Source: Terriglobia bacterium
GTDB lineage: Bacteria; Acidobacteriota; Terriglobia; Acidiferrales; UBA7541
Assembly: GCA_020072785.1 (NCBI GenBank)
Contig: JAIQGG010000001.1
Coordinates: forward strand, 248,001-312,000
Reading direction: 5' to 3'
DNA length: 64,000 nucleotides
Below are positions 1 to 64,000 of this stretch, piece by piece. The notes beneath the pieces are model-generated. The model saw nothing but the letters and a program-made list of their open reading frames with translations. It did not search any database and had not been told where the DNA came from. The position numbers were made by a program, and so were the translations under genes. The first letter of the stretch is position 1. Each line of letters starts with the position of its first letter.

Positions 1-1905
1 ATCGTGCGCGATCCCCCGCCCCCCCTCCCGGCGCACGTGCCCCCGGGCCTCGCCGCGGTCATTCATCGCTGCCTGGAAAAGGAGCCGGAGCGCCGCTACC
101 AGCGTGCGGGAGAAGTGCGCGCGGCCCTCGAAGCCATCACTCCGGAGATTTCTCTGCCGGCTTCCCGCTTCCCGCGCCCGCGTTTTTCCCGCAGCCTGCT
201 CGCCGCCGCAGGGTTCGCCGCGTTCCTCTTTTTCGCGCTGTTCTTCCTGCGCCCCGCGCTCTTCCGCCCGGCGGCGGCTCCCGCCATGCCCGCGCGCATG
301 CAGCTCGCCATTCTTCCCCCGGAGAGCAGCGGCAGCGGCGCACCTGAAGCGGCCTTTGACAACGGCCTGGTGGACACGCTGACCTCGCGCCTCGGCGCTC
401 TCACCGACCGGCATCCCCTCGCGGTGATTCCCGCCAGCGAAATGCGCGCCAAGAAGGTCACCTCCATCGAGGGCGCGGGCAGCGAATTCGGCGTCAACCT
501 CGTCCTCGTGCTGCACATCCAGCATGCCGCGGAACAGGTGCGCGTCAACTACAGCCTCGTGGATACCCACTCGCGCCAGCAGCTCCGCGGCGCCTCCATC
601 ACCGCCTCCTCCTCCAATCCCTTTGCCTTGCAGGACCGCGTCGCCGAGAACGTCGTCGAAGCCCTGGCCCTGCAGATCGGCCCTCCCGAACTGGAGGCGC
701 TGCAGGCCCACGGCACCGCGCAGCCCGCTGCCTACGACTTCTATCTGCAGGGCCGCGGCTACCTGCGCGACATCGGCAAGCGGGAAAGTCTGGAGAGCGC
801 CATCGCCGTCTTCCAGCGCGCCCTCGAAAAGGATCCGGCCTTCGCCGCCGCCGATGCCGGCCTCGGCGAAGCCTACTGGCGGAAGTTCGAACTGACTCAC
901 GACACCCGCTGGGTCGGCGAAGCCACCGCCTCCTGCCGGCGCGCCGCCGCCCGCGATCCCACGCTGGCTGTGGCCCACGCCTGTCTCGGACTGGTATTCA
1001 ACGGCACCGGAAAATACGAACAGGCCGCCGCCGAATATCAAACCGCGGCGCGCCTCGCCCCCACCCTCGATGATGCCCACTCCGGCTTGGCCCTGGCCTT
1101 CGAACGCCTGGAGCGCCCCGCGGACGCCGAGAAGGCCTTTCGCGAGGCCATCGCCCTCCAGCCCGCTTACTGGGCCGGCTACAACCGCCTCGGCCATTTC
1201 TTTATGCGCCAGGGCCGTCTCGAGGAGGCCGCGCAGATGTATGCCCAGGTTGTCTCCCTCGTCCCCGACAGCTTCATCGGTTACAGCAATGCCGGGATGA
1301 TCCGTGTCCTCCAGGGCCGCTACGCGGACGCCATCCCGCTCCTCGAGCGTTCCCTGGCCATTCGCCGCACCGGCCCCGCCACTTCCAACCTTGCCACCGC
1401 CTATTTCCAGTTGGCGCGCTACGCCGATGCTGCGCGCTGGTACGAGGAAGCCGCGCGTCTGGACCCGGAGAGCTTCGAGCTCTGGGGCAATCTCGGCGAC
1501 GCCTATTACTGGGCTCCAGGATTGCGCGAGCGGGCCCCCGCCGCGTACCGCAAAGCCGTCGCTCTGGCCGAAAAAGACCGCAAAGTTAATCCCCGCGACG
1601 CCGATACCCTCGGCTACCTGGCCGGCTACTACGCCATGCTTGGGGAACCCCGCCAGGCCCGCGGCCTCATCACCGAAGCCCTGCGCCTCGCCCCGCGCAA
1701 GGGGGAAGTGCTCTACTCCGCCGCGCTCGTCTACGCGCAACTCGGAGAGCTCCCCCGCGCCGTCAGCGCGCTGGAACACGCCGTGGCCGCCGGCTACCCT
1801 GCGGCCACCATCCGCGACACCCCGAATTTCCAGGCCCTGAATGACAATTCGCGATTTACCGCTCTGGTCTCCGCGCCGGAGACCCAGGAAGGAAAAAAAC
1901 CATGA
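1..1905 (+). CDS. Ser/Thr protein kinase with TPR array (5' end missing)
   Basis: The reading frame is open from the first base, so the window edge cuts off most of the kinase domain. The first 45 or so residues match the end of a Pkn-type kinase (CLEKEPERRYQRAGEVRAAL, subdomain XI). A hydrophobic membrane span follows at about residues 64-90. Next comes a domain beginning LAILPPESSG, like the TolB/FlgO-like region in similar kinases, and then TPR units from about residue 240 to the end. The architecture is the same as the complete kinase at 11021. The stop overlaps the next start (ATGA), so the two genes are probably co-transcribed. The phosphorylation target cannot be told. Kinase identity rests on the visible tail and the architecture. 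Confidence 0.85.
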   Translation: MVRDPPPPLPAHVPPGLAAVIHRCLEKEPERRYQRAGEVRAALEAITPEISLPASRFPRPRFSRSLLAAAGFAAFLFFALFFLRPALFRPAAAPAMPARMQLAILPPESSGSGAPEAAFDNGLVDTLTSRLGALTDRHPLAVIPASEMRAKKVTSIEGAGSEFGVNLVLVLHIQHAAEQVRVNYSLVDTHSRQQLRGASITASSSNPFALQDRVAENVVEALALQIGPPELEALQAHGTAQPAAYDFYLQGRGYLRDIGKRESLESAIAVFQRALEKDPAFAAADAGLGEAYWRKFELTHDTRWVGEATASCRRAAARDPTLAVAHACLGLVFNGTGKYEQAAAEYQTAARLAPTLDDAHSGLALAFERLERPADAEKAFREAIALQPAYWAGYNRLGHFFMRQGRLEEAAQMYAQVVSLVPDSFIGYSNAGMIRVLQGRYADAIPLLERSLAIRRTGPATSNLATAYFQLARYADAARWYEEAARLDPESFELWGNLGDAYYWAPGLRERAPAAYRKAVALAEKDRKVNPRDADTLGYLAGYYAMLGEPRQARGLITEALRLAPRKGEVLYSAALVYAQLGELPRAVSALEHAVAAGYPAATIRDTPNFQALNDNSRFTALVSAPETQEGKKP

Positions 1906-2426
1906 AACGTTTCGCCACTATCCCGGCGGCCCTGCCCGGCGCCGCCCTGCTTCTCGCTTCTCTTGTTTTCTTCGCCGCTTGCAAGAAACCGGAGCGCGCC
2001 GTCGCGCCGCCCGCTCCGCAGCCGGCCAAAGCCAACAACCTGAAATACGTGGATTGCTACAAGCACATCTCCCATGAAGCCGGGGTTGTCGAGATTGCCG
2101 TCAATCCCCTGGACGGCATCGCGCAAGTGGACGAATTCGTCGCCGTGTGCGCCGGCGAGCGCGTGCACTGGAAGGCCAGCGCGGCTGCGGATGCCCAGGG
2201 CAACCGCGTGAAATCGTTCGAGATCAAGTTTGCAAGCGGGGAATGGCCGTTCCAATCCGCGCAGCAGGCGCTCGTGCCGGCCGGCGAAGCGGCGACGCCG
2301 GATCAGGAGCCCGTCAAGGTCCCCGACGGCGTCCGGCACAAAGCCTACAAGTACACGATTGTGGTGACCTTGACGAACAAGGCCACGATCACCTTGGACC
2401 CCTATGTCATCCCCATGGGCAGTTAG
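1902..2426 (+). CDS. Putative lipoprotein of unknown function
   Basis: This 174-residue protein starts inside the stop codon of the kinase gene (4-base overlap). The N-terminus is an export signal ending in FFAACKKPE. That is a lipobox-like site with Cys at about residue 27, so it is probably a lipoprotein, although Phe at -3 is not ideal. The mature part is predicted soluble, with beta-type segments and no recognised domain. It may be a periplasmic partner of the upstream kinase, but only the gene order supports that. Confidence 0.7.
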   Translation: MKRFATIPAALPGAALLLASLVFFAACKKPERAVAPPAPQPAKANNLKYVDCYKHISHEAGVVEIAVNPLDGIAQVDEFVAVCAGERVHWKASAAADAQGNRVKSFEIKFASGEWPFQSAQQALVPAGEAATPDQEPVKVPDGVRHKAYKYTIVVTLTNKATITLDPYVIPMGS

Positions 2427-2447
2427 CTCGAGGGTGAATCGGAACGG

Positions 2448-3125
2448 CTAGCGGCCGCGCGGGCCCGCGCGCCGCAGCCGGCGCACGGTGTCGGAGAGGT
2501 CCGCCGCGGCTTGAAACAGGCGGATCGCCGCGATGCCCCGCGCGCCCGCGGCCAGACACTCCGCGGCGTTTTCCGCCGTGATCCCGCCGATGGCCAGCAC
2601 CGGAATCTGCAGCGCGCGGCAAACCTCGCCCAGCCGCGCCAGCCCCTGCGGCGCGCCGTACACCGCCTTGGCGGGCGTCGCGAACACCGGCCCGAAGAAG
2701 ACGTAGTCCGCTCCGGCGCGCTCCGCGGCGCGCGCCGCCTCCAGCGCGTGGCAGGAGACGCCCACCAGAAAATCCCGGGGTGCACCGGCGGCGCCGGCCG
2801 CGCTGCGCAACCAGCGCACCACCTCTTCCGCGGGCAGCGACTCTTCCCCCAGGTGCACGCCTCCGGCGCCGGCCGCCAGGGCCACGTCCAGCCGGTCGTT
2901 CACCAGAAGGCGTGTCTTCTGCGCGGCGCGTTCCTGTGCCGCGCGCGTCAGCGCCGCCAGCCGCGCTCCGGGCAGGTCCTTCTCGCGAATCTGCATCCAG
3001 TCCACGCCGGCTGCCGCCGCGCGTTCGAACGCCTCCAGCAGCGCTGCTTCGCCTCCCCGCGCGTCCGCGGGCAGACTTTTCCGGTCGCTCACGTAGCAGA
3101 GAGTGGATTTAGCGCTCGGAGGCAC
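2448..3125 (-). CDS. thiE: Thiamine-phosphate synthase
   Basis: Condenses HMP-diphosphate with the thiazole phosphate to make thiamine phosphate, in the cytoplasm. The 225-residue TIM barrel carries the family motifs in order: DWMQIREKDLPG, LLVNDRLDVALAAGAGGVHLG, VSCH, DYVFFGPVFATPAK and PVLAIGGI. The start is GTG (minus strand) and overlaps the 3' end of the small membrane protein gene at 3109 by 17 bases, which suggests translational coupling. No other thiamine gene is near and no TPP-riboswitch consensus was seen upstream. Confidence 0.92.
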   Translation of the reverse strand: MPPSAKSTLCYVSDRKSLPADARGGEAALLEAFERAAAAGVDWMQIREKDLPGARLAALTRAAQERAAQKTRLLVNDRLDVALAAGAGGVHLGEESLPAEEVVRWLRSAAGAAGAPRDFLVGVSCHALEAARAAERAGADYVFFGPVFATPAKAVYGAPQGLARLGEVCRALQIPVLAIGGITAENAAECLAAGARGIAAIRLFQAAADLSDTVRRLRRAGPRGR

Positions 3126-3354
3126 GGGCCGCCTGCCCGCCTTGCCGGATCATTCCGGCGGCCAGAAAGATGTCCAGCACCCCCAGGCCGCTGACGGCCC
3201 CGCGTAGCGAGGGATGCAGCAGGATGGGGATCAGTTCGGGGAATCGGCTGAGGAAATAGTTCTGTTCCCAGAGCGCCGACCACGGCAGATAGATCAGGAT
3301 CGCTCCCATCTCGAAATACAACAGCACGAGCATGGCCTGCAGGATGCGATTCAT
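3109..3354 (-). CDS. Small membrane protein of unknown function
   Basis: An 81-residue protein starting MNRILQAMLV. It has at least two hydrophobic stretches: a first span including LYFEMGAILIYLPWSALW, and a second at GAVSGLGVLDIFLAAGMI. The ATG at 3354 was chosen because the in-frame extension upstream runs through the palindromic repeat array (3364-3437) and reads as repeat-encoded sequence. Its 3' end overlaps thiE by 17 bases. No family is recognised. Confidence 0.6.
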   Translation of the reverse strand: MNRILQAMLVLLYFEMGAILIYLPWSALWEQNYFLSRFPELIPILLHPSLRGAVSGLGVLDIFLAAGMIRQGGQAARASER

Positions 3355-3363
3355 CGTTGGGTG

Positions 3364-3437
3364 GTCGACCGCTTCGCGGTCGCACAAATAGTCGACTGCT
3401 TCGCGGTCACGCATACAGTTGACCGCTTCGCGGCCGC
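3364..3437. repeat. Three 27-bp tandem units of a palindromic repeat
   Basis: Units begin at 3364, 3391 and 3418, exactly 27 bp apart. Each carries the palindrome GACCGCTTCGCGGTC or a close variant (unit 2 has GACTGC, unit 3 ends GCGGCC). The array lies immediately upstream of the minus-strand gene starting at 3354. The same unit recurs at 6405, 7466, 22049, 54866, 58551 and 59082. Confidence 0.85.
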
Positions 3438-3474
3438 CTGAAAATAGAATCCCGCACGCCGCCGCTTGCTGTTT

Positions 3475-6369
3475 CTAGCGAGCCGTCTTTTCCAGAGCGG
3501 CGATTCGCTCGCCCACGTCGCGGTAGTCGATGTTCGACGCGTACACCTTCGAAAAACTTTTCAGCGCCGCTTCCAGATCGCCCGCGGACTCCTGGGCCAC
3601 GCCCAGATCATACCGCAATGCCAGGATGCTTTCCGGGTCCAGATCTGGCGTCTGCAGCGCCCGCTCGTACCAGTGCGCCGCGATCCTCGGCTGCCCCTTC
3701 TCCATGAACGCTAGCCCCAGCAGTGTGCAGCACTGCATGGCGTAGCGGAAGGCCCGCCCGTGATCGTTGGCCTTCGCTACCTTCTGAAATTCGCTGATGG
3801 CCTCTTCCAGCAGGCCCATCTCCCGGAACGCAATTCCCAGGTTGTAGTGCGTCTCCAGGTCCTCGTCTTCCGTGTTCATCTCCCCGATTTCCGCGCGGAA
3901 TTCGTTGAAGACGTCCTGCAGCGTATTGTCCCCTTCTTCCGCCGCCGCGGGCGGGCTCGCCGGCTGGGCCGGGGCCTTTGCCGCGGGAGCTTCTGCTGCG
4001 GCCTTCGCCGCGGGCGGAACGAGTTCTTCCAGTCCAAGGCTGTCCAGTTCGTGGGCCAGCTCTTCCAGAAACTGCTCCGAGGAGAACGCGGCCGCTGCCG
4101 GCGCCTCTTCTGCTTTCTTCGGTGGCGCAGCCGAGGCTGCGGGCGGCGGCACTGCCGGCGGCGGTGGCGGAGGCAGTTGCTCGTGCGCCGGCACCAGCGC
4201 CTCCGGCTCCAGCACCAGATCGTATTCTTCTTCGACCTCGAAAGCCGGCTCGCTCGCCGCGGGTTCTTTTTTCTGCGCGGGTTTCGCCGCCTTGGGTGCG
4301 GGCGGCGCCGCAGGTTCCATCAGCTCCGGAATCTCCGCCGCGGGCTCCGGTAAAGGCGCGGCTTCTTCCGCGGTAGGCAACTGGAACTCGCCGACATCCG
4401 CTTCCGCAGGCGCAACCGGGGCTGCGGGTGGCGGCGCGGCCGCTTCCGGCGCGGCTTCCGCCACGGCATTCTGGTTCAACATCGCGGCCCATTCGTCGGA
4501 GAGGTCCACTTCGTGGACCGCCGCCGCGGGCTCCGCGGACAATTCCACGGGAATCTCGGCGGCCGGCGCAGGCGGCCGCGGCGCGCGCGCTGGCACGGCT
4601 GGCGCCGGCGGCGGTGCGGCAACGGGCGCAGGAGCTTGTACGGGTGGCCGCGGTGCGGGCGGCGCTGCTGCCGCGGCCGGCAGCTCTCCTGCCGCCAGGT
4701 CCGGCAGGCCCGCGGCGCGCTGGAAGCGCCTCCGCAGTTCCCCGAATCTTTCTGCGTTTCGCTCATCGCCGTGCTCGTGGTGGATCTGTTCCAGTTGCGA
4801 GGCCAGCTCCGCAGTGCGCTTGTCGTCCCCCGCGCCAAGCACGAAATCCAGCAGCTTTTCCAGCGTCGACGTGTGCCGCGGCGCGCGCCGCAATACCGCA
4901 TCCAGCAGCCCGATGGCTTTTTGTGTCAGCCCGTAGCTGGCGAACAGATCCACGTCCGTCAACGATTGCGAGATGAACTGCTGCGTCTCTTCATCCAGCG
5001 GGGCTTCCGCCGGTGCCAGCGGTTTTGCGGCCACCGGCTCCGCCCCTTCTTCCCGGCCTAATACGGGTTTCGCGGGCTCCCTGGCCAGCTCCACCTGAAA
5101 GGCTTCCTCGAGAAACGAAGGCGCCTTGCGGAGCTCCATCGGAAAATCTTCCTCGGTTGCCGCCGGTGCCGCCGCGGGTGTCCCCGCGGGTGCCCCGCCG
5201 CCGAGCATGCGCAGCGCTTCGTTCAGCTTGCTCTTCGCCGCCTCGCTCTCCGGCTGGCGGTCCACCAGTTGCTGGAATGTTTCCTTGGCCCGCTCGTACT
5301 CCCCCGCCGCCAACAGCGCAGCGCCAAAATTCGCCAGCGCGTCCGGCAACTGGAAGGAATTGCTCGTCCGGCCCAGCGTATCCACCAGCCATTCGTGCGG
5401 TTCCAGGTTGTTCGGCAGCCGCGTGATCAGCGTCCCCAGCATCTGCGTAATTGCTTCGTGCTCCCCCGCGTCGATCAGCGGCAGGCGGATCTGCCCTACT
5501 AGGCCCATCGCGCGTTCGCTCTGGTTCCCCTCCAGGAGTATTTCCGCGGCCTTTTGCGCCAGTCCGAAATTCTTGTTGTCCGCCTCGAAGACGCGCAGCG
5601 CCAGATTCGTCAGCTCGTTCCACTTCGAATTCTTACGGTACAGGTCCAGCAGCAGTTCCGCCTGTTCGCCGCCCTGCTCCAGGTCCGGCAGCTGTTCCAG
5701 CAGTTGCGCCGCCTCGGCCAGCTTGCCCTGCGCCGCGTACCCGCGCACCTTCACGGTGATGGCACCCGCGTTCTGCGGGTCCAGCTTCAGCACCTTTTCC
5801 GCGAGCCGGTCGCTTTCCGGCTGCTCGCCCCGCGCCATGGCCCGCTGCGCCGCTTCGAGATAAGCGGTCACCGCTTCCTGCGTCTGCCCCATGGCCTGGT
5901 ACAGATCCGCCAGTCGTACCTGAATGCGCAGGTTATCGGGTTCCGCGGAAAGCAGCTTTTTCAGCAGGTTCACCGCCTCGGCTTGCCGGTTGCCCTTCAG
6001 GTGAATCTCCGCCAGCTGCAGGAACAGGGGCCGCGCCTCGCTCATCACGCCCTGCTGCACGTACAGCTCCGCCAGCTTTTCCAGCGGCTTGATCTCGTCC
6101 GGCACCAGCTTGGCGATGCGCTTGTACACGGCGATGGCTTTCGTCAAAAAGCCGTCGCCCACGAATATTTGCGCCAGCCGCTCGAAATATTCGATGGCCT
6201 GCCGCGGCTCGTTCTGGCGGATGAACAGCTCGCCGACGGTCATCAGCGTGACCTGATCCTTCGGCTCGTGCTTCAGAATTTGCTGGTATTCCGCAATGGC
6301 CTGCGGCACTTTGCCCTGGTTGAGGAGTTTCTGGGCGGCTTCGACGTATTTGCTCTTGTTATAGGCCAT
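3475..6369 (-). CDS. Large TPR-repeat protein
   Basis: A 964-residue protein that is almost entirely helical TPR-type repeats in its first ~400 residues (for example ALEKLAELYVQQG-like units). A long Pro/Ala-rich low-complexity linker follows at about residues 560-800, and another TPR block ends the protein (LETHYNLGIAFREMGLLEEA). There is no signal peptide, so it is probably cytoplasmic or a scaffold. The ATG at 6369 (MAYNKSK) is preferred over an in-frame TTG at 6402 that touches the palindromic repeat. Its function is unknown and TPRs only suggest protein-protein contacts. It follows rnhB on the same strand but is separated from it by about 260 bases holding a repeat array. Confidence 0.8.
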   Translation of the reverse strand: MAYNKSKYVEAAQKLLNQGKVPQAIAEYQQILKHEPKDQVTLMTVGELFIRQNEPRQAIEYFERLAQIFVGDGFLTKAIAVYKRIAKLVPDEIKPLEKLAELYVQQGVMSEARPLFLQLAEIHLKGNRQAEAVNLLKKLLSAEPDNLRIQVRLADLYQAMGQTQEAVTAYLEAAQRAMARGEQPESDRLAEKVLKLDPQNAGAITVKVRGYAAQGKLAEAAQLLEQLPDLEQGGEQAELLLDLYRKNSKWNELTNLALRVFEADNKNFGLAQKAAEILLEGNQSERAMGLVGQIRLPLIDAGEHEAITQMLGTLITRLPNNLEPHEWLVDTLGRTSNSFQLPDALANFGAALLAAGEYERAKETFQQLVDRQPESEAAKSKLNEALRMLGGGAPAGTPAAAPAATEEDFPMELRKAPSFLEEAFQVELAREPAKPVLGREEGAEPVAAKPLAPAEAPLDEETQQFISQSLTDVDLFASYGLTQKAIGLLDAVLRRAPRHTSTLEKLLDFVLGAGDDKRTAELASQLEQIHHEHGDERNAERFGELRRRFQRAAGLPDLAAGELPAAAAAPPAPRPPVQAPAPVAAPPPAPAVPARAPRPPAPAAEIPVELSAEPAAAVHEVDLSDEWAAMLNQNAVAEAAPEAAAPPPAAPVAPAEADVGEFQLPTAEEAAPLPEPAAEIPELMEPAAPPAPKAAKPAQKKEPAASEPAFEVEEEYDLVLEPEALVPAHEQLPPPPPPAVPPPAASAAPPKKAEEAPAAAAFSSEQFLEELAHELDSLGLEELVPPAAKAAAEAPAAKAPAQPASPPAAAEEGDNTLQDVFNEFRAEIGEMNTEDEDLETHYNLGIAFREMGLLEEAISEFQKVAKANDHGRAFRYAMQCCTLLGLAFMEKGQPRIAAHWYERALQTPDLDPESILALRYDLGVAQESAGDLEAALKSFSKVYASNIDYRDVGERIAALEKTAR

Positions 6370-6404
6370 TCGCGAACTCAGACTTCGGACAACATCGGAC
6401 AACA

Positions 6405-6458
6405 GTTGACCGCTTCGCGGTCACCCATACAATTGACCGCTTTGCGGTCACGCAGACG
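6405..6458. repeat. Two 27-bp units of the palindromic repeat
   Basis: Units start at 6405 and 6432. The first contains GTTGACCGCTTCGCGGTCAC and the second ATTGACCGCTTTGCGGTCAC. The array lies just upstream of the TPR gene start (6369, minus strand), the same placement as at 3364 and 22049. Confidence 0.85.
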
Positions 6459-6628
6459 CTCGACTCGGCCGGCCCAGAGGGATTCCCCTCCGCCCCCACG
6501 GCGGCGGGGCAGGCAAAAGTCTTACGTATTCACGCTAACAGGCCGCGAAAAGCCAAGTCAACGAACCTTGCGCCCCATGTGAGCAGCCAGTTATCCCCCG
6601 TCCCGCACAGGCCCGGCCTTCCTCACGG

Positions 6629-7309
6629 CTATCTCGTATCCAGCGGCAACGCCGCCTGTATGGCCCCTGCCGCCCAGCAGCCCGCCTCGCGCACCGGCGC
6701 GAACGAATGGCGGTGCAGCGGCGTCGGCCCGTGCTGCCGCAGCGCTTCCAGATGATCGGGCGTGCCGTAGCCCTTGTTGTGCGCCAGCCCGTACTGCGGA
6801 TAGACCGTGCTCCACTCTTCCAGCCGCGCGTCGCGATGGGTCTTCGCCAGGATCGACGCTGCCGCAATCGAAACCGAGCGCGTGTCTCCCTTGATCAGCG
6901 ACTTCTGCTCGATCAGCAGGTCCAGTTGCATGGCGTCAATCAGCAGGTAATCCGGGCGGATGGCCAGTTGCTCGGTGGCGGCGGTCATCGCCTGCCGGCT
7001 GGCCTGGTAGATATTCCACGCGTCAATCCGCTGCGCGTCCACTTCGGCCACCGCCCAGGCCAGCGCATACTCGCGGATGCGTGCGGCAAGCTCGCCGCGC
7101 CGCTCGGGCGTGAGCTTCTTGGAATCATCCAGCCCCACGATCCGCCGCTTCGGATTGAGGATCACCGCCGCGGCCACCACCGGCCCGAACAGCGCTCCCC
7201 GTCCGGCTTCGTCCAGCCCGGCGATGCGTGTCCAGCCCAGTTTCCGTGCCGCGCGCTCGAATCGCGATGAGCACAGCCGCTTGCGCGGAGTTTCGTCGGA
7301 GCGCCCCAT
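6629..7309 (-). CDS. rnhB: Ribonuclease HII
   Basis: Degrades RNA in RNA-DNA hybrids and removes misincorporated ribonucleotides. The 226-residue protein shows the family signature GLDEAGRGALFGPVVAAAV near residue 31, the DDSKKLTPERR motif, the acidic residue in DYLLIDAMQL, and SIAAASILAKTHRDARL. It is last in the rpsP-to-rnhB translation gene order and is separated from rplS by a strong minus-strand terminator, so it may have its own promoter. Confidence 0.94.
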   Translation of the reverse strand: MGRSDETPRKRLCSSRFERAARKLGWTRIAGLDEAGRGALFGPVVAAAVILNPKRRIVGLDDSKKLTPERRGELAARIREYALAWAVAEVDAQRIDAWNIYQASRQAMTAATEQLAIRPDYLLIDAMQLDLLIEQKSLIKGDTRSVSIAAASILAKTHRDARLEEWSTVYPQYGLAHNKGYGTPDHLEALRQHGPTPLHRHSFAPVREAGCWAAGAIQAALPLDTR

Positions 7310-7405
7310 TGGCGCGCGATTTTAGCATAGCGCGCGTTGCGCGGCCGTGTCCCGCCTCCGGTCCGTGCTCCGGCAGTCCCATCCCGCACCGGCACGGCGC
7401 ATCCC

Positions 7406-7438
7406 AAAAAAAATGGGACAGGCATTTCTGCCTGTCCC
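7406..7438 (-). terminator. Rho-independent terminator after rplS
   Basis: A perfect 10-bp inverted repeat (GGGACAGGCA / TGCCTGTCCC, 4-nt loop) lies at 7415-7438. On the minus strand it is followed by eight consecutive T residues (7413-7406). It lies just beyond the rplS stop and before rnhB. A degraded relative of the stem sequence lies at about 7491-7513, so this may also be a dispersed repeat. Confidence 0.75.
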
Positions 7439-7465
7439 GGTAGCCCACGGTATCTTTTATTTCTC

Positions 7466-7482
7466 TGACCGCGCAGCGGTCA
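7466..7482. repeat. Single copy of the GACCGC...GCGGTC palindrome
   Basis: TGACCGCGCAGCGGTCA is a 7-bp perfect stem with a 3-base centre. It lies in the rplS-rnhB gap between the terminator hairpin and its degraded relative. It belongs to the dispersed family described at 3364. Confidence 0.75.
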
Positions 7483-7519
7483 ACTCTCACAGGACAGACA
7501 AGAATGCCTGCCCCACTGC

Positions 7520-7912
7520 TCAGGCCTTGGCTTCCGCCCCTGGCACGGCTTCCTCGCGCCCCGCGCGCTTGATGCGCGCCGCCTTGCCCTTCAGGTCGCG
7601 CAGGTAGTACAGCCGGGCGCGCCGCACCTTGCCCTTGCCCACCACTTCGATCGAGCTGATCGAGGGCGAGTGCAGCGGGAAGATGCGCTCGATGCCCACC
7701 CCGAAGCTCACCCGCCGCACCGTGAACGTCGCTCCCGACGCACGGCCCTTTTTCGAGATCACCACGCCTTCAAACGCCTGCAGGCGCTCTTTTTCCTTGT
7801 CGCCTTCGCCTTCGCGCAGGCGCACGTTCACGCGCACCGTATCCCCCGGGCGGAATTCCGGGAGGTCCTTGCGCAGTTGCCCTTCATGCAGTTTACGGAT
7901 AATCGGATTCAT
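7520..7912 (-). CDS. rplS: 50S ribosomal protein L19
   Basis: A 130-residue ribosomal protein at the 30S-50S interface. It carries the conserved N-terminus [20 protein letters not shown], then [24 protein letters not shown] and the C-terminal [21 protein letters not shown] purine-rich stretch (AGGAAAATAGG) precedes the ATG. In most bacteria rplS directly follows trmD. Here a DUF2911 gene sits between them. Confidence 0.96.
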
Positions 7913-8067
7913 AACCTATTTTCCTGCAGACCCGCTCAGGTGGGGCCAGCACTCCAGAGACAATCCAAAAGTATAGCCCAATTCCCCTGGTTTGCCTAGC
8001 CGCCGCTGGCCGTGCGCCGTCTCCGGCGCCGCCGTGAGCAAGGTCCGGACCGGGCGCGCGGCGCGTT

Positions 8068-8604
8068 CTATTGTTCGGCGATCCCCACCGCCGCTTGGAC
8101 CCCGTCCCATTCCATGCGCAGCGTGAAGTTCTTGCCCCCGCAGTCCTGGAAGGAAATCGTGAAGTTCTCCACCGGCGCCTTCGTCGGCGCCACGGCCATC
8201 TCCACGCGCGCCAGATCCTCCGCTTCGCCCGGGTACTCGGTCCCCCATTCCCCCGTTTTCTTGCTGATAATCAGCGTCCACTTGCCTTCCTCGGGAATGC
8301 TGAAAAGCGTGTAGCTGCCCGCCGGCACGGTCTTGCCGCCGATGGTCAGCCCGGCCGTCGTCACCAGGCTTGTGGCCTCGTTGGCGCCCGTACGCCACAC
8401 CTTCCCATAAGGCACCAGGCCGCCGAAAATCTTCCGCCCCTTCATGCGCGGGCTGCTGTAGCCGATCTTCACGGTTTTGCCGTCGGCAAATTTGTGTTCC
8501 GCCGCTGCCGGCGGGCTGAGACGCTTGCTCTTATCCTCCTGCGCGCGGGTGATACCCGCCACCACCAGCGCCAGCGAGGCCAGAAAAAGAAGTTGTTTGC
8601 GCAT
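8068..8604 (-). CDS. DUF2911 family secreted protein
   Basis: A 178-residue protein with a clear signal peptide (MRKQLLFLASLALVVAGITRAQ) and the conserved DUF2911 features: YSSPRMKGRKIFGGLVPYGKVWRTGANEAT, then PAGSYTLFSIP and a C-terminal FTLRMEWD strand. It is preceded by a good ribosome binding site (GGGAGGAACC). The molecular function of the family is not known to me. Its location between trmD and rplS interrupts an operon that is otherwise all translation genes. Confidence 0.85.
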   Translation of the reverse strand: MRKQLLFLASLALVVAGITRAQEDKSKRLSPPAAAEHKFADGKTVKIGYSSPRMKGRKIFGGLVPYGKVWRTGANEATSLVTTAGLTIGGKTVPAGSYTLFSIPEEGKWTLIISKKTGEWGTEYPGEAEDLARVEMAVAPTKAPVENFTISFQDCGGKNFTLRMEWDGVQAAVGIAEQ

Positions 8605-8637
8605 GGTTCCTCCCGGAAAATTTATACCGTGCTCGAA

Positions 8638-9441
8638 TCAATCTGCAACCCGCCGCGCCTCGCGCAGCAGCAGATCCGGCCGGTTGCGCCGCGTTTTCTC
8701 CAGCGCCGCTGCCCGCCGCCACTTGGCCACTTCCGCGTGGTTCCCGCCGATCAGCACCTCGGGCACCTTCCACCCGCGAAACTCCGCCGGCCGCGTGTAG
8801 TGCGGAAAATCCAGCAGCACCTGCCCCGCACCCGCCGCCTGCTCCGGCTGTGGGGACACGGCATGTCCAGCCCGCTCGGCCGCACCCGCCGCCGCGCTGA
8901 ACGATTCGTTCTGCGCCGAGGCGATATTCCCCAGCGCCCCCGGCAGCAGCCGCGTCACCGCATCCACAATGATCGCCGCCGCCAGCTCGCCTCCGCTCAG
9001 CACGTAATCCCCGACGGAAACCTCCTCCGTCGCCAGGTGCTCCGCCACGCGCTCGTCCACGCCCTCGTACCGCCCGCAAATCAAAATGATCCGCTCCAGC
9101 CCCGCGTAGCGCCGCGCCGTCTCCTGCCGGAACAGTTTCCCCGCCGCGGACAGCAGCACGATCGCCGTCTGCGGGTCGGGAGGCGCCGGCTGCGCCGCAT
9201 CCCCCACCCCGTGCCCCACCAGCGACTCCACCGCCTCGAACAGCGGTTCCGGCTTCAGCACCATCCCTTCGCCCCCGCCGAACGGCCGGTCGTCCACCGT
9301 GCGGTGCCGGTCATGCGTGAACGCCCGCAGGTCCTGCACCTGCACCTGCACGAGATTCGCCTCGCGCGCCCGCCGCACAATCCCGTAGTCCAGCGGCCCC
9401 GCGAAAAACTCCGGAAATATGGTAATCAGATCAAATCGCAT
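8638..9441 (-). CDS. trmD: tRNA (guanine-37 N1)-methyltransferase
   Basis: Methylates G37 of tRNAs with a G at position 36, using S-adenosylmethionine. The 267-residue SPOUT protein begins MRFDLITIFPEFFAGPLDYGIV and contains YDLRAFTHDRHRTVDD-like sequence (DLRAFTHDRHRTVDDRPFGGGEGMV), LICGRYEGVDERV and VGDYVLSGGELAA, all diagnostic of TrmD. The C-terminal part includes the usual LLDFPHYTRPAEFRGW. It lies downstream of rimM after a 170-base gap that contains two tandem hairpins. Confidence 0.96.
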   Translation of the reverse strand: MRFDLITIFPEFFAGPLDYGIVRRAREANLVQVQVQDLRAFTHDRHRTVDDRPFGGGEGMVLKPEPLFEAVESLVGHGVGDAAQPAPPDPQTAIVLLSAAGKLFRQETARRYAGLERIILICGRYEGVDERVAEHLATEEVSVGDYVLSGGELAAAIIVDAVTRLLPGALGNIASAQNESFSAAAGAAERAGHAVSPQPEQAAGAGQVLLDFPHYTRPAEFRGWKVPEVLIGGNHAEVAKWRRAAALEKTRRNRPDLLLREARRVAD

Positions 9442-9491
9442 TCTGTCGTGAGTCTAACGCACCTTTGTCTGGGGTGGTCATTTCAAGTGCA

Positions 9492-9570
9492 GCGGGCCGG
9501 TTTTATTGGCCCGCAGAGCCGATCGATCTCGGATTCCGACTTTGTCGGAAAGATTCCGACCCGGTCGGAA
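9492..9570. repeat. Three consecutive short hairpins in the rimM-trmD gap
   Basis: GCGGGCC (9492-9498) pairs with GGCCCGC (9508-9514). Two tandem copies of a TTCCGAC/GTCGGAA hairpin follow at 9534-9550 and 9554-9570, differing only in the 3-base loop (TTT or CCG). An 18-base stretch beginning GAATCTCTCTTCG follows and recurs at about 15435. There is no T-run, so these are more likely processing or repeat elements than terminators. Confidence 0.6.
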
Positions 9571-9613
9571 AGAATCTCTCTTCGATTTCAGGGCTGCCGT
9601 GACACGTGCGGGT

Positions 9614-10195
9614 TCATCCGCCCAAATTCAGTTCCCGCAGCCCTTCGGGAAGCACCACGGTAATGCGCCGCGCGGCGGTGTCAATCCGCGTGCAAATATC
9701 TTCGGCCAGGGGGATGAGCAGCTCCCCGCGCGGCGTGTCCACTACCAGCAACGGCGTCCCGGAGCCGAACTGCACGTCGCGCACCGTTCCCAGCGGCTCC
9801 CCGCCCGGGGCTTCCGCTTGCGCCCCCGTACCGGGGACCATCTCCACCACCTCGCAGCCCACCAGGTCGCTGACGTAGTACCGCCCCGCCTCCAGCGGCG
9901 CGCGCTCGGAAAGCGGCAACTGCACCTCCAGGCCGCGGTATTTCTCCGCGTCATCCATGGAGTTGCAGCCTTCGAAATGAAAGATCGCGCGCTCTCCGTG
10001 CAGCCAGCAGCGCCGCAGCGCCGCCTTGCGCCGCGCGCTCCGCCCGTCGTACAGAAACACTTCGCGCAGCTTCGTCAGCCGTTCGGGAAAGTCGGTGAGG
10101 ATCTCCGCGGAAACTTCGCCTTGGATGCCGCGCGGCCGCAGAATCCGCGCCAGCGTCACGTAGCCTTCGGCCGGGGGTGGCACGCGTCCCGGCAC
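9614..10195 (-). CDS. rimM: 16S rRNA processing protein RimM
   Basis: Assists maturation of the 30S subunit head. The protein is 193 residues from a GTG start whose G overlaps the last base of the khpA stop codon (TAGTG), which implies coupled translation. The RimM N-terminal barrel is seen in VTLARILRPRGIQGEVSAEILTDFPERL. The C-terminal PRC-barrel is seen in YYVSDLVGCEV and RGELLIPLAEDICTRID. An upstream in-frame extension also exists but overlaps khpA completely and was rejected. Confidence 0.93.
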   Translation of the reverse strand: MPGRVPPPAEGYVTLARILRPRGIQGEVSAEILTDFPERLTKLREVFLYDGRSARRKAALRRCWLHGERAIFHFEGCNSMDDAEKYRGLEVQLPLSERAPLEAGRYYVSDLVGCEVVEMVPGTGAQAEAPGGEPLGTVRDVQFGSGTPLLVVDTPRGELLIPLAEDICTRIDTAARRITVVLPEGLRELNLGG

Positions 10196-10425
10196 TACTC
10201 GAGAATCTCGAGCGTCAGCCGCTTGTGCAGCTTCATCCCCGAGGCGCCGAGGATCGTGCGCATGGCCTTGGCCGTGCGTCCCTGCCGCCCGATGACCTTG
10301 CCCAGGTCGTCCGGGTGCACGTGCAGTTCCAGCACCGTCGTCTGTTCGCCTTCGATGGCTTTCACTTGCACGTCGTCGGGATGGTCCACCAGCGCTTTGG
10401 CGATCGCCTCGACCAATTCTTTCAT
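10195..10425 (-). CDS. khpA: KH-domain RNA-binding protein KhpA
   Basis: A 76-residue KH-domain protein (YlqC/KhpA family) that binds RNA and is usually found between rpsP and rimM, as here. The KH GxxG loop is GRQGR in [21 protein letters not shown]. The ATG at 10425 follows a strong GGAGGT ribosome binding site. The upstream in-frame extension is not protein-like and overlaps rpsP. Confidence 0.92.
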
Positions 10426-10525
10426 CGGGCACCTCCGCGCGAGCTGGAAGTAGGGGAACTCGGGCGTTGCGTCCCGGCTTCCGCCGGGACGCGAGCAGTC
10501 TTTGGTTTTTCCGTCAGGCGATTTC

Positions 10526-10765
10526 TTATGCGATCTTCTGCAGGCGGAGGAAGCTGCGGACCGTGTCGCTCGGCTGCGCGCCGTGCCCCAGCCAGTACTT
10601 GATGCGCTCGGCATCCAGTTTGATCTCCGCGGGCTTCTTCAGCGGATCGTACGTGCCCACCGCATCCACGGTGCGGCCGTCGCGCGAGCGTGTCCGCTCG
10701 ATCACCACCACGCGGTAAAATGGCTTCTTCTTCTTGCCTATTCTTGCCAAGCGAATCGTCAGCAC
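10526..10765 (-). CDS. rpsP: 30S ribosomal protein S16
   Basis: A 79-residue ribosomal protein starting with [23 protein letters not shown], then [21 protein letters not shown] and [12 protein letters not shown], all typical of S16. An AGGAGGAG ribosome binding site lies 9 bases upstream. It is the first gene of the translation operon running to rplS. Confidence 0.95.
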
Positions 10766-10792
10766 AGTCTTCTACTCCTCCTGGAGCCCCCT

Positions 10793-10798
10793 AGTATA
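10793..10798 (-). promoter_or_regulatory. Candidate -10 box for the rpsP operon
   Basis: TATACT on the minus strand (within GCTATACTAG) lies about 28 bases before the rpsP GTG. No convincing -35 was found at 17-18 bp, so support is weak. The 255-base gap to the divergent kinase gene at 11021 must hold promoters for both directions. Confidence 0.3.
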
Positions 10799-11020
10799 GC
10801 CCATTTCCCCCTTTTTCGTCCCCTCCCTCCGCCCGGCCCGGAGGGCCGGTCCACTCCTGCGCCCGAGAGCTCCAACGGTGTCCCTCCAGTCGCGCTCGGC
10901 CGCTCGGACTGCTGCGACAGGGCCGCAATTTCGCCCCCGGCAAAGACGAACTTCAACAAACTGCGTTGCTGACCCTCCTGGGTTGACTAATCCCTGGGCG
11001 GCACTTACCATCTGCGTCAA

Positions 11021-13528
11021 ATGCCGGCCCGTGAATCTCTTCTCGGGCGCAGTGTCTCTCACTACCGCGTCATGGAAAGGCTCGGTGGCGGCGGGATGGG
11101 TGTGGTTTACAAGGCCGCAGACACCCGCCTCGACCGCTTTGTGGCCCTGAAATTCCTCCCGGACAACGTGGCCCAGGACCGCCAGGCGCTCGAGCGCTTC
11201 CGGCGCGAAGCCAAGGCCGCCTCCGCGCTGAACCACCCCAACATCTGCACCATCTACGACATCGGCGAAGAGGGCGGCCGGTCCTTCATCGCCATGGAAT
11301 TTCTCGATGGCATGACTCTCAAGCACATGATCACGGGCCGTCCGGTCGGTCTGGAACGCCTGCTGGAGATAGCCATCGAAGTCGCCGACGCGCTCGATGC
11401 GGCGCACACCGGGGGCATCGTTCACCGGGACATCAAACCCGCGAACATCTTCGTCACTAATCGCGGCCACGCCAAGATTCTCGATTTCGGCCTGGCCAAG
11501 GTGGCTGCGGCCAAGGACGCCAGCGGCAAGGGAGAAACGTTGGACACCCCGGGGTTTGCCGCCGAGCATTTGACCAGCCCCGGCACCGCGCTGGGGACCG
11601 TGGCGTACATGTCACCCGAGCAAGCCTTGGGCAAGGAACTGGACCGGCGCACGGACCTCTTTTCGTTTGGCGTGGTGCTCTACGAAATGGCCACGGGCAA
11701 GCATCCCTTCCAAGGCGACACTTCCGCCGCGATTTTCGACGCCATCTTGCACAAGTCCCCGGTAGCGCCCGTGCGCCTCAACAGCGAAGTCCCCACCGAA
11801 CTCGAGCATCTCATCATGCGTTCGCTCGAGAAAGACGCCCGGCTCCGTTACCAACATGCTTCGGACATGCGCGCGGAACTCCAACGGCTGAAGCGGGACA
11901 CGGCTTCGGGCCGCTCGGCCGTTTCCACGGCGGTTGCTTCCGCTGGAAATGCGGCGTTGCCGGCGGCGGGCAGCGGCGGAATTCCCCGGGGCGCGCTCGA
12001 ATCCAGCTCCGACACACAGATTGCCGTCAGTCTCTTGAAGCGGCACAAAAAGGTTTTTCTGGCGTCCGCGGCCGCGATCCTGCTCCTGATGGCGGGGCTG
12101 GGATTCGGCGCCTACCGCGGATTCTTCCACGGCAGCGGTCCGGCGATTGACTCGCTCGCGGTTCTGCCGTTCGCCAACGTCACGGCCGACCCCAACACGG
12201 AATACCTGTGCGATGGCTTGACCGAAAGCCTCATCAGCAGCCTCTCGCAGCTTCCGGGCCTTGCCGTGCGCTCGCGCAGCGCCGTCTTCCGCTACAAGGC
12301 CAAGGACGTGGACCCGCAGACGGCGGGGAGCGCGCTGAAGGCCGCTGCGGTGGTGACCGGGCGGATCACGCAGCGCGGCGACACGCTCCTCGTGAGCGTC
12401 GAGCTGACCGACGCGCGCTCGAACCGCAATCTCTGGAGCGAGCGCTACGACCGCAAGCTCTCCGACGTCCTCGGCGTGCAGCGCGAGATTGCCGGAGAGA
12501 TCTCCGCCCGCCTGCGCGAGCACCTTACCGGAACGCAGAAGGCCGGGCTCGATCGTGGCGGGACCTCCGACCCCGAGGCCTACCAGCTTTATCTCAAGGG
12601 GCGCTTCTATTGGGAGAAGCGCACTCCGGAGTCGCTCGAAAAAGCCCGCGACTTCTTCAATCAAGCCATCGCCCGGGACCCGGCCTACGCCAGGGCCTAC
12701 GTCGGGCTGGCCGATTACTGGGCGGTTATCGCGGGCTATGAACCGGTTCCAGCAGCCAGATCCGTGCCCCAACTGAAAGCCGCGGCGCTCAAAGCCTTGG
12801 CACTCGACGAGAAACTGCCGGAAGCGCACGCGGCGCTGGCCGCGGCCCATTTTGGCGCCTGGGAATGGGCGGACTGGGAACGGGAAATGCAACGCGCTCT
12901 GGAACTGGATCCCAACTATGCCAATGCGCACCACTGGTATGGTCTCCAGTTGAGCTTGCTGGGCCGCTCCCAGGAAGCCATCGCCCACCTCCAGCGGGCC
13001 GTTGAACTCGATCCCCTGAACCTGAGATACAACGTCAGTCTGGGCGGGGGCTACAGGCTGGCTCGAAAGTATGACCAGGCACTCGAGCAATTGAAAAAGA
13101 CGCTCGAGCTAGACCCCAATTTCGTCAGTACGCATGACGAACTCTCGTTTCTGTACTGGGCCATGGGCCGCTACGACCTCTGGCTGAAGGAGAGCAAGAA
13201 AGAGGCCGTTCTGATCAACGACCGGGACGAGATCGCCCTGGCCGAAGAAACCGCGAAAGTTTATGCCCGTTCCGGCTATAAGGCAGCCCTCGCTCGCGAG
13301 ATTGAGCTGCGCAAAGAGATGTCCGCCCGCGCCTATGTGGATCCCACCCGAATCGCTTTGGAGTATGGCTGCCTGGGAGACAAGGAGCAGGCCTTCCGCT
13401 GGCTGGAAAAGGCCTACGCCGAAAAGGCCGACGGGCTGCAGGACATAAAAGTGGAGTTCTGCTTCGATTCCCTTCGCTCCGATCCGCGCTACGCCGATCT
13501 CCTCCGCCGCATGGGGCTGACGCCGTAA
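11021..13528 (+). CDS. Ser/Thr protein kinase with TPR repeats
   Basis: A complete 835-residue transmembrane kinase. The N-terminal Pkn2/Hanks domain has the glycine loop [10 protein letters not shown] (about residue 21), the ATP-binding Lys in VALKFL, catalytic [11 protein letters not shown] (about 137), ILDFGLAKV (about 154) and [10 protein letters not shown]. One membrane span lies near residues 345-367 ([20 protein letters not shown]). A TolB/FlgO-like domain follows ([21 protein letters not shown]), then TPRs from about residue 525. The kinase should face the cytoplasm and the TPRs the periplasm. It is a single gene, divergent from rpsP. Its ligand and substrates are unknown. Confidence 0.93.
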
Positions 13529-13649
13529 TCGCTCCCGGCGTTTTGCTTATTTGCCCGTGAAATGCAGCCGATGCGCATCCCCCGCCGGCGCATCGTCCAC
13601 CGTCAGGGGATGCATTATTTAGCGTTGCGCCTGCGCTACAATCCGCTTC

Positions 13650-14459
13650 ATGAACGAACCGCTCCTGCGCCTCGGCACCTCCGCTTTCACCGCCGCAGGC
13701 TGGCCCGGCAGCTTCTATCCCGCCACGCTGAAGCCCGCGGAATACCTCTCCTACTACGCCACGCAGTTCGACACCGTCGAGCTCGACAGCACCTTCTACC
13801 GCACCCCCGCCGCCTCCACCGTGCGCGGCTGGTACGCCAAGACCCCCGCCAACTTCCTCTTCGCCGCCAAAGTCCCGCAAGCCATCACTCATGAAAAGGT
13901 GCTGGTGGACTGCGACGCCGATCTTCACCGCTTCCTCTCCGCCATGGACCTCCTCGGCGAAAAGCTCGGCCCGCTCCTCTTCCAGTTCCCGTACTTCAAC
14001 AAATCCAAATTCGCCAATGCCGCGCAATTCCTCACCCGCCTTCGCCCCTTCCTGAAAAAACTGCCGCAGAACTACCGCTTCGCCCTCGAAATCCGCAACA
14101 AATACTGGCTCGTCCCCGCGCTCACCGAAGCCCTCCGCGAACACAACGTCGCTCTGGCCCTCATCGACCACTCCTGGATGCCCCCCATCCGCGACGTCCT
14201 CAAATCCCTCGATCCCATCACCGCCGATTTCACCTACATCCGCTGGCTCGGCGACCGCAAAGGCATCGAGGCGCAGACCAAAACCTGGGACCAGACCATC
14301 GTGGACCGCCGCCGCGACCTGCAGGTCTGGGTCGCGGCCTGCCGCAATTTCCTCGCCCGCCGCATCGCCATCTTCGTCTTCGCCAACAACCACTACGCCG
14401 GCCACGCCCCGGCCACCCTCCGCCTCTTCCAGCAGCTCTGGGAAAACTCCCCCCGCTGA
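13650..14459 (+). CDS. DUF72 (YecE-like) protein
   Basis: A 269-residue cytoplasmic protein with DUF72 hallmarks. These are the N-terminal RLGTSAFTAAGWPGSFYP, the YATQFDTVELDSTFYRTP segment, GPLLFQFPYFNKS, and a C-terminal FVFANNHYAGHAPATLRLFQ. The family is TIM-barrel-like with no settled function. The last 69 bases of this gene are repeated at 15277-15345 (four mismatches), so the 3' end was once duplicated. Confidence 0.88.
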   Translation: MNEPLLRLGTSAFTAAGWPGSFYPATLKPAEYLSYYATQFDTVELDSTFYRTPAASTVRGWYAKTPANFLFAAKVPQAITHEKVLVDCDADLHRFLSAMDLLGEKLGPLLFQFPYFNKSKFANAAQFLTRLRPFLKKLPQNYRFALEIRNKYWLVPALTEALREHNVALALIDHSWMPPIRDVLKSLDPITADFTYIRWLGDRKGIEAQTKTWDQTIVDRRRDLQVWVAACRNFLARRIAIFVFANNHYAGHAPATLRLFQQLWENSPR

Positions 14460-14504
14460 TCGCCTTCTTCCCGCGCATTCACCACCAAAGCTGCAACCGC
14501 CCTC

Positions 14505-14533
14505 TTCAGAGAGCGGTCTCTTAGTGCTATGAT
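14505..14533 (+). promoter_or_regulatory. Candidate promoter of the gene at 14551
   Basis: TTCAGA (14505-14510) and TATGAT (14528-14533) are separated by 17 bp, a weak match to a vegetative promoter. They lie just before the compositionally distinct gene at 14551. Confidence 0.3.
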
Positions 14534-14550
14534 TCAACCTCTCCCGCGCG

Positions 14551-15237
14551 ATGACTGACCTTCGCCTCTCGAACGACCCTATTCCAGAGCCAAAGCGAAG
14601 TGACGCGTTCAAACTTGTCATGCGACTCCTCGCTATGGCCGGCGTTCTGACCGTGTTAGGTGCGGTTGTTGGACTCCGCGCATGGAGCCGCTATTCCCGG
14701 AAGATCAGTGAAGTTGACCACTCGGCTGATTCCATCACAACTAGCGCCTCTCAGCCTCTCCGCTTGGAGAGCGGCCCTCGCCCGAGCTACCAGACCGCCT
14801 TTGAAACTGTTTACAAGAATGCGAAAACCGGCGTAACCCTGAGATTGCCAGGCGTGTGGAGAAAAGTAAGCGCTCCCCAAATAACCAAACCCGACGCGGC
14901 GCACCGGTTCTGCATTCTCGATTCCCAGGACGGTTTAGACTTGATGTTCTGGCCGCAACCCGATCTCCTGCCATCGCTTGACGCTGATGCAGATTTCCTG
15001 CGCAAGAATTACGCGGCCGGAGGCTACATTGTGCGAGGGCAGAGGGAGCTCGAAATTCGAGCCAAGAAGGCAAAGGAGTTGGAGTTCTTCGTGCCCTCCA
15101 GTGGCCTCAATTTGAATCTGGTCATAATCCGCAAATGGCCAGTGTTGTATGTGCTTGCGATAACCGGCTCACCGCAGTCACAAACGGCATGGGAACGAGT
15201 CGAGAACGCCCTCCCAGAAGCCGTTGACATCCCCTAG
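14551..15237 (+). CDS. Single-span membrane protein of unknown function
   Basis: A 228-residue protein with a hydrophobic segment at about residues 22-44 (VMRLLAMAGVLTVLGAVVGLRAW) followed by an outside domain of about 180 residues. I recognise no family. Its base composition is less GC-rich than its neighbours. It lies precisely between the end of the DUF72 gene and a second copy of that gene's tail, so it looks like inserted or rearranged DNA. Confidence 0.65.
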   Translation: MTDLRLSNDPIPEPKRSDAFKLVMRLLAMAGVLTVLGAVVGLRAWSRYSRKISEVDHSADSITTSASQPLRLESGPRPSYQTAFETVYKNAKTGVTLRLPGVWRKVSAPQITKPDAAHRFCILDSQDGLDLMFWPQPDLLPSLDADADFLRKNYAAGGYIVRGQRELEIRAKKAKELEFFVPSSGLNLNLVIIRKWPVLYVLAITGSPQSQTAWERVENALPEAVDIP

Positions 15238-15276
15238 CTCTGTTTTCTTGGCTTTCCCCCGCCCTGCTAGTCCACC

Positions 15277-15345
15277 CACTACGCCGGCCATTCCCCCGCC
15301 ACCCTCCGCCTCTTCCAGCAACTCTGGGAAAACTCCCCCCGCTGA
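15277..15345 (+). repeat. Second copy of the DUF72 gene's last 69 bases
   Basis: Matches 14391-14459 over 69 bases with four mismatches, including the stop codon. It has no start and is not expressed as a gene. Together with the original it brackets the hypothetical gene at 14551. It is either a tandem-duplication remnant or the footprint of an insertion. Confidence 0.85.
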
Positions 15346-15348
15346 CCG

Positions 15349-15440
15349 CATTTAGCGGGATAATTTACGCAGTACCGTCATTTAGCGTGACAATTTATAG
15401 AACAGCGTCATTCCGAACGGAGTCCGCGAAGTGAGGAATC
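15349..15440. repeat. 30-bp periodic repeat and shared intergenic element
   Basis: Two 30-bp units begin at 15349 and 15379 (both CATTTAGCG, later AATTTA) and a third fragment (CATTCCGAAC) begins at 15409. An 18-base string starting GAATCTCTCTTCG at about 15435 also occurs at about 9573. This is non-coding and resembles dispersed intergenic repeats. Confidence 0.6.
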
Positions 15441-15504
15441 TCTCTTCGATTTCGGTTAGACTCCTTGACTCCGCGGGAAATGCAACCATGCCGGAGAGGA
15501 ACCC

Positions 15505-15810
15505 ATGCCGGTGTCACTCGCACGATGGCGCGGCCAGATCGACGCAATTGACCAGAAGCTGCTCGGGCTCCTGAACGAGCGCGCCCGGCTGGCCCTCGAA
15601 GTCGGCCGCAGAAAGTGCGCCGTTGGCATCGCCCTGCGCGATTCCCGGCGCGAAGCGGCCATCCTCGCCCGTATGCGCCAGCGGAACCCCGGCCCGCTCA
15701 CCGCACCCGCCGTCGCGCGCCTCTTCCGCGCCATCCTCGCCGAATCCCGCCGCGTCGAAGCGCGCACCTTCGCCAAGTCTCGCGCCGCCGGAAAGCGGGC
15801 CCGCGCATGA
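15505..15810 (+). CDS. Chorismate mutase (AroQ type)
   Basis: A 101-residue all-helical chorismate mutase that converts chorismate to prephenate. The first helix carries WRGQIDAIDQKLLGLLNERARLALEVGRRK, with the Arg and Lys expected in the active site. The third helix has VARLFRAILAESRRVE. The ribosome binding site is GGAGAGG. Its stop overlaps the start of the prephenate dehydratase gene (ATGA), so the two successive steps of phenylalanine synthesis are translationally coupled. Confidence 0.88.
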   Translation: MPVSLARWRGQIDAIDQKLLGLLNERARLALEVGRRKCAVGIALRDSRREAAILARMRQRNPGPLTAPAVARLFRAILAESRRVEARTFAKSRAAGKRARA

Positions 15811-16658
15811 GCGCCGCGCCCCTCCTGCCCGCCGGCTCCCGCGTCGCATTTCAGGGCGAGCCCGGCGCCTTCAGCGAAGAAGCCGCCCTCCGCCTGCTCG
15901 GCCCGGCCATCATCACCGTGCCGCGCCCCACCTTTGAAGCGCTCTTCTCCGCCATCAGCGACGGCGCCGCCGACGCCCTTCTCGCCCCTGTCGAAAACAG
16001 CCTCGCCGGCTCCGTCGTCCGCGTCTACGACCTGCTGGTCGAAAGCAGCCTCACCATCGTCGCCGAAACCATTCTCCCCATCGAGATGCAGCTCATTGGC
16101 TGTTCCGGCGCCACGCTCGACGGCCTGCGCTCCGTGGCCTCCCATCCCATGGCCCTCGCCCAGTGCGAACGCTTCTTTGCCGCGCATCCCGGGCTGAAGC
16201 GCGTCCCCGCCGAAGACACCGCCGGCGGCGTCCGCGAAGTCCTCGCCCGCGGCGACAAATCCTGCGCCGGCATCGCCAGCCGCCGCGCCGCGGAACACTA
16301 CGGCGGCATCATCCTCGCCGCCGGCATCCAGGACAACGCCGAAAATTTCACCCGCTTCTTTCTCCTCCTGCCCGGCGCTGTCCGCCCCCTTCCCGGCGCC
16401 AACAAGATGAGCATCGCCATGCGCCTCGCGCACCGCCCCGGCGCGCTCGTCGATTCCCTCGAGCCCTTCGCCCGCCACGGCGTCAACCTGCAGAAGATCG
16501 AAAGCCGCCCCATCCACGGCCGTCCCTGGGAATACCAGTTCTTCCTCGACGTCGAAGCCGAATCCCACGAGCGCTTGGAAGCTGCTGCCGCCGATCTCCG
16601 CCGCGCCGCCAGCGACGTCCGCGTCCTCGGCCTCTACCCCGCCGCGCACCGCCCGTAG
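15807..16658 (+). CDS. pheA: Prephenate dehydratase
   Basis: Converts prephenate to phenylpyruvate. The protein is 283 residues, starting MSAAPLLPAG at the ATG overlapping the chorismate mutase stop. The catalytic periplasmic-binding-like domain shows VAFQGEPGAFSEEAA, LAPVENSLAGSV and the DTAGGVRE region, with ENFTRFFLL near residue 180. The ACT domain (about 195-275) has PGALVDSLEPFARHGVNL and the effector motif KIESRPIHGRPWEYQFF, so feedback by phenylalanine is expected. Confidence 0.95.
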   Translation: MSAAPLLPAGSRVAFQGEPGAFSEEAALRLLGPAIITVPRPTFEALFSAISDGAADALLAPVENSLAGSVVRVYDLLVESSLTIVAETILPIEMQLIGCSGATLDGLRSVASHPMALAQCERFFAAHPGLKRVPAEDTAGGVREVLARGDKSCAGIASRRAAEHYGGIILAAGIQDNAENFTRFFLLLPGAVRPLPGANKMSIAMRLAHRPGALVDSLEPFARHGVNLQKIESRPIHGRPWEYQFFLDVEAESHERLEAAAADLRRAASDVRVLGLYPAAHRP

Positions 16659-16677
16659 CTGCTGCGCAGAAAAACAA

Positions 16678-16703
16678 AAGGGCCGGCCTCGCGGCCGGCC
16701 CTT
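16678..16703. terminator. Bidirectional terminator between pheA and the sigma factor
   Basis: A perfect 11-bp inverted repeat, AAGGGCCGGCC / GGCCGGCCCTT with a TCGC loop, is centred between two convergent stop codons (16658 and 16730). A-rich bases precede it, giving T-rich tracts for minus-strand transcripts. Confidence 0.75.
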
Positions 16704-16729
16704 CGTACCAATCAAACCATCGATTACCC

Positions 16730-17407
16730 TCAGCAGTAGCTGCAGGCCTCGTCGCCCAGCACTCCGGAGCCGCTGCCCGCCGCCACTTCATCGCTCATGC
16801 GCCGCAGCCGCTGCCCCAGCCGTTCCGCCAGCTGGTGCCGCGCGCGCCACAGCCGCGCCTTCAGCGTATTCTCCGTCACCCCCAGCTTCCGCGCCGCCTC
16901 CCCCGTCGAGTAGCCCTCCACCTCGCGCAGCACAAACGCCGTGCGCAGCAGCGGCGACAGCTCGTCCAGGTTTTCCCGGATCATCTCCCGCAGCTCCGTC
17001 CCGGCGAACACCTGCTCGGGGTTCGGCGCGTCGTCCGCGAAGCGCTCCGCGATGCTCAGCGCGTCCTCGTGCGTCGTGTCGTCCAGCGAAACCGCCGGCC
17101 GCGCCTTCTGGCTGCGCCGCCGCATCAGCGCCGCGTTGATCACAATGCGCGTCAGCCACGTCGAGAATTGCGAGCGTCCTTCGAAGCGCTTCAGGTTGCG
17201 GTATGCGGAGAGCAGTCCGTCCTGCACCGCGTCCTCGGCCTCCTCCGCGTTCCCCAGCACCCGCAGCGCCGTTTGGAACAGCGGCCGCTGGTAGCGCCGG
17301 AACAGCGTCTCCACCGCCTCCGCGTCGCCCCGCTGCCCCGCGCGGATCAAGTCTGTGTCATTGCCCTGCATTTTTCCAATCGCCTGTGTCGCCATCTCTT
17401 CCCCCAT
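16730..17407 (-). CDS. ECF-type RNA polymerase sigma factor
   Basis: A 225-residue sigma-70 family factor. Region 2 is seen in LFRRYQRPLFQTALRVLGNAEEAEDAVQDGLLSAYRNLKRF and FSTWLTRIVINAALMRRR. Region 4 is seen in LSPLLRTAFVLREVEGYSTGEAARKLGVTENTLKARLWRARHQL. No anti-sigma gene is adjacent, and the C-terminus ends in DEACSYC. A second in-frame ATG at 17395 is possible. It lies 56 bases past the efflux operon on the same strand and may be co-transcribed with it. Confidence 0.92.
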   Translation of the reverse strand: MGEEMATQAIGKMQGNDTDLIRAGQRGDAEAVETLFRRYQRPLFQTALRVLGNAEEAEDAVQDGLLSAYRNLKRFEGRSQFSTWLTRIVINAALMRRRSQKARPAVSLDDTTHEDALSIAERFADDAPNPEQVFAGTELREMIRENLDELSPLLRTAFVLREVEGYSTGEAARKLGVTENTLKARLWRARHQLAERLGQRLRRMSDEVAAGSGSGVLGDEACSYC

Positions 17408-17463
17408 TGCTCAATACGCAATTTCCGCAAAACCGGCCGCCAAATCCTTCGCCCGCCACGCGC

Positions 17464-19053
17464 TCAGTGCCCCGCCAGCGGCCCCTTCGGCGGCTCCGCT
17501 TTCTTCATGAACAGCAGCAGCGGCATCACCACCAGGAAAATCATGCCCAGCATCCAGAAGTTGTCGATGAACGCCAGCATCGCCGCCTGCCGCTCCACCA
17601 GGTTGTACAGCAGCCGCTGCGCCTGCCCCGCGGCCTGCACTGCATCCGACCCGCGCCCCACGAAATACGCCGTCGTCCGGGCCAGGAAGCTCTGGTATTC
17701 CGGGTTCATGGCATTCACGTGCCCCGCCAGATGCGCCTGGTGAAACTGCGCCCGCCGCTCCAGCATCGTCGTCACCGTGGCAATGCCCACGCTGGCCCCG
17801 ATGTTCCGCGCCAGGTTGATGATCCCCGTGCCCATGTTCGTCTTCTCTTTGGCCACATAGGAGAACGCCGCCACGTTGATGGGGATGAACAGAAACGCCA
17901 ACCCCATGCTCTGCAGCATCCGCGCCTTCACCGCGACCCCGAAGGAGATATCCAGGTTCCACCCGGCCATCACGAACAGCGCCGCCGAGCACACCACGCA
18001 TCCGAACATGATTAGCCAGCGCGCCTCGTACTTCGACACCAGCGTCCCCACCACCGGCATCATCAGCATGATCACCAGCCCGCCCGGCGACAGCGCCTGC
18101 CCCGCCAGCTCCGCGTTGTAGCCCATCAGCTGCTGCAGAAACTGCGGAATCAGCACCGTGCTCGCGTACAGCACGAATCCCAGAAAAAACATGCTCATCG
18201 TCCCGATCGCGAAGTTGCGGTCCTTCAGCATCCGCAGATCCACCACCGGTTCCTTCTCCCGCAATTCCCAGAGCACCGCCGCCGCCAGCCCCACGATCAT
18301 CAGCACGAAAAAGACCCGGATGAAGTCCGAGTGCAGCCAGTCTTCGCGCTGCCCCTTGTCCAGGATGATCTGCAGGCTTCCCAGCCCCAGGCTCAGCAGC
18401 CCGATCCCGATGTAGTCCACGCGGAAGCCCTGCTTCACGCTCAGCCGCTTCATGTACGGCGGATCGCTGATCAGCAGCGACGTCAGCAGCAGCGAGATGA
18501 TCCCCACCGGCACGTTGATGTAGAAAATCCAGCGCCACGAAAAATTGTCCGTGATCCACCCGCCCAGCCACGGCCCCACCGTCGGCGCCACCACCACCGC
18601 CACTCCGTACACCGCGAAGGCCATGCCCTTCTTCGACGCCGGAAACGTGTCGCTCAGGATCGCCTGCTCGCTCGGCTGCAATCCCCCTCCGCCCGCCCCT
18701 TGCAAGATCCGGAAAAGCACCAGCACGCCCAGGCTCGGCGCCAGTCCGCACAGAAACGAGCTCGTCGTGAACAGCGCCACGCAGATCATGTAGAACCGCT
18801 TGCGCCCCAGCAGCGACGAAAACCACCCCGACAGCGGCAGCACGATCGCGTTCGACACCAGGTACGACGTCAGCACCCACGTCGATTCGTCGAGCCCCGC
18901 GGAAAGATTCCCGGCGATGTGCGGTAGCGCCACGTTGGCGATCGAGGTGTCCAGCACCTCCATGAACGTCGCCAGCGTCACTGTTACGGCGATCACCCAC
19001 GGGTTGATGCCCCCGTCCGCCGTCCGCAGCTTCGCTAAAATTCGCTTGACCAT
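17464..19053 (-). CDS. DHA2-family MFS drug efflux permease (EmrB-like)
   Basis: A 529-residue proton-driven inner-membrane exporter with about 14 hydrophobic helices. Signatures include FMEVLDTSIANVALPHIAGNL (motif D1), SSLLGRKRFYM (motif A) and GVAVVVAPTVGPWLGGWI (motif C). It is the third gene of a minus-strand operon after TolC-like and HlyD-like genes, which makes a complete tripartite EmrAB-TolC pump. The substrate is unknown. Confidence 0.93.
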   Translation of the reverse strand: MVKRILAKLRTADGGINPWVIAVTVTLATFMEVLDTSIANVALPHIAGNLSAGLDESTWVLTSYLVSNAIVLPLSGWFSSLLGRKRFYMICVALFTTSSFLCGLAPSLGVLVLFRILQGAGGGGLQPSEQAILSDTFPASKKGMAFAVYGVAVVVAPTVGPWLGGWITDNFSWRWIFYINVPVGIISLLLTSLLISDPPYMKRLSVKQGFRVDYIGIGLLSLGLGSLQIILDKGQREDWLHSDFIRVFFVLMIVGLAAAVLWELREKEPVVDLRMLKDRNFAIGTMSMFFLGFVLYASTVLIPQFLQQLMGYNAELAGQALSPGGLVIMLMMPVVGTLVSKYEARWLIMFGCVVCSAALFVMAGWNLDISFGVAVKARMLQSMGLAFLFIPINVAAFSYVAKEKTNMGTGIINLARNIGASVGIATVTTMLERRAQFHQAHLAGHVNAMNPEYQSFLARTTAYFVGRGSDAVQAAGQAQRLLYNLVERQAAMLAFIDNFWMLGMIFLVVMPLLLFMKKAEPPKGPLAGH

Positions 19054-19077
19054 GCACCTGTTCTTCCCTCGCCGCTC

Positions 19078-20379
19078 TTACTTCGTCACCACCGTCACGT
19101 CCGCGTTCATCCCCGGCCGCAGCACCGCCTTCTCCGCCGGGATGGCATCCAGCACGATCTTTACCGGGATGCGCTGCACCACCTTCACGAAATTCCCCGT
19201 CGCGTTTTCCGCCGGCAGCAGGCTCAGCCGCGCCCCCGTCGCTCCCGCGATCGAGTCCACGTGCCCCGTGAAGGTTCTTCCGTAGGTGTCCACCTCCACG
19301 TACGCCTTCTGCCCCGGCTTCATCCGCCGCAGTTGCGTCTCCTTGAAGTTCGCCGTCACCCACACGTCGTGCAGCGGCACCAGCACCAGCAGGCCCTGCC
19401 CTCCCTGTACCACTTGGCCCGGCTCCACCTGCTTGCGCGTCACCACCCCGTCCACCGGCGCCACCACTGTCGCCGCTTGCAGCGTCAGCTCCGCGTACGT
19501 CAGCGCCGCCCGCGCCTGCTCCACCCGTGCCAGTTTGGCCTGCGCCTCCGCGCTGCGCATCGTCACCTGCTTCAGATTGGCCCGCGCCGCCCCGATTCCC
19601 GCGCGCGCTTCGTCCACCCGCGCCTTCGCCGCCTGGTACGCCGCCTCGGTGATCGCGATGTTCCGTTCCGCCTGCGCCAGCCGCTCCTGGTCCGCGTGCA
19701 GCACGCTGCCCGCGGCCTCCGCGTTGGCCCGGGCCGCGTCCAGTTGCTGCTTGGAAATTTCGTCTTTCGCCGCCAGCGGCAGGAAGCGCTCCAGGTCGGC
19801 TTTCGCCAGCTGCGCATTCGCCCGGCTCTTCGCCACGTTGGCCTGTGCGTACGCCAGGTCCGCCGTGCGCGCCAGGTCGTAGGCCCCCTGCGCGCGTTGC
19901 AGTTCCGCCTCCGCTCCCGCCAGTTGCGCTTCCGCGCTGGACGTTTCGCTGGCCATGTTCTCGCGCGTTCGCGGCACATCGATCCCCGCCGCCCGCGCCT
20001 CGCTCTCCGCCAGCGACACCGCCGCCCGCGCCTGGTCCACGTTGGCCTGAAAATCCCGCGTGTCCAGCCGCACCAGCACCTGCCCGGCTTTCACCGCCTG
20101 GTTGTCCTCCACCAGCACCTGCTCCACGCGCCCGTACACCTTGGCCGCCACTGGCGTGACGTGTCCGTCCACCTGCGCGTCGTCCGTGGTCTCCCGCAAG
20201 TGGTAATAGAAGTACAGCCCGCTGATCACCGCCAGCAGCCCCATCCCCGCGCCCAGCAGCGCCCGCTGCAGTTTCGGATTCGCCAGCCCCGTCGCTTCCG
20301 CTTTCCTCGGCGGTGGCTCCTCCGCGGCGGCCGGCATCTGGGGCGCGTTTTCCAGTCCGACTTCGATCTCGATGCCCAT
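19078..20379 (-). CDS. HlyD/EmrA-family membrane fusion protein
   Basis: A 433-residue periplasmic adaptor that links the MFS permease to the outer-membrane channel. It has an N-terminal membrane span (about residues 38-56), a lipoyl-type half (HVTPVAAKVYGRVEQVLVED), a long alpha-helical hairpin rich in Ala, Glu and Arg, the second lipoyl half (TVVAPVDGVVTRKQVEPGQ) and a beta-barrel end. It starts 7 bases after the TolC-like stop. Confidence 0.93.
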   Translation of the reverse strand: MGIEIEVGLENAPQMPAAAEEPPPRKAEATGLANPKLQRALLGAGMGLLAVISGLYFYYHLRETTDDAQVDGHVTPVAAKVYGRVEQVLVEDNQAVKAGQVLVRLDTRDFQANVDQARAAVSLAESEARAAGIDVPRTRENMASETSSAEAQLAGAEAELQRAQGAYDLARTADLAYAQANVAKSRANAQLAKADLERFLPLAAKDEISKQQLDAARANAEAAGSVLHADQERLAQAERNIAITEAAYQAAKARVDEARAGIGAARANLKQVTMRSAEAQAKLARVEQARAALTYAELTLQAATVVAPVDGVVTRKQVEPGQVVQGGQGLLVLVPLHDVWVTANFKETQLRRMKPGQKAYVEVDTYGRTFTGHVDSIAGATGARLSLLPAENATGNFVKVVQRIPVKIVLDAIPAEKAVLRPGMNADVTVVTK

Positions 20380-20386
20380 CAGTCCC

Positions 20387-22048
20387 TCACTTCGCGTACA
20401 GCTTTTCCATCTGTCCGGTGGCCCGCGCCAGTTCCGCCCGCGCCTGATTGAAGCGGTACACCGCGGCGATCTGGTTGTCGTTGGCCCGCTCCAGCGCGGC
20501 CTGCGCCGTGATCACTTCGATGTTGCTGCTCACCCCGGCCTGGAAGCGGTCGCGCGACTGTGCCACTTCCTCGGTCGCCAGCTGCACGCTCAGATTCGCC
20601 AGCTGCACTTCGCTGCGTGCCGCGTTCAGGTTCACCAGCGCGGTCTTCACCTCCCGCGCGATCTCGTTGCGCAGGTCCGCTTGCTGCTGCTCCAGCTTCT
20701 GGATCTCCAGCCCTGCCCGCGCCACCTCCGCGTGGATCCGTCCGCCGGTGAACAGCGGCACATTCACGCTGGCCTGATAGTTGTAGACCGGGATTCCGGT
20801 CGCCGCGGAAACCCCCGAGTAGGCCCAGTTTCCGTCGAAGCGCAGCGACGGCAGCCGCGCCGCGCTGGCGCCCTTCCGCGTGTCCCGCGCCGCGCGCAGC
20901 TTGGCCTCCAGCGCCTGCCACTCCGGCCGCACCGCCAGCGCCTGCTCCAGGCTGGCGTTCAGCTCCGGCTGCGGCGTATCGAAAAACTCCATCGCATCGG
21001 CCAGCTCGATCTCCTGCCGCGGATCCAGATTCAGCAACCGGCTCAGTCCATACAGCCCCGCCGTGCGTTCCGCCTGCGCCTCCAGCAGCCGCTGCTTCTC
21101 GTTCTGCAGCTCCACGTTGGCGCGCAGCGTGTCCAGCCCCGTCCCCACTCCGGCTTTCTGCAGGTCCGTCGCCAGCTCATGCAACGCCTCCGCCAGCGCC
21201 ACCCGCGCGTCCGAGGCTTTCACGCTGGCCTCCGCGCGCAGCGTCGCGATGTATTGCGACACCACCACCAGCACCACTTCCTCGCGCACCGAATGGCTCG
21301 TCGCACGCTCCGCCCTGGCCGTCTCCCGCGCCGCCTGATATTTCCGCCACAGCGTCAGGTCCAGCACCGGCGCCCCGAACGAACTGCCCGCGGTGAACAC
21401 CTGGAAGGGACCCGCATGTTGCGGAAACCCGGGAAAGCGCTGCCCGAACCCGGTCTCCAGGTTCAACCGCCGTGCCGCGTCGTCGACCGTGAGCTGCGCC
21501 TGCGGCAGCAGCGCCGCCCGCGCCACGTTCTTCTCCTGCTCGCTCTGCGCCGCCGTCAGCACCGCAATCTGCGCCGTGGTGTTCTGCTTCAGCGCCAGCG
21601 CCACCGCCTGGTCCAGCGTCAGCCGCAGCACCCCGCTCGGCGCCTCCGCAGCTGGCGCCGCGCTCTGCTGCGCCGCGAGCCGCCCCGGCAGCAGCAGCGC
21701 AAACAACAGGAACCCGTAAAAAATGATGTGCGACCCGTTTCCGCCCGGGCCGTTCTTGTCGCTGTCCGTGCCCTTCTTGCAGCCCACAATTTTCCGGATG
21801 ATCTCCTGGTTCAGACAGCCTTCCGCCAGTAACTGCGCGCCTCGCCGGTGGATCTCCTGCAGCAGTTCCTTTCCCGCCGCATCAATAAAACTCACCGCGC
21901 ACAAATTCACGGATAATTTCAGCTTCGGGAATCCCGTGCGCAGCTCCCGCCAGCACTGTTCCAACGTTGCTACCCAGGGCCCGGCCAGCCGCCCCTCGAC
22001 GCTCAGGATCAGCTTTCCGCGCTTTCGCTCTGTAGTGATCTTCAACAT
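20387..22048 (-). CDS. STAS domain fused in frame to a TolC-family protein
   Basis: The 553-residue frame starts MLKITTERKRGKLILSVEGR. Residues 1-95 look like a small STAS domain (GRLAGPWVATLEQCWREL, then VNLCAVSFIDAAGKELLQEI). After a Gly/Asn linker a signal-peptide-like stretch (IIFYGFLLFALLLPGRLAAQ, about 109-127) precedes a full TolC outer-membrane efflux domain (LRLTLDQAVALALKQNT and two repeats of long helices). The STAS part should be cytoplasmic and the TolC part exported, so either there is an internal start or the protein is processed. No in-frame ATG was seen at the junction. The ATG at 22048 abuts a palindromic repeat array. Confidence 0.8.
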   Translation of the reverse strand: MLKITTERKRGKLILSVEGRLAGPWVATLEQCWRELRTGFPKLKLSVNLCAVSFIDAAGKELLQEIHRRGAQLLAEGCLNQEIIRKIVGCKKGTDSDKNGPGGNGSHIIFYGFLLFALLLPGRLAAQQSAAPAAEAPSGVLRLTLDQAVALALKQNTTAQIAVLTAAQSEQEKNVARAALLPQAQLTVDDAARRLNLETGFGQRFPGFPQHAGPFQVFTAGSSFGAPVLDLTLWRKYQAARETARAERATSHSVREEVVLVVVSQYIATLRAEASVKASDARVALAEALHELATDLQKAGVGTGLDTLRANVELQNEKQRLLEAQAERTAGLYGLSRLLNLDPRQEIELADAMEFFDTPQPELNASLEQALAVRPEWQALEAKLRAARDTRKGASAARLPSLRFDGNWAYSGVSAATGIPVYNYQASVNVPLFTGGRIHAEVARAGLEIQKLEQQQADLRNEIAREVKTALVNLNAARSEVQLANLSVQLATEEVAQSRDRFQAGVSSNIEVITAQAALERANDNQIAAVYRFNQARAELARATGQMEKLYAK

Positions 22049-22129
22049 GTTGACCGCTTTGCGGTCACCCTTATAGGTGTCCGCTTTTCGGTCACCCCTA
22101 TAGGTGTCCGCTTTGCCTTCACCGCACGA
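22049..22129. repeat. Three 27-bp units of the palindromic repeat
   Basis: Units start at 22049, 22076 and 22103. The first has the full palindrome (GACCGCTTTGCGGTC) and the others are degraded (GTCCGCTTTTCGGTC, GTCCGCTTTGCCTTC). The array directly precedes the ATG of the STAS-TolC gene on the minus strand. Confidence 0.85.
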
Positions 22130-22149
22130 AGGTTCCGTTTGTCCATATT

Positions 22150-22325
22150 GCAATTAGACGAACAATTCACAAAAAACGATGCAAGTAAATTAAGGCTTTA
22201 TATAAGTGTAACATACGAACTTATTGTGGTTTATCTATTGCCTTAAATTAGACTATATATGGGCAATAGATAAAATTAAGTCTTTTAGAAATGCCGTAAT
22301 ATGGTCATTGATCTATTCCTTTCAG
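22150..22325. other. AT-rich non-coding scar with a perfect inverted repeat
   Basis: About 175 bases of strongly AT-rich sequence lie in an otherwise GC-rich window. TTTATCTATTGCC (22230-22242) and GGCAATAGATAAA (22262-22274) form a perfect 13-bp inverted repeat around a 19-base loop. The region ends abruptly where the histidine-kinase homology begins. It reads as foreign DNA at an insertion or deletion junction. Confidence 0.65.
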
Positions 22326-22778
22326 CGTATCTTCGAGCCTTTTTTCACCACCAAGGAGCTGGGCAAGGGCACGGGGCTGGGACTCTCCACGGTCTACGGC
22401 ATCGTCAAGCAGAGCGGCGGCCACATCGAGGTCTACAGCGAGGTGGGCAAAGGCACATCCTTCAAGATCTACCTGCCGCGCATAAACGAAAAACCGCAGG
22501 CGGCGGCCGTAGAGCCCCAGCAAGAAGAAACGCGCGGCACGGAGACCATTCTCGTTGTCGAGGACGATGAGGAATTACGCACCATGGCCTGCGAGTATCT
22601 CACCGCGCAGGGCTACACCGTTCTCGTGGCCAGCAATGCCGCCGAGGCCATCCCCCTGGTGAAAAGCCATCCGGGACCGATTGCGCTGGTGATTACCGAT
22701 GTGGTCATGCCCGGACTGAGCGGTCCCCAACTGATTCAGAAATTGACGGACCTGCGACCTCATATCAAGCCGCTCTAG
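22326..22778 (+). pseudogene. Histidine kinase / receiver remnant, truncated at both ends
   Basis: The frame contains only the end of a HATPase domain ([32 protein letters not shown], the F and G2 boxes) and the first two thirds of a receiver domain ([23 protein letters not shown], then [14 protein letters not shown] with the phospho-acceptor Asp). The dimerisation/phospho-His domain and the N and G1 boxes are absent. The receiver stops at LRPHIKPL before its conserved Lys. The frame upstream of 22326 is AT-rich junk-like sequence, and its stop overlaps the convergent YeiH gene. Non-functional as a kinase. Confidence 0.8.
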
Positions 22779-23704
22779 AAGGTGATCCAGCCGGCGCGGA
22801 TGAGCCACAGCGATCCGGCACCCACCACCATCCACAGCAGAACGCCCTGCAGCAGCGGCCGCCAGCCCACTTGCTTGAGCGTGCCCCGGGAGATGCCCGT
22901 GCCGATCAGGAACAGCGTGGCCGTCAGCCCCAGGCGCCCCAGGTTGAACAGGCCGTGCGCCGCGCCGGAAATCCGTGGCACGTAGGTGTTGGCCACCGCG
23001 GCCAGGCAAAACAAAAAAATAAACCAGGGAATCTGCACCCGCGAATTGCTCTTCCTCGCCGCCGCCGTGCCCAGCGACAGCGGCACAATCCACAGCGCCC
23101 GCGCCAGCTTTACCGTCGTGCCCACCACCAGGGCCGCCGCGCCGTAGCGCGCCGCCGCTCCCACCACCGAGCTGGTGTCATGAATCGCCAGCGCCGCCCA
23201 CAGCCCGAACTGCCCCTGCGTCAGATGCAGCCACCAGCCGATCAGCGGGAAGATCAGCAGCGCGATCGAATTCAGGATGAACACCGTGCCCAGCGAGACG
23301 GCCATCTCCTCCTCGCCGGCTTCGATGATCGGTCCCACCGCGGCAATGGCGCTGCCGCCGCAGATGGCCGTGCCCGTGCTGATCAGAAAGGACGGCGCGG
23401 CCCGCACCTGCAGCAACCGCCCGAGCCCGTATCCCGCGCTCAAGGCAAACGCGATGCCCACCGCTGTATACGCAAATCCGCTGCGCCCGGCCTTCAGCAC
23501 TTCCTGCAGGTTCATGCCGAATCCCAGGGCCACCACCGAGGATTGCAGGAGAAACTTGGCCAGGTTGCGGCTGTCGGTATGGAAGGGATGGGCGAAGCTC
23601 AGCCCGTACAGGAGACCCGCGGTCAGCGCCAGGGGCGGCGAGAGCAAGCCCGTCGCGGAGATGATCAGCCCGAGAAAAAATACTGTCTTCGTATTTATGT
23701 TCAT
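22775..23704 (-). CDS. YeiH/UPF0324-family membrane protein (putative anion exporter)
   Basis: A 309-residue protein with about ten hydrophobic helices. Family features are [53 protein letters not shown]-like ([17 protein letters not shown]), and [11 protein letters not shown] near the end. The family is annotated as a putative sulfate or anion exporter, and that is weakly established. It is convergent with the kinase remnant, with a 4-base overlap. Confidence 0.88.
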
Positions 23705-23795
23705 AGAATCCCAGGTAGTTTAGCAGGTCGCGGAGTTCTCCACCGCGGTACGGCTGCAAGAATTTCTTCCACGAAGTGCGAGTGTGCGCGGCGCT

Positions 23796-24707
23796 TCACG
23801 GTTTTTTGTCTTCCGGGACGGCGGGCGGGGCGAGCTTTGCGGCGTGATGCGTCCGGGCGACAAGGGCCGCGACGATCTTCCTGGCGGCGGCCTGGCTCAC
23901 CGGGCAGGCGGAATCGTTGATGCGGCACTGCGCCAGGGTGAGCTGGCAGGGGCAGGAGCAGCTTTCGGCGTTGAAGCGGCGCAGCGCGGTCTGCTTCTGT
24001 TCCGGAGTGAGCTTCGAGAGGTCCACGCCGGGAAGCTCGGTGGCGCGGTCGGCGTGCTGCAGAAAGACCTGGCCGGTGTCCTCGAAGGTTTCGATCTTCG
24101 CGCCGAAGGGCAGGCCGAGCAGGGCGCGAATCTCCGTTTCGTAGAGCGCGGGATCGCGCAGCCCGGTGTGCTTCTGCACCACGCGCCCTTCGGTATCCAA
24201 CACGAACGAAGTGGGCAGCGCGGGAATTCCGCCATAAAGCTCGCGCAGTCCCGGCGGGGCCAGGGCCACGGGATAATTGATGCCGAACTCCTGCACGAAC
24301 TTCTGCACGTCTCCGGGCGCATCGTCGTCCACTGAGAGGCCGACGATCTGCAGCTTGCCGGCGTATTTCGTCTGCAGATCGATGAGATCGGGAATTTCCG
24401 CGCGGCAGGGTTTGCACCAGGTGGCCCAGAAATTGAGCAGGACTACTTTGCCGCGCAGCGCGGCGAGCGCGAGCGGCTTGCCGGCGAGATCTTTCAGGGC
24501 AAAGGGCGGGGCCGAGTCGGGATTGCGCACGAAGCGGATCACCGGACCGGCGGCCGCGGCACTGTCCGCTGCGCTGCTGGGCGCGCTGCTGGGCGCGGTG
24601 TCCGGGGGAGCGGGGCTTTGCGCGGCGGCGAGGCCGCTGAGCAGCAGCCCCAGCAGCAGGAGCAGGCCGGATTTCGCGGAATGGGCGGTGATGGACATCG
24701 CTATCAT
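23796..24707 (-). CDS. TlpA-like thiol-disulfide protein with a Cys-rich tail
   Basis: A 303-residue exported protein. The signal peptide is LLLLLGLLLSGLAAAQ. The thioredoxin-fold domain (about 70-205) contains LNFWATWCKPCRAEIPDL with the redox CxxC and the cis-Pro region ALPTSFVLD. After it, a tail has ESCSCPCQLTLAQCRINDSACPVS, with five Cys that could bind metal or form disulfides. Such proteins reduce periplasmic thiols, including apocytochrome c. It could serve the haem c proteins at 37-51 kb, but the genes are not linked. The start used is ATG at 24707; ATG at 24698 is also possible. Confidence 0.85.
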   Translation of the reverse strand: MIAMSITAHSAKSGLLLLLGLLLSGLAAAQSPAPPDTAPSSAPSSAADSAAAAGPVIRFVRNPDSAPPFALKDLAGKPLALAALRGKVVLLNFWATWCKPCRAEIPDLIDLQTKYAGKLQIVGLSVDDDAPGDVQKFVQEFGINYPVALAPPGLRELYGGIPALPTSFVLDTEGRVVQKHTGLRDPALYETEIRALLGLPFGAKIETFEDTGQVFLQHADRATELPGVDLSKLTPEQKQTALRRFNAESCSCPCQLTLAQCRINDSACPVSQAAARKIVAALVARTHHAAKLAPPAVPEDKKP

Positions 24708-24857
24708 TGTATAACCACCCGGGGGGATTGTGGGTAGGGAAGCAAGGACGTAAAGAAGAAGAGAAGTTCTTCGCTCGCAATCCACGCAGCGAAGGGAGCG
24801 CGGTTCCTTTCCGACCGGCCGCGCGGCGCCCGGAAGGACGAGAAGCGTTTTTGAGGT

Positions 24858-25670
24858 ATGGTTACACCCATGGTGGAGAGCGGGAACAAAAGGAAGCCGG
24901 CGCTGCTGGAGATGAGCCACGTGACGGTGCAGCGCGGGGAGCGCGCGGCGCTGGACGACGTTTCGCTGCGCATCGGCGACGGGGAGCACGTGTGCATCCT
25001 GGGGCCGAACGGGTGCGGGAAATCCACGCTGATCAAGACGATTACGCGGGAATGTTATCCGGTGGCGCGGGCAGGGTCGTCCATTGCGATTTTCGGGCAG
25101 GAGCGCTGGGATATTTTCGAGCTGCGGGCGCTGCTGGGGATCGTTTCGCCGGACCTGCTGGCGATGTGCTCGACGGATGCGACGTGCCGCGACGTGGTGC
25201 TCTCGGGATTCTTCAGCAGCACGCGGATTTTCCCCAATCACCATCCCGCGCCGGAGCACCGGGAGCGGGCCGAAGCGGCGCTGGCGCGGCTGGGGATCGC
25301 GCATCTGGCGGGGCGCGCGGTGGCGGAGATGTCCTCCGGGGAGGCCAAGCGCACGCTGATCGCCCGGGCCCTGGCGCACAATCCGCGGACGCTGCTCTTC
25401 GACGAGCCGAGCAACGCGCTGGACATCGCCGCGCAGATGCAGCTGCGCACGACGATGCGCGAGCTGGCGCAGGCGGGCCTGGGGATTCTGCTGGTGACGC
25501 ACCACGTCTCGGAGATCATCCCGGAGATCGAGCGGGTGGTGCTGCTGCGCGCGGGGCGCATCCTGGCGGACGGGCCGAAGGAGCGAGTGCTGACGTCGGA
25601 GCGGCTGACGGAGCTGTTTGGCGTGCCGGTACGGCTGGCGCAGCACGACGGGCACTTCCATTTGTGGTAG
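24858..25670 (+). CDS. ABC transporter ATP-binding protein (orphan)
   Basis: A 270-residue ATPase subunit with Walker A (LGPNGCGKSTLIK), Q-loop region, signature MSSGEAKRTLIARAL (SSGEA in place of LSGGQ), Walker B (LLFDEPSNALD) and the switch His in LLVTHHVSE. It resembles the ModF/iron-complex type of stand-alone ATPases. No permease or binding protein is adjacent, so it may act with a distant partner. It is divergent from the TlpA-like gene. Confidence 0.88.
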   Translation: MVTPMVESGNKRKPALLEMSHVTVQRGERAALDDVSLRIGDGEHVCILGPNGCGKSTLIKTITRECYPVARAGSSIAIFGQERWDIFELRALLGIVSPDLLAMCSTDATCRDVVLSGFFSSTRIFPNHHPAPEHRERAEAALARLGIAHLAGRAVAEMSSGEAKRTLIARALAHNPRTLLFDEPSNALDIAAQMQLRTTMRELAQAGLGILLVTHHVSEIIPEIERVVLLRAGRILADGPKERVLTSERLTELFGVPVRLAQHDGHFHLW

Positions 25671-26129
25671 CAGGTACCAGAATTCCACCCTCTTCCTACC
25701 CCCACCCCCGTTGTTTATTGCAAAGAGTGCGGAGATGCTTGATTCTGAAAGAGTTGCATTTTTCATTGAGAAAAAGAGTGCGCAAGAGCAGCCAGGGCAA
25801 GAACTTAAAGTCCTGGCTTTTGTGTTAGATAGAAAAGAGTGTGTAAGGCTATGAAAAGAAAGGAGTAGAGAGGCAGTTAACAGTTGACAGTTGAAAGTTG
25901 AAAGCAGGAGGAGGCGGGAAGGACGCCGGGAAAGTATTCGAACAGAAGATTGACGAAACACAGAGAAGGATAGCAGAAGAGTGACCTTGTTTCAATAGAT
26001 TACTGAGTGGTATTCGAATGGATTGTGGAAAAGTACGGGAGTGACGCGCTTTTGCAGTCCGAAACGTCAAAACCCCCGCACGTAAACCCGACGTGTGGGC
26101 CACCCGCCTAGAGTTCCAATACTAGGTAG
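25671..26129. other. Intergenic region without a clear gene
   Basis: About 460 bases, visibly lower in GC than the flanks. It holds a short direct-repeat stretch of AGTTGA-type units (about 25875-25905). At 26091-26110 it has an inverted 19-base match to the first bases of the dispersed repeat copy at 31259 (GGCGGGTGGCCCAC core). No convincing coding frame was seen. Confidence 0.5.
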
Positions 26130-26366
26130 TTACAGACCGATCAGCTTATGCAGAACGGCAAAGATTCCTACAGCCATTGAGACGCAACCTACCAGCCGGA
26201 AAACAATCCGCGCGTGACGAAAACGCACGTCCGTCTTGTTGAGCGGCGAGAGGTTGTACTTCTTCTCAAGACCGTCAACAATTGCGTCCGCTCGAAAAAA
26301 GACGATGATCCCAACTATTAACGGCACGAGGCTACTTGCGTATTGCAATGCATCCTCAGCGGTCAT
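26130..26366 (-). CDS. Small membrane protein of unknown function
   Basis: A 78-residue protein from ATG 26366 (MTAEDALQYASSLVPLIVG), with hydrophobic segments at about 13-28 and 56-75. Its start overlaps the stop of the upstream gene (ATGA at 26363-26366). The longer in-frame extension lies wholly within that gene and was rejected. No family is recognised. Confidence 0.6.
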   Translation of the reverse strand: MTAEDALQYASSLVPLIVGIIVFFRADAIVDGLEKKYNLSPLNKTDVRFRHARIVFRLVGCVSMAVGIFAVLHKLIGL

Positions 26367-26722
26367 GGCCAAACTTGACCAAACAGGAAGAGGGCGAGGA
26401 AAATCCCGTGAAGCAAGGAACGAACTAGTACGAACAGCAAGAATAGTCCGAAGCCCAGTGCAAGCAAACCAGGGATGCGCTGGTTCCACTTCCATGCTGA
26501 AGTTTTTTCGACGTTTTCTAGGATCGCGGGCGAAACTCCACTCCTCCGGCGTCGCCACCTACTGAAGCGCAGCAGCTGGCCCGGGGCAAACGTTTTCAGC
26601 GCACCCACGATCGTGAGGAGTACCGCGGCGCTGAACATCAGCAGGTAGGCGCCTAAGGACACCTTCGACGGAGAACCAGGACCGCCTACCAAGGCCGATA
26701 AAGGGATCGCAAACTCAGTCAT
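26363..26722 (-). CDS. Small membrane protein of unknown function
   Basis: A 119-residue protein with two hydrophobic segments, SLGAYLLMFSAAVLLTIVGAL and LLALGFGLFLLFVLVRSLLHGIFLALF, separated by a basic loop. It is the first gene of a two-gene operon with the protein at 26130 (4-base overlap), which suggests a small membrane complex. No family is recognised. Confidence 0.6.
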   Translation of the reverse strand: MTEFAIPLSALVGGPGSPSKVSLGAYLLMFSAAVLLTIVGALKTFAPGQLLRFSRWRRRRSGVSPAILENVEKTSAWKWNQRIPGLLALGFGLFLLFVLVRSLLHGIFLALFLFGQVWP

Positions 26723-26783
26723 TTGCCAAACGAGGCTTTCTACTTATGTATGTGCCAATATCCGGAATATGTTTCAGCCACTT

Positions 26784-26925
26784 GGGGCGGGTGGCCCAGT
26801 CCTCCGGATCTTCCCATGTTCCTGGCGGCGCACGCGGAGAGGATACCACTGTTGTAAGTTATCGCGGAGTAGTGCGATGGGGGGCGTCCCGAACCTGTTC
26901 GATCATTAAACCTGTGCTACCGGCC
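26784..26925 (+). repeat. Copy A of a 110-140 bp dispersed repeat
   Basis: Aligns by eye with 31259-31395 and 32890-33000. Shared blocks are GGCGGGTGGCCCA, GGCGGCGCACG, GAGAGGATA, GGAGTAGTGCGATGGG-like sequence and CTGTTCGATCATTAAACC-like sequence. It is non-coding and lies upstream of the 26363 operon in reverse orientation. The region 26723-27090 holds nothing else I can support. Confidence 0.75.
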
Positions 26926-27090
26926 TGGTTGCGATTGCAAGCAGGGATGCTAAAAACGCGGACAAGCCGGAATTGAGTGGAGAATAAGCGTGCGCGGGGC
27001 ATGGCCGCCGGACAAAGTCCGTAAGAGAGCAGTCCGAAGAGTTCCATTCCAACGCGTTCTTTTCCTACCAGAAGAGGAGCACGCGCGGAC

Positions 27091-27330
27091 ATGGCAACTA
27101 GTCCCTCCATGGAACCAAGAGACAGGGAAGGTCCAAACAAGGGTTCAACCGCGACGATTTATCTGGGTAACGATCCGATGTTCACGCTGCGCAGCCTTCC
27201 CGACGACGACAGCGTCACCCTGAGCGACGTCCGGGACCCAGCCCAGAGTTGCCGGATTCCCGCGAAGCTGCTGCTCATTCTTGCTGAAACGTTTGTTGCG
27301 TTAAGAAAAAAGCGCGCGCTGTCCGACTGA
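27091..27330 (+). CDS. Hypothetical 79-residue protein
   Basis: MATSPSMEPRDREG start with a purine-rich AGAAGAGGAG about 10 bases upstream. The middle (TIYLGNDPMFTLRSLPDDDS) and end (LLLILAETFVALRKKRAL) read like a real small soluble protein. No family is recognised and codon support is thin. Confidence 0.35.
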   Translation: MATSPSMEPRDREGPNKGSTATIYLGNDPMFTLRSLPDDDSVTLSDVRDPAQSCRIPAKLLLILAETFVALRKKRALSD

Positions 27331-27512
27331 GCGGGGTCCAGACAAGCAAGCAGGGTTTGCGCGCCGAAGAGCCTCGATCGCGTGCACATTACAGCAGGCG
27401 CAGGCAATGACACTCGCTCGTCTTTTCCACTCTGTTTATACATTCCGGATGAAACGTTCGTTTTATCGACCAGAACGGGCGGCTTGAGGTATGCTTTTGT
27501 CCAGGAGAGCAC

Positions 27513-28319
27513 TTGAGCGTTGCGGGCCGACTGCGGGAGTTACGTTCGCGGATCGGAATTACCACGCGCGAAGTAGCCGAGCAAAGCCAAAAGATCGCCG
27601 AGGCCGAAGGCAATCCAGAATATTTTGTTTCGAACGCGTGGCTCACGCAACTCGAGAACACCGACTCGGTTCCCAGCATCTTCAAGCTATTCAGCCTCAG
27701 CGTGATTTACAGGATCAAGTTCACCGACCTGGTTTTGTTGTTCGGGGTGGACCTGGAAAAGATCGAGAAACATCGCATCGCGATGCCGCCGCAGGACACC
27801 TCCCGCGCGACGATTGAAGTCTACGACACGGAACGAACCGTAACTTTTCCCGTGCGCTTCGACCCGGGATTCAGCGTCAGCACGACAAACCTACTGTCCC
27901 GGATGGTGGAGGTGTGGGGGGAGATTCCGATCTCCCTGATTCAGCACCTGGACTTGCGGCACCAACACTACGGGTACATCGGCCTGCAAGATTTCACCCT
28001 CCATCCACTGCTGCGCCCCGGCTCCTTCGTGCAGATTGACGAGGGGGTCAAGAAAATCCAGCCGGGCAAGTGGCGGACGGAATATGACCGGCCGATTTAT
28101 TTTCTCGAACTTCGCGACGGTTATGCCTGCGGATGGTGCGAAGTGAACCGCAACGAACTCCTTTTGCTCCCGCACCCGCTATCCCCTTGCAGCGTGAAAA
28201 AATACGCGTATGGGACCGAAGCGGAGATCGTGGGACAGGTGACCGGGGTGGCTATGCGGCTTGTGGATCCCGATTACGAGGGAGCAGGCGAGAGCGCAAG
28301 ATTGCCAAAGCGACAGTGA
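27513..28319 (+). CDS. XRE-family transcriptional regulator
   Basis: A 268-residue protein from a TTG start that has a good ribosome binding site (CAGGAGAG). Residues 1-75 form a helix-turn-helix (AGRLRELRSRIGITTREVAEQSQ, WLTQLENTDSVPSIFKLFSL). The C-terminal 170 residues form a mixed domain with GSFVQIDEGVKKIQ and YFLELRDGYACGWCEV, somewhat like LexA/S24-type or cupin regulators, but without a clear catalytic Ser-Lys pair. Its 3' end overlaps the convergent gene at 28252 by 68 bases. The target is unknown. Confidence 0.8.
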   Translation: MSVAGRLRELRSRIGITTREVAEQSQKIAEAEGNPEYFVSNAWLTQLENTDSVPSIFKLFSLSVIYRIKFTDLVLLFGVDLEKIEKHRIAMPPQDTSRATIEVYDTERTVTFPVRFDPGFSVSTTNLLSRMVEVWGEIPISLIQHLDLRHQHYGYIGLQDFTLHPLLRPGSFVQIDEGVKKIQPGKWRTEYDRPIYFLELRDGYACGWCEVNRNELLLLPHPLSPCSVKKYAYGTEAEIVGQVTGVAMRLVDPDYEGAGESARLPKRQ

Positions 28320-28710
28320 CATTGGACGTAAAAAGCTCCGCGGTCAGGGGATCGCAATCCAAGGGTGCCGTGATTCGATAGGGCTGAAGCTTCTCCCAAG
28401 TGCCGATGAGTTCGATTATTTCTATCCGATTGCAACAAGCATAGACTTCCAGCTCCTCCACCAAGTTCTCGAGGGAACTCGTCCCCAGGCATTTGAATAT
28501 TTCCTGGTGGCAGGCCGTCAGCGCGGCGGCGGCGGCGTCTTGCGAGAATTCATTCGCCAGTCCGTCATGATGATAGCGGCCCGTGGTGTAATCGCGGGTG
28601 GAGGCGAGATAGATCAGCCGGGCAAAATCCCCCTTGAGTTTTGCCAGAGTGCGATGCTGGAGATCCTCGCGCGCGGCTTCCACGGCCATTCGTTTGATCC
28701 TTGTTTCCAT
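28252..28710 (-). CDS. Hypothetical soluble protein
   Basis: A 152-residue predicted helical protein (METRIKRMAVEAAREDLQHR), with no signal peptide and no recognised domain. It starts at the base directly after the stop of the upstream gene, so it is the third gene of a minus-strand operon (30029 to 28252). The last 68 bases overlap the XRE gene in antisense. Confidence 0.55.
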   Translation of the reverse strand: METRIKRMAVEAAREDLQHRTLAKLKGDFARLIYLASTRDYTTGRYHHDGLANEFSQDAAAAALTACHQEIFKCLGTSSLENLVEELEVYACCNRIEIIELIGTWEKLQPYRITAPLDCDPLTAELFTSNVTVALAILRSRLLPRNRDPQAA

Positions 28711-29271
28711 TTAGCCACCGATCCGGGGGAGATTTGCTGACGGAGATTGTGGTATCCCCGCAGATTTTCCGGCCAGGCCCCAAAGTTGCGTCGACAAATC
28801 GCTCACATAGCGAGCCATCCCCCGCGTGTGAATGGGACCGAGGAAATAGATAGCAACGGCCATCAGCCAGCACATTCCGGAAACGAGCAGGCAATCGACA
28901 GCAATCTTGATTTCCGTCCCAGGATTCAGGTCCGTGCTTTTCCGGGCTATTTCCGCATGGTATCGCCGGACATTGGCGATCTCGTGGCGGGTCTGGCGCA
29001 GCCATAAATAGGCAAGTCTTTTCCGCTCGCGGTGGAACAACTCCTGAGCCCCGCGCGAGTGTTCCCGGGCGATAAAATCGGAATCTTCCCGGTCGAAGAT
29101 TCGTTCCAGGACCTCCGGCGGGCACGGTACGGCAGGCATTGCCGCTGCCGTCTGTTCTTCCGACCGATTGCGCGTGCTCCCCGATTGGGCTCCCTCACGC
29201 ATAAACGAAAAACCAATCAATACGATGAACAGGAAGCCGAGAAGAATGACGAGAATGGCGGGCCAGCTCAC
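28711..29271 (-). CDS. Membrane-associated hypothetical protein
   Basis: A 186-residue protein from a GTG start that overlaps the stop of the upstream gene (GTGA at 29268-29271). The N-terminal span is WPAILVILLGFLFIVLIGFSF. A charged helical region follows (RERKRLAYLWLRQTRHEIANVRRYH), then a second span (VDCLLVSGMCWLMAVAIYFLG). No family is recognised. Co-transcription with the 29268 membrane protein is likely. Confidence 0.6.
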   Translation of the reverse strand: MSWPAILVILLGFLFIVLIGFSFMREGAQSGSTRNRSEEQTAAAMPAVPCPPEVLERIFDREDSDFIAREHSRGAQELFHRERKRLAYLWLRQTRHEIANVRRYHAEIARKSTDLNPGTEIKIAVDCLLVSGMCWLMAVAIYFLGPIHTRGMARYVSDLSTQLWGLAGKSAGIPQSPSANLPRIGG

Positions 29272-30029
29272 GGAAGCACCGTCTTCGAGATGTAACTGCG
29301 GACCATGGCCACGCGCTTTCTCGTGCCGGCCGAAAGCAATTGATAATCGTATTCGAGCTTCGATTCGGAAGCGGGCAAGGGCATGGGCGCGTAGGCCCAC
29401 AAGGCGGGGCACCAGATGGCCAAAACGAGAACGTAGGAAAGAGGTTGAAGATATACCCACCATACTTGAAAGGCTGAGCCTAACTGTGTGCGGAACGTGA
29501 GATTGACGACGCTGGTGCCAAGGAAGAGACCATAACCCAGCATCATGCCCCGAAGATTCTTGCCCAGAGGGATCGCGTAATAATAAAACAGGGCAAACAG
29601 AGCGATTAGAAAGACAGACTGAACCATCCGGAGATTTCGTTCCAAGTCATAGGCTATTGATCCCGGCGACAATCCCGTGCCGGACAACGCATTGGCCAGG
29701 ACTTTCGAGATCACCATGGCAAAAACGAAAGCGAGAACATTGCGCGCCATGCGCGCGGCGCCCGGGTAGTGGACGAGGCCCTGCCTGTAAAGCTCGAAGA
29801 GTATCCCGCAACCCAACAACATATCGATGAATTGCGTATACCAATAAAAATAGGGGTATAAATCCGCATGCCAGAGCAAGATGTAAAATCGAGCGAGCGA
29901 TTGCAGGAATACACAGAGCAGATACGCGTAGAAGAGAGAGTATTTCGCGAAGAATCTTCCGCGAACCGCTCTCAGGAGCAAAATGGCTTCGAGGATGTTG
30001 CACGTCCAGAAAATTAACTGGCTAATCAT
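29268..30029 (-). CDS. Seven-helix-type membrane protein of unknown function
   Basis: A 253-residue protein with about seven hydrophobic helices rich in aromatic residues (LFYAYLLCVFLQSLARFYILLW, YPYFYWYTQFIDMLLGCG). Proteins of this shape are frequent in Acidobacteriota and I know no function for them. It heads a three-gene overlap-coupled operon with 28711 and 28252. Confidence 0.7.
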   Translation of the reverse strand: MISQLIFWTCNILEAILLLRAVRGRFFAKYSLFYAYLLCVFLQSLARFYILLWHADLYPYFYWYTQFIDMLLGCGILFELYRQGLVHYPGAARMARNVLAFVFAMVISKVLANALSGTGLSPGSIAYDLERNLRMVQSVFLIALFALFYYYAIPLGKNLRGMMLGYGLFLGTSVVNLTFRTQLGSAFQVWWVYLQPLSYVLVLAIWCPALWAYAPMPLPASESKLEYDYQLLSAGTRKRVAMVRSYISKTVLP

Positions 30030-30061
30030 GATTGTTAGCCAGAAATTCTAACACGAAGCCC

Positions 30062-30090
30062 AGAGGGAAGGTTCAAGAAACCTTCCCTCT
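30062..30090. terminator. Hairpin after the small secreted-peptide gene
   Basis: AGAGGGAAGG and CCTTCCCTCT form a perfect 10-bp stem with a 9-base loop, just past the stop at 30112 on the minus strand. No T-run follows, so it may be a stabiliser or attenuator ahead of the membrane-protein operon. Confidence 0.5.
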
Positions 30091-30111
30091 GGTCGGTTTG
30101 CAACCCTCGTG

Positions 30112-30288
30112 CTACGCGGCCAGTGTGGACGACGGGAGCACCCAGGGTGACGGTGCGGGTGGCGCACCGCCATCACTCTGCAGAACGGGCTGCTCCGTTT
30201 TAACTGGTTGCAAGTCAATGGGAAGCGTGAGTGTGGCGATTACTGCGAGCAAAAGCGCGAGCCCAAATAGTTTTCTTCCGAAAGACAT
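30112..30288 (-). CDS. Small secreted or membrane peptide (58 residues)
   Basis: A short gene with a textbook ribosome binding site (GGAGGAAAC just before ATG 30288). The product begins MSFGRKLFGLALLLAVIATL, a signal peptide or single span. A short polar, Pro-rich remainder (GGAPPAPSPWVLPSS) follows and ends TLAA. A hairpin follows the stop, and the membrane-protein operon starts 83 bases further on. No homolog is recognised. Confidence 0.6.
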   Translation of the reverse strand: MSFGRKLFGLALLLAVIATLTLPIDLQPVKTEQPVLQSDGGAPPAPSPWVLPSSTLAA

Positions 30289-30721
30289 GTTTCCTCCAAG
30301 TGTTGAGAGTTGGGACCCCTAGCGACCCGGCGGGCCTCTGAGTCTTATTAACGCGTAAGAGACACAGTGAGTTTGCGCGAATCGAGAATCTGGTTCGTAA
30401 GCCGAGCAACTCTTTCAAACGGAGCCTGGGCGTGGAGTTCCACGGTTCGGATTCCGAGCAACGGCCAATTCCCTGGCCGGTACCTCGATGCCCTGTCATG
30501 AACGCATTCCGGAGACAGTGAGGCTGGGGCTGCCGGTACGACTTCCTGCCCCCTTGCTGAGAGCAAACCAGCACGTACTCCATTTCTTCAATCAAAACCC
30601 CGGTCCGCTTGCTCTGCATGCCAAGCAAGAATCTGAATTTCGGAAGAATTCTTAGGAGCGATGCGGATACTAAAAACTCGGGAATGATCGTTGCAAACTG
30701 CGTTGGACGGAGGAGCGATCA
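30289..30721. other. Intergenic region upstream of the PilZ gene
   Basis: About 430 bases between divergent genes. Frames here are short and lack ribosome binding sites or recognisable composition. It should contain promoters for the small peptide gene and the PilZ gene, but none is clear. Confidence 0.4.
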
Positions 30722-31129
30722 GTGGAAGCAGAGTCTTCCAGTGGAAGCCGTGCAGCGAGGTACCCGTTTGTCGCTGAGGTGAGGGCCACGAATTTGGCCT
30801 CCGGAACACAGATCTATGGAGAAACGGAGGATTTGAGTATAGGCGGATGCTGCATCCGCACGCGTGAGCCATTGCCTCGTGGCAGTTCCATCCTGGTGGA
30901 AATCAAAAGAAGCGGAATTCTCTTCGTAACTCGAGCAACTGTAGCCTACAGCCTGGCGGCAGAAGCGATGGGTGTAATTTTTCTGAACGTGCCATCCGAG
31001 CAGATGCCAATTCTCGCAGGCTGGCTTCAAGCTGCAATTCCAACCATTCGTCGCAATGTAAGGGAGGAACAGCCGGGCAGTGAGGCTGCGGATGCTCTCC
31101 TTGAAAAACCGGAGACAATCAGCGATTAG
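30722..31129 (+). CDS. PilZ-domain protein
   Basis: A 135-residue protein with a GTG start preceded by GGAGGAG. PilZ domains bind cyclic di-GMP. Here the N-terminal Arg-rich motif is RAARYPFVAEV and the second motif is DLSIGGCCI (consensus D/N-x-S-x-x-G). The domain ends around residue 105 with an acidic tail. It probably controls a surface or motility process, but no partner gene is adjacent. Confidence 0.82.
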   Translation: MEAESSSGSRAARYPFVAEVRATNLASGTQIYGETEDLSIGGCCIRTREPLPRGSSILVEIKRSGILFVTRATVAYSLAAEAMGVIFLNVPSEQMPILAGWLQAAIPTIRRNVREEQPGSEAADALLEKPETISD

Positions 31130-31258
31130 GATAGCCCGCCTGTGTGTCAACGAAACCCTTACGTTTCATTGGACCGACTCCAAATCCGCCCATTGCCCGT
31201 TGCTGAAAACTGCGATCTTTGTGATCGGGTGTAACTCCCATAACGTCGGCCTGTATTA

Positions 31259-31395
31259 GGGCGGGTGGCCCACTCGTGCGGATTTTTTTCTTCTATCTGG
31301 CGGCGCACGGGGAGAGGATACCGCTTCTGCACGTCAGCACGGAGTAGCGAGATGAAGGGCAGCCCGAGTCTGCTCGGTCAGTGAACCTAGGGCAA
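31259..31395 (+). repeat. Copy B of the 110-140 bp dispersed repeat
   Basis: Matches copy A at 26784 over its whole length with many substitutions (GGCGGGTGGCCCACTCGTG, GGCGGCGCACGGGGAGAGG, CTGCTCGGTCAGTGAACC). It is the main content of the 305-base gap 31130-31433, where no gene was found. Confidence 0.75.
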
Positions 31396-31433
31396 TCGCG
31401 GATCAGATACGGGGGCCCATCAAATCACTCCGT

Positions 31434-31658
31434 TCATCTCCCAAAACGGTAACTGCGCTCGAGTTCACCCAGGCGGGTCACGAGTTCTGAATGTGACTGC
31501 ACGTGGAAAAGATACCTGGGTACGTCTCTTACCGTGCTGCGGGCCATAAATGGCTCCCCCCAGAAACTCAAAAGTATTTCTGTGTTTCCGTCAGGTTCCG
31601 TCTCTGCCCGGATGAACGATACACTTTCGCGGAGCGGGCACCAGATCGGCGGCTGCAT
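31434..31658 (-). CDS. Hypothetical protein, possibly the 3' part of a frameshifted gene
   Basis: A 74-residue frame (RAETEPDGNTEILLSFWGEPFMARS) that looks protein-like through to its stop. It overlaps the end of the 31591 frame by 68 bases in a different frame. Either two overlapping genes exist or one ~130-residue gene has been split by an indel near 31650. Confidence 0.4.
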   Translation of the reverse strand: MQPPIWCPLRESVSFIRAETEPDGNTEILLSFWGEPFMARSTVRDVPRYLFHVQSHSELVTRLGELERSYRFGR

Positions 31659-31881
31659 TTTCTCGGAGCCGGCACACGCACGCCTTGATCTTAGGCATCA
31701 CGTCGTCGCGCCAGCGCTCCTTCTCGCTCTCATCCAGAATGAATTGAATGGCAGTGACGCGGGGGTTTTCGATTGCTGGCCGCAGGAGAGCATCAAAAAG
31801 GGTTTGCGGTCTGAACATGAGCAGGCAGACGTTAAAATAGAGCATTTCTCCGAGGGAACGACGCGCGAACTGCGCGCTCAT
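31591..31881 (-). CDS. Hypothetical protein, possibly the 5' part of a frameshifted gene
   Basis: A 96-residue frame starting near the stop of the 31888 gene. The central part (IQFILDESEKERWRDDVMPKI) is strongly protein-like, but the last ~20 residues (RKCIVHPGRDGT) are not. This fits a frame change into the 31434 frame. No family is recognised. Confidence 0.45.
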   Translation of the reverse strand: MSAQFARRSLGEMLYFNVCLLMFRPQTLFDALLRPAIENPRVTAIQFILDESEKERWRDDVMPKIKACVCRLRENAAADLVPAPRKCIVHPGRDGT

Positions 31882-31887
31882 CGAGCG

Positions 31888-32160
31888 TTACTGCGACGGC
31901 CCAATGAGTACGGCGTCAGGCGGCTGCAAAGCCGCTTGCATCTTCATCACCGCCGCCTCTGCCCGCTCGATGTGCTCCGTCAGACGCCCTTGTTGGTGTT
32001 CGCGGCGCAAATCGCGAAGGAGAAGGAGCGCTAGAAGCAGAAGCATCATTGTCAAAAGAGCTTCGGCTTTCACAATGTGCAGGAAATGCAGGACCAATGC
32101 CGCGACCGCGGCTGTTATCCCCGCCACGGCGTCCCAATCCACACTCAAGAACCGTTTCAT
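31888..32160 (-). CDS. Small two-span membrane protein
   Basis: A 90-residue protein from ATG 32160 (MKRFLSVDWDAVAGITAAVAAL), with spans at about 10-25 and 30-50 (LLTMMLLLLALLLL), then a charged helix (LRREHQQGRLTEHIERAEAAV). It is probably co-transcribed with the two hypothetical frames downstream. No family is recognised. Confidence 0.6.
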   Translation of the reverse strand: MKRFLSVDWDAVAGITAAVAALVLHFLHIVKAEALLTMMLLLLALLLLRDLRREHQQGRLTEHIERAEAAVMKMQAALQPPDAVLIGPSQ

Positions 32161-32208
32161 ACTTCCTGTCCGCGTTGTGATCCGAGAAAGCATCTTGCAG
32201 CCGCCTTG

Positions 32209-32832
32209 TTACTTCCGTTCGCTTTGCGCCCCGCCCTCCCCGGCTTCATGGTAATGGCCCGAGACGGGTTCCGTGGCTGCCACATACATTCGTTCAGCGT
32301 AGTGGATAAATTCTATATACGCTTTAACGTACGCGTGGCCCGCCTCGACATTGTTTTTGTTGAAGTCCGCCTTTTCCAGCGCGCCTTGGAAATGCTCGCG
32401 AAGCCCCTTCTCCGCAGCTCCATTGACAAGCTTCACCAGCGGCTCTGCTGTCCGATCCGCGAGCGCTTTGTCCGCGGCGGGGATGGCGGGGCCGAGATCC
32501 CGGCCCGCAGGTTTGAGCCCAGTATAGGGCGCTCCTTCGCCCGCTCGATGCAGGCGCACTAGGGTCTCGAAGAAATATCGATCGGCTAGCGCCTTCGCTT
32601 CCGGGCTCAGTTTCCGGACAGTCATCGTTTGGTCAAAGGCTTTTCGTATTTCAACTTCATCAGCCTTTTGCACCCAAATGAGAACGAGATTGACGTTTCC
32701 TGTCTCCAGCGCTTTCTGCGCCGCCTTGACCACGGGTCCATCCATTCCATCGCAGTGACCCAGGGCACGGTTCGGCGTCAAAACCAGGAGGCCCAGAACA
32801 AGCAGAGCCCGCTTCCAGCTACGTTCCGTCAT
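32209..32832 (-). CDS. DUF6448-type secreted protein
   Basis: A 207-residue protein with a very strong ribosome binding site (AAGGAGGTG) before ATG 32832. The signal peptide is LLVLGLLVLTPNRALG. The mature protein starts HCDGMDGPVVKAAQKALETGNVN and continues with FFETLVRLHRAGEGAPYTGLKP and YIEFIHYAERMY. This His-rich pattern matches DUF6448 proteins as I remember them. The function is unknown, but the conserved His and acidic residues suggest metal binding. Confidence 0.75.
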   Translation of the reverse strand: MTERSWKRALLVLGLLVLTPNRALGHCDGMDGPVVKAAQKALETGNVNLVLIWVQKADEVEIRKAFDQTMTVRKLSPEAKALADRYFFETLVRLHRAGEGAPYTGLKPAGRDLGPAIPAADKALADRTAEPLVKLVNGAAEKGLREHFQGALEKADFNKNNVEAGHAYVKAYIEFIHYAERMYVAATEPVSGHYHEAGEGGAQSERK

Positions 32833-32889
32833 GGCGCACCTCCTTTTTGGGGTGAAACTTGGCGGCTTGCGCATTCCATTCTCTGAAAT

Positions 32890-33000
32890 TTTTTTTGCCA
32901 GCGCACCCCGGCGAGAGGATAGCACTTCTGCAAGTTAGCGTGGAATGGTGCGATGGGGGCACCCCGGATCTGCTCGGTCATTGAACCCGGGGCACCCGGC
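32890..33000 (+). repeat. Copy C of the 110-140 bp dispersed repeat
   Basis: Matches the second half of copies A and B (GCGAGAGGATAGCACTTCTG, GTGCGATGGGGGCACCCCGG, CTGCTCGGTCATTGAACCC). The first ~30 bases of the family are missing. It lies between the DUF6448-type gene and the glycine-zipper protein gene. Confidence 0.7.
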
Positions 33001-33112
33001 TGAAATAGTGAGCGTAGGCTCTTAAGATTTTGGGGAGGGCGTTCCCGTGCCTTGTTGAGACAAGTTTCGCCCGCCCCCCAGTCGCTATCTGTGGAAGCTC
33101 AGGACAAATGCC

Positions 33113-33727
33113 TCAACCTTTCACAGGGATCGTGACCGGCTCAGCGAGCTTGAACGTGAGTGGAGTCTCGGGGCGAAGATGGATGTCTTTCTTTCCCGTC
33201 AGAAAGGCCACCGTCGTTCCTACCCCTGCGCCCACAGGCCCACCGATTAGCGCGCCCTTACCGCCACCGGCGAGCGCGCCAATCAAGACTCCTCCGCCTG
33301 CTCCGCCGCCAATCCACGCCCAGTTGCGTTTCTTGTGGTCGCCGCCAGCCTTCCAGGAAGCAGTTGTGCGGACGCCGTAGTTCTGGCCATTCACTGAAAC
33401 GCCTTCGAGCTCCAGCTGCAACCGCGCCCTGCCCATTAATCTTCCTGAGTGCCGTGCATCAACAACCAATCCCTCAGCGTAGGCACCCCGAGGGATGACC
33501 GTCTTGCCATCAATGATCACGGGTTCTGAGACCGTAGCCTCAAAGTGATCTCCCGGTCTGCTCTGGTCGCTCGCCAGGGCTTGATTCAGAGTCACATGGA
33601 TGGCTGTGGTTTCAGGCAGCGTCAGAGCTTCTGAACGTTTCGGCAAAGTAGCAGCCGCAACCCCCAGCGCCACTACGAGCAATACCGAACCACCAACCAT
33701 CAAGTATTTTCTTTTGGTCAGAATCAT
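33113..33727 (-). CDS. Glycine-zipper envelope protein
   Basis: A 204-residue protein from ATG 33727 (MILTKRKYLMVGGSVLLVV), which has GAGGTG just upstream. After the membrane anchor comes a beta-rich domain (HVTLNQALASDQSRPGDHFEATV, IPRGAYAEGLVVDARHSGRL). A glycine-zipper stretch follows (GGGAGGGVLIGALAGGGKGAL) and can insert into membranes. Similar proteins are outer-membrane or periplasmic structural factors. The exact role is unknown. Confidence 0.75.
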   Translation of the reverse strand: MILTKRKYLMVGGSVLLVVALGVAAATLPKRSEALTLPETTAIHVTLNQALASDQSRPGDHFEATVSEPVIIDGKTVIPRGAYAEGLVVDARHSGRLMGRARLQLELEGVSVNGQNYGVRTTASWKAGGDHKKRNWAWIGGGAGGGVLIGALAGGGKGALIGGPVGAGVGTTVAFLTGKKDIHLRPETPLTFKLAEPVTIPVKG

Positions 33728-34162
33728 AAGCACCTCGAAGCCCGATTAGAGTCAGATGGTTTTCCATCGAGTACCTTATTAAATGATTTGAAATGAATAA
33801 GTTGCCAATTTTTTACTTCCAGGATCCCGGCAAGAATTACATGACTTGAGAACTTCTGGAGTACTGCGAGTACTAATGGCGGAAACAGCGAAGGTCGTGG
33901 GACTAGAAGATTTCAATAGCTGGATTTTTGCGTCCAGCTCATGGGCCTCATTGTGAACCCATCGCGAGAAGGGCCCGCTCAGACGTACAATTTGTTGTCA
34001 GAGAGGACGTCCGAATTATTTTCAGGATCACAACCCTGTATCACTCTTGCAATTCATCCGGCGTACAAAACGAGGGTGCCCCGCGCACATTTAAAGACCG
34101 AAGCGCGAAACGCGAAATACGAAACGCGAAATGTGAAACGCGAAACTCGAAATGCGAAATTG
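33728..34162. other. Intergenic region with a short degenerate tandem repeat
   Basis: About 435 bases with no supported gene. At 34103-34160 there is a run of GCGAAA/ACGCGAAA-like units (seven or eight imperfect copies of about 7-10 bp) that ends at the stop of the sigma-54 activator gene. Confidence 0.55.
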
Positions 34163-36295
34163 TCAGATGGGGCGGCGGAGGCCGAGTTTGCGCATGCGGG
34201 CCTGCAGGGTGGTGCGCTTGAGGCCGAGGAGGGCGGCGGCGCCGCTGGGTCCGGCGATGCGCCAGTGGGTAAAGCGGAGGGCGCGGAGGATGTGCTGGCG
34301 CTCGGCTTCTTCGAGGGTGGAGATGGCGGCATCGGCCGGAGCGCGGGAGGGGGCGAAGGAAAAAGCGTCGCCGAAGGCGGCGGCTGGAGCGGGCTTTAAC
34401 TCGGCCAGGGGGACGCGGAGCTCGTTGCCGGGGGAAAGGAGCACGGCGCGCTCGATGAGATTTTCGAGCTCGCGGATGTTGCCGGGCCAGGAGTAGCTGA
34501 CCAGGGCGTCCATGACTTCGGCGGGGACGTATTCGACTTTTTTATTGAGCTGGCGGCTATAGCGCTGGACGAAGTAGCGGACCAGGAGGGGCACGTCTTC
34601 GCGGCGCTCGCGCAGCGCGGGAACGTGAATGGGGAAGACGTTGAGGCGGTAGTAGAGGTCGCTGCGGAACTGTTTATCGGCGACGAGTTTGGCGAGGTCG
34701 CGGTTGGTGGCGGCGACGACGCGGGTGTCCACGCGAATGGTGCGCGGGCTGCCGAGACGCTCGAATTCCTGCTCCTGGAGGACGCGGAGGAGTTTGGGCT
34801 GCAGATCGAGGGGGATGTCGCCGACTTCGTCGAGGAACAGGGTGCCTTTGTCGGCGAGCTCGAAGCGGCCGATCTTCTGGGCGATGGCGCCGGTGAAGGC
34901 GCCGCGCTCGTGGCCGAAAAGCTCGGATTCGAGCAGGCCGGAAGGGATGGCGGCGCAGTTGACCTTGACGAAGGTGCGGGCGCGGCGCGCGCTGCGGTTG
35001 TGGATGGCGCGGGCGATGAGCTCCTTGCCGGTGCCGGTCTCGCCGAGGATGAGCACGGCGGTGGAGGCGGCGGCGACGAGCTCGACCTGGGCGAGGGTGC
35101 GCTTGATGGCGGCGCTTTCGCCGATGATCTCCTCGAAGTTGAACTCGCTGCGGATCTCTTCTTCGAGGTAGAGCTTTTCTTCGTTGAGCTTGTTCTTGAG
35201 GGCGTCAATCTCCTTGAAGGCCAGGGCGTTTTCGACGGCGATGGCCACTTGCCCGGCGACCTGGCGGAGGAGCTCGACGTCGGCCTCGGGAAAGGCGTCG
35301 GGGCGGCGGCTGGCGAGATTGAGGGTGCCGAAGGTGCGGCCGTGGGTGAAGAGCGGAACGCAGCAGATGGAGGTGACGCCTTCGCGGCGGAGGATGCCGA
35401 TGATTTCGCCGGGGAAGCGGTCGAGCTCGGGGCCGCGCAGAAGGCAGGGCTGGCCGGTGGAGAAGCAGCGGCCGGAGGGCGAGGCGTCGAGGGGCACGAT
35501 CATCTCCGGGCGGAGGAGTCCCTGGGCGGCGGGGAAATCGAGGGCGTGAATGCGAAGCAGGCCGCTGGCGGGATCGAAGAGGGCGAGGCTGGTGTAGTCG
35601 TGGTGGATGACGCGCTCGAGGGTGGTGACGATGCCGCGGAAAAGTTCCTGGAAGTCGCGGTGGGCGACGAGCAGGTTATTGACTTCGAGGAGCACCTGGA
35701 GGCGGTCGCGTTCGCGGGCGAGTTGCTGCTGGTAGGCCTGGGAGCTCTCGGAATTGAGGGCGTTGTCCACGGCGACGGCCACCTGGCTGGCGACGCGCTG
35801 CAGGAATTGCAGCTCGGCGTCGGTGATGCGCTGGGCGGCGCGGCGGCCGAAGCCCAGCGCGCCGATGCGGCGCTGGGCAGTGGTCAGGGGGAGCAGGGCC
35901 AGGGAGTGGACGCCCTCGGCTTGCAGGCGCTGCATGAACTCGGGGTAGCGCGCATCGAGGGCGGCGTCGGCGACGAGAAAGGGCTGCTGCATCTGCAAGA
36001 CCCAGCCCGCAGGATGGTTTTCGACGGGCGCCTCGGTGCCGGGTTCGTGATCGGTGGGCTGGCGCGCTTCGAGGACGTGCAGGCGCATGACGTTACGCGC
36101 GGGATCGTGGAGGACGAGGGCGAGGAAATCGAAGGAGACGACGGAATGGAGACGGCCGGAGAGATCGTGGAAGAGGGCTGGCAGATCGCGGTGCTGCGCG
36201 ACGGCTTCGCTGACTTCCAGCAGGGCTTCGAGCTGGCGCCGGGACTGCTCGGGCGGCGCGGCCGCGTTGGGGGAGGAAGGAACGGGATCGGCCAT
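34163..36295 (-). CDS. Sigma-54-dependent activator with tandem GAF domains (FhlA-like)
   Basis: A 710-residue enhancer-binding protein. Two GAF sensor domains (about 20-180 and 205-365) precede the AAA+ domain, with Walker A GETGTGKE, the sigma-54 contact loop GAFTGA, Walker B FLDEVGDIPL and the R-finger region. A Fis-type helix-turn-helix is at the end (AALLGLKRTTLQARMRKLGL). It would activate sigma-54 promoters in response to a small molecule or redox signal. It lies back-to-back with the cytochrome cluster, 590 bases away, but no -24/-12 element was found there. A GTG at 36322 is an alternative start. Confidence 0.92.
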   Translation of the reverse strand: MADPVPSSPNAAAPPEQSRRQLEALLEVSEAVAQHRDLPALFHDLSGRLHSVVSFDFLALVLHDPARNVMRLHVLEARQPTDHEPGTEAPVENHPAGWVLQMQQPFLVADAALDARYPEFMQRLQAEGVHSLALLPLTTAQRRIGALGFGRRAAQRITDAELQFLQRVASQVAVAVDNALNSESSQAYQQQLARERDRLQVLLEVNNLLVAHRDFQELFRGIVTTLERVIHHDYTSLALFDPASGLLRIHALDFPAAQGLLRPEMIVPLDASPSGRCFSTGQPCLLRGPELDRFPGEIIGILRREGVTSICCVPLFTHGRTFGTLNLASRRPDAFPEADVELLRQVAGQVAIAVENALAFKEIDALKNKLNEEKLYLEEEIRSEFNFEEIIGESAAIKRTLAQVELVAAASTAVLILGETGTGKELIARAIHNRSARRARTFVKVNCAAIPSGLLESELFGHERGAFTGAIAQKIGRFELADKGTLFLDEVGDIPLDLQPKLLRVLQEQEFERLGSPRTIRVDTRVVAATNRDLAKLVADKQFRSDLYYRLNVFPIHVPALRERREDVPLLVRYFVQRYSRQLNKKVEYVPAEVMDALVSYSWPGNIRELENLIERAVLLSPGNELRVPLAELKPAPAAAFGDAFSFAPSRAPADAAISTLEEAERQHILRALRFTHWRIAGPSGAAALLGLKRTTLQARMRKLGLRRPI

Positions 36296-36425
36296 GAGAG
36301 GCAGGATAGCACCGCGTTCCACGAGGCCTCAACCGTGAGGCGGGCAAGATCGTTGGTGGAGCCGTCGTAGTAGCGGTTGGATGTTTGGCTGCGCAGGATG
36401 TAGAGGGAAGCCACGGCGGTGTAGA

Positions 36426-36502
36426 TGGTAGGCCCGTGGGGGCTCGAACCCCAGACCTCCACCGTGTCAAGGTGGCGCTCTAACCAACTGAGCTACGGGC
36501 CT
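36426..36502 (-). tRNA. tRNA-Val (GAC anticodon)
   Basis: A 77-base cloverleaf including an encoded CCA. The acceptor pairs AGGCCCG with CGGGCCT. The D arm is GCTCAGTTGGTTAGAGC, the anticodon stem is CCACC/GGTGG around loop TTGACAC (anticodon GAC, Val), and the T arm is TGGGGTTCGAGCCCCCA. No copy of its 3' end was seen elsewhere in the window, so there is no sign of an attachment site. Confidence 0.95.
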
Positions 36503-36886
36503 AAATCCCACTCAGTTTAACACGAGTGAGATAGTGTTACGGAATAGGAAGGATTGGAACCTAGACCCGGGCGACCGGGCCGGCAAGCTGCGGGGAGGCA
36601 ATTGAAAGAGGCAAGAGCTGGGGCGGGGGAAAACGGACCAGGCTTGTCCAACTTGTTGCAAGAGTTAACAGTGCGGGCGTTTTTTTATTTGACGCGAACA
36701 TGTGAACGTGGTATTTCATAGTTGCCCTTCTAGCAGCCTGTTCGCGAGTGAGTTTTTCGCGATGGGAGCACTTGTGAGGAACGATCTCTCGCAAGCCGGG
36801 TTTCCCGTCTCATTCCGAACACCCCCGACAATTTGGACAACTCTTTTCTATTTGTGCGGCCTGCGGACCGCCAAAGGAGTTCCACG
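36503..36886 (+). promoter_or_regulatory. Upstream region of the cytochrome cluster, with a candidate promoter
   Basis: 384 bases between tRNA-Val and the decaheme cytochrome gene, AT-richer than the genes. TTGACG (36689-36694) and TATTTC (36712-36717) are 17 bp apart and could form a sigma-70 promoter, leaving a 160-base leader. A ribosome binding site AAAGGAG precedes the ATG. A search by eye for GG-N10-GC sigma-54 elements found none. Confidence 0.4.
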
Positions 36887-37900
36887 ATGCACTCGAAAGT
36901 ACGTTTACTCATCGTTCTGCCACTGCTCCTCGCTTGCGCCGGGATGCTGGCTTATGCCACGGCCGGCGCGGGGCAGACTGCCAACCATGAGGCCGGACCT
37001 GGGGCCGCACAGGACCAGGCGCAAGCCGCAGCGCCCTCGGGGGCGGACGGAGATTATGTAGGAAGCGACACCTGTATAACATGCCATCAAGATCAAGAGC
37101 GCCGCTTTAAGAACACCATCATGGGCAAGGTGATGGCCAATCCCCGGACGCCCCTGGAGGCCCGCGGTTGCGAAGCGTGTCACGGGCCGGGGAAAGCCCA
37201 CGTGGAAGCCGGCGGCGGCAAGGAAACCATACCGCTGCGCTTCGGCAGGGATTCCAAGAACACGGTCGCGGAGCAAAACGCCGCCTGTCTGGAGTGCCAT
37301 TCGCGCGGCGGGCGGCTGTTCTGGAGAGGCAGCCCGCACGAATCGCGCGGCATGGCCTGCGTGGACTGCCACCAGGTGAAGCAGGAGCTGCATGTCGCGT
37401 TGTCTACCGAAGGCCGCTACAACGCTCCACTGTCGGAGAACCGGGGCGTAAAGAAGTCGCAGCCGGAGTTGTGCCTGCAATGCCACCAGATGCGGCGCGC
37501 ACAGCTGCAACGCTCCTCGCATATGCCCTACCGCGAAGGCAAGGTGACCTGCACCAGCTGCCATAATCCGCACGGCTCGCCGAATCCCAAGCAACTTCTG
37601 CAGAGCACGACCAACGAGAATTGCCTGAGCTGCCACACGGAGCGGCGCGGCCCCTTCCTGTGGGAGCACCCGCCGGTAATGGAGAACTGCGCCAACTGTC
37701 ATGAGCCGCACGGCACCAGCAACCCGGAGTTGCTGAAGGTGCGCATGCCGCGCCTCTGCGATTCCTGCCACGTGGCCACGCGTCACCCCACGCAAGCGCA
37801 GCCCCTGGGTTCGATCAAGAATTTCAACCGCGGCTGCACTAACTGCCATTCCGCCATCCACGGGTCGAATCACCCGTCGGGCGACAAGTTCCTACGCTAG
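36887..37900 (+). CDS. DmsE/MtrA/PioA-family decaheme cytochrome c
   Basis: A 337-residue exported protein (signal LIVLPLLLACAGMLAYATAGAG) with exactly ten CxxCH motifs between about residues 63 and 320: CITCH, CEACH, CLECH, CVDCH, CLQCH, CTSCH, CLSCH, CANCH, CDSCH and CTNCH. The YVGSDTCITCHQDQ opening and paired ...CHNPHG/CHEPHG spacing match MtrA-like proteins. These sit inside an MtrB barrel and carry electrons across the outer membrane. The barrel gene follows 17 bases downstream. The ATG at 36887 is preferred because of its ribosome binding site. Confidence 0.93.
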   Translation: MHSKVRLLIVLPLLLACAGMLAYATAGAGQTANHEAGPGAAQDQAQAAAPSGADGDYVGSDTCITCHQDQERRFKNTIMGKVMANPRTPLEARGCEACHGPGKAHVEAGGGKETIPLRFGRDSKNTVAEQNAACLECHSRGGRLFWRGSPHESRGMACVDCHQVKQELHVALSTEGRYNAPLSENRGVKKSQPELCLQCHQMRRAQLQRSSHMPYREGKVTCTSCHNPHGSPNPKQLLQSTTNENCLSCHTERRGPFLWEHPPVMENCANCHEPHGTSNPELLKVRMPRLCDSCHVATRHPTQAQPLGSIKNFNRGCTNCHSAIHGSNHPSGDKFLR

Positions 37901-37917
37901 GAAGGGAGAGCGCGAAA

Positions 37918-40563
37918 ATGAGAAAATTCACGCCGTTTGCAGTGTTGGCAGCCTGGGCGCTCCTGTTGTTCCCGGCGGGCGTCCTCGGCCAGGAGCAGAC
38001 CACCGAACATGGGAGCGTCGATTTCGGGGTCCGGTACTCCTGGGGTGACGTCTATGGCCGGCCGGATCTCGCCCTCGATCCATGCCCGGCCTGCAGCCCG
38101 AGCGACCCTCTCTATTCCGGCCAGGGGCACGGTAGCCCGTTCGAACCGGCCTTGAAATCCTCGAAATATGGCGAGTACCGCGATTTGCGGGACGGTCTCT
38201 ATATCCGCCGCTTCGACGTCAAGTTCGAAAACGTGCGGGGCACGAAGAATTACGTGGCCCTGCAATCGCAAAAGTCGTTTTACCGGGACCAGAGTTACCT
38301 GGCGACCTTCGGGCGGTACGGCAAGTTCAAGATCCAGTTCCGTTACGATGAGATCCCGCATACCTACAGCAACACCACGCGCACCCTGTTCACCGAAACC
38401 GCGCCGGGTGTGTGGAGCTTCCCAACGCTGATCCGGCAAACGCTGCAGGCCACCACCAGCGGCAATCTCCCCTCGGTGATCAACACCCAGGTGGTGCCGC
38501 AGTTCAACTTCATCACGCCGTCCATTATCCGCAAGGCGGGAACCGCGCTGCTTTCCTACAATCTGAATGCGAACTGGGACCTGAATATCCTCTTCCGGCG
38601 GGAAAGCGAAAAGGGCACGCGGCCCATCGGGCTGATCATGAACTCCAGCCCCAGCGCCAGCGCCACCGGGGGTTATGGCGTCGAGCTCCCGGAACCCATC
38701 AACTACTTCTTCAACACGCTGCGCATGGGCACCGAATACGGCAAGCGAAGCTGGGCCGTGCAGGCCGCCTACATGGGGTCTTTCTTCCAAAACAACACCA
38801 GCACACTGACATGGGACAATCCGTTCCGGCTCACCGGCGAGAGTGCGGGCAATCCGCTCACCGGGCGCATGGACTTGTACCCCGATAACCATGCGAATTA
38901 CCTGATGTTTGCCGGGGGGACCGATCTGGGCAAATACCTGCATCTGACGGGCAGCCTGAGTCCCGGCTGGCTGCGGCAGAACGACTTTTTCCTGCCGTAC
39001 AGCACCAACACGGCGCTAACATGCGGCGACGCACCACAGCCCTGCACCTCGCTCGCTGCTCTGCCCGTGCCGAGTCTCGAGGGGAGCAAGCAGACCCTGG
39101 CCATGAATTACACCCTGACAACCACGGCCTGGAAGAACTTCGAGTTGAAGGCGGCCTACCGGCACTACGATTACAACAACAACACTCCGGTGCATGCCTT
39201 CACGCCCGCGCAGGGAGATGCCACGCAGACGGCGCGGGACCCAATCACGAACTTTCCCTTAACCGAAACGGAAAACACTCCGTTCGGCTACAACCGGAAG
39301 AACCTGGACGTGAGCGGCAACTGGTTCTTCACCAAGCTGAGTTCCTTCAAGATCGGTTACGAGACGGAATGGCTGGACCGCGTGCACCGCGACGTGGGAC
39401 ATACCCTGGAGAACACGTTCGTCACGGCCCTGGACCTGAGCCCCAACAAGGACCTGCTCTTCCGGCTTTCCTACCGGCACGCCAATCGCAAACCGGATTT
39501 TTACCTGGATGACGTGTCCGAAGAAATCTCGGGAGGCATTCCGGTGGACAGTCCCTACGCCCGGCGGTTCGACGAAGCAGCCAGAATGCGGAACAGCGCC
39601 GATGGCCTGCTGCAGTACAGTCCGCTGGACAAGCTGACGCTGTCGGCCTTTGGGGGCACGCTGCAGGACGATTACAACCGGTCCGGCGGCGTCAACAGCG
39701 CCACGCCACTGAACTTCCTCACGGGCGCGGCGGCCACCACCAGTCCTTATTACCTCTACGGAGTGCTGAAGGACATCTCCTACAACTATGGCTTCAATGC
39801 GGATTACGCCATAACGCCGGACGTGACCCTGTTTGCCGAGTACTCGCGCGAGAGTTACCACAAGCGGATGATTACCCGCTATCGCGCTCCGGAACAAGGC
39901 GCAACGGGGGCCTCGAACGGCTGCGGCCCGGACACCGCGCTGACGGCCAACCGCGGCGCGTGCGACACCGCCAACAACGACTGGGAAAGCACATCCCGCG
40001 AACGAGTGGACATCTGGTCCGCGGGTGTTGACACCTATGTGGGCAAGAAGGCCTATATCACCGCCTACTACTCCCTGTCGGCGGCGCGAGGCAATGTCTT
40101 CTCGAGCTTTCTAGGCGACCCCATCAACCATCCCAACCTGCCGCTCGCCAATGATCCGGACCGGTTTATGCTGGTGGGCACGAACTCCGCCACGCCCTAC
40201 CCGGAGACGGTCAACCGCAACCACGAAGTTGTGGTTATCTTAAAGTACAAGCTGACGAAAAACTTGCTGCCGAAAATCGAGTACCGCTACCAGCAATGGG
40301 ATAACAAGGACTACCAGACTTCGCCCATGACGCAATACATGGGCTGCGTGAGCGCGGCGGGCCCGCCCCCAGGAAGCGTGGTTGGCTGTACCACTCCGCT
40401 TCTCACCAGCGCCACGTCGGCAACCCCGGTGGGCGTCGTCAGCCCCTTCTATCCCGGCTTCGTGGTGGGCGATAACTCGTCAGCGCGGTTCCTGTTCCTG
40501 GGTGTGGATCAACCCTCGTACCGGGCCCATTACCTGACCGCCACGCTGGAGTATCATTTCTAG
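37918..40563 (+). CDS. MtrB/PioB-family outer-membrane beta-barrel
   Basis: An 881-residue barrel with a signal peptide (VLAAWALLLFPAGVLGQ) and many amphipathic, aromatic-rich beta strands. The C-terminus is TATLEYHF, ending in Phe as outer-membrane proteins do. Near the mature N-terminus lies a CxxC (DPCPACSPSDP, about residues 56-59), a feature known from MtrB where it is needed for stability in Shewanella. It directly follows the decaheme cytochrome gene. Together they should form a conduit for electrons across the outer membrane. The barrel is larger than Shewanella MtrB (about 697 residues). Confidence 0.9.
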   Translation: MRKFTPFAVLAAWALLLFPAGVLGQEQTTEHGSVDFGVRYSWGDVYGRPDLALDPCPACSPSDPLYSGQGHGSPFEPALKSSKYGEYRDLRDGLYIRRFDVKFENVRGTKNYVALQSQKSFYRDQSYLATFGRYGKFKIQFRYDEIPHTYSNTTRTLFTETAPGVWSFPTLIRQTLQATTSGNLPSVINTQVVPQFNFITPSIIRKAGTALLSYNLNANWDLNILFRRESEKGTRPIGLIMNSSPSASATGGYGVELPEPINYFFNTLRMGTEYGKRSWAVQAAYMGSFFQNNTSTLTWDNPFRLTGESAGNPLTGRMDLYPDNHANYLMFAGGTDLGKYLHLTGSLSPGWLRQNDFFLPYSTNTALTCGDAPQPCTSLAALPVPSLEGSKQTLAMNYTLTTTAWKNFELKAAYRHYDYNNNTPVHAFTPAQGDATQTARDPITNFPLTETENTPFGYNRKNLDVSGNWFFTKLSSFKIGYETEWLDRVHRDVGHTLENTFVTALDLSPNKDLLFRLSYRHANRKPDFYLDDVSEEISGGIPVDSPYARRFDEAARMRNSADGLLQYSPLDKLTLSAFGGTLQDDYNRSGGVNSATPLNFLTGAAATTSPYYLYGVLKDISYNYGFNADYAITPDVTLFAEYSRESYHKRMITRYRAPEQGATGASNGCGPDTALTANRGACDTANNDWESTSRERVDIWSAGVDTYVGKKAYITAYYSLSAARGNVFSSFLGDPINHPNLPLANDPDRFMLVGTNSATPYPETVNRNHEVVVILKYKLTKNLLPKIEYRYQQWDNKDYQTSPMTQYMGCVSAAGPPPGSVVGCTTPLLTSATSATPVGVVSPFYPGFVVGDNSSARFLFLGVDQPSYRAHYLTATLEYHF

Positions 40564-40576
40564 GAGTCTTGCAATC

Positions 40577-40606
40577 CTGGGGACGGGTGGAATAGCCTGT
40601 CCCCAG
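40577..40606 (+). terminator. Hairpin after the outer-membrane barrel gene
   Basis: CTGGGGACGGG and CCTGTCCCCAG form an 11-bp stem with one G-T pair and an 8-base loop, followed by CTTTATCCTT. It may cause partial termination, giving more decaheme/barrel mRNA than downstream message. Confidence 0.55.
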
Positions 40607-40631
40607 CTTTATCCTTCAGGAGGAAAACAGA

Positions 40632-40970
40632 ATGAACTCAGCACGGAGCAGGAGAGTGGCGGTCGGGGCGATAAGCCTGGTTATGCTTGCGTTGCCGATC
40701 ACTTCCATCGCCGCCGACGAAGGCGCTGATCTGTTCAAGGGCAAGTGCGCGATGTGCCATGGCCAGGACGCCAGCGGCAAGACGGCCATGGGCGAGAAGA
40801 TGAAGATCCGCGACCTGCGCTCGGCGGAGGTACAGAAGCAGACGGACGCCGAACTGGAAGGCATCATCAGCAAGGGCAAGGAAAAGATGCCGGCGTACGG
40901 CAGCAAACTGAGCAAGGAGCAGATCAGCAGGCTGGTAGGCTTCCTCCGCGAAGCGGGCAAGAAAAAGTAA
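40632..40970 (+). CDS. Periplasmic monoheme cytochrome c
   Basis: A 112-residue class I cytochrome c (signal peptide to about residue 28). Its single haem site CAMCH is at residues 39-43, and a likely axial Met is in KMPAYGSKL near residue 86. An AGGAGG ribosome binding site lies just upstream. It resembles the protein at 43888 in size and both motifs, so the cluster carries two related soluble shuttles. Likely role: carrying electrons between inner-membrane complexes and the decaheme conduit. Confidence 0.88.
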   Translation: MNSARSRRVAVGAISLVMLALPITSIAADEGADLFKGKCAMCHGQDASGKTAMGEKMKIRDLRSAEVQKQTDAELEGIISKGKEKMPAYGSKLSKEQISRLVGFLREAGKKK

Positions 40971-41009
40971 ATCTCTGGCAGCCATTCGCCAGCAAAGAGC
41001 AGAGCCATA

Positions 41010-41471
41010 ATGGAGACTCGGGAACCGCTTCAGGTTCAACCAGCACGCCGCCGTGTCGTGGAAATCTTACTGGGCGGCGGGCTGATGGCTTCGATCGTAT
41101 CGTTTCTCTATCCCGTGCTGCGCTACCTGGTGCCGCCGCCCGTGCCGGATCTGGGCGGGGACGAGGTGGTGGCCGGCAAAGTGGGTGATCTGAAGGCCAA
41201 CAGTTCGAAGATCTTCCGCTTCGGGAACCGTCCAGCGCTGCTGCTGCTAACCGCGGAGGGCGAGTACCGCGCGCTCTCCGCTACCTGCACGCACCTGAGC
41301 TGCACGGTGCAGTACCGCAGCGACCTGCACGAAATCTGGTGCGCCTGCCACAACGGCATGTACGACCTGAACGGGCGGAACATCTCGGGGCCGCCGCCGC
41401 GGCCGCTGGAGACCTATCAAGTGCACGTACGCGGCGATGAAGTGGTGGTCAGCCGCAAGCGGGGGGCCTGA
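41010..41471 (+). CDS. Rieske iron-sulfur protein
   Basis: A 153-residue subunit of a quinol-cytochrome c reductase. An N-terminal anchor helix (about 17-40, [21 protein letters not shown]) precedes the Rieske fold with box I CTHLSC (residues 93-98) and box II CACHNG (111-116). The [2Fe-2S] ligands are Cys93, His95, Cys111 and His114, and the disulfide is Cys98-Cys113. The cytochrome b gene starts one base after its stop. Confidence 0.93.
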
Positions 41472-41472
41472 G

Positions 41473-42558
41473 GTGAAGCTGCTGAAGCACGTGCACAGCT
41501 GGCTGGACGAGCGCTTCGACTGGGCGGAACTGACCGCGCCGCTGCGGAAGAAGTCGGTGCCGGTGCACGGGCTTTCCTACTGGTATTTCCTGGGCGGGAT
41601 CACGCTGTTTCTATTCGGGGTGCAGATCTGCACGGGAATCCTGCTGCTGCTGTACTACCGGCCGAGCGCCAACGAAGCGTTCGAAAGCGTGCAGTACATC
41701 ATGACCCGGGTGCAGTTCGGCTGGCTGGTGCGCTCGATCCATTCCTGGGCGGCGAATCTGATGATCTTCACGGCGTTCGCGCACATGTTCAGCGTGCTGT
41801 TCCTGCGCGCCTACCGCAAGCCGCGGGAGCTGACCTGGGTCACGGGGATGATCCTGCTGTTCCTGGCCATGGGCTTCGGGTTCAGCGGCTACCTGCTGCC
41901 GTGGAACACGCTGGCGTTTTTCGCGACGAAAGTGGGCACGGACATCGCCGGGCAGCTGCCGGTGGTGGGCAAGTGGGTGATGATCTTCCTGCGCGGCGGG
42001 GAAGAGGTGACCGGGGCGACGCTGACGCGTTTCTTCGGCTTCCACGTGGCGGTGCTGCCGGGAATCACCACGGTGCTGGTGCTGGTGCACGTGCTGCTGG
42101 TGCAGAAGTTCGGGATCAGCGTGCCGCCAGGGGTGGAAGCGCGCTGGAAGGCCGCGCCGGAGCAGGCGCGGGAGATGAAATTTTTCCCCAGCTTTTTCCT
42201 GCGCGAGCTGATGGCCTGGTATATCGCGCTGGCCGTGCTGGGGGCGCTGGCGGCGTGGGCCCCGTGGGGATTGGGCACGAAGGCGGATCCCTTCGCGCCG
42301 GCGCCCGTGGGCATCAAGCCGGAGTGGTATTTCCTGTTCATGTTCCAGTCGTTGAAGCTGATTCCGGCGAAGGTGTGGCTGGTGGACGGGGAGTTGCTGG
42401 GGATTCTGGTGTTTGGCGCCGCCGGGATGCTCTGGGTGCTGCTGCCGTTCTTCGACGGATGCAAGAACGGGCGCGGGCGGCGGATGATTATGGGAGCAGG
42501 CGTGTTTGCGCTGGGGTTCATCGTGGCGATGACCATTTATGGCTATGTGGCGAAATAA
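41473..42558 (+). CDS. Cytochrome b of a bc-type complex
   Basis: A 361-residue integral membrane protein, GTG start one base after the Rieske stop. It has about eight helices. The haem-ligating His pairs lie in [21 protein letters not shown] and [22 protein letters not shown]. The quinol-oxidation motif is [14 protein letters not shown]. It is a full-length b (b6 plus subunit IV joined), as in many menaquinol reductases. It overlaps the nine-heme cytochrome gene by 20 bases, which argues that the latter is the complex's cytochrome c subunit. Confidence 0.93.
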
Positions 42559-43801
42559 GCGGCTGTACCAGGTGCTATGGCTGTTGCTGGGGACGGGATG
42601 GCTCGCGGGGGCGGCCTCCGCGCAGACGACGAACACCTGCGCGGACTGCCACGGGGCGCTGGATCCGCCGCTGCAGGTGACCGCGGAACAGTTCGCCGCG
42701 GACATCCATGCGCAGAAGGGGCTGACGTGCGCGAGCTGCCACGGCGGCGATCCCAGCAAGGCGGACATGGACGCCATGAGCAAGGCGGCGGGGTTCCGCG
42801 GCAAGGTGGAGCGGAAACAGATTCCGGAGCTGTGCGGGCGCTGCCACTCCGATGGCGCGTACATGCGCCAGTACAACCCCTCGCTGCGCACCGACCAGTT
42901 GAGCCAGTACAAGACCAGCGTGCACGGCAAGCGGCTGGCGATGGGCGACACCAAGGTGGCGGTGTGCACCGATTGCCACGGCGTGCACGGGCTGCGTCCG
43001 GCCAGCGACACGCGCTCCAAGGTGCACCCGCTGAATGTGGCGGAGACGTGCGCGCGCTGCCACGCCGACGCCGCGTACATGAAGAGCTACGCGATTCCCA
43101 CCGACCAGTTCGCGAAGTACAAGGGCAGCGTGCACTACGAGGCGATGACCGTGCGCGGGGACCTGAGCGCGCCGACGTGCACGACGTGCCATGGCAATCA
43201 TGGCGCCGCGCCGCCGGGGGTGGGCACGGTGCAGAACGTCTGCTCGAACTGCCACGTTTTCCAGTCGCAACTGTACGAAAAAAGCTCGCACCGAGCGGCC
43301 TTTCAGAAAGCCGGGCTGCCGGGGTGCGTGGTGTGTCACGGCAAGCACGACATCAGCCAGCCCTCGGACGCGAAGCTTGGCGGGGGCCCGGAAGCCGTGT
43401 GCATGCAGTGCCACAAAGCCGGGGATGTCTGCGATCAGGCGCGGGTAGAAATCCTGGGCAGCCTGACGCGTCTGGACGGAGCCATCAAGAACGCCGACCA
43501 GGTTCTCGCGGACGCTGAAGCTTCGGGCATGGAGGTCAGCCAGGCCCGGCTGGAACAGGATCAGGCCCGGGATGCGCTGACCAAGGCGCGGGTTTCGATC
43601 CATCGTTTCCGGGTGGAGCCGGTGGAGCAGGATGTGCAAGCGGGGCTGAAAATCGCGGCCAAGAACCTGCAAGCGGGGAAGGACGCGCTGCGCGAGCGCG
43701 GCTACCGGCGCATGGGGCTGGGCTTCGCGCTGTTGAGCATCCTCGTGGTGCTCGTGGGGCTGCGCCTGTACATCGGGAAGATCGAACAGAAGGCGCGCTA
43801 A
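42539..43801 (+). CDS. Nine-heme membrane-anchored cytochrome c
   Basis: A 420-residue exported protein (signal [20 protein letters not shown]) with nine CxxCH motifs from about residue 34 to 300: CADCH, CASCH, CGRCH, CTDCH, CARCH, CTTCH, CSNCH, CVVCH and CMQCH. A helical coiled-coil-like region follows (about 300-385), then a C-terminal membrane anchor (about 394-412, [20 protein letters not shown]). Overlap with cytochrome b and the order Rieske-b-multihaem c suggest it replaces cytochrome c1. The second ATG at 42545 is an alternative start. Confidence 0.9.
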
Positions 43802-43887
43802 GTCCGCGGAGAATGCGCCGCGGCAAGCGCGGGAGTTCCGGGAGGCGTGCAGGTGCGCCACCCCAGGAAGTGCGAAGGGAGAAGATC

Positions 43888-44232
43888 ATGACAATTCGAG
43901 GGAACTGGTACGTGAAGGCAGTGGTGGTGATGACGGCGCTGGCGGTGATCTTTCTGCTGAGCGCGCCGGTCCAGGCGCAGGGCGCCGGGGAGAAGGTGTA
44001 TAAAGCGAAGTGCGCCATGTGCCACGGAGCCGACGGGGCCGGAGCCACGGCGGCGGGCAAGGCCATGAAGGTGACCAGCCTGTGTTCGGACGAAGCCAAG
44101 AAAGCCAGCGACGCCGAATGGACGGAACTCATCGTCAAGGGCAAGAACAAGATGCCCGCGTACGACAAGAAGCTTAGCGAGGCCGAAATCAAGGACGTCA
44201 TCGCCTACATGCGGGGCCTCTGCAAGAAGTAA
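43888..44232 (+). CDS. Periplasmic monoheme cytochrome c
   Basis: A 114-residue class I cytochrome c with a signal peptide ending APVQAQ, haem motif CAMCH at residues 42-46 and a likely axial Met in NKMPAYDKKL. GGGAGAAG precedes the ATG. It is similar to the protein at 40632 in layout (CAMCHG...KMPAY), probably a duplicate shuttle for the downstream complexes. Confidence 0.88.
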   Translation: MTIRGNWYVKAVVVMTALAVIFLLSAPVQAQGAGEKVYKAKCAMCHGADGAGATAAGKAMKVTSLCSDEAKKASDAEWTELIVKGKNKMPAYDKKLSEAEIKDVIAYMRGLCKK

Positions 44233-44273
44233 GGCGGGCCCGGCGGCCCGGGCAAGAAACCCTGCGGTATCCG

Positions 44274-44306
44274 GCAGTCCCCGGCGGAAGCAGCGCCGGG
44301 GACTGC
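44274..44306 (+). terminator. Strong hairpin between cytochrome genes
   Basis: GCAGTCCCCGGCG and CGCCGGGGACTGC form a perfect 13-bp stem with a 7-base loop, 42 bases after the monoheme cytochrome stop. No T-run follows, so it may stabilise the upstream message rather than end it. Confidence 0.5.
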
Positions 44307-44355
44307 ACTCTGCCTGCGTGAAACGGCAAGGGCGAAAAGGCAGCAGCTACCCTCC

Positions 44356-45804
44356 ATGAGACTGCGCGAGAGCATCCGGGACTGGATTCGGCTGGTCTAC
44401 TTCCTGGGGCAAAATTTTATATCCCTGCTGGGCGTGGTGCTGACCACGAGCAGCGCGCTCACGCTGCTGGCCTTCTGGTTCTACGAAGTCCTGTTGACCG
44501 GTCCAGTCCATCCGTACATTGGCATCCTGCTCTTTCTGATCCTGCCGGGCGTTTTTGTGTTCGGGCTGGCGTTGATTCCGGCGGGGATCTGGGTGCGGCA
44601 GCGCGGGCTGCGCGGGCGGGAAGCGCTGCCGCTGCGCTACCCGGCGGTGGACTTCAGCGTGCCGTCGGCGCGCCGGGCCTTCTGGCTGGTGAGCGTGGCC
44701 ACGATGCTGAACCTGCTGATCGTGGGCACGGCGTCGTACCGTGGCGTGGAGTACATGGACACGACGCAATTCTGCGGGCAGACCTGCCACACGGTGATGA
44801 TGCCGGAATTCACGGCCTATCAGAATTCGCCGCACTCCAGCGTCTCCTGCGTGGAATGCCACATCGGACCCGGGGCGGGCTGGTTCGTGCGCTCGAAGCT
44901 CTCCGGAGTGCGCCAGGTCTTTGCGGTGACGCTGCACACGTACTCGCGGCCGATTCCGGCGCCGGTGAAGTTCCTGCGGCCGGCACGGGAGACCTGCGAG
45001 CAATGCCACTGGCCGCAGCGGTTTACCGGCGACAAATTCCTGGTGAAGACCAAGTACAAGGACGACGAGAAGAACACGGCGCTGACGACGGTGCTGGTGA
45101 TGAAGATCGGCGGGCGCACCTGGCAGGGCTCGGTGGGGATCCACGGGCGGCACCTGGACGCCGGGTCGCGCATCCGTTACGTCTCCATCGACGCGCAGCG
45201 CCAGGTGATTCCGGTGGTGTATTACACGGACGACGCGGGGAAGACCGTGGAGTACGTCTCCAGCGACGTGAAGGTTACGCCGGAACAACTGGCGCAGGGC
45301 GAACACCGCACGATGGACTGCGTGGACTGCCACAACCGGCCGACGCATGCGTTCGAGATGCCCGACGGGGCGGTGGATAAGCGCATGGCGGAAGGGCTGA
45401 TCAGTCCCGAACTGCCGTACATCAAGAAGAAGGCGGTGGAGCTGCTGAAGGCGGAGTATCCGGACCGCGACGCGGCGCGGCAGCGCATCGTCAGCGAGAT
45501 CAGCGAGTACTACCGGGCGAACTACCCGCAGATCTACCAGGCGCGGCGCACGATCGTGCAGCAGTCCGCGGAGCAAGTGGCGGCGATCTATGAGCGGAAT
45601 ATTTTTCCGACTATGCGCCTGACCTGGGGCACGCACCCGAACAATCTGGGGCATAACGATTTTCCCGGGTGCTTCCGGTGTCACGACGGCAGCCACACCA
45701 GCGCCGACGGGAAAACGATCAACAACGATTGTTCGGCGTGCCACAACCTGCTGGCGGTGGAAGAAGAGAACCCGAAGGTGCTGACCGACCTGGGGATGAA
45801 GTAG
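44356..45804 (+). CDS. NapC/NirT-like inner-membrane multihaem cytochrome
   Basis: A 482-residue protein. Three N-terminal hydrophobic helices (about 22-45, 55-78 and 95-115) precede a periplasmic domain with six haem motifs: FCGQTCHTVM (a CX3CH), then CVECH, CEQCH, CVDCH, CFRCH and CSACH. The TVMMPEF following the first motif, and CHIGPGAGWFVRSKLSG after the second, are NapC/NirT-type features. Such proteins oxidise quinol and pass electrons to periplasmic cytochromes. The shape resembles Geobacter ImcH, but that identity is not established here. Confidence 0.85.
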   Translation: MRLRESIRDWIRLVYFLGQNFISLLGVVLTTSSALTLLAFWFYEVLLTGPVHPYIGILLFLILPGVFVFGLALIPAGIWVRQRGLRGREALPLRYPAVDFSVPSARRAFWLVSVATMLNLLIVGTASYRGVEYMDTTQFCGQTCHTVMMPEFTAYQNSPHSSVSCVECHIGPGAGWFVRSKLSGVRQVFAVTLHTYSRPIPAPVKFLRPARETCEQCHWPQRFTGDKFLVKTKYKDDEKNTALTTVLVMKIGGRTWQGSVGIHGRHLDAGSRIRYVSIDAQRQVIPVVYYTDDAGKTVEYVSSDVKVTPEQLAQGEHRTMDCVDCHNRPTHAFEMPDGAVDKRMAEGLISPELPYIKKKAVELLKAEYPDRDAARQRIVSEISEYYRANYPQIYQARRTIVQQSAEQVAAIYERNIFPTMRLTWGTHPNNLGHNDFPGCFRCHDGSHTSADGKTINNDCSACHNLLAVEEENPKVLTDLGMK

Positions 45805-45824
45805 TCGGCGCGGAAAGTCCAATC

Positions 45825-48683
<2,859 letters not shown>

Positions 48684-48719
48684 GGGAGGCGGCGATGGGC
48701 GGCGGAGGAAGGTGCTGAG

Positions 48720-50843
48720 ATGCGCGCAATGCGAATAGCGGCGCTGGTCGTGAGCGTGCTGATCCTGGCGGCGGGCACGGCGGCCGGGGAAAAAGAGGAC
48801 CAGGCCTGCCTGGAGTGCCACGGCCAGGCGGGAATGAAGACCGAGGGCGGAAGAAACATTTCCGTCGATCCGGCCAAGCACCGGGCCAGCATGCACGGCA
48901 TCCTGGCGTGCCGGGACTGCCACACGACGCTGCGCGAGTATCCGCATCCAGCGAAGGTCCCGCGGGTGAAATGCGCGACGTGCCACGCCGAGGAAAGCTC
49001 CGACGTGCCCAAAAGCATACACGGCCTGCTGGGCGGGCAGGCCTGCCGATCCTGCCATGGCGATGTGCACGAACTGGCGGCGGGGGCCCAGGTGGCGCCG
49101 GGGAAGTGCGCGGAATGTCATCGGCAAGAAGTCCGCGAGCTGCAGGAAAGCGCGCACGGGCGGGCGGCGAAGTCCGGCGATCCGGACGCGCCGGGATGCG
49201 CGAGCTGCCACGGAGCGGTCCACCGGATACTGGCTTTCAGCGAAGCGGGCGCGCCAGTGGCGAAGAAGAATCTGCCGGACACCTGCGCCAAGTGCCACAG
49301 CAACAAGGAGTTTCTCTCACGGCACCAGATTCCCTTAGCGCATCCCGTGGAAGCCTACCGGCATAGCGTGCACGCGCGCGCGGTGCAGGCCGGGAAGAAC
49401 GCGGCAAGCTGCTCGGATTGCCACGGCAGCCACGGCATCGCGGCGGGGCGCGAGGCGCGCGCGCCGATCAACCACTGGAACGTGGTGGCTACCTGCGGAC
49501 GGTGCCACAGCGCCATCGCGAAGAGCTATCTGGCGAGTGTCCACGGGCAGGCCATGCAGGCGGGGGTGCGCGACGCTCCGGTGTGCACGGATTGCCACGG
49601 CGAGCACAACATTCTTTCTCCGCTGGATGCGGGGTCGCTGGTGAACGCGGCGCGGGTGTCGATGGATACGTGCGCGCGGTGCCACAGCGACGAGCGCCTG
49701 GCCGAGCGCTACAACCTGGCGAGGGACCGCGTGCCGTCGTATGCCGACAGCTTCCACGGGCTGGCCATGCGCCAGGGCTCGCAGACGGTGGCCAACTGCT
49801 CGTCGTGCCACGGCGTGCACGATATCTTCCGCTCGAGCGATCCGCGCTCCACGGTGAATCCCGCGAACCTGGCGAAAACTTGCGGCCACTGCCACGCGGG
49901 CGCGGGGGAAAAATTCGCGATCGGGCCGGTGCACGTGCAGACGGGAAGCGGGCCGGCACATCCGGTGGTGCAGTGGATCCGTTGGATCTACTGGGTGCTG
50001 ATCCCGCTGACGCTGGGATTCATGGTGGCGCACAACGGAGTGGACCTGCTGTCGAAACTGGTGCGGCGGCGCCCGCGGCACGAGGGCCCGCAGCAGGCGC
50101 TGCGCATGAATTTCTACTTTCGCGTGGCGCACTGGGGAGTGATGCTCAGCTTCCCGACGCTGGTGCTCACGGGGTTCGCACTCAAGTATCCCGGAAAATG
50201 GTGGGCGCAGCCGCTGCTGCTGTGGGAGAGCCACGTGGCCTTTCGCGGCACGCTGCACCGGCTGGCGGCGGTGGTGCTGGTGGCGGCGACGCTGTACCAC
50301 TGCGTGCACCTGGCGGTGAACCGGCGCGACCGCGCCTTCCTGAAGGCCATGCTGCCGCGCTTCCGGGACTTCACCGATCTCGTGGACGTCTTCCGCTACA
50401 ACCGGGGCCTGACCACGGAAGAGCCGAAATTCACGAAATTCAATTACGCGGAGAAGATGGAATACTGGGCGTTTCTGTGGGGTACGGCGGTGATGACGTT
50501 CTCGGGCCTTGTGCTGTGGTTTAACAACTTCACGCTGCGCTATTTCCCGAAGTGGGTGCTGGATGCGGCCACGGCGGTGCACTTCTACGAGGCGCTGCTG
50601 GCCACGTTCTCGATTCTGCTGTGGCACTTCTACATGGTCATCTTCGACCCGGTGGTCTATCCCATGGACCTCGCGTGGCTGCACGGCAAGGTTCCCGCGG
50701 AGCATTACCGCCACACGCGGCCGGGCTACTACCGCGCGCTGATGGCCGCGGGGCTGGTGCGCAACCCTTCTGGTCCGGCGGAACCCGCAGCGGCTGCGGA
50801 GACGGAGCCGGAGGAAGTGAAGAACCCGCCGGAACAGGGATAG
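48720..50843 (+). CDS. 13-heme cytochrome c fused to a cytochrome b561-like membrane domain
   Basis: A 707-residue protein with a signal peptide (ALVVSVLILAAGTAAG) and thirteen CxxCH motifs from about residue 30 to 390, from CLECH to CGHCH. Motif pairs follow a CH-then-CHGxH spacing (for example CTDCHGEHNI, CSSCHGVHDI). Membrane helices begin about residue 415, with His in FRVAHWGVMLSFPTLVLTG, GTLHRLAAVVLVAATLYHCVH and VHFYEALLATFSILLWHFYM. It looks paralogous in design to the preceding 19-heme protein. The C-terminal tail is Glu/Ala/Pro-rich. Confidence 0.9.
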   Translation: MRAMRIAALVVSVLILAAGTAAGEKEDQACLECHGQAGMKTEGGRNISVDPAKHRASMHGILACRDCHTTLREYPHPAKVPRVKCATCHAEESSDVPKSIHGLLGGQACRSCHGDVHELAAGAQVAPGKCAECHRQEVRELQESAHGRAAKSGDPDAPGCASCHGAVHRILAFSEAGAPVAKKNLPDTCAKCHSNKEFLSRHQIPLAHPVEAYRHSVHARAVQAGKNAASCSDCHGSHGIAAGREARAPINHWNVVATCGRCHSAIAKSYLASVHGQAMQAGVRDAPVCTDCHGEHNILSPLDAGSLVNAARVSMDTCARCHSDERLAERYNLARDRVPSYADSFHGLAMRQGSQTVANCSSCHGVHDIFRSSDPRSTVNPANLAKTCGHCHAGAGEKFAIGPVHVQTGSGPAHPVVQWIRWIYWVLIPLTLGFMVAHNGVDLLSKLVRRRPRHEGPQQALRMNFYFRVAHWGVMLSFPTLVLTGFALKYPGKWWAQPLLLWESHVAFRGTLHRLAAVVLVAATLYHCVHLAVNRRDRAFLKAMLPRFRDFTDLVDVFRYNRGLTTEEPKFTKFNYAEKMEYWAFLWGTAVMTFSGLVLWFNNFTLRYFPKWVLDAATAVHFYEALLATFSILLWHFYMVIFDPVVYPMDLAWLHGKVPAEHYRHTRPGYYRALMAAGLVRNPSGPAEPAAAAETEPEEVKNPPEQG

Positions 50844-50917
50844 GCCGAAGTTTTCGTTTCCGGACATCATGCCCAAGGCGGATGTGCTAGTGTCTGCGGC
50901 TGGGAGAGCATCGCCAC

Positions 50918-52276
50918 ATGGCCATTCGAACGATCATTGAACCCTTTCGCATCAAGAGCATCGAGGCGATCCACGGCACGACGCGGGAAGAGCGGCGGCG
51001 GCTGATCGAAGCGGCGGGTTACAACCTGTTTTTAGTGGCGGCGGACGCGATCCTGATCGATCTGCTGACGGATTCGGGAACGTCGGCGATGTCCACGGAG
51101 CAGTGGGCGGCGATGATGCGCGGCGACGAAAGCTATGCAGGCTCTTCGAGCTTCGGGCGCTTCCGCGAATCGGTGCAGGGGATCTTCGGCTTCCGGCATG
51201 TGATCCCGACGCACCAGGGGCGCGCGGCGGAACGGATTTTGTTCACGGTGATGTGCAAGAAGGGCGACGTGGTGCCCAATAACACGCATTTCGACACCAC
51301 GCGGGCGAACTGCGAATACGCCGGAGCGGAGGCGCTGGACCTGCCGATCCCGGAAGCGAAGGAGCCGGCGCGGGTGCTGCCCTTCAAGGGCAACATGGAT
51401 ACGGCCAAGCTCACGGAAACCATCGCGCGCGTGGGCGCGAAGCGCATTCCGCTGGTGATGCTCACGGTGACCAACAATTCCGGCGGCGGGCAACCCGTCT
51501 CGATGGCCAACATCCGCGCGGTGAAGGAGATCTGCGCGTGGCACGGCATTCCGCTGTATATCGACGCCTGCCGCTTCGCGGAAAACGCCTACTTCATCAA
51601 GCTGCGCGAGCCAGGCTACGCGGAGAAAACGCCGCGGGCGATCGCCCAGGAGATGTTTTCCCTTGCCGACGGCTGCACCATGTCCGCGAAAAAGGACGGC
51701 CTGGCGAATATCGGCGGTTTCCTGTGCACCAACGATGACCTCCTGGCGCAGCAGGAGAAAGACCTGCTCATCCTCACGGAAGGCTTTCCCACCTACGGCG
51801 GGCTGGCCGGGCGGGACCTGGAAGCGATTGCCGTGGGTTTGAACGAGGCGCTGGAAGAGGTGTACCTGAAATACCGCATCGCGTCCACGGCCTTTCTTGG
51901 CAACCACATCGCCAGCGAGGGCGTGCCCATTATGCAGCCGCCGGGCGGCCATGCGATTTACCTGGATGCGCGGGCGTTTCTGCCGCACATTCCGCTGGAG
52001 CAGTTTCCGGGCGTGGCCCTGGCGGTGGAGCTGTATCTGGAAGGCGGGATCCGTTCCGTGGAGATCGGGCGGCTGATGTTTGGCGAGCACGCCACGATGG
52101 ATCTGGTGCGCCTGGCGATTCCGCGGCGCGTGTACACACAGAGCCACATCGAGTACGTGGTGGAAGTGATCCTGGACGTGTGGCGGCGGCGCGGGGAGAT
52201 CCGCGGCTATGAGGTGACGCAGCAGGCGCCGTTTCTGCGGCACTTCACGGCGCGACTGCGGCCGCTGGCGGGATGA
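50918..52276 (+). CDS. tnaA: Tryptophanase
   Basis: A PLP enzyme that cleaves L-tryptophan to indole, pyruvate and ammonia. The 452-residue protein has GSSSFGRFRESV, THQGRAAERILF and the PLP-Lys motif SAKKDGLANIGGF. Three positions that separate it from tyrosine phenol-lyase all favour tryptophanase: Asp in FDTTR (Thr in the lyase), Ile in SVEIGR (Arg in the lyase) and His in LRHFTARL (Phe in the lyase). No TnaC-type leader was identified in the 74-base gap upstream. It is not obviously related to the cytochrome operon it follows. Confidence 0.88.
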   Translation: MAIRTIIEPFRIKSIEAIHGTTREERRRLIEAAGYNLFLVAADAILIDLLTDSGTSAMSTEQWAAMMRGDESYAGSSSFGRFRESVQGIFGFRHVIPTHQGRAAERILFTVMCKKGDVVPNNTHFDTTRANCEYAGAEALDLPIPEAKEPARVLPFKGNMDTAKLTETIARVGAKRIPLVMLTVTNNSGGGQPVSMANIRAVKEICAWHGIPLYIDACRFAENAYFIKLREPGYAEKTPRAIAQEMFSLADGCTMSAKKDGLANIGGFLCTNDDLLAQQEKDLLILTEGFPTYGGLAGRDLEAIAVGLNEALEEVYLKYRIASTAFLGNHIASEGVPIMQPPGGHAIYLDARAFLPHIPLEQFPGVALAVELYLEGGIRSVEIGRLMFGEHATMDLVRLAIPRRVYTQSHIEYVVEVILDVWRRRGEIRGYEVTQQAPFLRHFTARLRPLAG

Positions 52277-52572
52277 CGGACGCGGATAAAACTTTGGGGA
52301 AGCTGCGGCAAGGCCGGCCGTTCTGGCCTTCCCCGTGCATTAGAAGAAACTGAGGTGAGTGCTCGTCGCCACCCCCCTGGGATGGGTTGCAGCCTCCCGG
52401 ACGTCTCGCCGACACTTCCGAGCGGACGCAACCTACTGATGGACAAAGGCTTATCTGAAATTGGGAAAGCCCATTGTCCGGGCGCGGCACTCACCCCAGA
52501 AGTGCGGGCAGGGCGAATCGGCGCAAAGGGTGAGTGTTCTCGCCCAATCGGCACAGTTAAGGAGATTTGCAC
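52277..52572 (+). promoter_or_regulatory. Structured leader of the transketolase gene with alternative helices
   Basis: 296 bases without a gene. CACTCACCC at 52488-52496 can pair either with GGTGAGTG upstream (52354-52361) or with GGGTGAGTG downstream (52528-52536). The two helices are mutually exclusive. GGTTGC (52385-52390) and GCAACC (52428-52433) frame another stem. The second helix lies just before the ribosome binding site. No known riboswitch consensus (including TPP) was recognised. Confidence 0.5.
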
Positions 52573-54825
52573 ATGAATCCGCTCGAGAAGCACCAAGGGC
52601 AGCGCGGACCGCGCTTGAGTGTGCAGGAGTTGCAGGCGGCGGCTGCGGAAATGCGCGCCATGAACCTGGTGAGCATCTATGCCGCGGGATCGGGTCATCC
52701 GGGCGGCACGCTCTCGGTGATGGACCTTGCCGCGGCATTATACCTGCGCGTGCTGAATCACGATCCCGGCGATCCCAACTGGGCGGAGCGTGACCGCGTC
52801 TTCTGGTCCGCGGGACACAAGGCGCCGGCGCTGTACGTGGCGCTGGGGCGGGCGGGCTATTTCCCGCTGGACGATGTGGTGCTGCTGCGGCAGCTGGGCT
52901 CGGGATTCGAAGGCCATCCCAACTGGCTGAAGGTGCCGGGCGTGGAGATTTCCAGCGGGTCGCTGGGGCAGGGGCTGGGCGCGGCGGTGGGCGATGCGCT
53001 GGCGGGAAAGCTGCGCGGCAGCGGCTACCGCGTGTATGCGCTAATGGGCGACGGCGAGCAGCAGGAGGGGAGCATCTGGGAAGCGGCCATGGCCGCGGCG
53101 CATCACCGACTGGACAATCTCTGCGCCATCGTGGACCGGAACCGGCTGCAAATCGACGGCTGGGTGAAGGATGTGATGAACGTGGAGCCGCTGGCGGAAA
53201 AGTATGCGGCGTTCGGCTGGAACGTGATGGAGATCGACGGGCACGACATGGAGGGAATTCTGCGGGCGTTTGAGTCGGCGCGGGCGGTCGAGGGGCGTCC
53301 GACGGTGATTCTCGCGAACACGGTGAAGGGCAAAGGCGTCTCGTTCATGGAGAATGAGGCGGGCTGGCACGGCGTGGCGCCGAACAAGGAGCAGTTCGAA
53401 CGGGCGCTGCCCGAGCTGCTCGCGCCGGAGTTTCCGCGCGCGCGGGTGGAGGCGCTGCTGGCGCGCGCGGCGGAAAATGCGCGCCGCGTGGCGCAGGAGG
53501 CCAAGGACAGCGTGCCCAAGTTCAGCCGGGACTACTGGTGGAACGCGGGCCAAGCGATGAAAGCGGAGATGGACCCGACGCGCATGGGATTCGGGCGCGG
53601 GCTGGAGCGCGCCGGGGAAGATCCGCGGGTGGTGACGCTGCACGCGGACATCTCCGGATCGATCCGCATCACGGATTTCGAGGCCAAGCATCCGGAGCGC
53701 AAGAACCGCGTCTTCAGCGTGGGCATCGCGGAACAGAACATGATGAGCGTGGCCGCGGGGCTGGCGCGGGAAGGGCTGATCCCGGTGACCGGAACCTACG
53801 GCGTATTCGCCTCCGGGCGCGCCTGGGATCAGATCCGCACGACCATCTGCTATTCGAATCTGAACGTGAAGATCGCCGGGGCGCACGGCGGGATCTCCGT
53901 GGGGCCGGACGGGGCCACGCACCAGTCGCTGGAAGAGATTTCGCTGATGAGCATCCTGCCGAACATGCACGTGGCGGTGCCATGCGATTCCGTGGAGACG
54001 GAAAAGGCCACGCGGCATTGCCTGCTAGAAGTGGCGGGGCCGTGCTACCTGCGTTTTGCGCGCGAGGCCACGCCGGTGGTGAGCACGGCGGAAACGCCGT
54101 ACCGCTTCGGCGTCGCCAACGTCATCCGCTACCGCGGGGCGCAGCCGCGCTTTCTGGACGCCTTCGAAACCATTGCGGGGCCGGAGTACAAGAACGAAGG
54201 GGAGGACGCTACGATCGTGGCCTGCGGGCCGATGGTGGCGGAAGCGATGCGCGCCGCCTGGCTGCTGAAGGAAGAGTATGGGATGGAGACGCGGGTGGTG
54301 AACGTGCACACGGTGAAGCCGCTGGACGTGGCCACGCTGGCGCGCGCCGCGGAGGAGACGCAGGTGGTGGTGACGGCGGAAGAGCACCAGACGGGCGGCT
54401 TCGGGAACCTCGTGGCCGGCGCCATGCTGCGGCACCGCGCGGATTTCCGGCTGCCGCTGCAGCTGGCCATGGTGGGCGTCGCGGACCGTTTCGGGGTATC
54501 CGGAAAGCCCTGGGAGCTGGTGCAGAGCTTCGGCCTGACCGGCGAACATCTCGCGCGGCGCGTGACCGAGCTGCTGGAACAGATGCAGGAATCGCTGGAC
54601 GCCGCGGAGCGCGAGGAAGCAACGTTTCAGTGCGCGCGCTGCGGCGCAGCCATTACCGTGAGCGAGCTGGCGAGTGAATTTCTGCAGCCGGCGGGGGAAG
54701 ACTGCGCGGACTGCCAGCGGCGCGCGCCGGAGCTGTGCATCCAGTGCCACGTGCAGTGGGCGCGCATCAACGAGAACTACACCTGCTTCTGCCGGGAGTG
54801 CCGGGAGAGCACGGTGCTCTGCTGA
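52573..54825 (+). CDS. tkt: Transketolase with a C-terminal zinc-ribbon-like extension
   Basis: A 750-residue thiamine-diphosphate enzyme of the pentose phosphate pathway. Residues ~10-275 form the TPP-binding part (GSGHPGGTLSVMDLAAA, MGDGEQQEGSIWEAAMAAAH, IVDRNRLQIDGW). Residues ~325-665 form the Pyr and C-terminal domains (SVGIAEQNMMSVAAGLA, GAHGGISVGPDGATHQSLE). The last ~70 residues are a Cys-rich tail (CARCG, CADCQ, CIQCH, CFCREC) that ordinary transketolases lack. It is predicted cytoplasmic, so CIQCH is unlikely to bind haem c. ATG 52573 follows AAGGAG. Confidence 0.92.
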   Translation: MNPLEKHQGQRGPRLSVQELQAAAAEMRAMNLVSIYAAGSGHPGGTLSVMDLAAALYLRVLNHDPGDPNWAERDRVFWSAGHKAPALYVALGRAGYFPLDDVVLLRQLGSGFEGHPNWLKVPGVEISSGSLGQGLGAAVGDALAGKLRGSGYRVYALMGDGEQQEGSIWEAAMAAAHHRLDNLCAIVDRNRLQIDGWVKDVMNVEPLAEKYAAFGWNVMEIDGHDMEGILRAFESARAVEGRPTVILANTVKGKGVSFMENEAGWHGVAPNKEQFERALPELLAPEFPRARVEALLARAAENARRVAQEAKDSVPKFSRDYWWNAGQAMKAEMDPTRMGFGRGLERAGEDPRVVTLHADISGSIRITDFEAKHPERKNRVFSVGIAEQNMMSVAAGLAREGLIPVTGTYGVFASGRAWDQIRTTICYSNLNVKIAGAHGGISVGPDGATHQSLEEISLMSILPNMHVAVPCDSVETEKATRHCLLEVAGPCYLRFAREATPVVSTAETPYRFGVANVIRYRGAQPRFLDAFETIAGPEYKNEGEDATIVACGPMVAEAMRAAWLLKEEYGMETRVVNVHTVKPLDVATLARAAEETQVVVTAEEHQTGGFGNLVAGAMLRHRADFRLPLQLAMVGVADRFGVSGKPWELVQSFGLTGEHLARRVTELLEQMQESLDAAEREEATFQCARCGAAITVSELASEFLQPAGEDCADCQRRAPELCIQCHVQWARINENYTCFCRECRESTVLC

Positions 54826-54834
54826 GGGCGAGGA

Positions 54835-55020
54835 TCATTCGCTGCGTTCCGATTCCTCCATTTCTGTGACCGCGAAGCGGTCAACATAGGCTCGGGCTTC
54901 CAGGGCGCGGCGAAAACCGGCTGCGTCCCGGCCGGCGATGCGCGTGAGCACTTCTGCGCCGCCGATGTCCTGCTCCTCCTGAAAAAGCGATTGGAACACT
55001 CCGTGGCCGTACGCGGGCGG
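54835..55020 (-). pseudogene. C-terminal remnant of a DsbA/HCCA-isomerase-like protein
   Basis: The minus-strand frame encodes about 60 residues resembling the end of a DsbA-type (2-hydroxychromene-2-carboxylate isomerase/FrnE) protein: GHGVFQSLFQEEQDIGGAEV, then DAAGFRRALEARAY. There is no CxxC domain or start upstream, since the frame degenerates into non-protein-like sequence. Its last residues (VDRFAVTE) are encoded by the dispersed palindrome at 54866. Confidence 0.45.
54866..54885. repeat. Dispersed palindrome, single copy
   Basis: GTGACCGCGAAGCGGTCAAC, a perfect reverse complement of the unit in the 6405 array. It lies inside the DsbA-like remnant near its 3' end. Confidence 0.85.
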
Positions 55021-55164
55021 CTTCCTCCAGCGGAGCCTCCGCCAGAAAACAGAAGGGTCAGACGTAGTCGGAAGAGACGCGAATGGTTAGACTCAGGACG
55101 GCTCTCCTTGCGCCGGGAAACGTGCGCTGCAGAGAGAGAGTACAGCGGTTCCGGGGAGTGCAGC

Positions 55165-55833
55165 ATGAGCGCGACGCAAGTGACCATCGATGCCGGATTG
55201 AAAACGAAATGCCCGCGGGCGGCGCTGGGGTGCGTGACGGCGCAGGTGACAGCGGGGGAAGCGCCCGCGGCGCTGGCGGAAGAGTTGCAGGCGATCGAGG
55301 AGAAGATCGCGAAGCTGCCGGAGCCGCGCGCGGTGCTGGAGGCGGCGCAGATTGCGGCCACGCGCGCGGGGTATAAGGCATTGGGGAAAGATCCGGCGCG
55401 GTATCGCGGGTCGGCGGAGGCGCTGCTGCGGCGGGTGATTGCGGGCAAGGGATTGCCGCGGATCAACGCCGTGGTGGACGTGATCAATCTGGTGTCGGTG
55501 GAGAGCCGCTACTCGGTCGGATTGTACGATTTGGCGCACATCGCGGGCGAGGTAGTATTTCGCGCGGGCCGCGCCGGGGAGACCTACAAAGGCATCGGCA
55601 AGTACGACCTGAACCTGGAGGGGTTGCCGGTGTTCGCCGACGCGCAGGGGCCGCACGGCAGCCCGACGAGCGATTCGGAGCGCACCATGGTTACGGCGGA
55701 AACGAAGCAGGTCCTCGCGGTGATCGTTTCCTTTGGCGGGACGGAAGGATTGGACCGCTGGGCGCAGCGAATGACCGAACTGCTGGAAAAGTACGCCGGC
55801 GGACGCGAATGTAAGACGCAAATCATCGCTTGA
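55165..55833 (+). CDS. B3/B4 tRNA-binding-domain protein
   Basis: A 222-residue soluble protein resembling the B3/B4 domain of PheRS beta (LLRRVIAGKGLPRINAVVDVINLVSVES, GLYDLAHIAGEVVFRAGRAGE, GPHGSPTSDSERTMV). Free-standing proteins of this type are thought to edit or bind mischarged tRNA. The start MSATQVTID at ATG 55165 has GGGGAG upstream, and the longer frame extends into non-protein-like sequence. Confidence 0.82.
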   Translation: MSATQVTIDAGLKTKCPRAALGCVTAQVTAGEAPAALAEELQAIEEKIAKLPEPRAVLEAAQIAATRAGYKALGKDPARYRGSAEALLRRVIAGKGLPRINAVVDVINLVSVESRYSVGLYDLAHIAGEVVFRAGRAGETYKGIGKYDLNLEGLPVFADAQGPHGSPTSDSERTMVTAETKQVLAVIVSFGGTEGLDRWAQRMTELLEKYAGGRECKTQIIA

Positions 55834-55934
55834 GCAGCCTCCGCTGGAACCCTATGGATGACCGCAGTGGCTGGATGCCGCAGAATCGTTCCAGCGCTTG
55901 AAATTGTGGGATAATGCCCGGAGCGAGGCAGTAT

Positions 55935-56147
55935 ATGGCCGACCAGGAAGTCATCTTTACTGTGGAAGAAGCCCCTGAAGGCGGCTACACGGCGCGTGCT
56001 CTGGGCCATGCGATCTTCACGCAGGCGGAAACGCTGGAAGCATTGCGCACGATGGTGCGCGATGCCGTGGCCTGCCACTTCGACGAGGGAAAGAAGCCGC
56101 ACGTCATCCGGCTGCACATGGTCAAGGATGAGGTGATTCCGGCTTGA
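55935..56147 (+). CDS. HicB-like antitoxin
   Basis: A 70-residue protein starting MADQEVIFTVEEAPEGGYTARALG, with the partly degraded RNase-H-like HicB fold (GYTARALGHAIFTQAETLEALRTMVRDAV). No DNA-binding domain is attached. The stop overlaps the toxin's TTG start, so it is part of a HicAB toxin-antitoxin pair with the antitoxin gene first. Confidence 0.78.
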   Translation: MADQEVIFTVEEAPEGGYTARALGHAIFTQAETLEALRTMVRDAVACHFDEGKKPHVIRLHMVKDEVIPA

Positions 56148-56392
56148 AGCTTCCGCGCGACCTTTCGGGTCAGGAACTCGCGCACCTCTTGCAGAAGTTC
56201 GGCTATGAAGTGAGCCGGCAGACCGGAAGCCACCTGCGCCTTACGTCCAACCGCAAAGGTCACCAGCACCACGTCACCGTCCCCGCACATCATCAATTGA
56301 AGCTCGGCACGTTGAGTACAATTCTTTCCGAAGTGGCCATCTACCTGGAAAGCACAAAAGAACAAGTCGCGAAAGAGCTCTTTGGCGGCTAG
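56144..56392 (+). CDS. HicA-like mRNA interferase toxin
   Basis: An 82-residue double-stranded-RNA-binding-fold toxin with a TTG start overlapping the antitoxin stop. The conserved active His is in RQTGSHLRLT, and the rest fits HicA (LSGQELAHLLQKFGYEV, LKLGTLSTILSEVAIYL). It would cleave mRNA when the antitoxin is degraded. The 3' end overlaps the convergent asd gene by four bases. Confidence 0.8.
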   Translation: MKLPRDLSGQELAHLLQKFGYEVSRQTGSHLRLTSNRKGHQHHVTVPAHHQLKLGTLSTILSEVAIYLESTKEQVAKELFGG

Positions 56393-57489
56393 GGCCTAGC
56401 CGGTTTCTTGCCGTCGAGGAGGCCGCGGGCGGCGAGGAGCTCGGCGTTGAGCAGGGCGGCACCGGCGGCACCGCGCACGAGGTTGTGCGAGAGCACGGTG
56501 AATTTCACGTCGAGCAAGGGGCACGGGCGGACGCGGCCGACGACAGCGGCCATGCCGTTGCCGGCGCCGGAGTCGCGGCGGGGCTGCGGGCGGTCGGGTT
56601 CGTCGAGGACGACGATGGGGCGGCGCACGGCACTGGGGAGTGACGCCAGCTCGGCGTCGACTTCGAACGAGCGCAACACGTCGCGCACCTCCTCCACGGA
56701 AGCCTTCTTCTTCAGCTGGACCGAGACGCTTTCCATGTGGCCGTCGAGGACCGGGACGCGGTTGCAGTGCGCGCTGAGGCACATGGCGGAATCCACGAAG
56801 CGCGCGCCGTTCCACGCACCGAGCAGCTTCTGCGGCTCGGTCTCCATCTTTTCTTCTTCGCCGCTGATGAACGGGACCACATTGCCGAGAATGTCCATCG
56901 AGGGCACGCCGGGATAGCCGGCGCCGGAAATGGCTTGCATGGTCACCACGAAAACCTGCTGGAGGCCGAAAGCGGCGGCCAGCGGTTTGAGCGCGAGAAC
57001 GAGGCCGGCGGTCGAGCAGTTGGGATTGGTGACGAGCAAGCCGCGCTCGAAGCCGCGGTTTTTCTTCTGCACCGGGATGCAGGCGAGATGCGCGGCGTTC
57101 ACTTCGGGAATGAGCAGCGGAACGTCCGGCTCCATGCGGTAATTCTTGGAATTGCTGACGACGGGATAGCCCGCGCGGGCGAAGGCTGCCTCGATGGGCC
57201 CGGCGACGGAGGAATCGAGGCCGGAGAAGACGAAGTCGCAAGCGAGCGGTGGCGCGGCGTCCTTCACAACGAGATCGCGGGCGGCTTCCGGGATCGCCTC
57301 GGTAAGATGCCAGCGCACGGCGTCCGCGTAGCGCTTCCCCGAGGAGCGCTCCGAGGCGGCGACTTCCGCCAGCTCGAACCAGGGATGCTGCGCGAGCAGG
57401 TGGACGAGGCGCTGGCCGACGATGCCCGTGGCGCCGAGAACTCCGGCGCGCCAGCGGCGCTGTCCCGCGGCCAAGGGTGCGCGGTTCAT
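56389..57489 (-). CDS. asd: Aspartate-semialdehyde dehydrogenase
   Basis: Reduces aspartyl phosphate to the semialdehyde for Lys, Thr and Met synthesis. The 366-residue protein has the NADP-binding GVLGATGIVGQRLVHLL, the catalytic Cys in NPNCSTAG and SGAGYPG. The substrate-binding region is LSAHCNRVPVLDGH, and the sequence is closer to the archaeal/fungal type. The start overlaps the lysC stop (ATGA). Confidence 0.94.
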   Translation of the reverse strand: MNRAPLAAGQRRWRAGVLGATGIVGQRLVHLLAQHPWFELAEVAASERSSGKRYADAVRWHLTEAIPEAARDLVVKDAAPPLACDFVFSGLDSSVAGPIEAAFARAGYPVVSNSKNYRMEPDVPLLIPEVNAAHLACIPVQKKNRGFERGLLVTNPNCSTAGLVLALKPLAAAFGLQQVFVVTMQAISGAGYPGVPSMDILGNVVPFISGEEEKMETEPQKLLGAWNGARFVDSAMCLSAHCNRVPVLDGHMESVSVQLKKKASVEEVRDVLRSFEVDAELASLPSAVRRPIVVLDEPDRPQPRRDSGAGNGMAAVVGRVRPCPLLDVKFTVLSHNLVRGAAGAALLNAELLAARGLLDGKKPARP

Positions 57490-58529
57490 GCCGCACCTCC
57501 GGCCTGCGCCGGGTCATTTGCAACGGAAGGCCCGATGCGCGTGCCGCGGAGTTGCGGATTGAAGGTATTGCGTACCCAGACGGTCATTTCGGTCTCCTCG
57601 GCAAGTGGCAGAACGTGCGGATGAAGGACTTTGGCGCCGCTGGCGGCGAGAGCGTGCGCTTCGTCGTAGCTCATCTCGTGCAGCAGCTTCGCTTCGGCGG
57701 ACTCATGGGGATTGGCGGTGAAGATGCCGTCCACGTCGGTCCAGATGACGAGCTCGCCGGCGTCCAGGGTGTGGGCGATGAGCGCGCCGGAAAAATCGGA
57801 GCTGTTGCGGCCGAGCGTGGTGATGCGCCCGTCGGGCGTGGCACCGAGGAAGCCGGTGACCACGGGCACGATGCCGTCTTCGAGCAGCGGAAGAAGGATG
57901 GCGCGGCCGCGCTCGCGGGTCTCCTGCAAATGGGGTTTGGCGTCGCGGAAGGTGTCACAGGTCAGCACGAAATCGGAAGAGGCCACGGGCACCGCGGCGA
58001 TGCCGGCCTTTTCCAGAGCGGCAGCGAAGAGCCGCGCGCTGAAGCGCTCGCCGAAAGAGGCCAGGCGATCGAAGAACTCGGCGCTGGCGGCCAGAGGGCC
58101 GCGGAGCGGCACTTCATGAAGCAGGTCGCGGCCGAGCAGGTGGAGCTCGCGGCGGACGCGTGCGTGGCCGGCCTCCGGGAGCTGGAGATCGCGCAGGACG
58201 TCGAGATGCAGCTGGAGCACGGCCTCAGCTTCCCGGCGCGCCGCGGCGAAGCTTCCGTCGGCCAGCAATTGCGCGACGGCCAGCAGGCGGTCGGTGACGC
58301 CCTTCATCGCAGAGACGACCACGGCGACGCGGGTGGTTCGGGCCGCGTCGCGGACCAGGCCTGCGGCATGGCGGATACGTCCGGCGCCGGCCACCGAGCT
58401 ACCGCCGAATTTGAAGGCGACCAGCGCGCCGTTCGGGTGTGCGGCGCCCCGCACTGGCACCTCGTCCCGATCCGCCGGGGCGAAGCTGCGGCCGGCAACG
58501 AACAGTTCCTCTGCGTTCTCGAGACTCAT
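57486..58529 (-). CDS. lysC: Aspartate kinase lacking ACT domains
   Basis: Phosphorylates aspartate, the first step to Lys, Thr and Met. The 347-residue amino-acid kinase domain has FKFGGSSVAG, VVVSAMKGVTDRL, ASFGERFSARL, TLGRNSSDFSGALIA and WTDVDGIFTANP. It ends at VRNTFNPQLRGTRIGP, where ordinary aspartate kinases (about 400-450 residues) continue into two ACT domains that bind Lys or Thr. Feedback inhibition through ACT is therefore absent. A threonine attenuator upstream may provide control instead. A GAGGAG ribosome binding site precedes the ATG. Confidence 0.92.
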   Translation of the reverse strand: MSLENAEELFVAGRSFAPADRDEVPVRGAAHPNGALVAFKFGGSSVAGAGRIRHAAGLVRDAARTTRVAVVVSAMKGVTDRLLAVAQLLADGSFAAARREAEAVLQLHLDVLRDLQLPEAGHARVRRELHLLGRDLLHEVPLRGPLAASAEFFDRLASFGERFSARLFAAALEKAGIAAVPVASSDFVLTCDTFRDAKPHLQETRERGRAILLPLLEDGIVPVVTGFLGATPDGRITTLGRNSSDFSGALIAHTLDAGELVIWTDVDGIFTANPHESAEAKLLHEMSYDEAHALAASGAKVLHPHVLPLAEETEMTVWVRNTFNPQLRGTRIGPSVANDPAQAGGAA

Positions 58530-58550
58530 GACTGCCGCTCCTCTATCTCT

Positions 58551-58570
58551 GTGACCGCGAAGCGGTCAAC
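58551..58570. repeat. Dispersed palindrome, single copy
   Basis: GTGACCGCGAAGCGGTCAAC, identical to the copy at 54866, lies 21 bases upstream of the lysC start codon, between the attenuator and the gene. Confidence 0.85.
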
Positions 58571-58606
58571 GATGGGGTCTGCCGCGGGAGCGATTCTGGA
58601 GGGGGC

Positions 58607-58650
58607 AAAAACGAAAAACCCGCCGCCAGATTCGCTTCTGGCGGCGGGTT
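58607..58650 (-). terminator. Attenuator terminator of the lysC-asd operon
   Basis: A perfect 14-bp stem (AACCCGCCGCCAGA at 58617-58630, TCTGGCGGCGGGTT at 58637-58650, 6-base loop), followed on the minus strand by TTTTTCGTTTTT. Its 5' arm and loop can pair instead with a segment of the Thr-rich leader: minus-strand TCGCTTCGGGCG (58688-58699) against CGCCAGAAGCGA (58632-58643), 11 of 12 pairs. This is the antiterminator expected of an attenuator. Confidence 0.8.
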
Positions 58651-58670
58651 CGAAACTTTTGGCTAAGTTG

Positions 58671-58778
58671 CTAGCTGTTTCTCCACGCGCCCGAAGCGAG
58701 AATAGTCGACGTAGTCGTGGTCGACGTAGTCGACATCGACTTCGTGGAGGTAATTCGCTTCGTGAACGTGGTCATCAT
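58671..58778 (-). CDS. Threonine-rich attenuator leader peptide
   Basis: A 35-residue peptide from ATG 58778 to TAG 58671. It contains 12 Thr, including the run TTSTTTTSTI, like E. coli ThrL, plus two Ile. The 5' part of the gene (minus-strand CGAAGCGA, at 58755-58762) can pair with TCGCTTCG in region 2, giving a 1:2 / 2:3 / 3:4 arrangement with the downstream terminator. A ribosome stalled at Thr codons would free region 2 to form the antiterminator and turn on lysC-asd. No Shine-Dalgarno is evident, and a second ATG follows immediately. Confidence 0.7.
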   Translation of the reverse strand: MMTTFTKRITSTKSMSTTSTTTTSTILASGAWRNS

Positions 58779-59118
58779 GCCGGGGAAAAGCGTAGCACGG
58801 GCCGCGCTCTGCGGGCAATGGCCAAAAAATGCCAACGGCGGCGGCGCGGCGTGCTGGTTACCCCCCAGGCGGAGCCGCCCGCGCCGGGGGGAGGAACCTG
58901 TTCCTGGCGTTCCGCTGCCCCTGTCCTTCCGGACAGTTTCCTTGGAAACACGTAAAAGGCGGAAAAAGCTGGGCTGGCGGCGGCAGCCCGGTATGCTGTG
59001 ACAAAGAGTAAAGATATCCTCGCTTCGGCCGGTGACGCTGCACCTGCGAGAGTCGCGTGGTCCGAACGCGGAAGCGAAATAGTTGACCGCTCTACGGTCA
59101 CAGAGAAGAAGGTTGCCG
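58779..59118. other. Intergenic region between the lysC leader and the TonB-domain gene
   Basis: About 340 bases with no supported gene. It should hold the divergent promoters. It contains two short hairpins (CTGTCC/GGACAG at 58921-58936 and GGGCTG/CAGCCC at 58971-58989). It also contains a further copy of the palindrome at 59082. Confidence 0.4.
59082..59101. repeat. Dispersed palindrome, degraded copy
   Basis: GTTGACCGCTCTACGGTCAC, with the centre mutated so only GACCG/CGGTC remain paired. It lies 18 bases before the TonB-domain start and is followed by the same ACAGA motif seen after the copies at 54866 and 58551 when read on the minus strand. Confidence 0.7.
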
Positions 59119-59451
59119 ATGAAAGCCCACTTTCAAGCGCGAAGTCTGTTGGTGAAAGCTTCTTTCTTGTTCGCGCTCAGCTTGGCCGGAACCGCTGTTT
59201 ACGGACAGCAAGCTCGAAAAGCGATCGTCAAGTTCACGCCGGAGTACCCCGAGCTGGCGCGCAGAATGCAGTTGTCCGGCGCGGTGAAAGTGGAAGTGAC
59301 AATCGCGCCGAACGGCCAGGTCAAAAGCACGAAGGTGATTGGCGGGCATCCGTTGCTGGTGGCCGCGGTGACTTCCGCGGTGCAAAGGTGGAAGTTTTCG
59401 CCCGGCAATGCGGAAACCTCGCAAACACTGGAATTCGATTTCCATCCTTGA
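59119..59451 (+). CDS. Secreted TonB C-terminal-domain protein
   Basis: A 110-residue protein from ATG 59119 (AGAAGAAGG upstream), with a signal peptide (FLFALSLAGTAVYGQ). One TonB-type energy-transducing C-terminal domain follows (PEYPELARRMQLSGAVKVEVTIAPNGQVKSTKVIGGHPLLVAAV, VQRWKFSP). It lacks the membrane anchor and Pro-rich spacer of real TonB, so it is a free periplasmic domain of unknown role. Confidence 0.82.
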   Translation: MKAHFQARSLLVKASFLFALSLAGTAVYGQQARKAIVKFTPEYPELARRMQLSGAVKVEVTIAPNGQVKSTKVIGGHPLLVAAVTSAVQRWKFSPGNAETSQTLEFDFHP

Positions 59452-59590
59452 GGCTGTCCAGGGACCGCGCGCGGAGAAACCGTGCCGCGGCGACCCGGCC
59501 TGGCTCTAAAATTCATTCTCTCTTGAGACAGAAGCGCCGTGTGCGTAGCGCGCTGCGGGAGAGCTGCGTCGCGGGAAAGCTCCTGCAGGG

Positions 59591-60805
59591 CTAAGAAAGC
59601 CCTTCCTTCTTCCGATACTCCCGGTAGCACTCCGGACAAAACCCGTGGCTTACCTGGACATTGGAGTGCCGCGCCACGTAATCATCGAGCCGGCCCCAGG
59701 TGCCCTTGCCGTGCTCTACGCCGCTATCGTCACGGATTTTGCCGCAGACGCAGCAGACCGGCAGGACTTGCTCGAGCATGTGGAGACGCTCCCGTTCGGT
59801 CAGGTCGCGTATTACCACGAGGCCGGCGGGCGCCCCCGCATAAAGGATGCGCTCGGCGGTGACCTCCACGGGAAAGACGGTTCCCTCGCGGCGCCTGGCG
59901 CGGGTCTCATGCCACCGGGGTGCTTCTCCACCCCGCTCGCGCTCCTGGGAATATCCGAGGACCTTGTCCCGCTCTTCCTCGGCCACAAAAGCAGAGATCG
60001 CGGCTCCGATTTCCTCCTCGGGACTCCCGTAGCCATGCAAATGTGCGTCGGCAGGATTGGCAAAAACGACTTTGCCCGCTTGCACGATGCGCACCGCCAC
60101 CGGCAGCGCTTCCAGAATCTGCCGCAGCTTCCGCTCACTCTCCCGCGATGCCTCCTCCGCCCGCCGGCGCTCGGTAATGTCGCGGATGACGACGACGAAA
60201 TGAGGCTGCGTGCTGGCTGTCGTAATGGCGTCCACCGACAACTCGATGAGAAACAGCTCGCCGTTCTTGCGCTTCCCGGGAAACTCCTGTGGGCCTCCCC
60301 CGATCACAGGATTCCGGCCTCCGGTTCGCTGGCGTTCCATGTTTTCTCGGAACTCTTTGGCTACGTCGCCGGGCATCAAGGATTCCATATCGGCCCCGAG
60401 CAGGGAGCCCGGTGCGTACCCGAACATCTGCTCGACCGCGGGGTTGGCGAAGCGGATCTTGCGCTTGAAGCCGAAAATAAGGATGCCGTCGCGCACCATC
60501 CGGGCAATCGAATCAAAGCGCAGTTCGGCGGCAGAGGCCGCCTGCTCGGTAGCCATCACGGTGACGGGGCGAAGGATAACCACGTATAAGACAGGCAAGA
60601 CAAAAATGGAAAGCAGGGCGCAATCGAGGAGGGCTGCTGCGACACCAATCGGAAGCCCCAGCAAAAAGCGGAGCAGGATCATCACCGCGAACTCGGCAAC
60701 AAAGACCACCAGCAAGCTGCGCCAGAGGAGAGTGATGGCCAAGTAGACGGCCGCGCGCCGCGCGTTCCCTTCGTTCATCACTGAAAACCGCAAAGGCATC
60801 TTCAT
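59591..60805 (-). CDS. Membrane PAS-domain sensor without a kinase domain
   Basis: A 404-residue protein with two N-terminal membrane spans (about 20-80). Two PAS domains follow (about 95-215, GILIFGFKRKIRFANPAVEQMFGY, ending VVIRDITERRRAEE; then about 225-345, ending VIRDLTERERLHML). The C-terminal ~55 residues hold a four-Cys module (CCVCGKIRDD...HGFCPECYREY) often found after PAS or receiver domains. There is no histidine kinase or cyclase, so it must signal through a partner. Confidence 0.85.
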   Translation of the reverse strand: MKMPLRFSVMNEGNARRAAVYLAITLLWRSLLVVFVAEFAVMILLRFLLGLPIGVAAALLDCALLSIFVLPVLYVVILRPVTVMATEQAASAAELRFDSIARMVRDGILIFGFKRKIRFANPAVEQMFGYAPGSLLGADMESLMPGDVAKEFRENMERQRTGGRNPVIGGGPQEFPGKRKNGELFLIELSVDAITTASTQPHFVVVIRDITERRRAEEASRESERKLRQILEALPVAVRIVQAGKVVFANPADAHLHGYGSPEEEIGAAISAFVAEEERDKVLGYSQERERGGEAPRWHETRARRREGTVFPVEVTAERILYAGAPAGLVVIRDLTERERLHMLEQVLPVCCVCGKIRDDSGVEHGKGTWGRLDDYVARHSNVQVSHGFCPECYREYRKKEGLS

Positions 60806-60970
60806 TGGGCATCTTCCCGCGCAGCAGAGCCCGGTAACCTGCTGGGCCGCTTGCTACAGGAAAATATAACCCAGGGCCGGGATTGCGGCCTTCCGGTTGT
60901 CCTGCATGTACTCCGTGACAGTTGCCATTTGGATGGGTCCTGCAACCGGAGGCGAGCGGGAAAGTGCTGG

Positions 60971-61744
60971 TCACAATGAAGGGGCGTCGAAGAGCAGGCA
61001 GGAGCAGGTCAGGCCGGATTCGGCCTTCTGCAGTTCAGCGATGTCCAGCGGGATGACGCGGAACCCCCGAGCCTCGATGCGCGCCTGGGTTTTGGGGAAG
61101 GAGGCGGGAAAAATCACTGTTTCGCCGAGGACCAGAGCGTTGGCGGCGTGGGGTTCCTCCGGCGAGACGTCGATCCACTGGTAGCCGGCCAGGGGCGCGG
61201 GATCGAACCAGGCGCGATTGGCGAGCAGGGTATTGCGGCCGAGGCAGGTGACCGCGGACTTCAGGTGCAGGCAGCCGGTCACCGGCACGGCGGTGACTTC
61301 GTAGCCGTGCGGGGCGAGGATGGCGGCGAGTTGGCGGAGGCCTTCGGTGCTGGTGCGCGTGGAAAGGCCGGCATAGAGTTTGCGGCCGATGCGCAGGATG
61401 TCGCCGCCTTCCATGATGCCGGGCAGCCGGACATATTCGAGCTTGCGGAACTTCGCGAGGGCCAGCGCCAGGCTGGCGGCTTCGCGGCGGCGCGACTCCG
61501 TGCCCAGGGGCAGGATCACCGCCAGCTCGTCGAGCACGATGGCCGGGTCTTCGACGAACATGGAGTCCGGAAGATCGGGCAGGGCGGGCAGGGAGACGAC
61601 CCGCGCGCCGAGTTTCTCGAGAAGCTGCTCGTAGGCGCGGTGCTGCGCGCGGGCTTTTTCGAGGTCAATGGGCTGGCGCGAGATGAAGGAGAGCTCGCAG
61701 CGGGTGAGCGCGGGGCTGACGGCCCGGGTGATGGCGGTAAGCAT
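60971..61744 (-). CDS. Dimethylarginine dimethylaminohydrolase-like protein
   Basis: A 257-residue pentein-fold hydrolase of the DDAH/arginine deiminase superfamily from ATG 61744. Motifs are FVEDPAIVL, PGIMEGGDIL, the catalytic His in GCLHLKSAVTCL and a nucleophile Cys near the C-terminus (SGLTCSCLLF, one of the two). It would hydrolyse methylated arginines or a similar guanidine. The long upstream in-frame extension is not protein-like. Confidence 0.86.
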   Translation of the reverse strand: MLTAITRAVSPALTRCELSFISRQPIDLEKARAQHRAYEQLLEKLGARVVSLPALPDLPDSMFVEDPAIVLDELAVILPLGTESRRREAASLALALAKFRKLEYVRLPGIMEGGDILRIGRKLYAGLSTRTSTEGLRQLAAILAPHGYEVTAVPVTGCLHLKSAVTCLGRNTLLANRAWFDPAPLAGYQWIDVSPEEPHAANALVLGETVIFPASFPKTQARIEARGFRVIPLDIAELQKAESGLTCSCLLFDAPSL

Positions 61745-61905
61745 GGTTCTGGGTCTCCCAGGGAAGCGGAACAGCCGTACTTTACCAGATTTGCCGGAGG
61801 CAATTGCCGAAACGCGGGGGAGGAAACGCAATTGTCGCGCGCGGCAAATGGAGCTAGACTCTGCTTTTTGCAAGTGCGGCCTGGTCCGCACAGAGAGGTT
61901 ATCGA

Positions 61906-63387
61906 ATGCCGATAAGCCGTGTAGTACCCAAGCTGCTTGCTGTTTCGTGTGCCGTGCTGGGGCTGGCGCCGGCGCCGCCGGCGCGCGCGCAGCAGGAGGC
62001 GAATGCCGCGGTGGACGCGGTGTTTGCCGATGTAGCCAAGCCAGGCTCGCCGGGCTGCGCACTGGGCGTCTACCGCGAAGGAAAGATGATTTATGCGCGC
62101 GGCTACGGCCTGGCCGACCTCGAGCAGAGCGTGCCCATCACTCCGCAGTCCGTCTTCGACATCGGCTCCACTTCCAAGCAATTCACCGTGACCAGCGTCC
62201 TGCTCCTCGAAAAGCAGGGCAAGCTCTCCGTGAACGACGACGTTCGCAAATACATTCCGGAGCTGCCGGAGTATGGCGGGAAAATCACCATCCTGCACCT
62301 GATGAATCACACCAGCGGGCTGCGCGATTATCTGACGCTGTTCGAGCTTGCCGGAATCAATACCGACAGCGTGACCACCGACGAGGACGCTCTGGCCATC
62401 ATCGCGCGGCAGAAGGCGCTGAACTTCGCGCCGGGGAGCGACTGGCTCTACAGCAACACGGGATTTTTCCTGCTTTCGGTGATCGTGAAGCGCGTGAGCG
62501 GCCAGCCGCTGGCGGAATTCGCCGCGGAGAATATCTTCACGCCGCTGGGGATGACCCACACGCAGTTCCGCGACGACCACACCTCGCTGATCGCAAAGCG
62601 CGCGCTGGCCTACGATCCCACTGGGAAAGGCGGGTACAAGCTCGACGTTTCCTACTTCGAGCAGACCGGCGACGGCGCCGTGCATACCTCGGTCGAGGAC
62701 CTGCTGCGCTGGGACGAGAATTTCTACTCGGCGCAGATCGGCGGGAAAGCGTATCTCGCGGAGATTCAGGAGCGCGGCAAGCTGGCCAGCGGCAAGGCGC
62801 TGGAGTACGCCAAAGGGCTGTTCGTCGGCGACTACCGCGCGCTGCACACCGTGAGCCACGGCGGTTCCTGGGGCGGCTATCGGGCCGAACTGCTGCGCTT
62901 TCCGGAGCAGCATTTTTCCGTGGCCTGCCTGTGCAACGTGGGCAACGCCAATCCGGAAAAGCGCGCCCGGCAGGTGGCCGAGGTTTATCTCGGCGGGCTG
63001 ATGAAGGCGAAAGAGGAAAAGAGGGAAGCCGAGGACTTGGAAAAACAGAAGCCGGAGATCGCGCTGGCTGCGGAGCAGTTGCGGGCCTACACGGGCGATT
63101 ACTGGAGCGAAGAACTGGGCGTGACCTACCGGCTGGCGCTTGCCGGAGAAAAAATGAAGCTGGCGGCGGTGCTGGACCGCACCGGGCTTCCGCGCACCGG
63201 CCATGCTTTGCCGATCGCCTGGCGTGCGACGGCCGCCGATGAATTCGCCGCCAGCGGCGCGCCGCTCATACTGCATTTCCGGCGCGGCGCGAACGGGGCG
63301 GTGAGCGGATTTACGCTGGATGCCGGACGTACACGGGATATGATCTTCCTTCGCCGTGAGAGCGCGGCAGAGCGGGAGGCAAAATGA
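61906..63387 (+). CDS. Secreted beta-lactamase-fold serine hydrolase
   Basis: A 493-residue class C-like hydrolase (esterase/D-aminopeptidase type) with a signal peptide (VLGLAPAPPARAQQ). The SxxK motif is in DIGSTSKQFTV, the YxN motif is YSNTGF and the third motif is HGGSWGGYR. A C-terminal ~130-residue beta domain follows (YTGDYWSEELGVTYRL). Beta-lactam hydrolysis cannot be assumed. Its stop overlaps the next start (ATGA). Confidence 0.9.
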   Translation: MPISRVVPKLLAVSCAVLGLAPAPPARAQQEANAAVDAVFADVAKPGSPGCALGVYREGKMIYARGYGLADLEQSVPITPQSVFDIGSTSKQFTVTSVLLLEKQGKLSVNDDVRKYIPELPEYGGKITILHLMNHTSGLRDYLTLFELAGINTDSVTTDEDALAIIARQKALNFAPGSDWLYSNTGFFLLSVIVKRVSGQPLAEFAAENIFTPLGMTHTQFRDDHTSLIAKRALAYDPTGKGGYKLDVSYFEQTGDGAVHTSVEDLLRWDENFYSAQIGGKAYLAEIQERGKLASGKALEYAKGLFVGDYRALHTVSHGGSWGGYRAELLRFPEQHFSVACLCNVGNANPEKRARQVAEVYLGGLMKAKEEKREAEDLEKQKPEIALAAEQLRAYTGDYWSEELGVTYRLALAGEKMKLAAVLDRTGLPRTGHALPIAWRATAADEFAASGAPLILHFRRGANGAVSGFTLDAGRTRDMIFLRRESAAEREAK

Positions 63388-64000
63388 CGAAACAAGGCGG
63401 AAACGATCCGATGCGGCGGGTGGCGGCGCTGGCCGTGGTGTTGCTGGGCGCGGCGGCGCTGTGGTGGGCGGGCAGCGGCGGGAATTCCTCATCGGCGCAG
63501 AGAGACGTGGACGCAGCGGTCGCGGCGGCGCGGCAGCAGGCCGCGGCCAGCGATCCGCGGCTGGCGAAGGCTGCGCGCTTCGAGCAGGACGGCTGGATCT
63601 ACGTGCATCTGGAGGGCGAACCGGGCGCGGTCGGCTTCCAGCACGGCTACCTGCTGGCGCCGGAGATCGAGGACGCTTTCGCCGCGGTGCAGGCGGGGAT
63701 GACGCACTCAAGCGAGCGCGACTGGGCCTTCTTCCGCAAGGCGGCGCACGAAATGCTGTGGCCGAAGATCGACGCGGAATACCAGCAGGAGCTCACGGGA
63801 ATCGTGGAAGGGCTGCGCGCGCGCACCGGCTCGAAGCTGGACGTGGACGACCTTGTGGCTTTCAACGCCTTTGAGGAGCTGCCGGACTACTACGTGCCGT
63901 GGCTGAACAAGCGGGAGAAGGCGGCGTCCGCGCCGGCGCTGAAAAGCCCCGGGAACTGCAGCGCGTTCATCGCCACGGGAAGGTGGACCAAGGACCACCA
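63384..64000 (+). CDS. C45/phospholipase-B-like N-terminal-nucleophile hydrolase (3' end missing)
   Basis: The frame from ATG 63384 is open to the window edge (205 residues seen). It starts with an export signal (VAALAVVLLGAAALWWAGSG). The body has GFQHGYLLAPEIEDAF, YQQELTGIVEGLRAR and DDLVAFNAFEEL, then GNCSAFIATGRWTKDH, where Cys is the expected catalytic N-terminal nucleophile of the C45/acyl-CoA:6-APA acyltransferase-like and phospholipase B-like families. It is coupled to the upstream hydrolase. The substrate is unknown. Confidence 0.78.
   Translation, partial: MTKQGGNDPMRRVAALAVVLLGAAALWWAGSGGNSSSAQRDVDAAVAAARQQAAASDPRLAKAARFEQDGWIYVHLEGEPGAVGFQHGYLLAPEIEDAFAAVQAGMTHSSERDWAFFRKAAHEMLWPKIDAEYQQELTGIVEGLRARTGSKLDVDDLVAFNAFEELPDYYVPWLNKREKAASAPALKSPGNCSAFIATGRWTKDH

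Follow-up and report, generated by a model that had tools for sequence, protein, structure and literature searches.

What controls lysC-asd, the gene pair that opens the aspartate pathway, in a soil Acidobacterium of the Candidatus Acidiferrum group (subdivision 2)? On the minus strand of the window, the 64,000-nt stretch of DNA analyzed here, a sequence-only reading had placed a threonine attenuator 5′ of this operon. We report that a classical ribosome-mediated transcription attenuator acting on lysC-asd accounts for the comparative and in silico data far better than any rival, with a probability of roughly 0.92. Leader-peptide attenuation is textbook for Proteobacteria. Since it is also on record from Actinobacteria (PMC1262725) and Firmicutes (PMC2965389), attenuators of this kind are already known, and to call such an element unexpected outside Proteobacteria, as the earlier reading did, was too strong.

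A threonine-rich leader ORF precedes lysC-asd

The operon and the start of its transcript comprise the following features:

56389-57489, minus strand: asd, aspartate-semialdehyde dehydrogenase of the archaeal/eukaryotic type (TIGR00978, 432 bits)
57486-58529, minus strand: lysC, aspartate kinase of 347 aa without ACT domains (TIGR00657, 258 bits; PF00696 is the only Pfam match)
58671-58778, minus strand: leader peptide ORF (ATG at 58778, stop at 58673-58671)
58789-58797, minus strand: predicted extended -10-like promoter box, TGCTACGCT (motif in 30/30 orthologues)
58817-58812, minus strand: TTGCCC, a possible -35 element

In this operon, asd overlaps the end of lysC. The leader ORF encodes MMTTFTKRITSTKSMSTTSTTTTSTILASGAWRNS, a peptide of 35 residues with 12 Thr, just as originally counted, together with 2 Lys, 2 Ile and also Met and Ser residues. 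At ordinary Thr frequency, the binomial chance of at least 12 Thr in 34 codons is 2e-8 to 3e-7.

We compared 30 genomes of the same genus, this one included, that yielded a LysC orthologue with upstream DNA; leaders were located by automatic scan, by reading of the DNA and by anchoring on the promoter box. The search for this leader 5′ of lysC in relatives, which the sequence-only reading had proposed, found it with antiterminator and terminator in all 30 orthologues (Ca. Acidiferrum, subdivision 2). Conservation of the Thr codons in homologous leaders, run as a falsification test, gave the same picture: every leader has a Thr-rich core, and Thr makes up 24.5% of leader residues. The design is constant, passing from the start codon through (A)TKRI in most leaders, a core of Thr and few other residues, and ASG(A/D/E)xRN to the stop, over a total of 30-42 codons; the core keeps its composition but neither its sequence nor its length (13-26 codons). 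In three more genomes of the genus (G019, G008 and G002), where no LysC orthologue was found at this level, a Thr leader stands directly 5′ of asd (loci L142, L143 and L234). Comparison establishes the leader, the codon core, the terminator and the antiterminator as parts of the predicted lysC-asd attenuator.

A TGnTAnnnT box ends 4-10 nt 5′ of the leader start codon in 30/30 orthologues, a placement that weighs against a transcription start downstream of 58671. The regular-expression search required this motif, which accounts for part of the invariance of its letters, but its presence at such spacing in every leader would not be expected by chance. An SD-like 4-mer precedes only one of the 30 leaders. 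The reported sign of leaderless genes is TANNNT about 10-12 nt 5′ of the start codon, and such genes average 13% in the three Acidobacteria analyzed (PMC3160421). From the -10-like box and the near-absence of SD sequences, we predict that translation of the leader ORF is probably leaderless. In its initiation, the leader apparently departs from the enterobacterial type invoked by the earlier reading.

Predicted pairings of the leader RNA

Four strands of the leader RNA are predicted to pair in alternative ways:

58755-58762, minus strand: strand 1 (CGAAGCGA), which pairs with strand 2 as the anti-antiterminator (by folding; core pairs in 28-30/30)
58677-58699, minus strand: strand 2 (TCGCTTCGGGCGCGTGGAGAAAC), the final leader codons, whose partner is strand 1 or strand 3
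58632-58656, minus strand: strand 3 (GTTTC...CCGCCGCCAGAAGCGA), the 5′ arm and loop of the terminator and the partner in the antiterminator
58606-58651, minus strand: intrinsic terminator, strands 3:4, with T-run (by folding and conservation)

Folding had likewise been proposed as a check, and the 201-nt leader RNA reaches -86.4 kcal/mol (z -7.0), with none of 200 shuffles as good. The terminator hairpin with its T-run, recognized from the start, spans 58651-58616 with 15 bp at -30.8 kcal/mol (z -4.95). It recurs in 30/30 orthologues with a mean of -25.6 kcal/mol, including one locus (L033) that keeps the hairpin with a poor T-run, and one of its pairs shows a compensatory A-U to G-C change in three sequences.

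The antiterminator, read earlier as a pairing of 11 of 12 bp, exists and is longer: strands 2 and 3 form a near-continuous helix with 20 bp between them, at -29.6 kcal/mol versus about -17 for shuffles. It folds in 30/30 orthologues (-25.9 to -40.5, mean -30.7 kcal/mol), and in alignment A2 90.7% of cells are paired, versus 28-44% after shifting the partner by 1-3 columns. Both sides have changed at four pairs, a number equalled by 0/500 shuffles; this covariation rests on few events because the sequences are related.

The strand 1:2 helix is the weak part. It has 8 bp in the sequence studied here, and its core of five pairs, AAGCG:CGCTT, is kept in 28-30 of the 30 orthologues; covariation at these pairs is no higher than in shuffles, and when the RNA is folded without a ribosome the helix beats the antiterminator in only 6 leaders and not in the other 24. 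The modeling thus supports the anti-antiterminator of the sequence-only reading well in this leader and a few relatives, and only there. A likeness of the KRIT at the start of the leader to the KRIST of E. coli thrL was weighed and dropped, the codons being explained by strand 1 pairing.

Ribosome position and the proposed mechanism

To model translation, we folded only the RNA ahead of the ribosome, with a distance of 13 nt between the A site and its leading edge, and stopping before strand 4 is made; the model is thermodynamic, not kinetic. In 30/30 leaders, the antiterminator is computed to form whichever core codon occupies the A site, and to have 0 pairs once the ribosome has reached the stop codon. 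Of the 806 codons that precede strand 2 in these leaders, 512 encode Thr, Lys, Ile or Met, and among the 240 codons from its start onward there are 6 (for Thr by itself, the counts are 260 and 4). Given the model, the control codons therefore sit where they could act.

We infer that regulation in the cell would run as follows. Transcription would start at or just 5′ of the leader start codon. If charged tRNA-Thr is abundant, the ribosome would reach the stop codon and cover strand 2, and the 3:4 terminator would form. When Thr-tRNA is short, and possibly Lys-, Ile- or Met-tRNA too, the ribosome would stall in the core, which here has 18 codons; strand 2 would then pair with strand 3, the terminator would not form and lysC-asd would be transcribed.

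Amino acids that the leader may read

The cores of all 30 leaders are rich in Thr, the signal named by the earlier reading, and the specificity may be wider. With the last three codons left out, the cores consist mainly of Thr (38%), Ser (27%), Lys (12%), Ile (8%) and Met (7.5%). Apart from Ser, these are precisely the amino acids with which the pathway opened by lysC-asd ends. Because the codons of Lys, Ile and Met are one-base neighbors of Thr codons, we used a null of positional base composition, which expects 20 Lys and 22 Asn in the cores where 59 and 1 are observed, and against which Leu, Phe and Tyr are also depleted. At the codon level, AAG occurs 58 times versus a single AAC or AAT. 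A rough parsimony count on the LysC tree, made on a core alignment that is itself rough, puts the gains at about 27 for Ile, 18 for Lys and 12 for Met, along with 13 for Ala and 1 for Asn.

A single leader of the ilvGMEDA or ilvBNC type may respond to more than one end product of a common pathway. We tentatively put forward, at a little short of even odds, a multivalent attenuator in which Thr, Lys, Ile and Met all serve as control codons and a shortage of any end product would raise lysC-asd; this refines the attenuator explanation and is not an alternative to it. It is favored by the core composition, by the dominance of AAG with Lys above and Asn, Leu, Phe and Tyr below the null, and by the many gains of Ile, Lys and Met versus one of Asn. 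Two parallels point the same way: a leader in the same genus with Tyr, Trp and Phe before DAHP synthase, also a shared-pathway enzyme, and the leaders before aspartate kinase in Chloroflexota, which mix Thr and Met (for instance MPKNTTTTTTMLMTTMRIAAQRGGLLLL) and have a terminator. However, AAG, ATT and ATG are each one base from a Thr codon, so drift would give much the same set, and gains of Ala are as many as those of Met. Ser, mostly TCG or TCC and almost never AGC, is the second commonest core residue; it is not a product of the pathway and stays unexplained.

An attenuator that reads Thr only, which we judge to have just under an even chance, would treat the Lys, Ile, Met and Ser codons as drift under constraint at the RNA level, such as weak structure in the core or the palindromic GTCGAC repeats, which do fold in this leader. 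Thr is the commonest residue in most leaders, and in this one it outnumbers Lys and Ile by 12 to 2 each, but base composition fails to explain the near-absence of Asn, Leu, Phe and Tyr.

We consider it very improbable that the terminator is constitutive, or tuned by general translation speed, and that a conserved small protein is the selected product. The ends of the peptide are indeed conserved, but they fall on the two pairing strands, 1 and 2, and differ between leaders at places where the pairing is preserved (AWR, DGR and EGR variants; a strand shift in L032 and L035), and what persists of the core is its composition.

In other phyla, a terminator-bearing 5′ UTR ahead of lysC, such as the one found here, can house a lysine riboswitch or a T-box, but a ligand-binding riboswitch or T-box in place of a translated leader is the least credible reading: the Thr-rich ORF is kept throughout the 30 orthologues, and an Rfam search of the leader gave no match at the gathering score, with the Lysine riboswitch (RF00168) at 8.8 bits against a cut-off of 30 in the lysC start region, no T-box model matching at gathering or at E<=10, and no match to Thr_leader (RF00506) even at E<=10.

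lysC, asd and the segment after the attenuator

The genome encodes one other aspartokinase, with about 150 residues past the kinase domain as in ACT-bearing enzymes, its ACT domains having been read by eye, not by profile. In named records, close relatives of LysC come from Acidobacteria subdivision 2 (gp2) MAGs and Candidatus Acidiferrum typicum. Among the 81 genomes searched, ACT-less LysC at 64-91% identity is found in the same genus only, other genera showing <50% identity. A horizontal origin of this genus-restricted lysC and the archaeal/eukaryotic-type asd is possible. As LysC is without ACT domains, attenuation at the RNA level may stand in for allosteric feedback on aspartokinase.

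Two side observations concern these genes. A public record titled Betaproteobacteria (L039) has an Acidiferrum-type lysC, and this MAG title looks wrong. Adjoining asd, a pair of small genes at 55914-56392 (plus strand) resembles, by eye only, a HicB/HicA toxin-antitoxin module.

Two more candidate elements are placed further downstream:

58595-58630, minus strand: strand 4:5 hairpin (CUGGCGGCGGG with GCCCCCUCCAG), putative role in holding strand 4
58536-58592, minus strand: SD-masking element, in which CGCTCC (58592-58587) is complementary to the lysC Shine-Dalgarno GGAGCG (58541-58536), putative role in translation

The conserved AGCCCCCUCCAG, 3′ of the T-run, can pair with strand 4. The 4:5 hairpin has a mean of -16.6 kcal/mol, with z<-1.5 in 29/30 leaders, and could hold strand 4 after read-through and so spare the antiterminator from displacement. 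Some complement to the lysC SD is present in 28/30 orthologues, and the SD is predicted to be mostly paired, whether strand 4 is free or not. An SD switch depending on strand 4 was dropped for this reason: masked in both states, the SD suggests at most a constant brake on lysC translation.

The window also holds a dispersed REP-like palindrome, TTGACCGCTTCGCGGTCACAG, in 8 copies with <=3 mismatches versus 0 expected (58549-58569, 54864-54884, 59083-59103, 6406-6453, 3365, 7463 and 22050). Of these copies, one sits in the interval from the attenuator to lysC, and others precede one of the genome's own DAHP synthase genes.

A wider family of candidate attenuators in Acidobacteriota

Covariance model R1, built on strands 2-4 of the Thr attenuators alone, also matches elements elsewhere in the family and class, among them Cys-rich leaders before cysD-like, sulfite/nitrite reductase-like, sulfurtransferase-like and sulfonate-transport-like genes. 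These gene names come from reading translations, not from profile searches. A joint covariance model, R2, matched 36/36 genus genomes with <=8 matches each, some being the reverse strand of the same hairpin, and led to His leaders before hisI-like genes and aromatic leaders before DAHP synthase-like genes.

L122-L161 and L195-L226, other Acidobacteriota genomes: Cys attenuators, leaderless-looking, 5′ of sulfur-assimilation genes, widespread in the class
L235, own contig C9 near 54361-54585: His leader MFSTRNRRAHHHHHGHTPRPMRCA with terminator, before hisI
L227, L228 and L230, same genus: aromatic leader (e.g., ..NSYRWYRFTWNPSRRRGAFL) with terminator, before a DAHP synthase-like gene

The Cys attenuators have a strand 2 (TCTGGCGC..GGGAGG) and a terminator (CCCACCGCCAGAA..CTGGCGGTGGG) much like those of the Thr attenuators, and share the -10-like box just before the start codon; they differ in their Cys codons, in their sulfur-assimilation targets and in a slightly larger distance from the leader stop to the terminator. 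This likeness of sequence suggests that the Thr and Cys chassis likely share descent. In the genome studied here, R2 found the Thr element only and no second member of the chassis; its His leader has a -21 kcal/mol terminator 5′ of hisI. The aromatic leader at L230 reads ..SYRWYRFTW.., and with the filter used no aromatic leader was found before the genome's own DAHP-synthase genes and no Thr leader before its homoserine dehydrogenase.

Outside this family, mostly on Chloroflexota contigs (L065-L088), Thr/Met-rich leaders with a terminator stand 5′ of full-length aspartate kinase and have a constant ending, AQRGGFxLL or ARGVFRLS; these are probably independent attenuators.

A broader picture can be sketched, which we regard as conceivable and rather doubtful as a whole: Acidobacteriota would have modular leaderless attenuators, with one chassis (strands 2-3-4) carrying exchanged Cys or Thr cores and His and aromatic leaders built on related parts, and the lysC-asd member would read all four aspartate-family products in place of the missing ACT feedback.

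Relation to known systems and significance

The element shares with the enterobacterial thr attenuator (thrL-thrABC, RF00506) a Thr/Ile-rich leader ORF, overlapping terminator and antiterminator, the logic of ribosome stalling and control of entry into the aspartate pathway. It differs in its phylum, in its target, lysC-asd and not thrABC, in having no Rfam match, and in a leader that is probably leaderless and richer in Ser, Lys and Met. Mycobacterial polycysteine sORF attenuators, as far as they are presented in PMC13236596 (citing Canestrari et al. 2020) and as candidate peptides in PMC1262725, are alike in an apparently leaderless leader and a codon run for one amino acid before a biosynthetic operon; the mycobacterial cys leaders have no obvious intrinsic terminator (PMC1262725), whereas the acidobacterial lysC leader has a strong one, and its amino acid is Thr. 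The multivalent leaders of ilvGMEDA in E. coli and ilvBNC in C. glutamicum (PMC11857589) read branched-chain amino acids, whereas the set proposed here is the aspartate family. Our search for Acidobacteria attenuation with threonine or cysteine found nothing beyond PMC2965389 in the literature covered, subscription papers (including Lopatovskaya 2010) lying outside it. The literature searched holds no description of the lysC-asd attenuator, and the wider set in the phylum is apparently undescribed.

An attenuator in Acidobacteriota thereby gains a predicted target, signal and mechanism, conserved in 30 genomes, and it leads on to sister elements with Cys, His or aromatic leaders. Covariance models built on leaders of this type can be used to locate and annotate others. 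It also becomes testable whether one leader integrates every end product of a branched pathway, and whether attenuation can stand in for allosteric control of aspartokinase.
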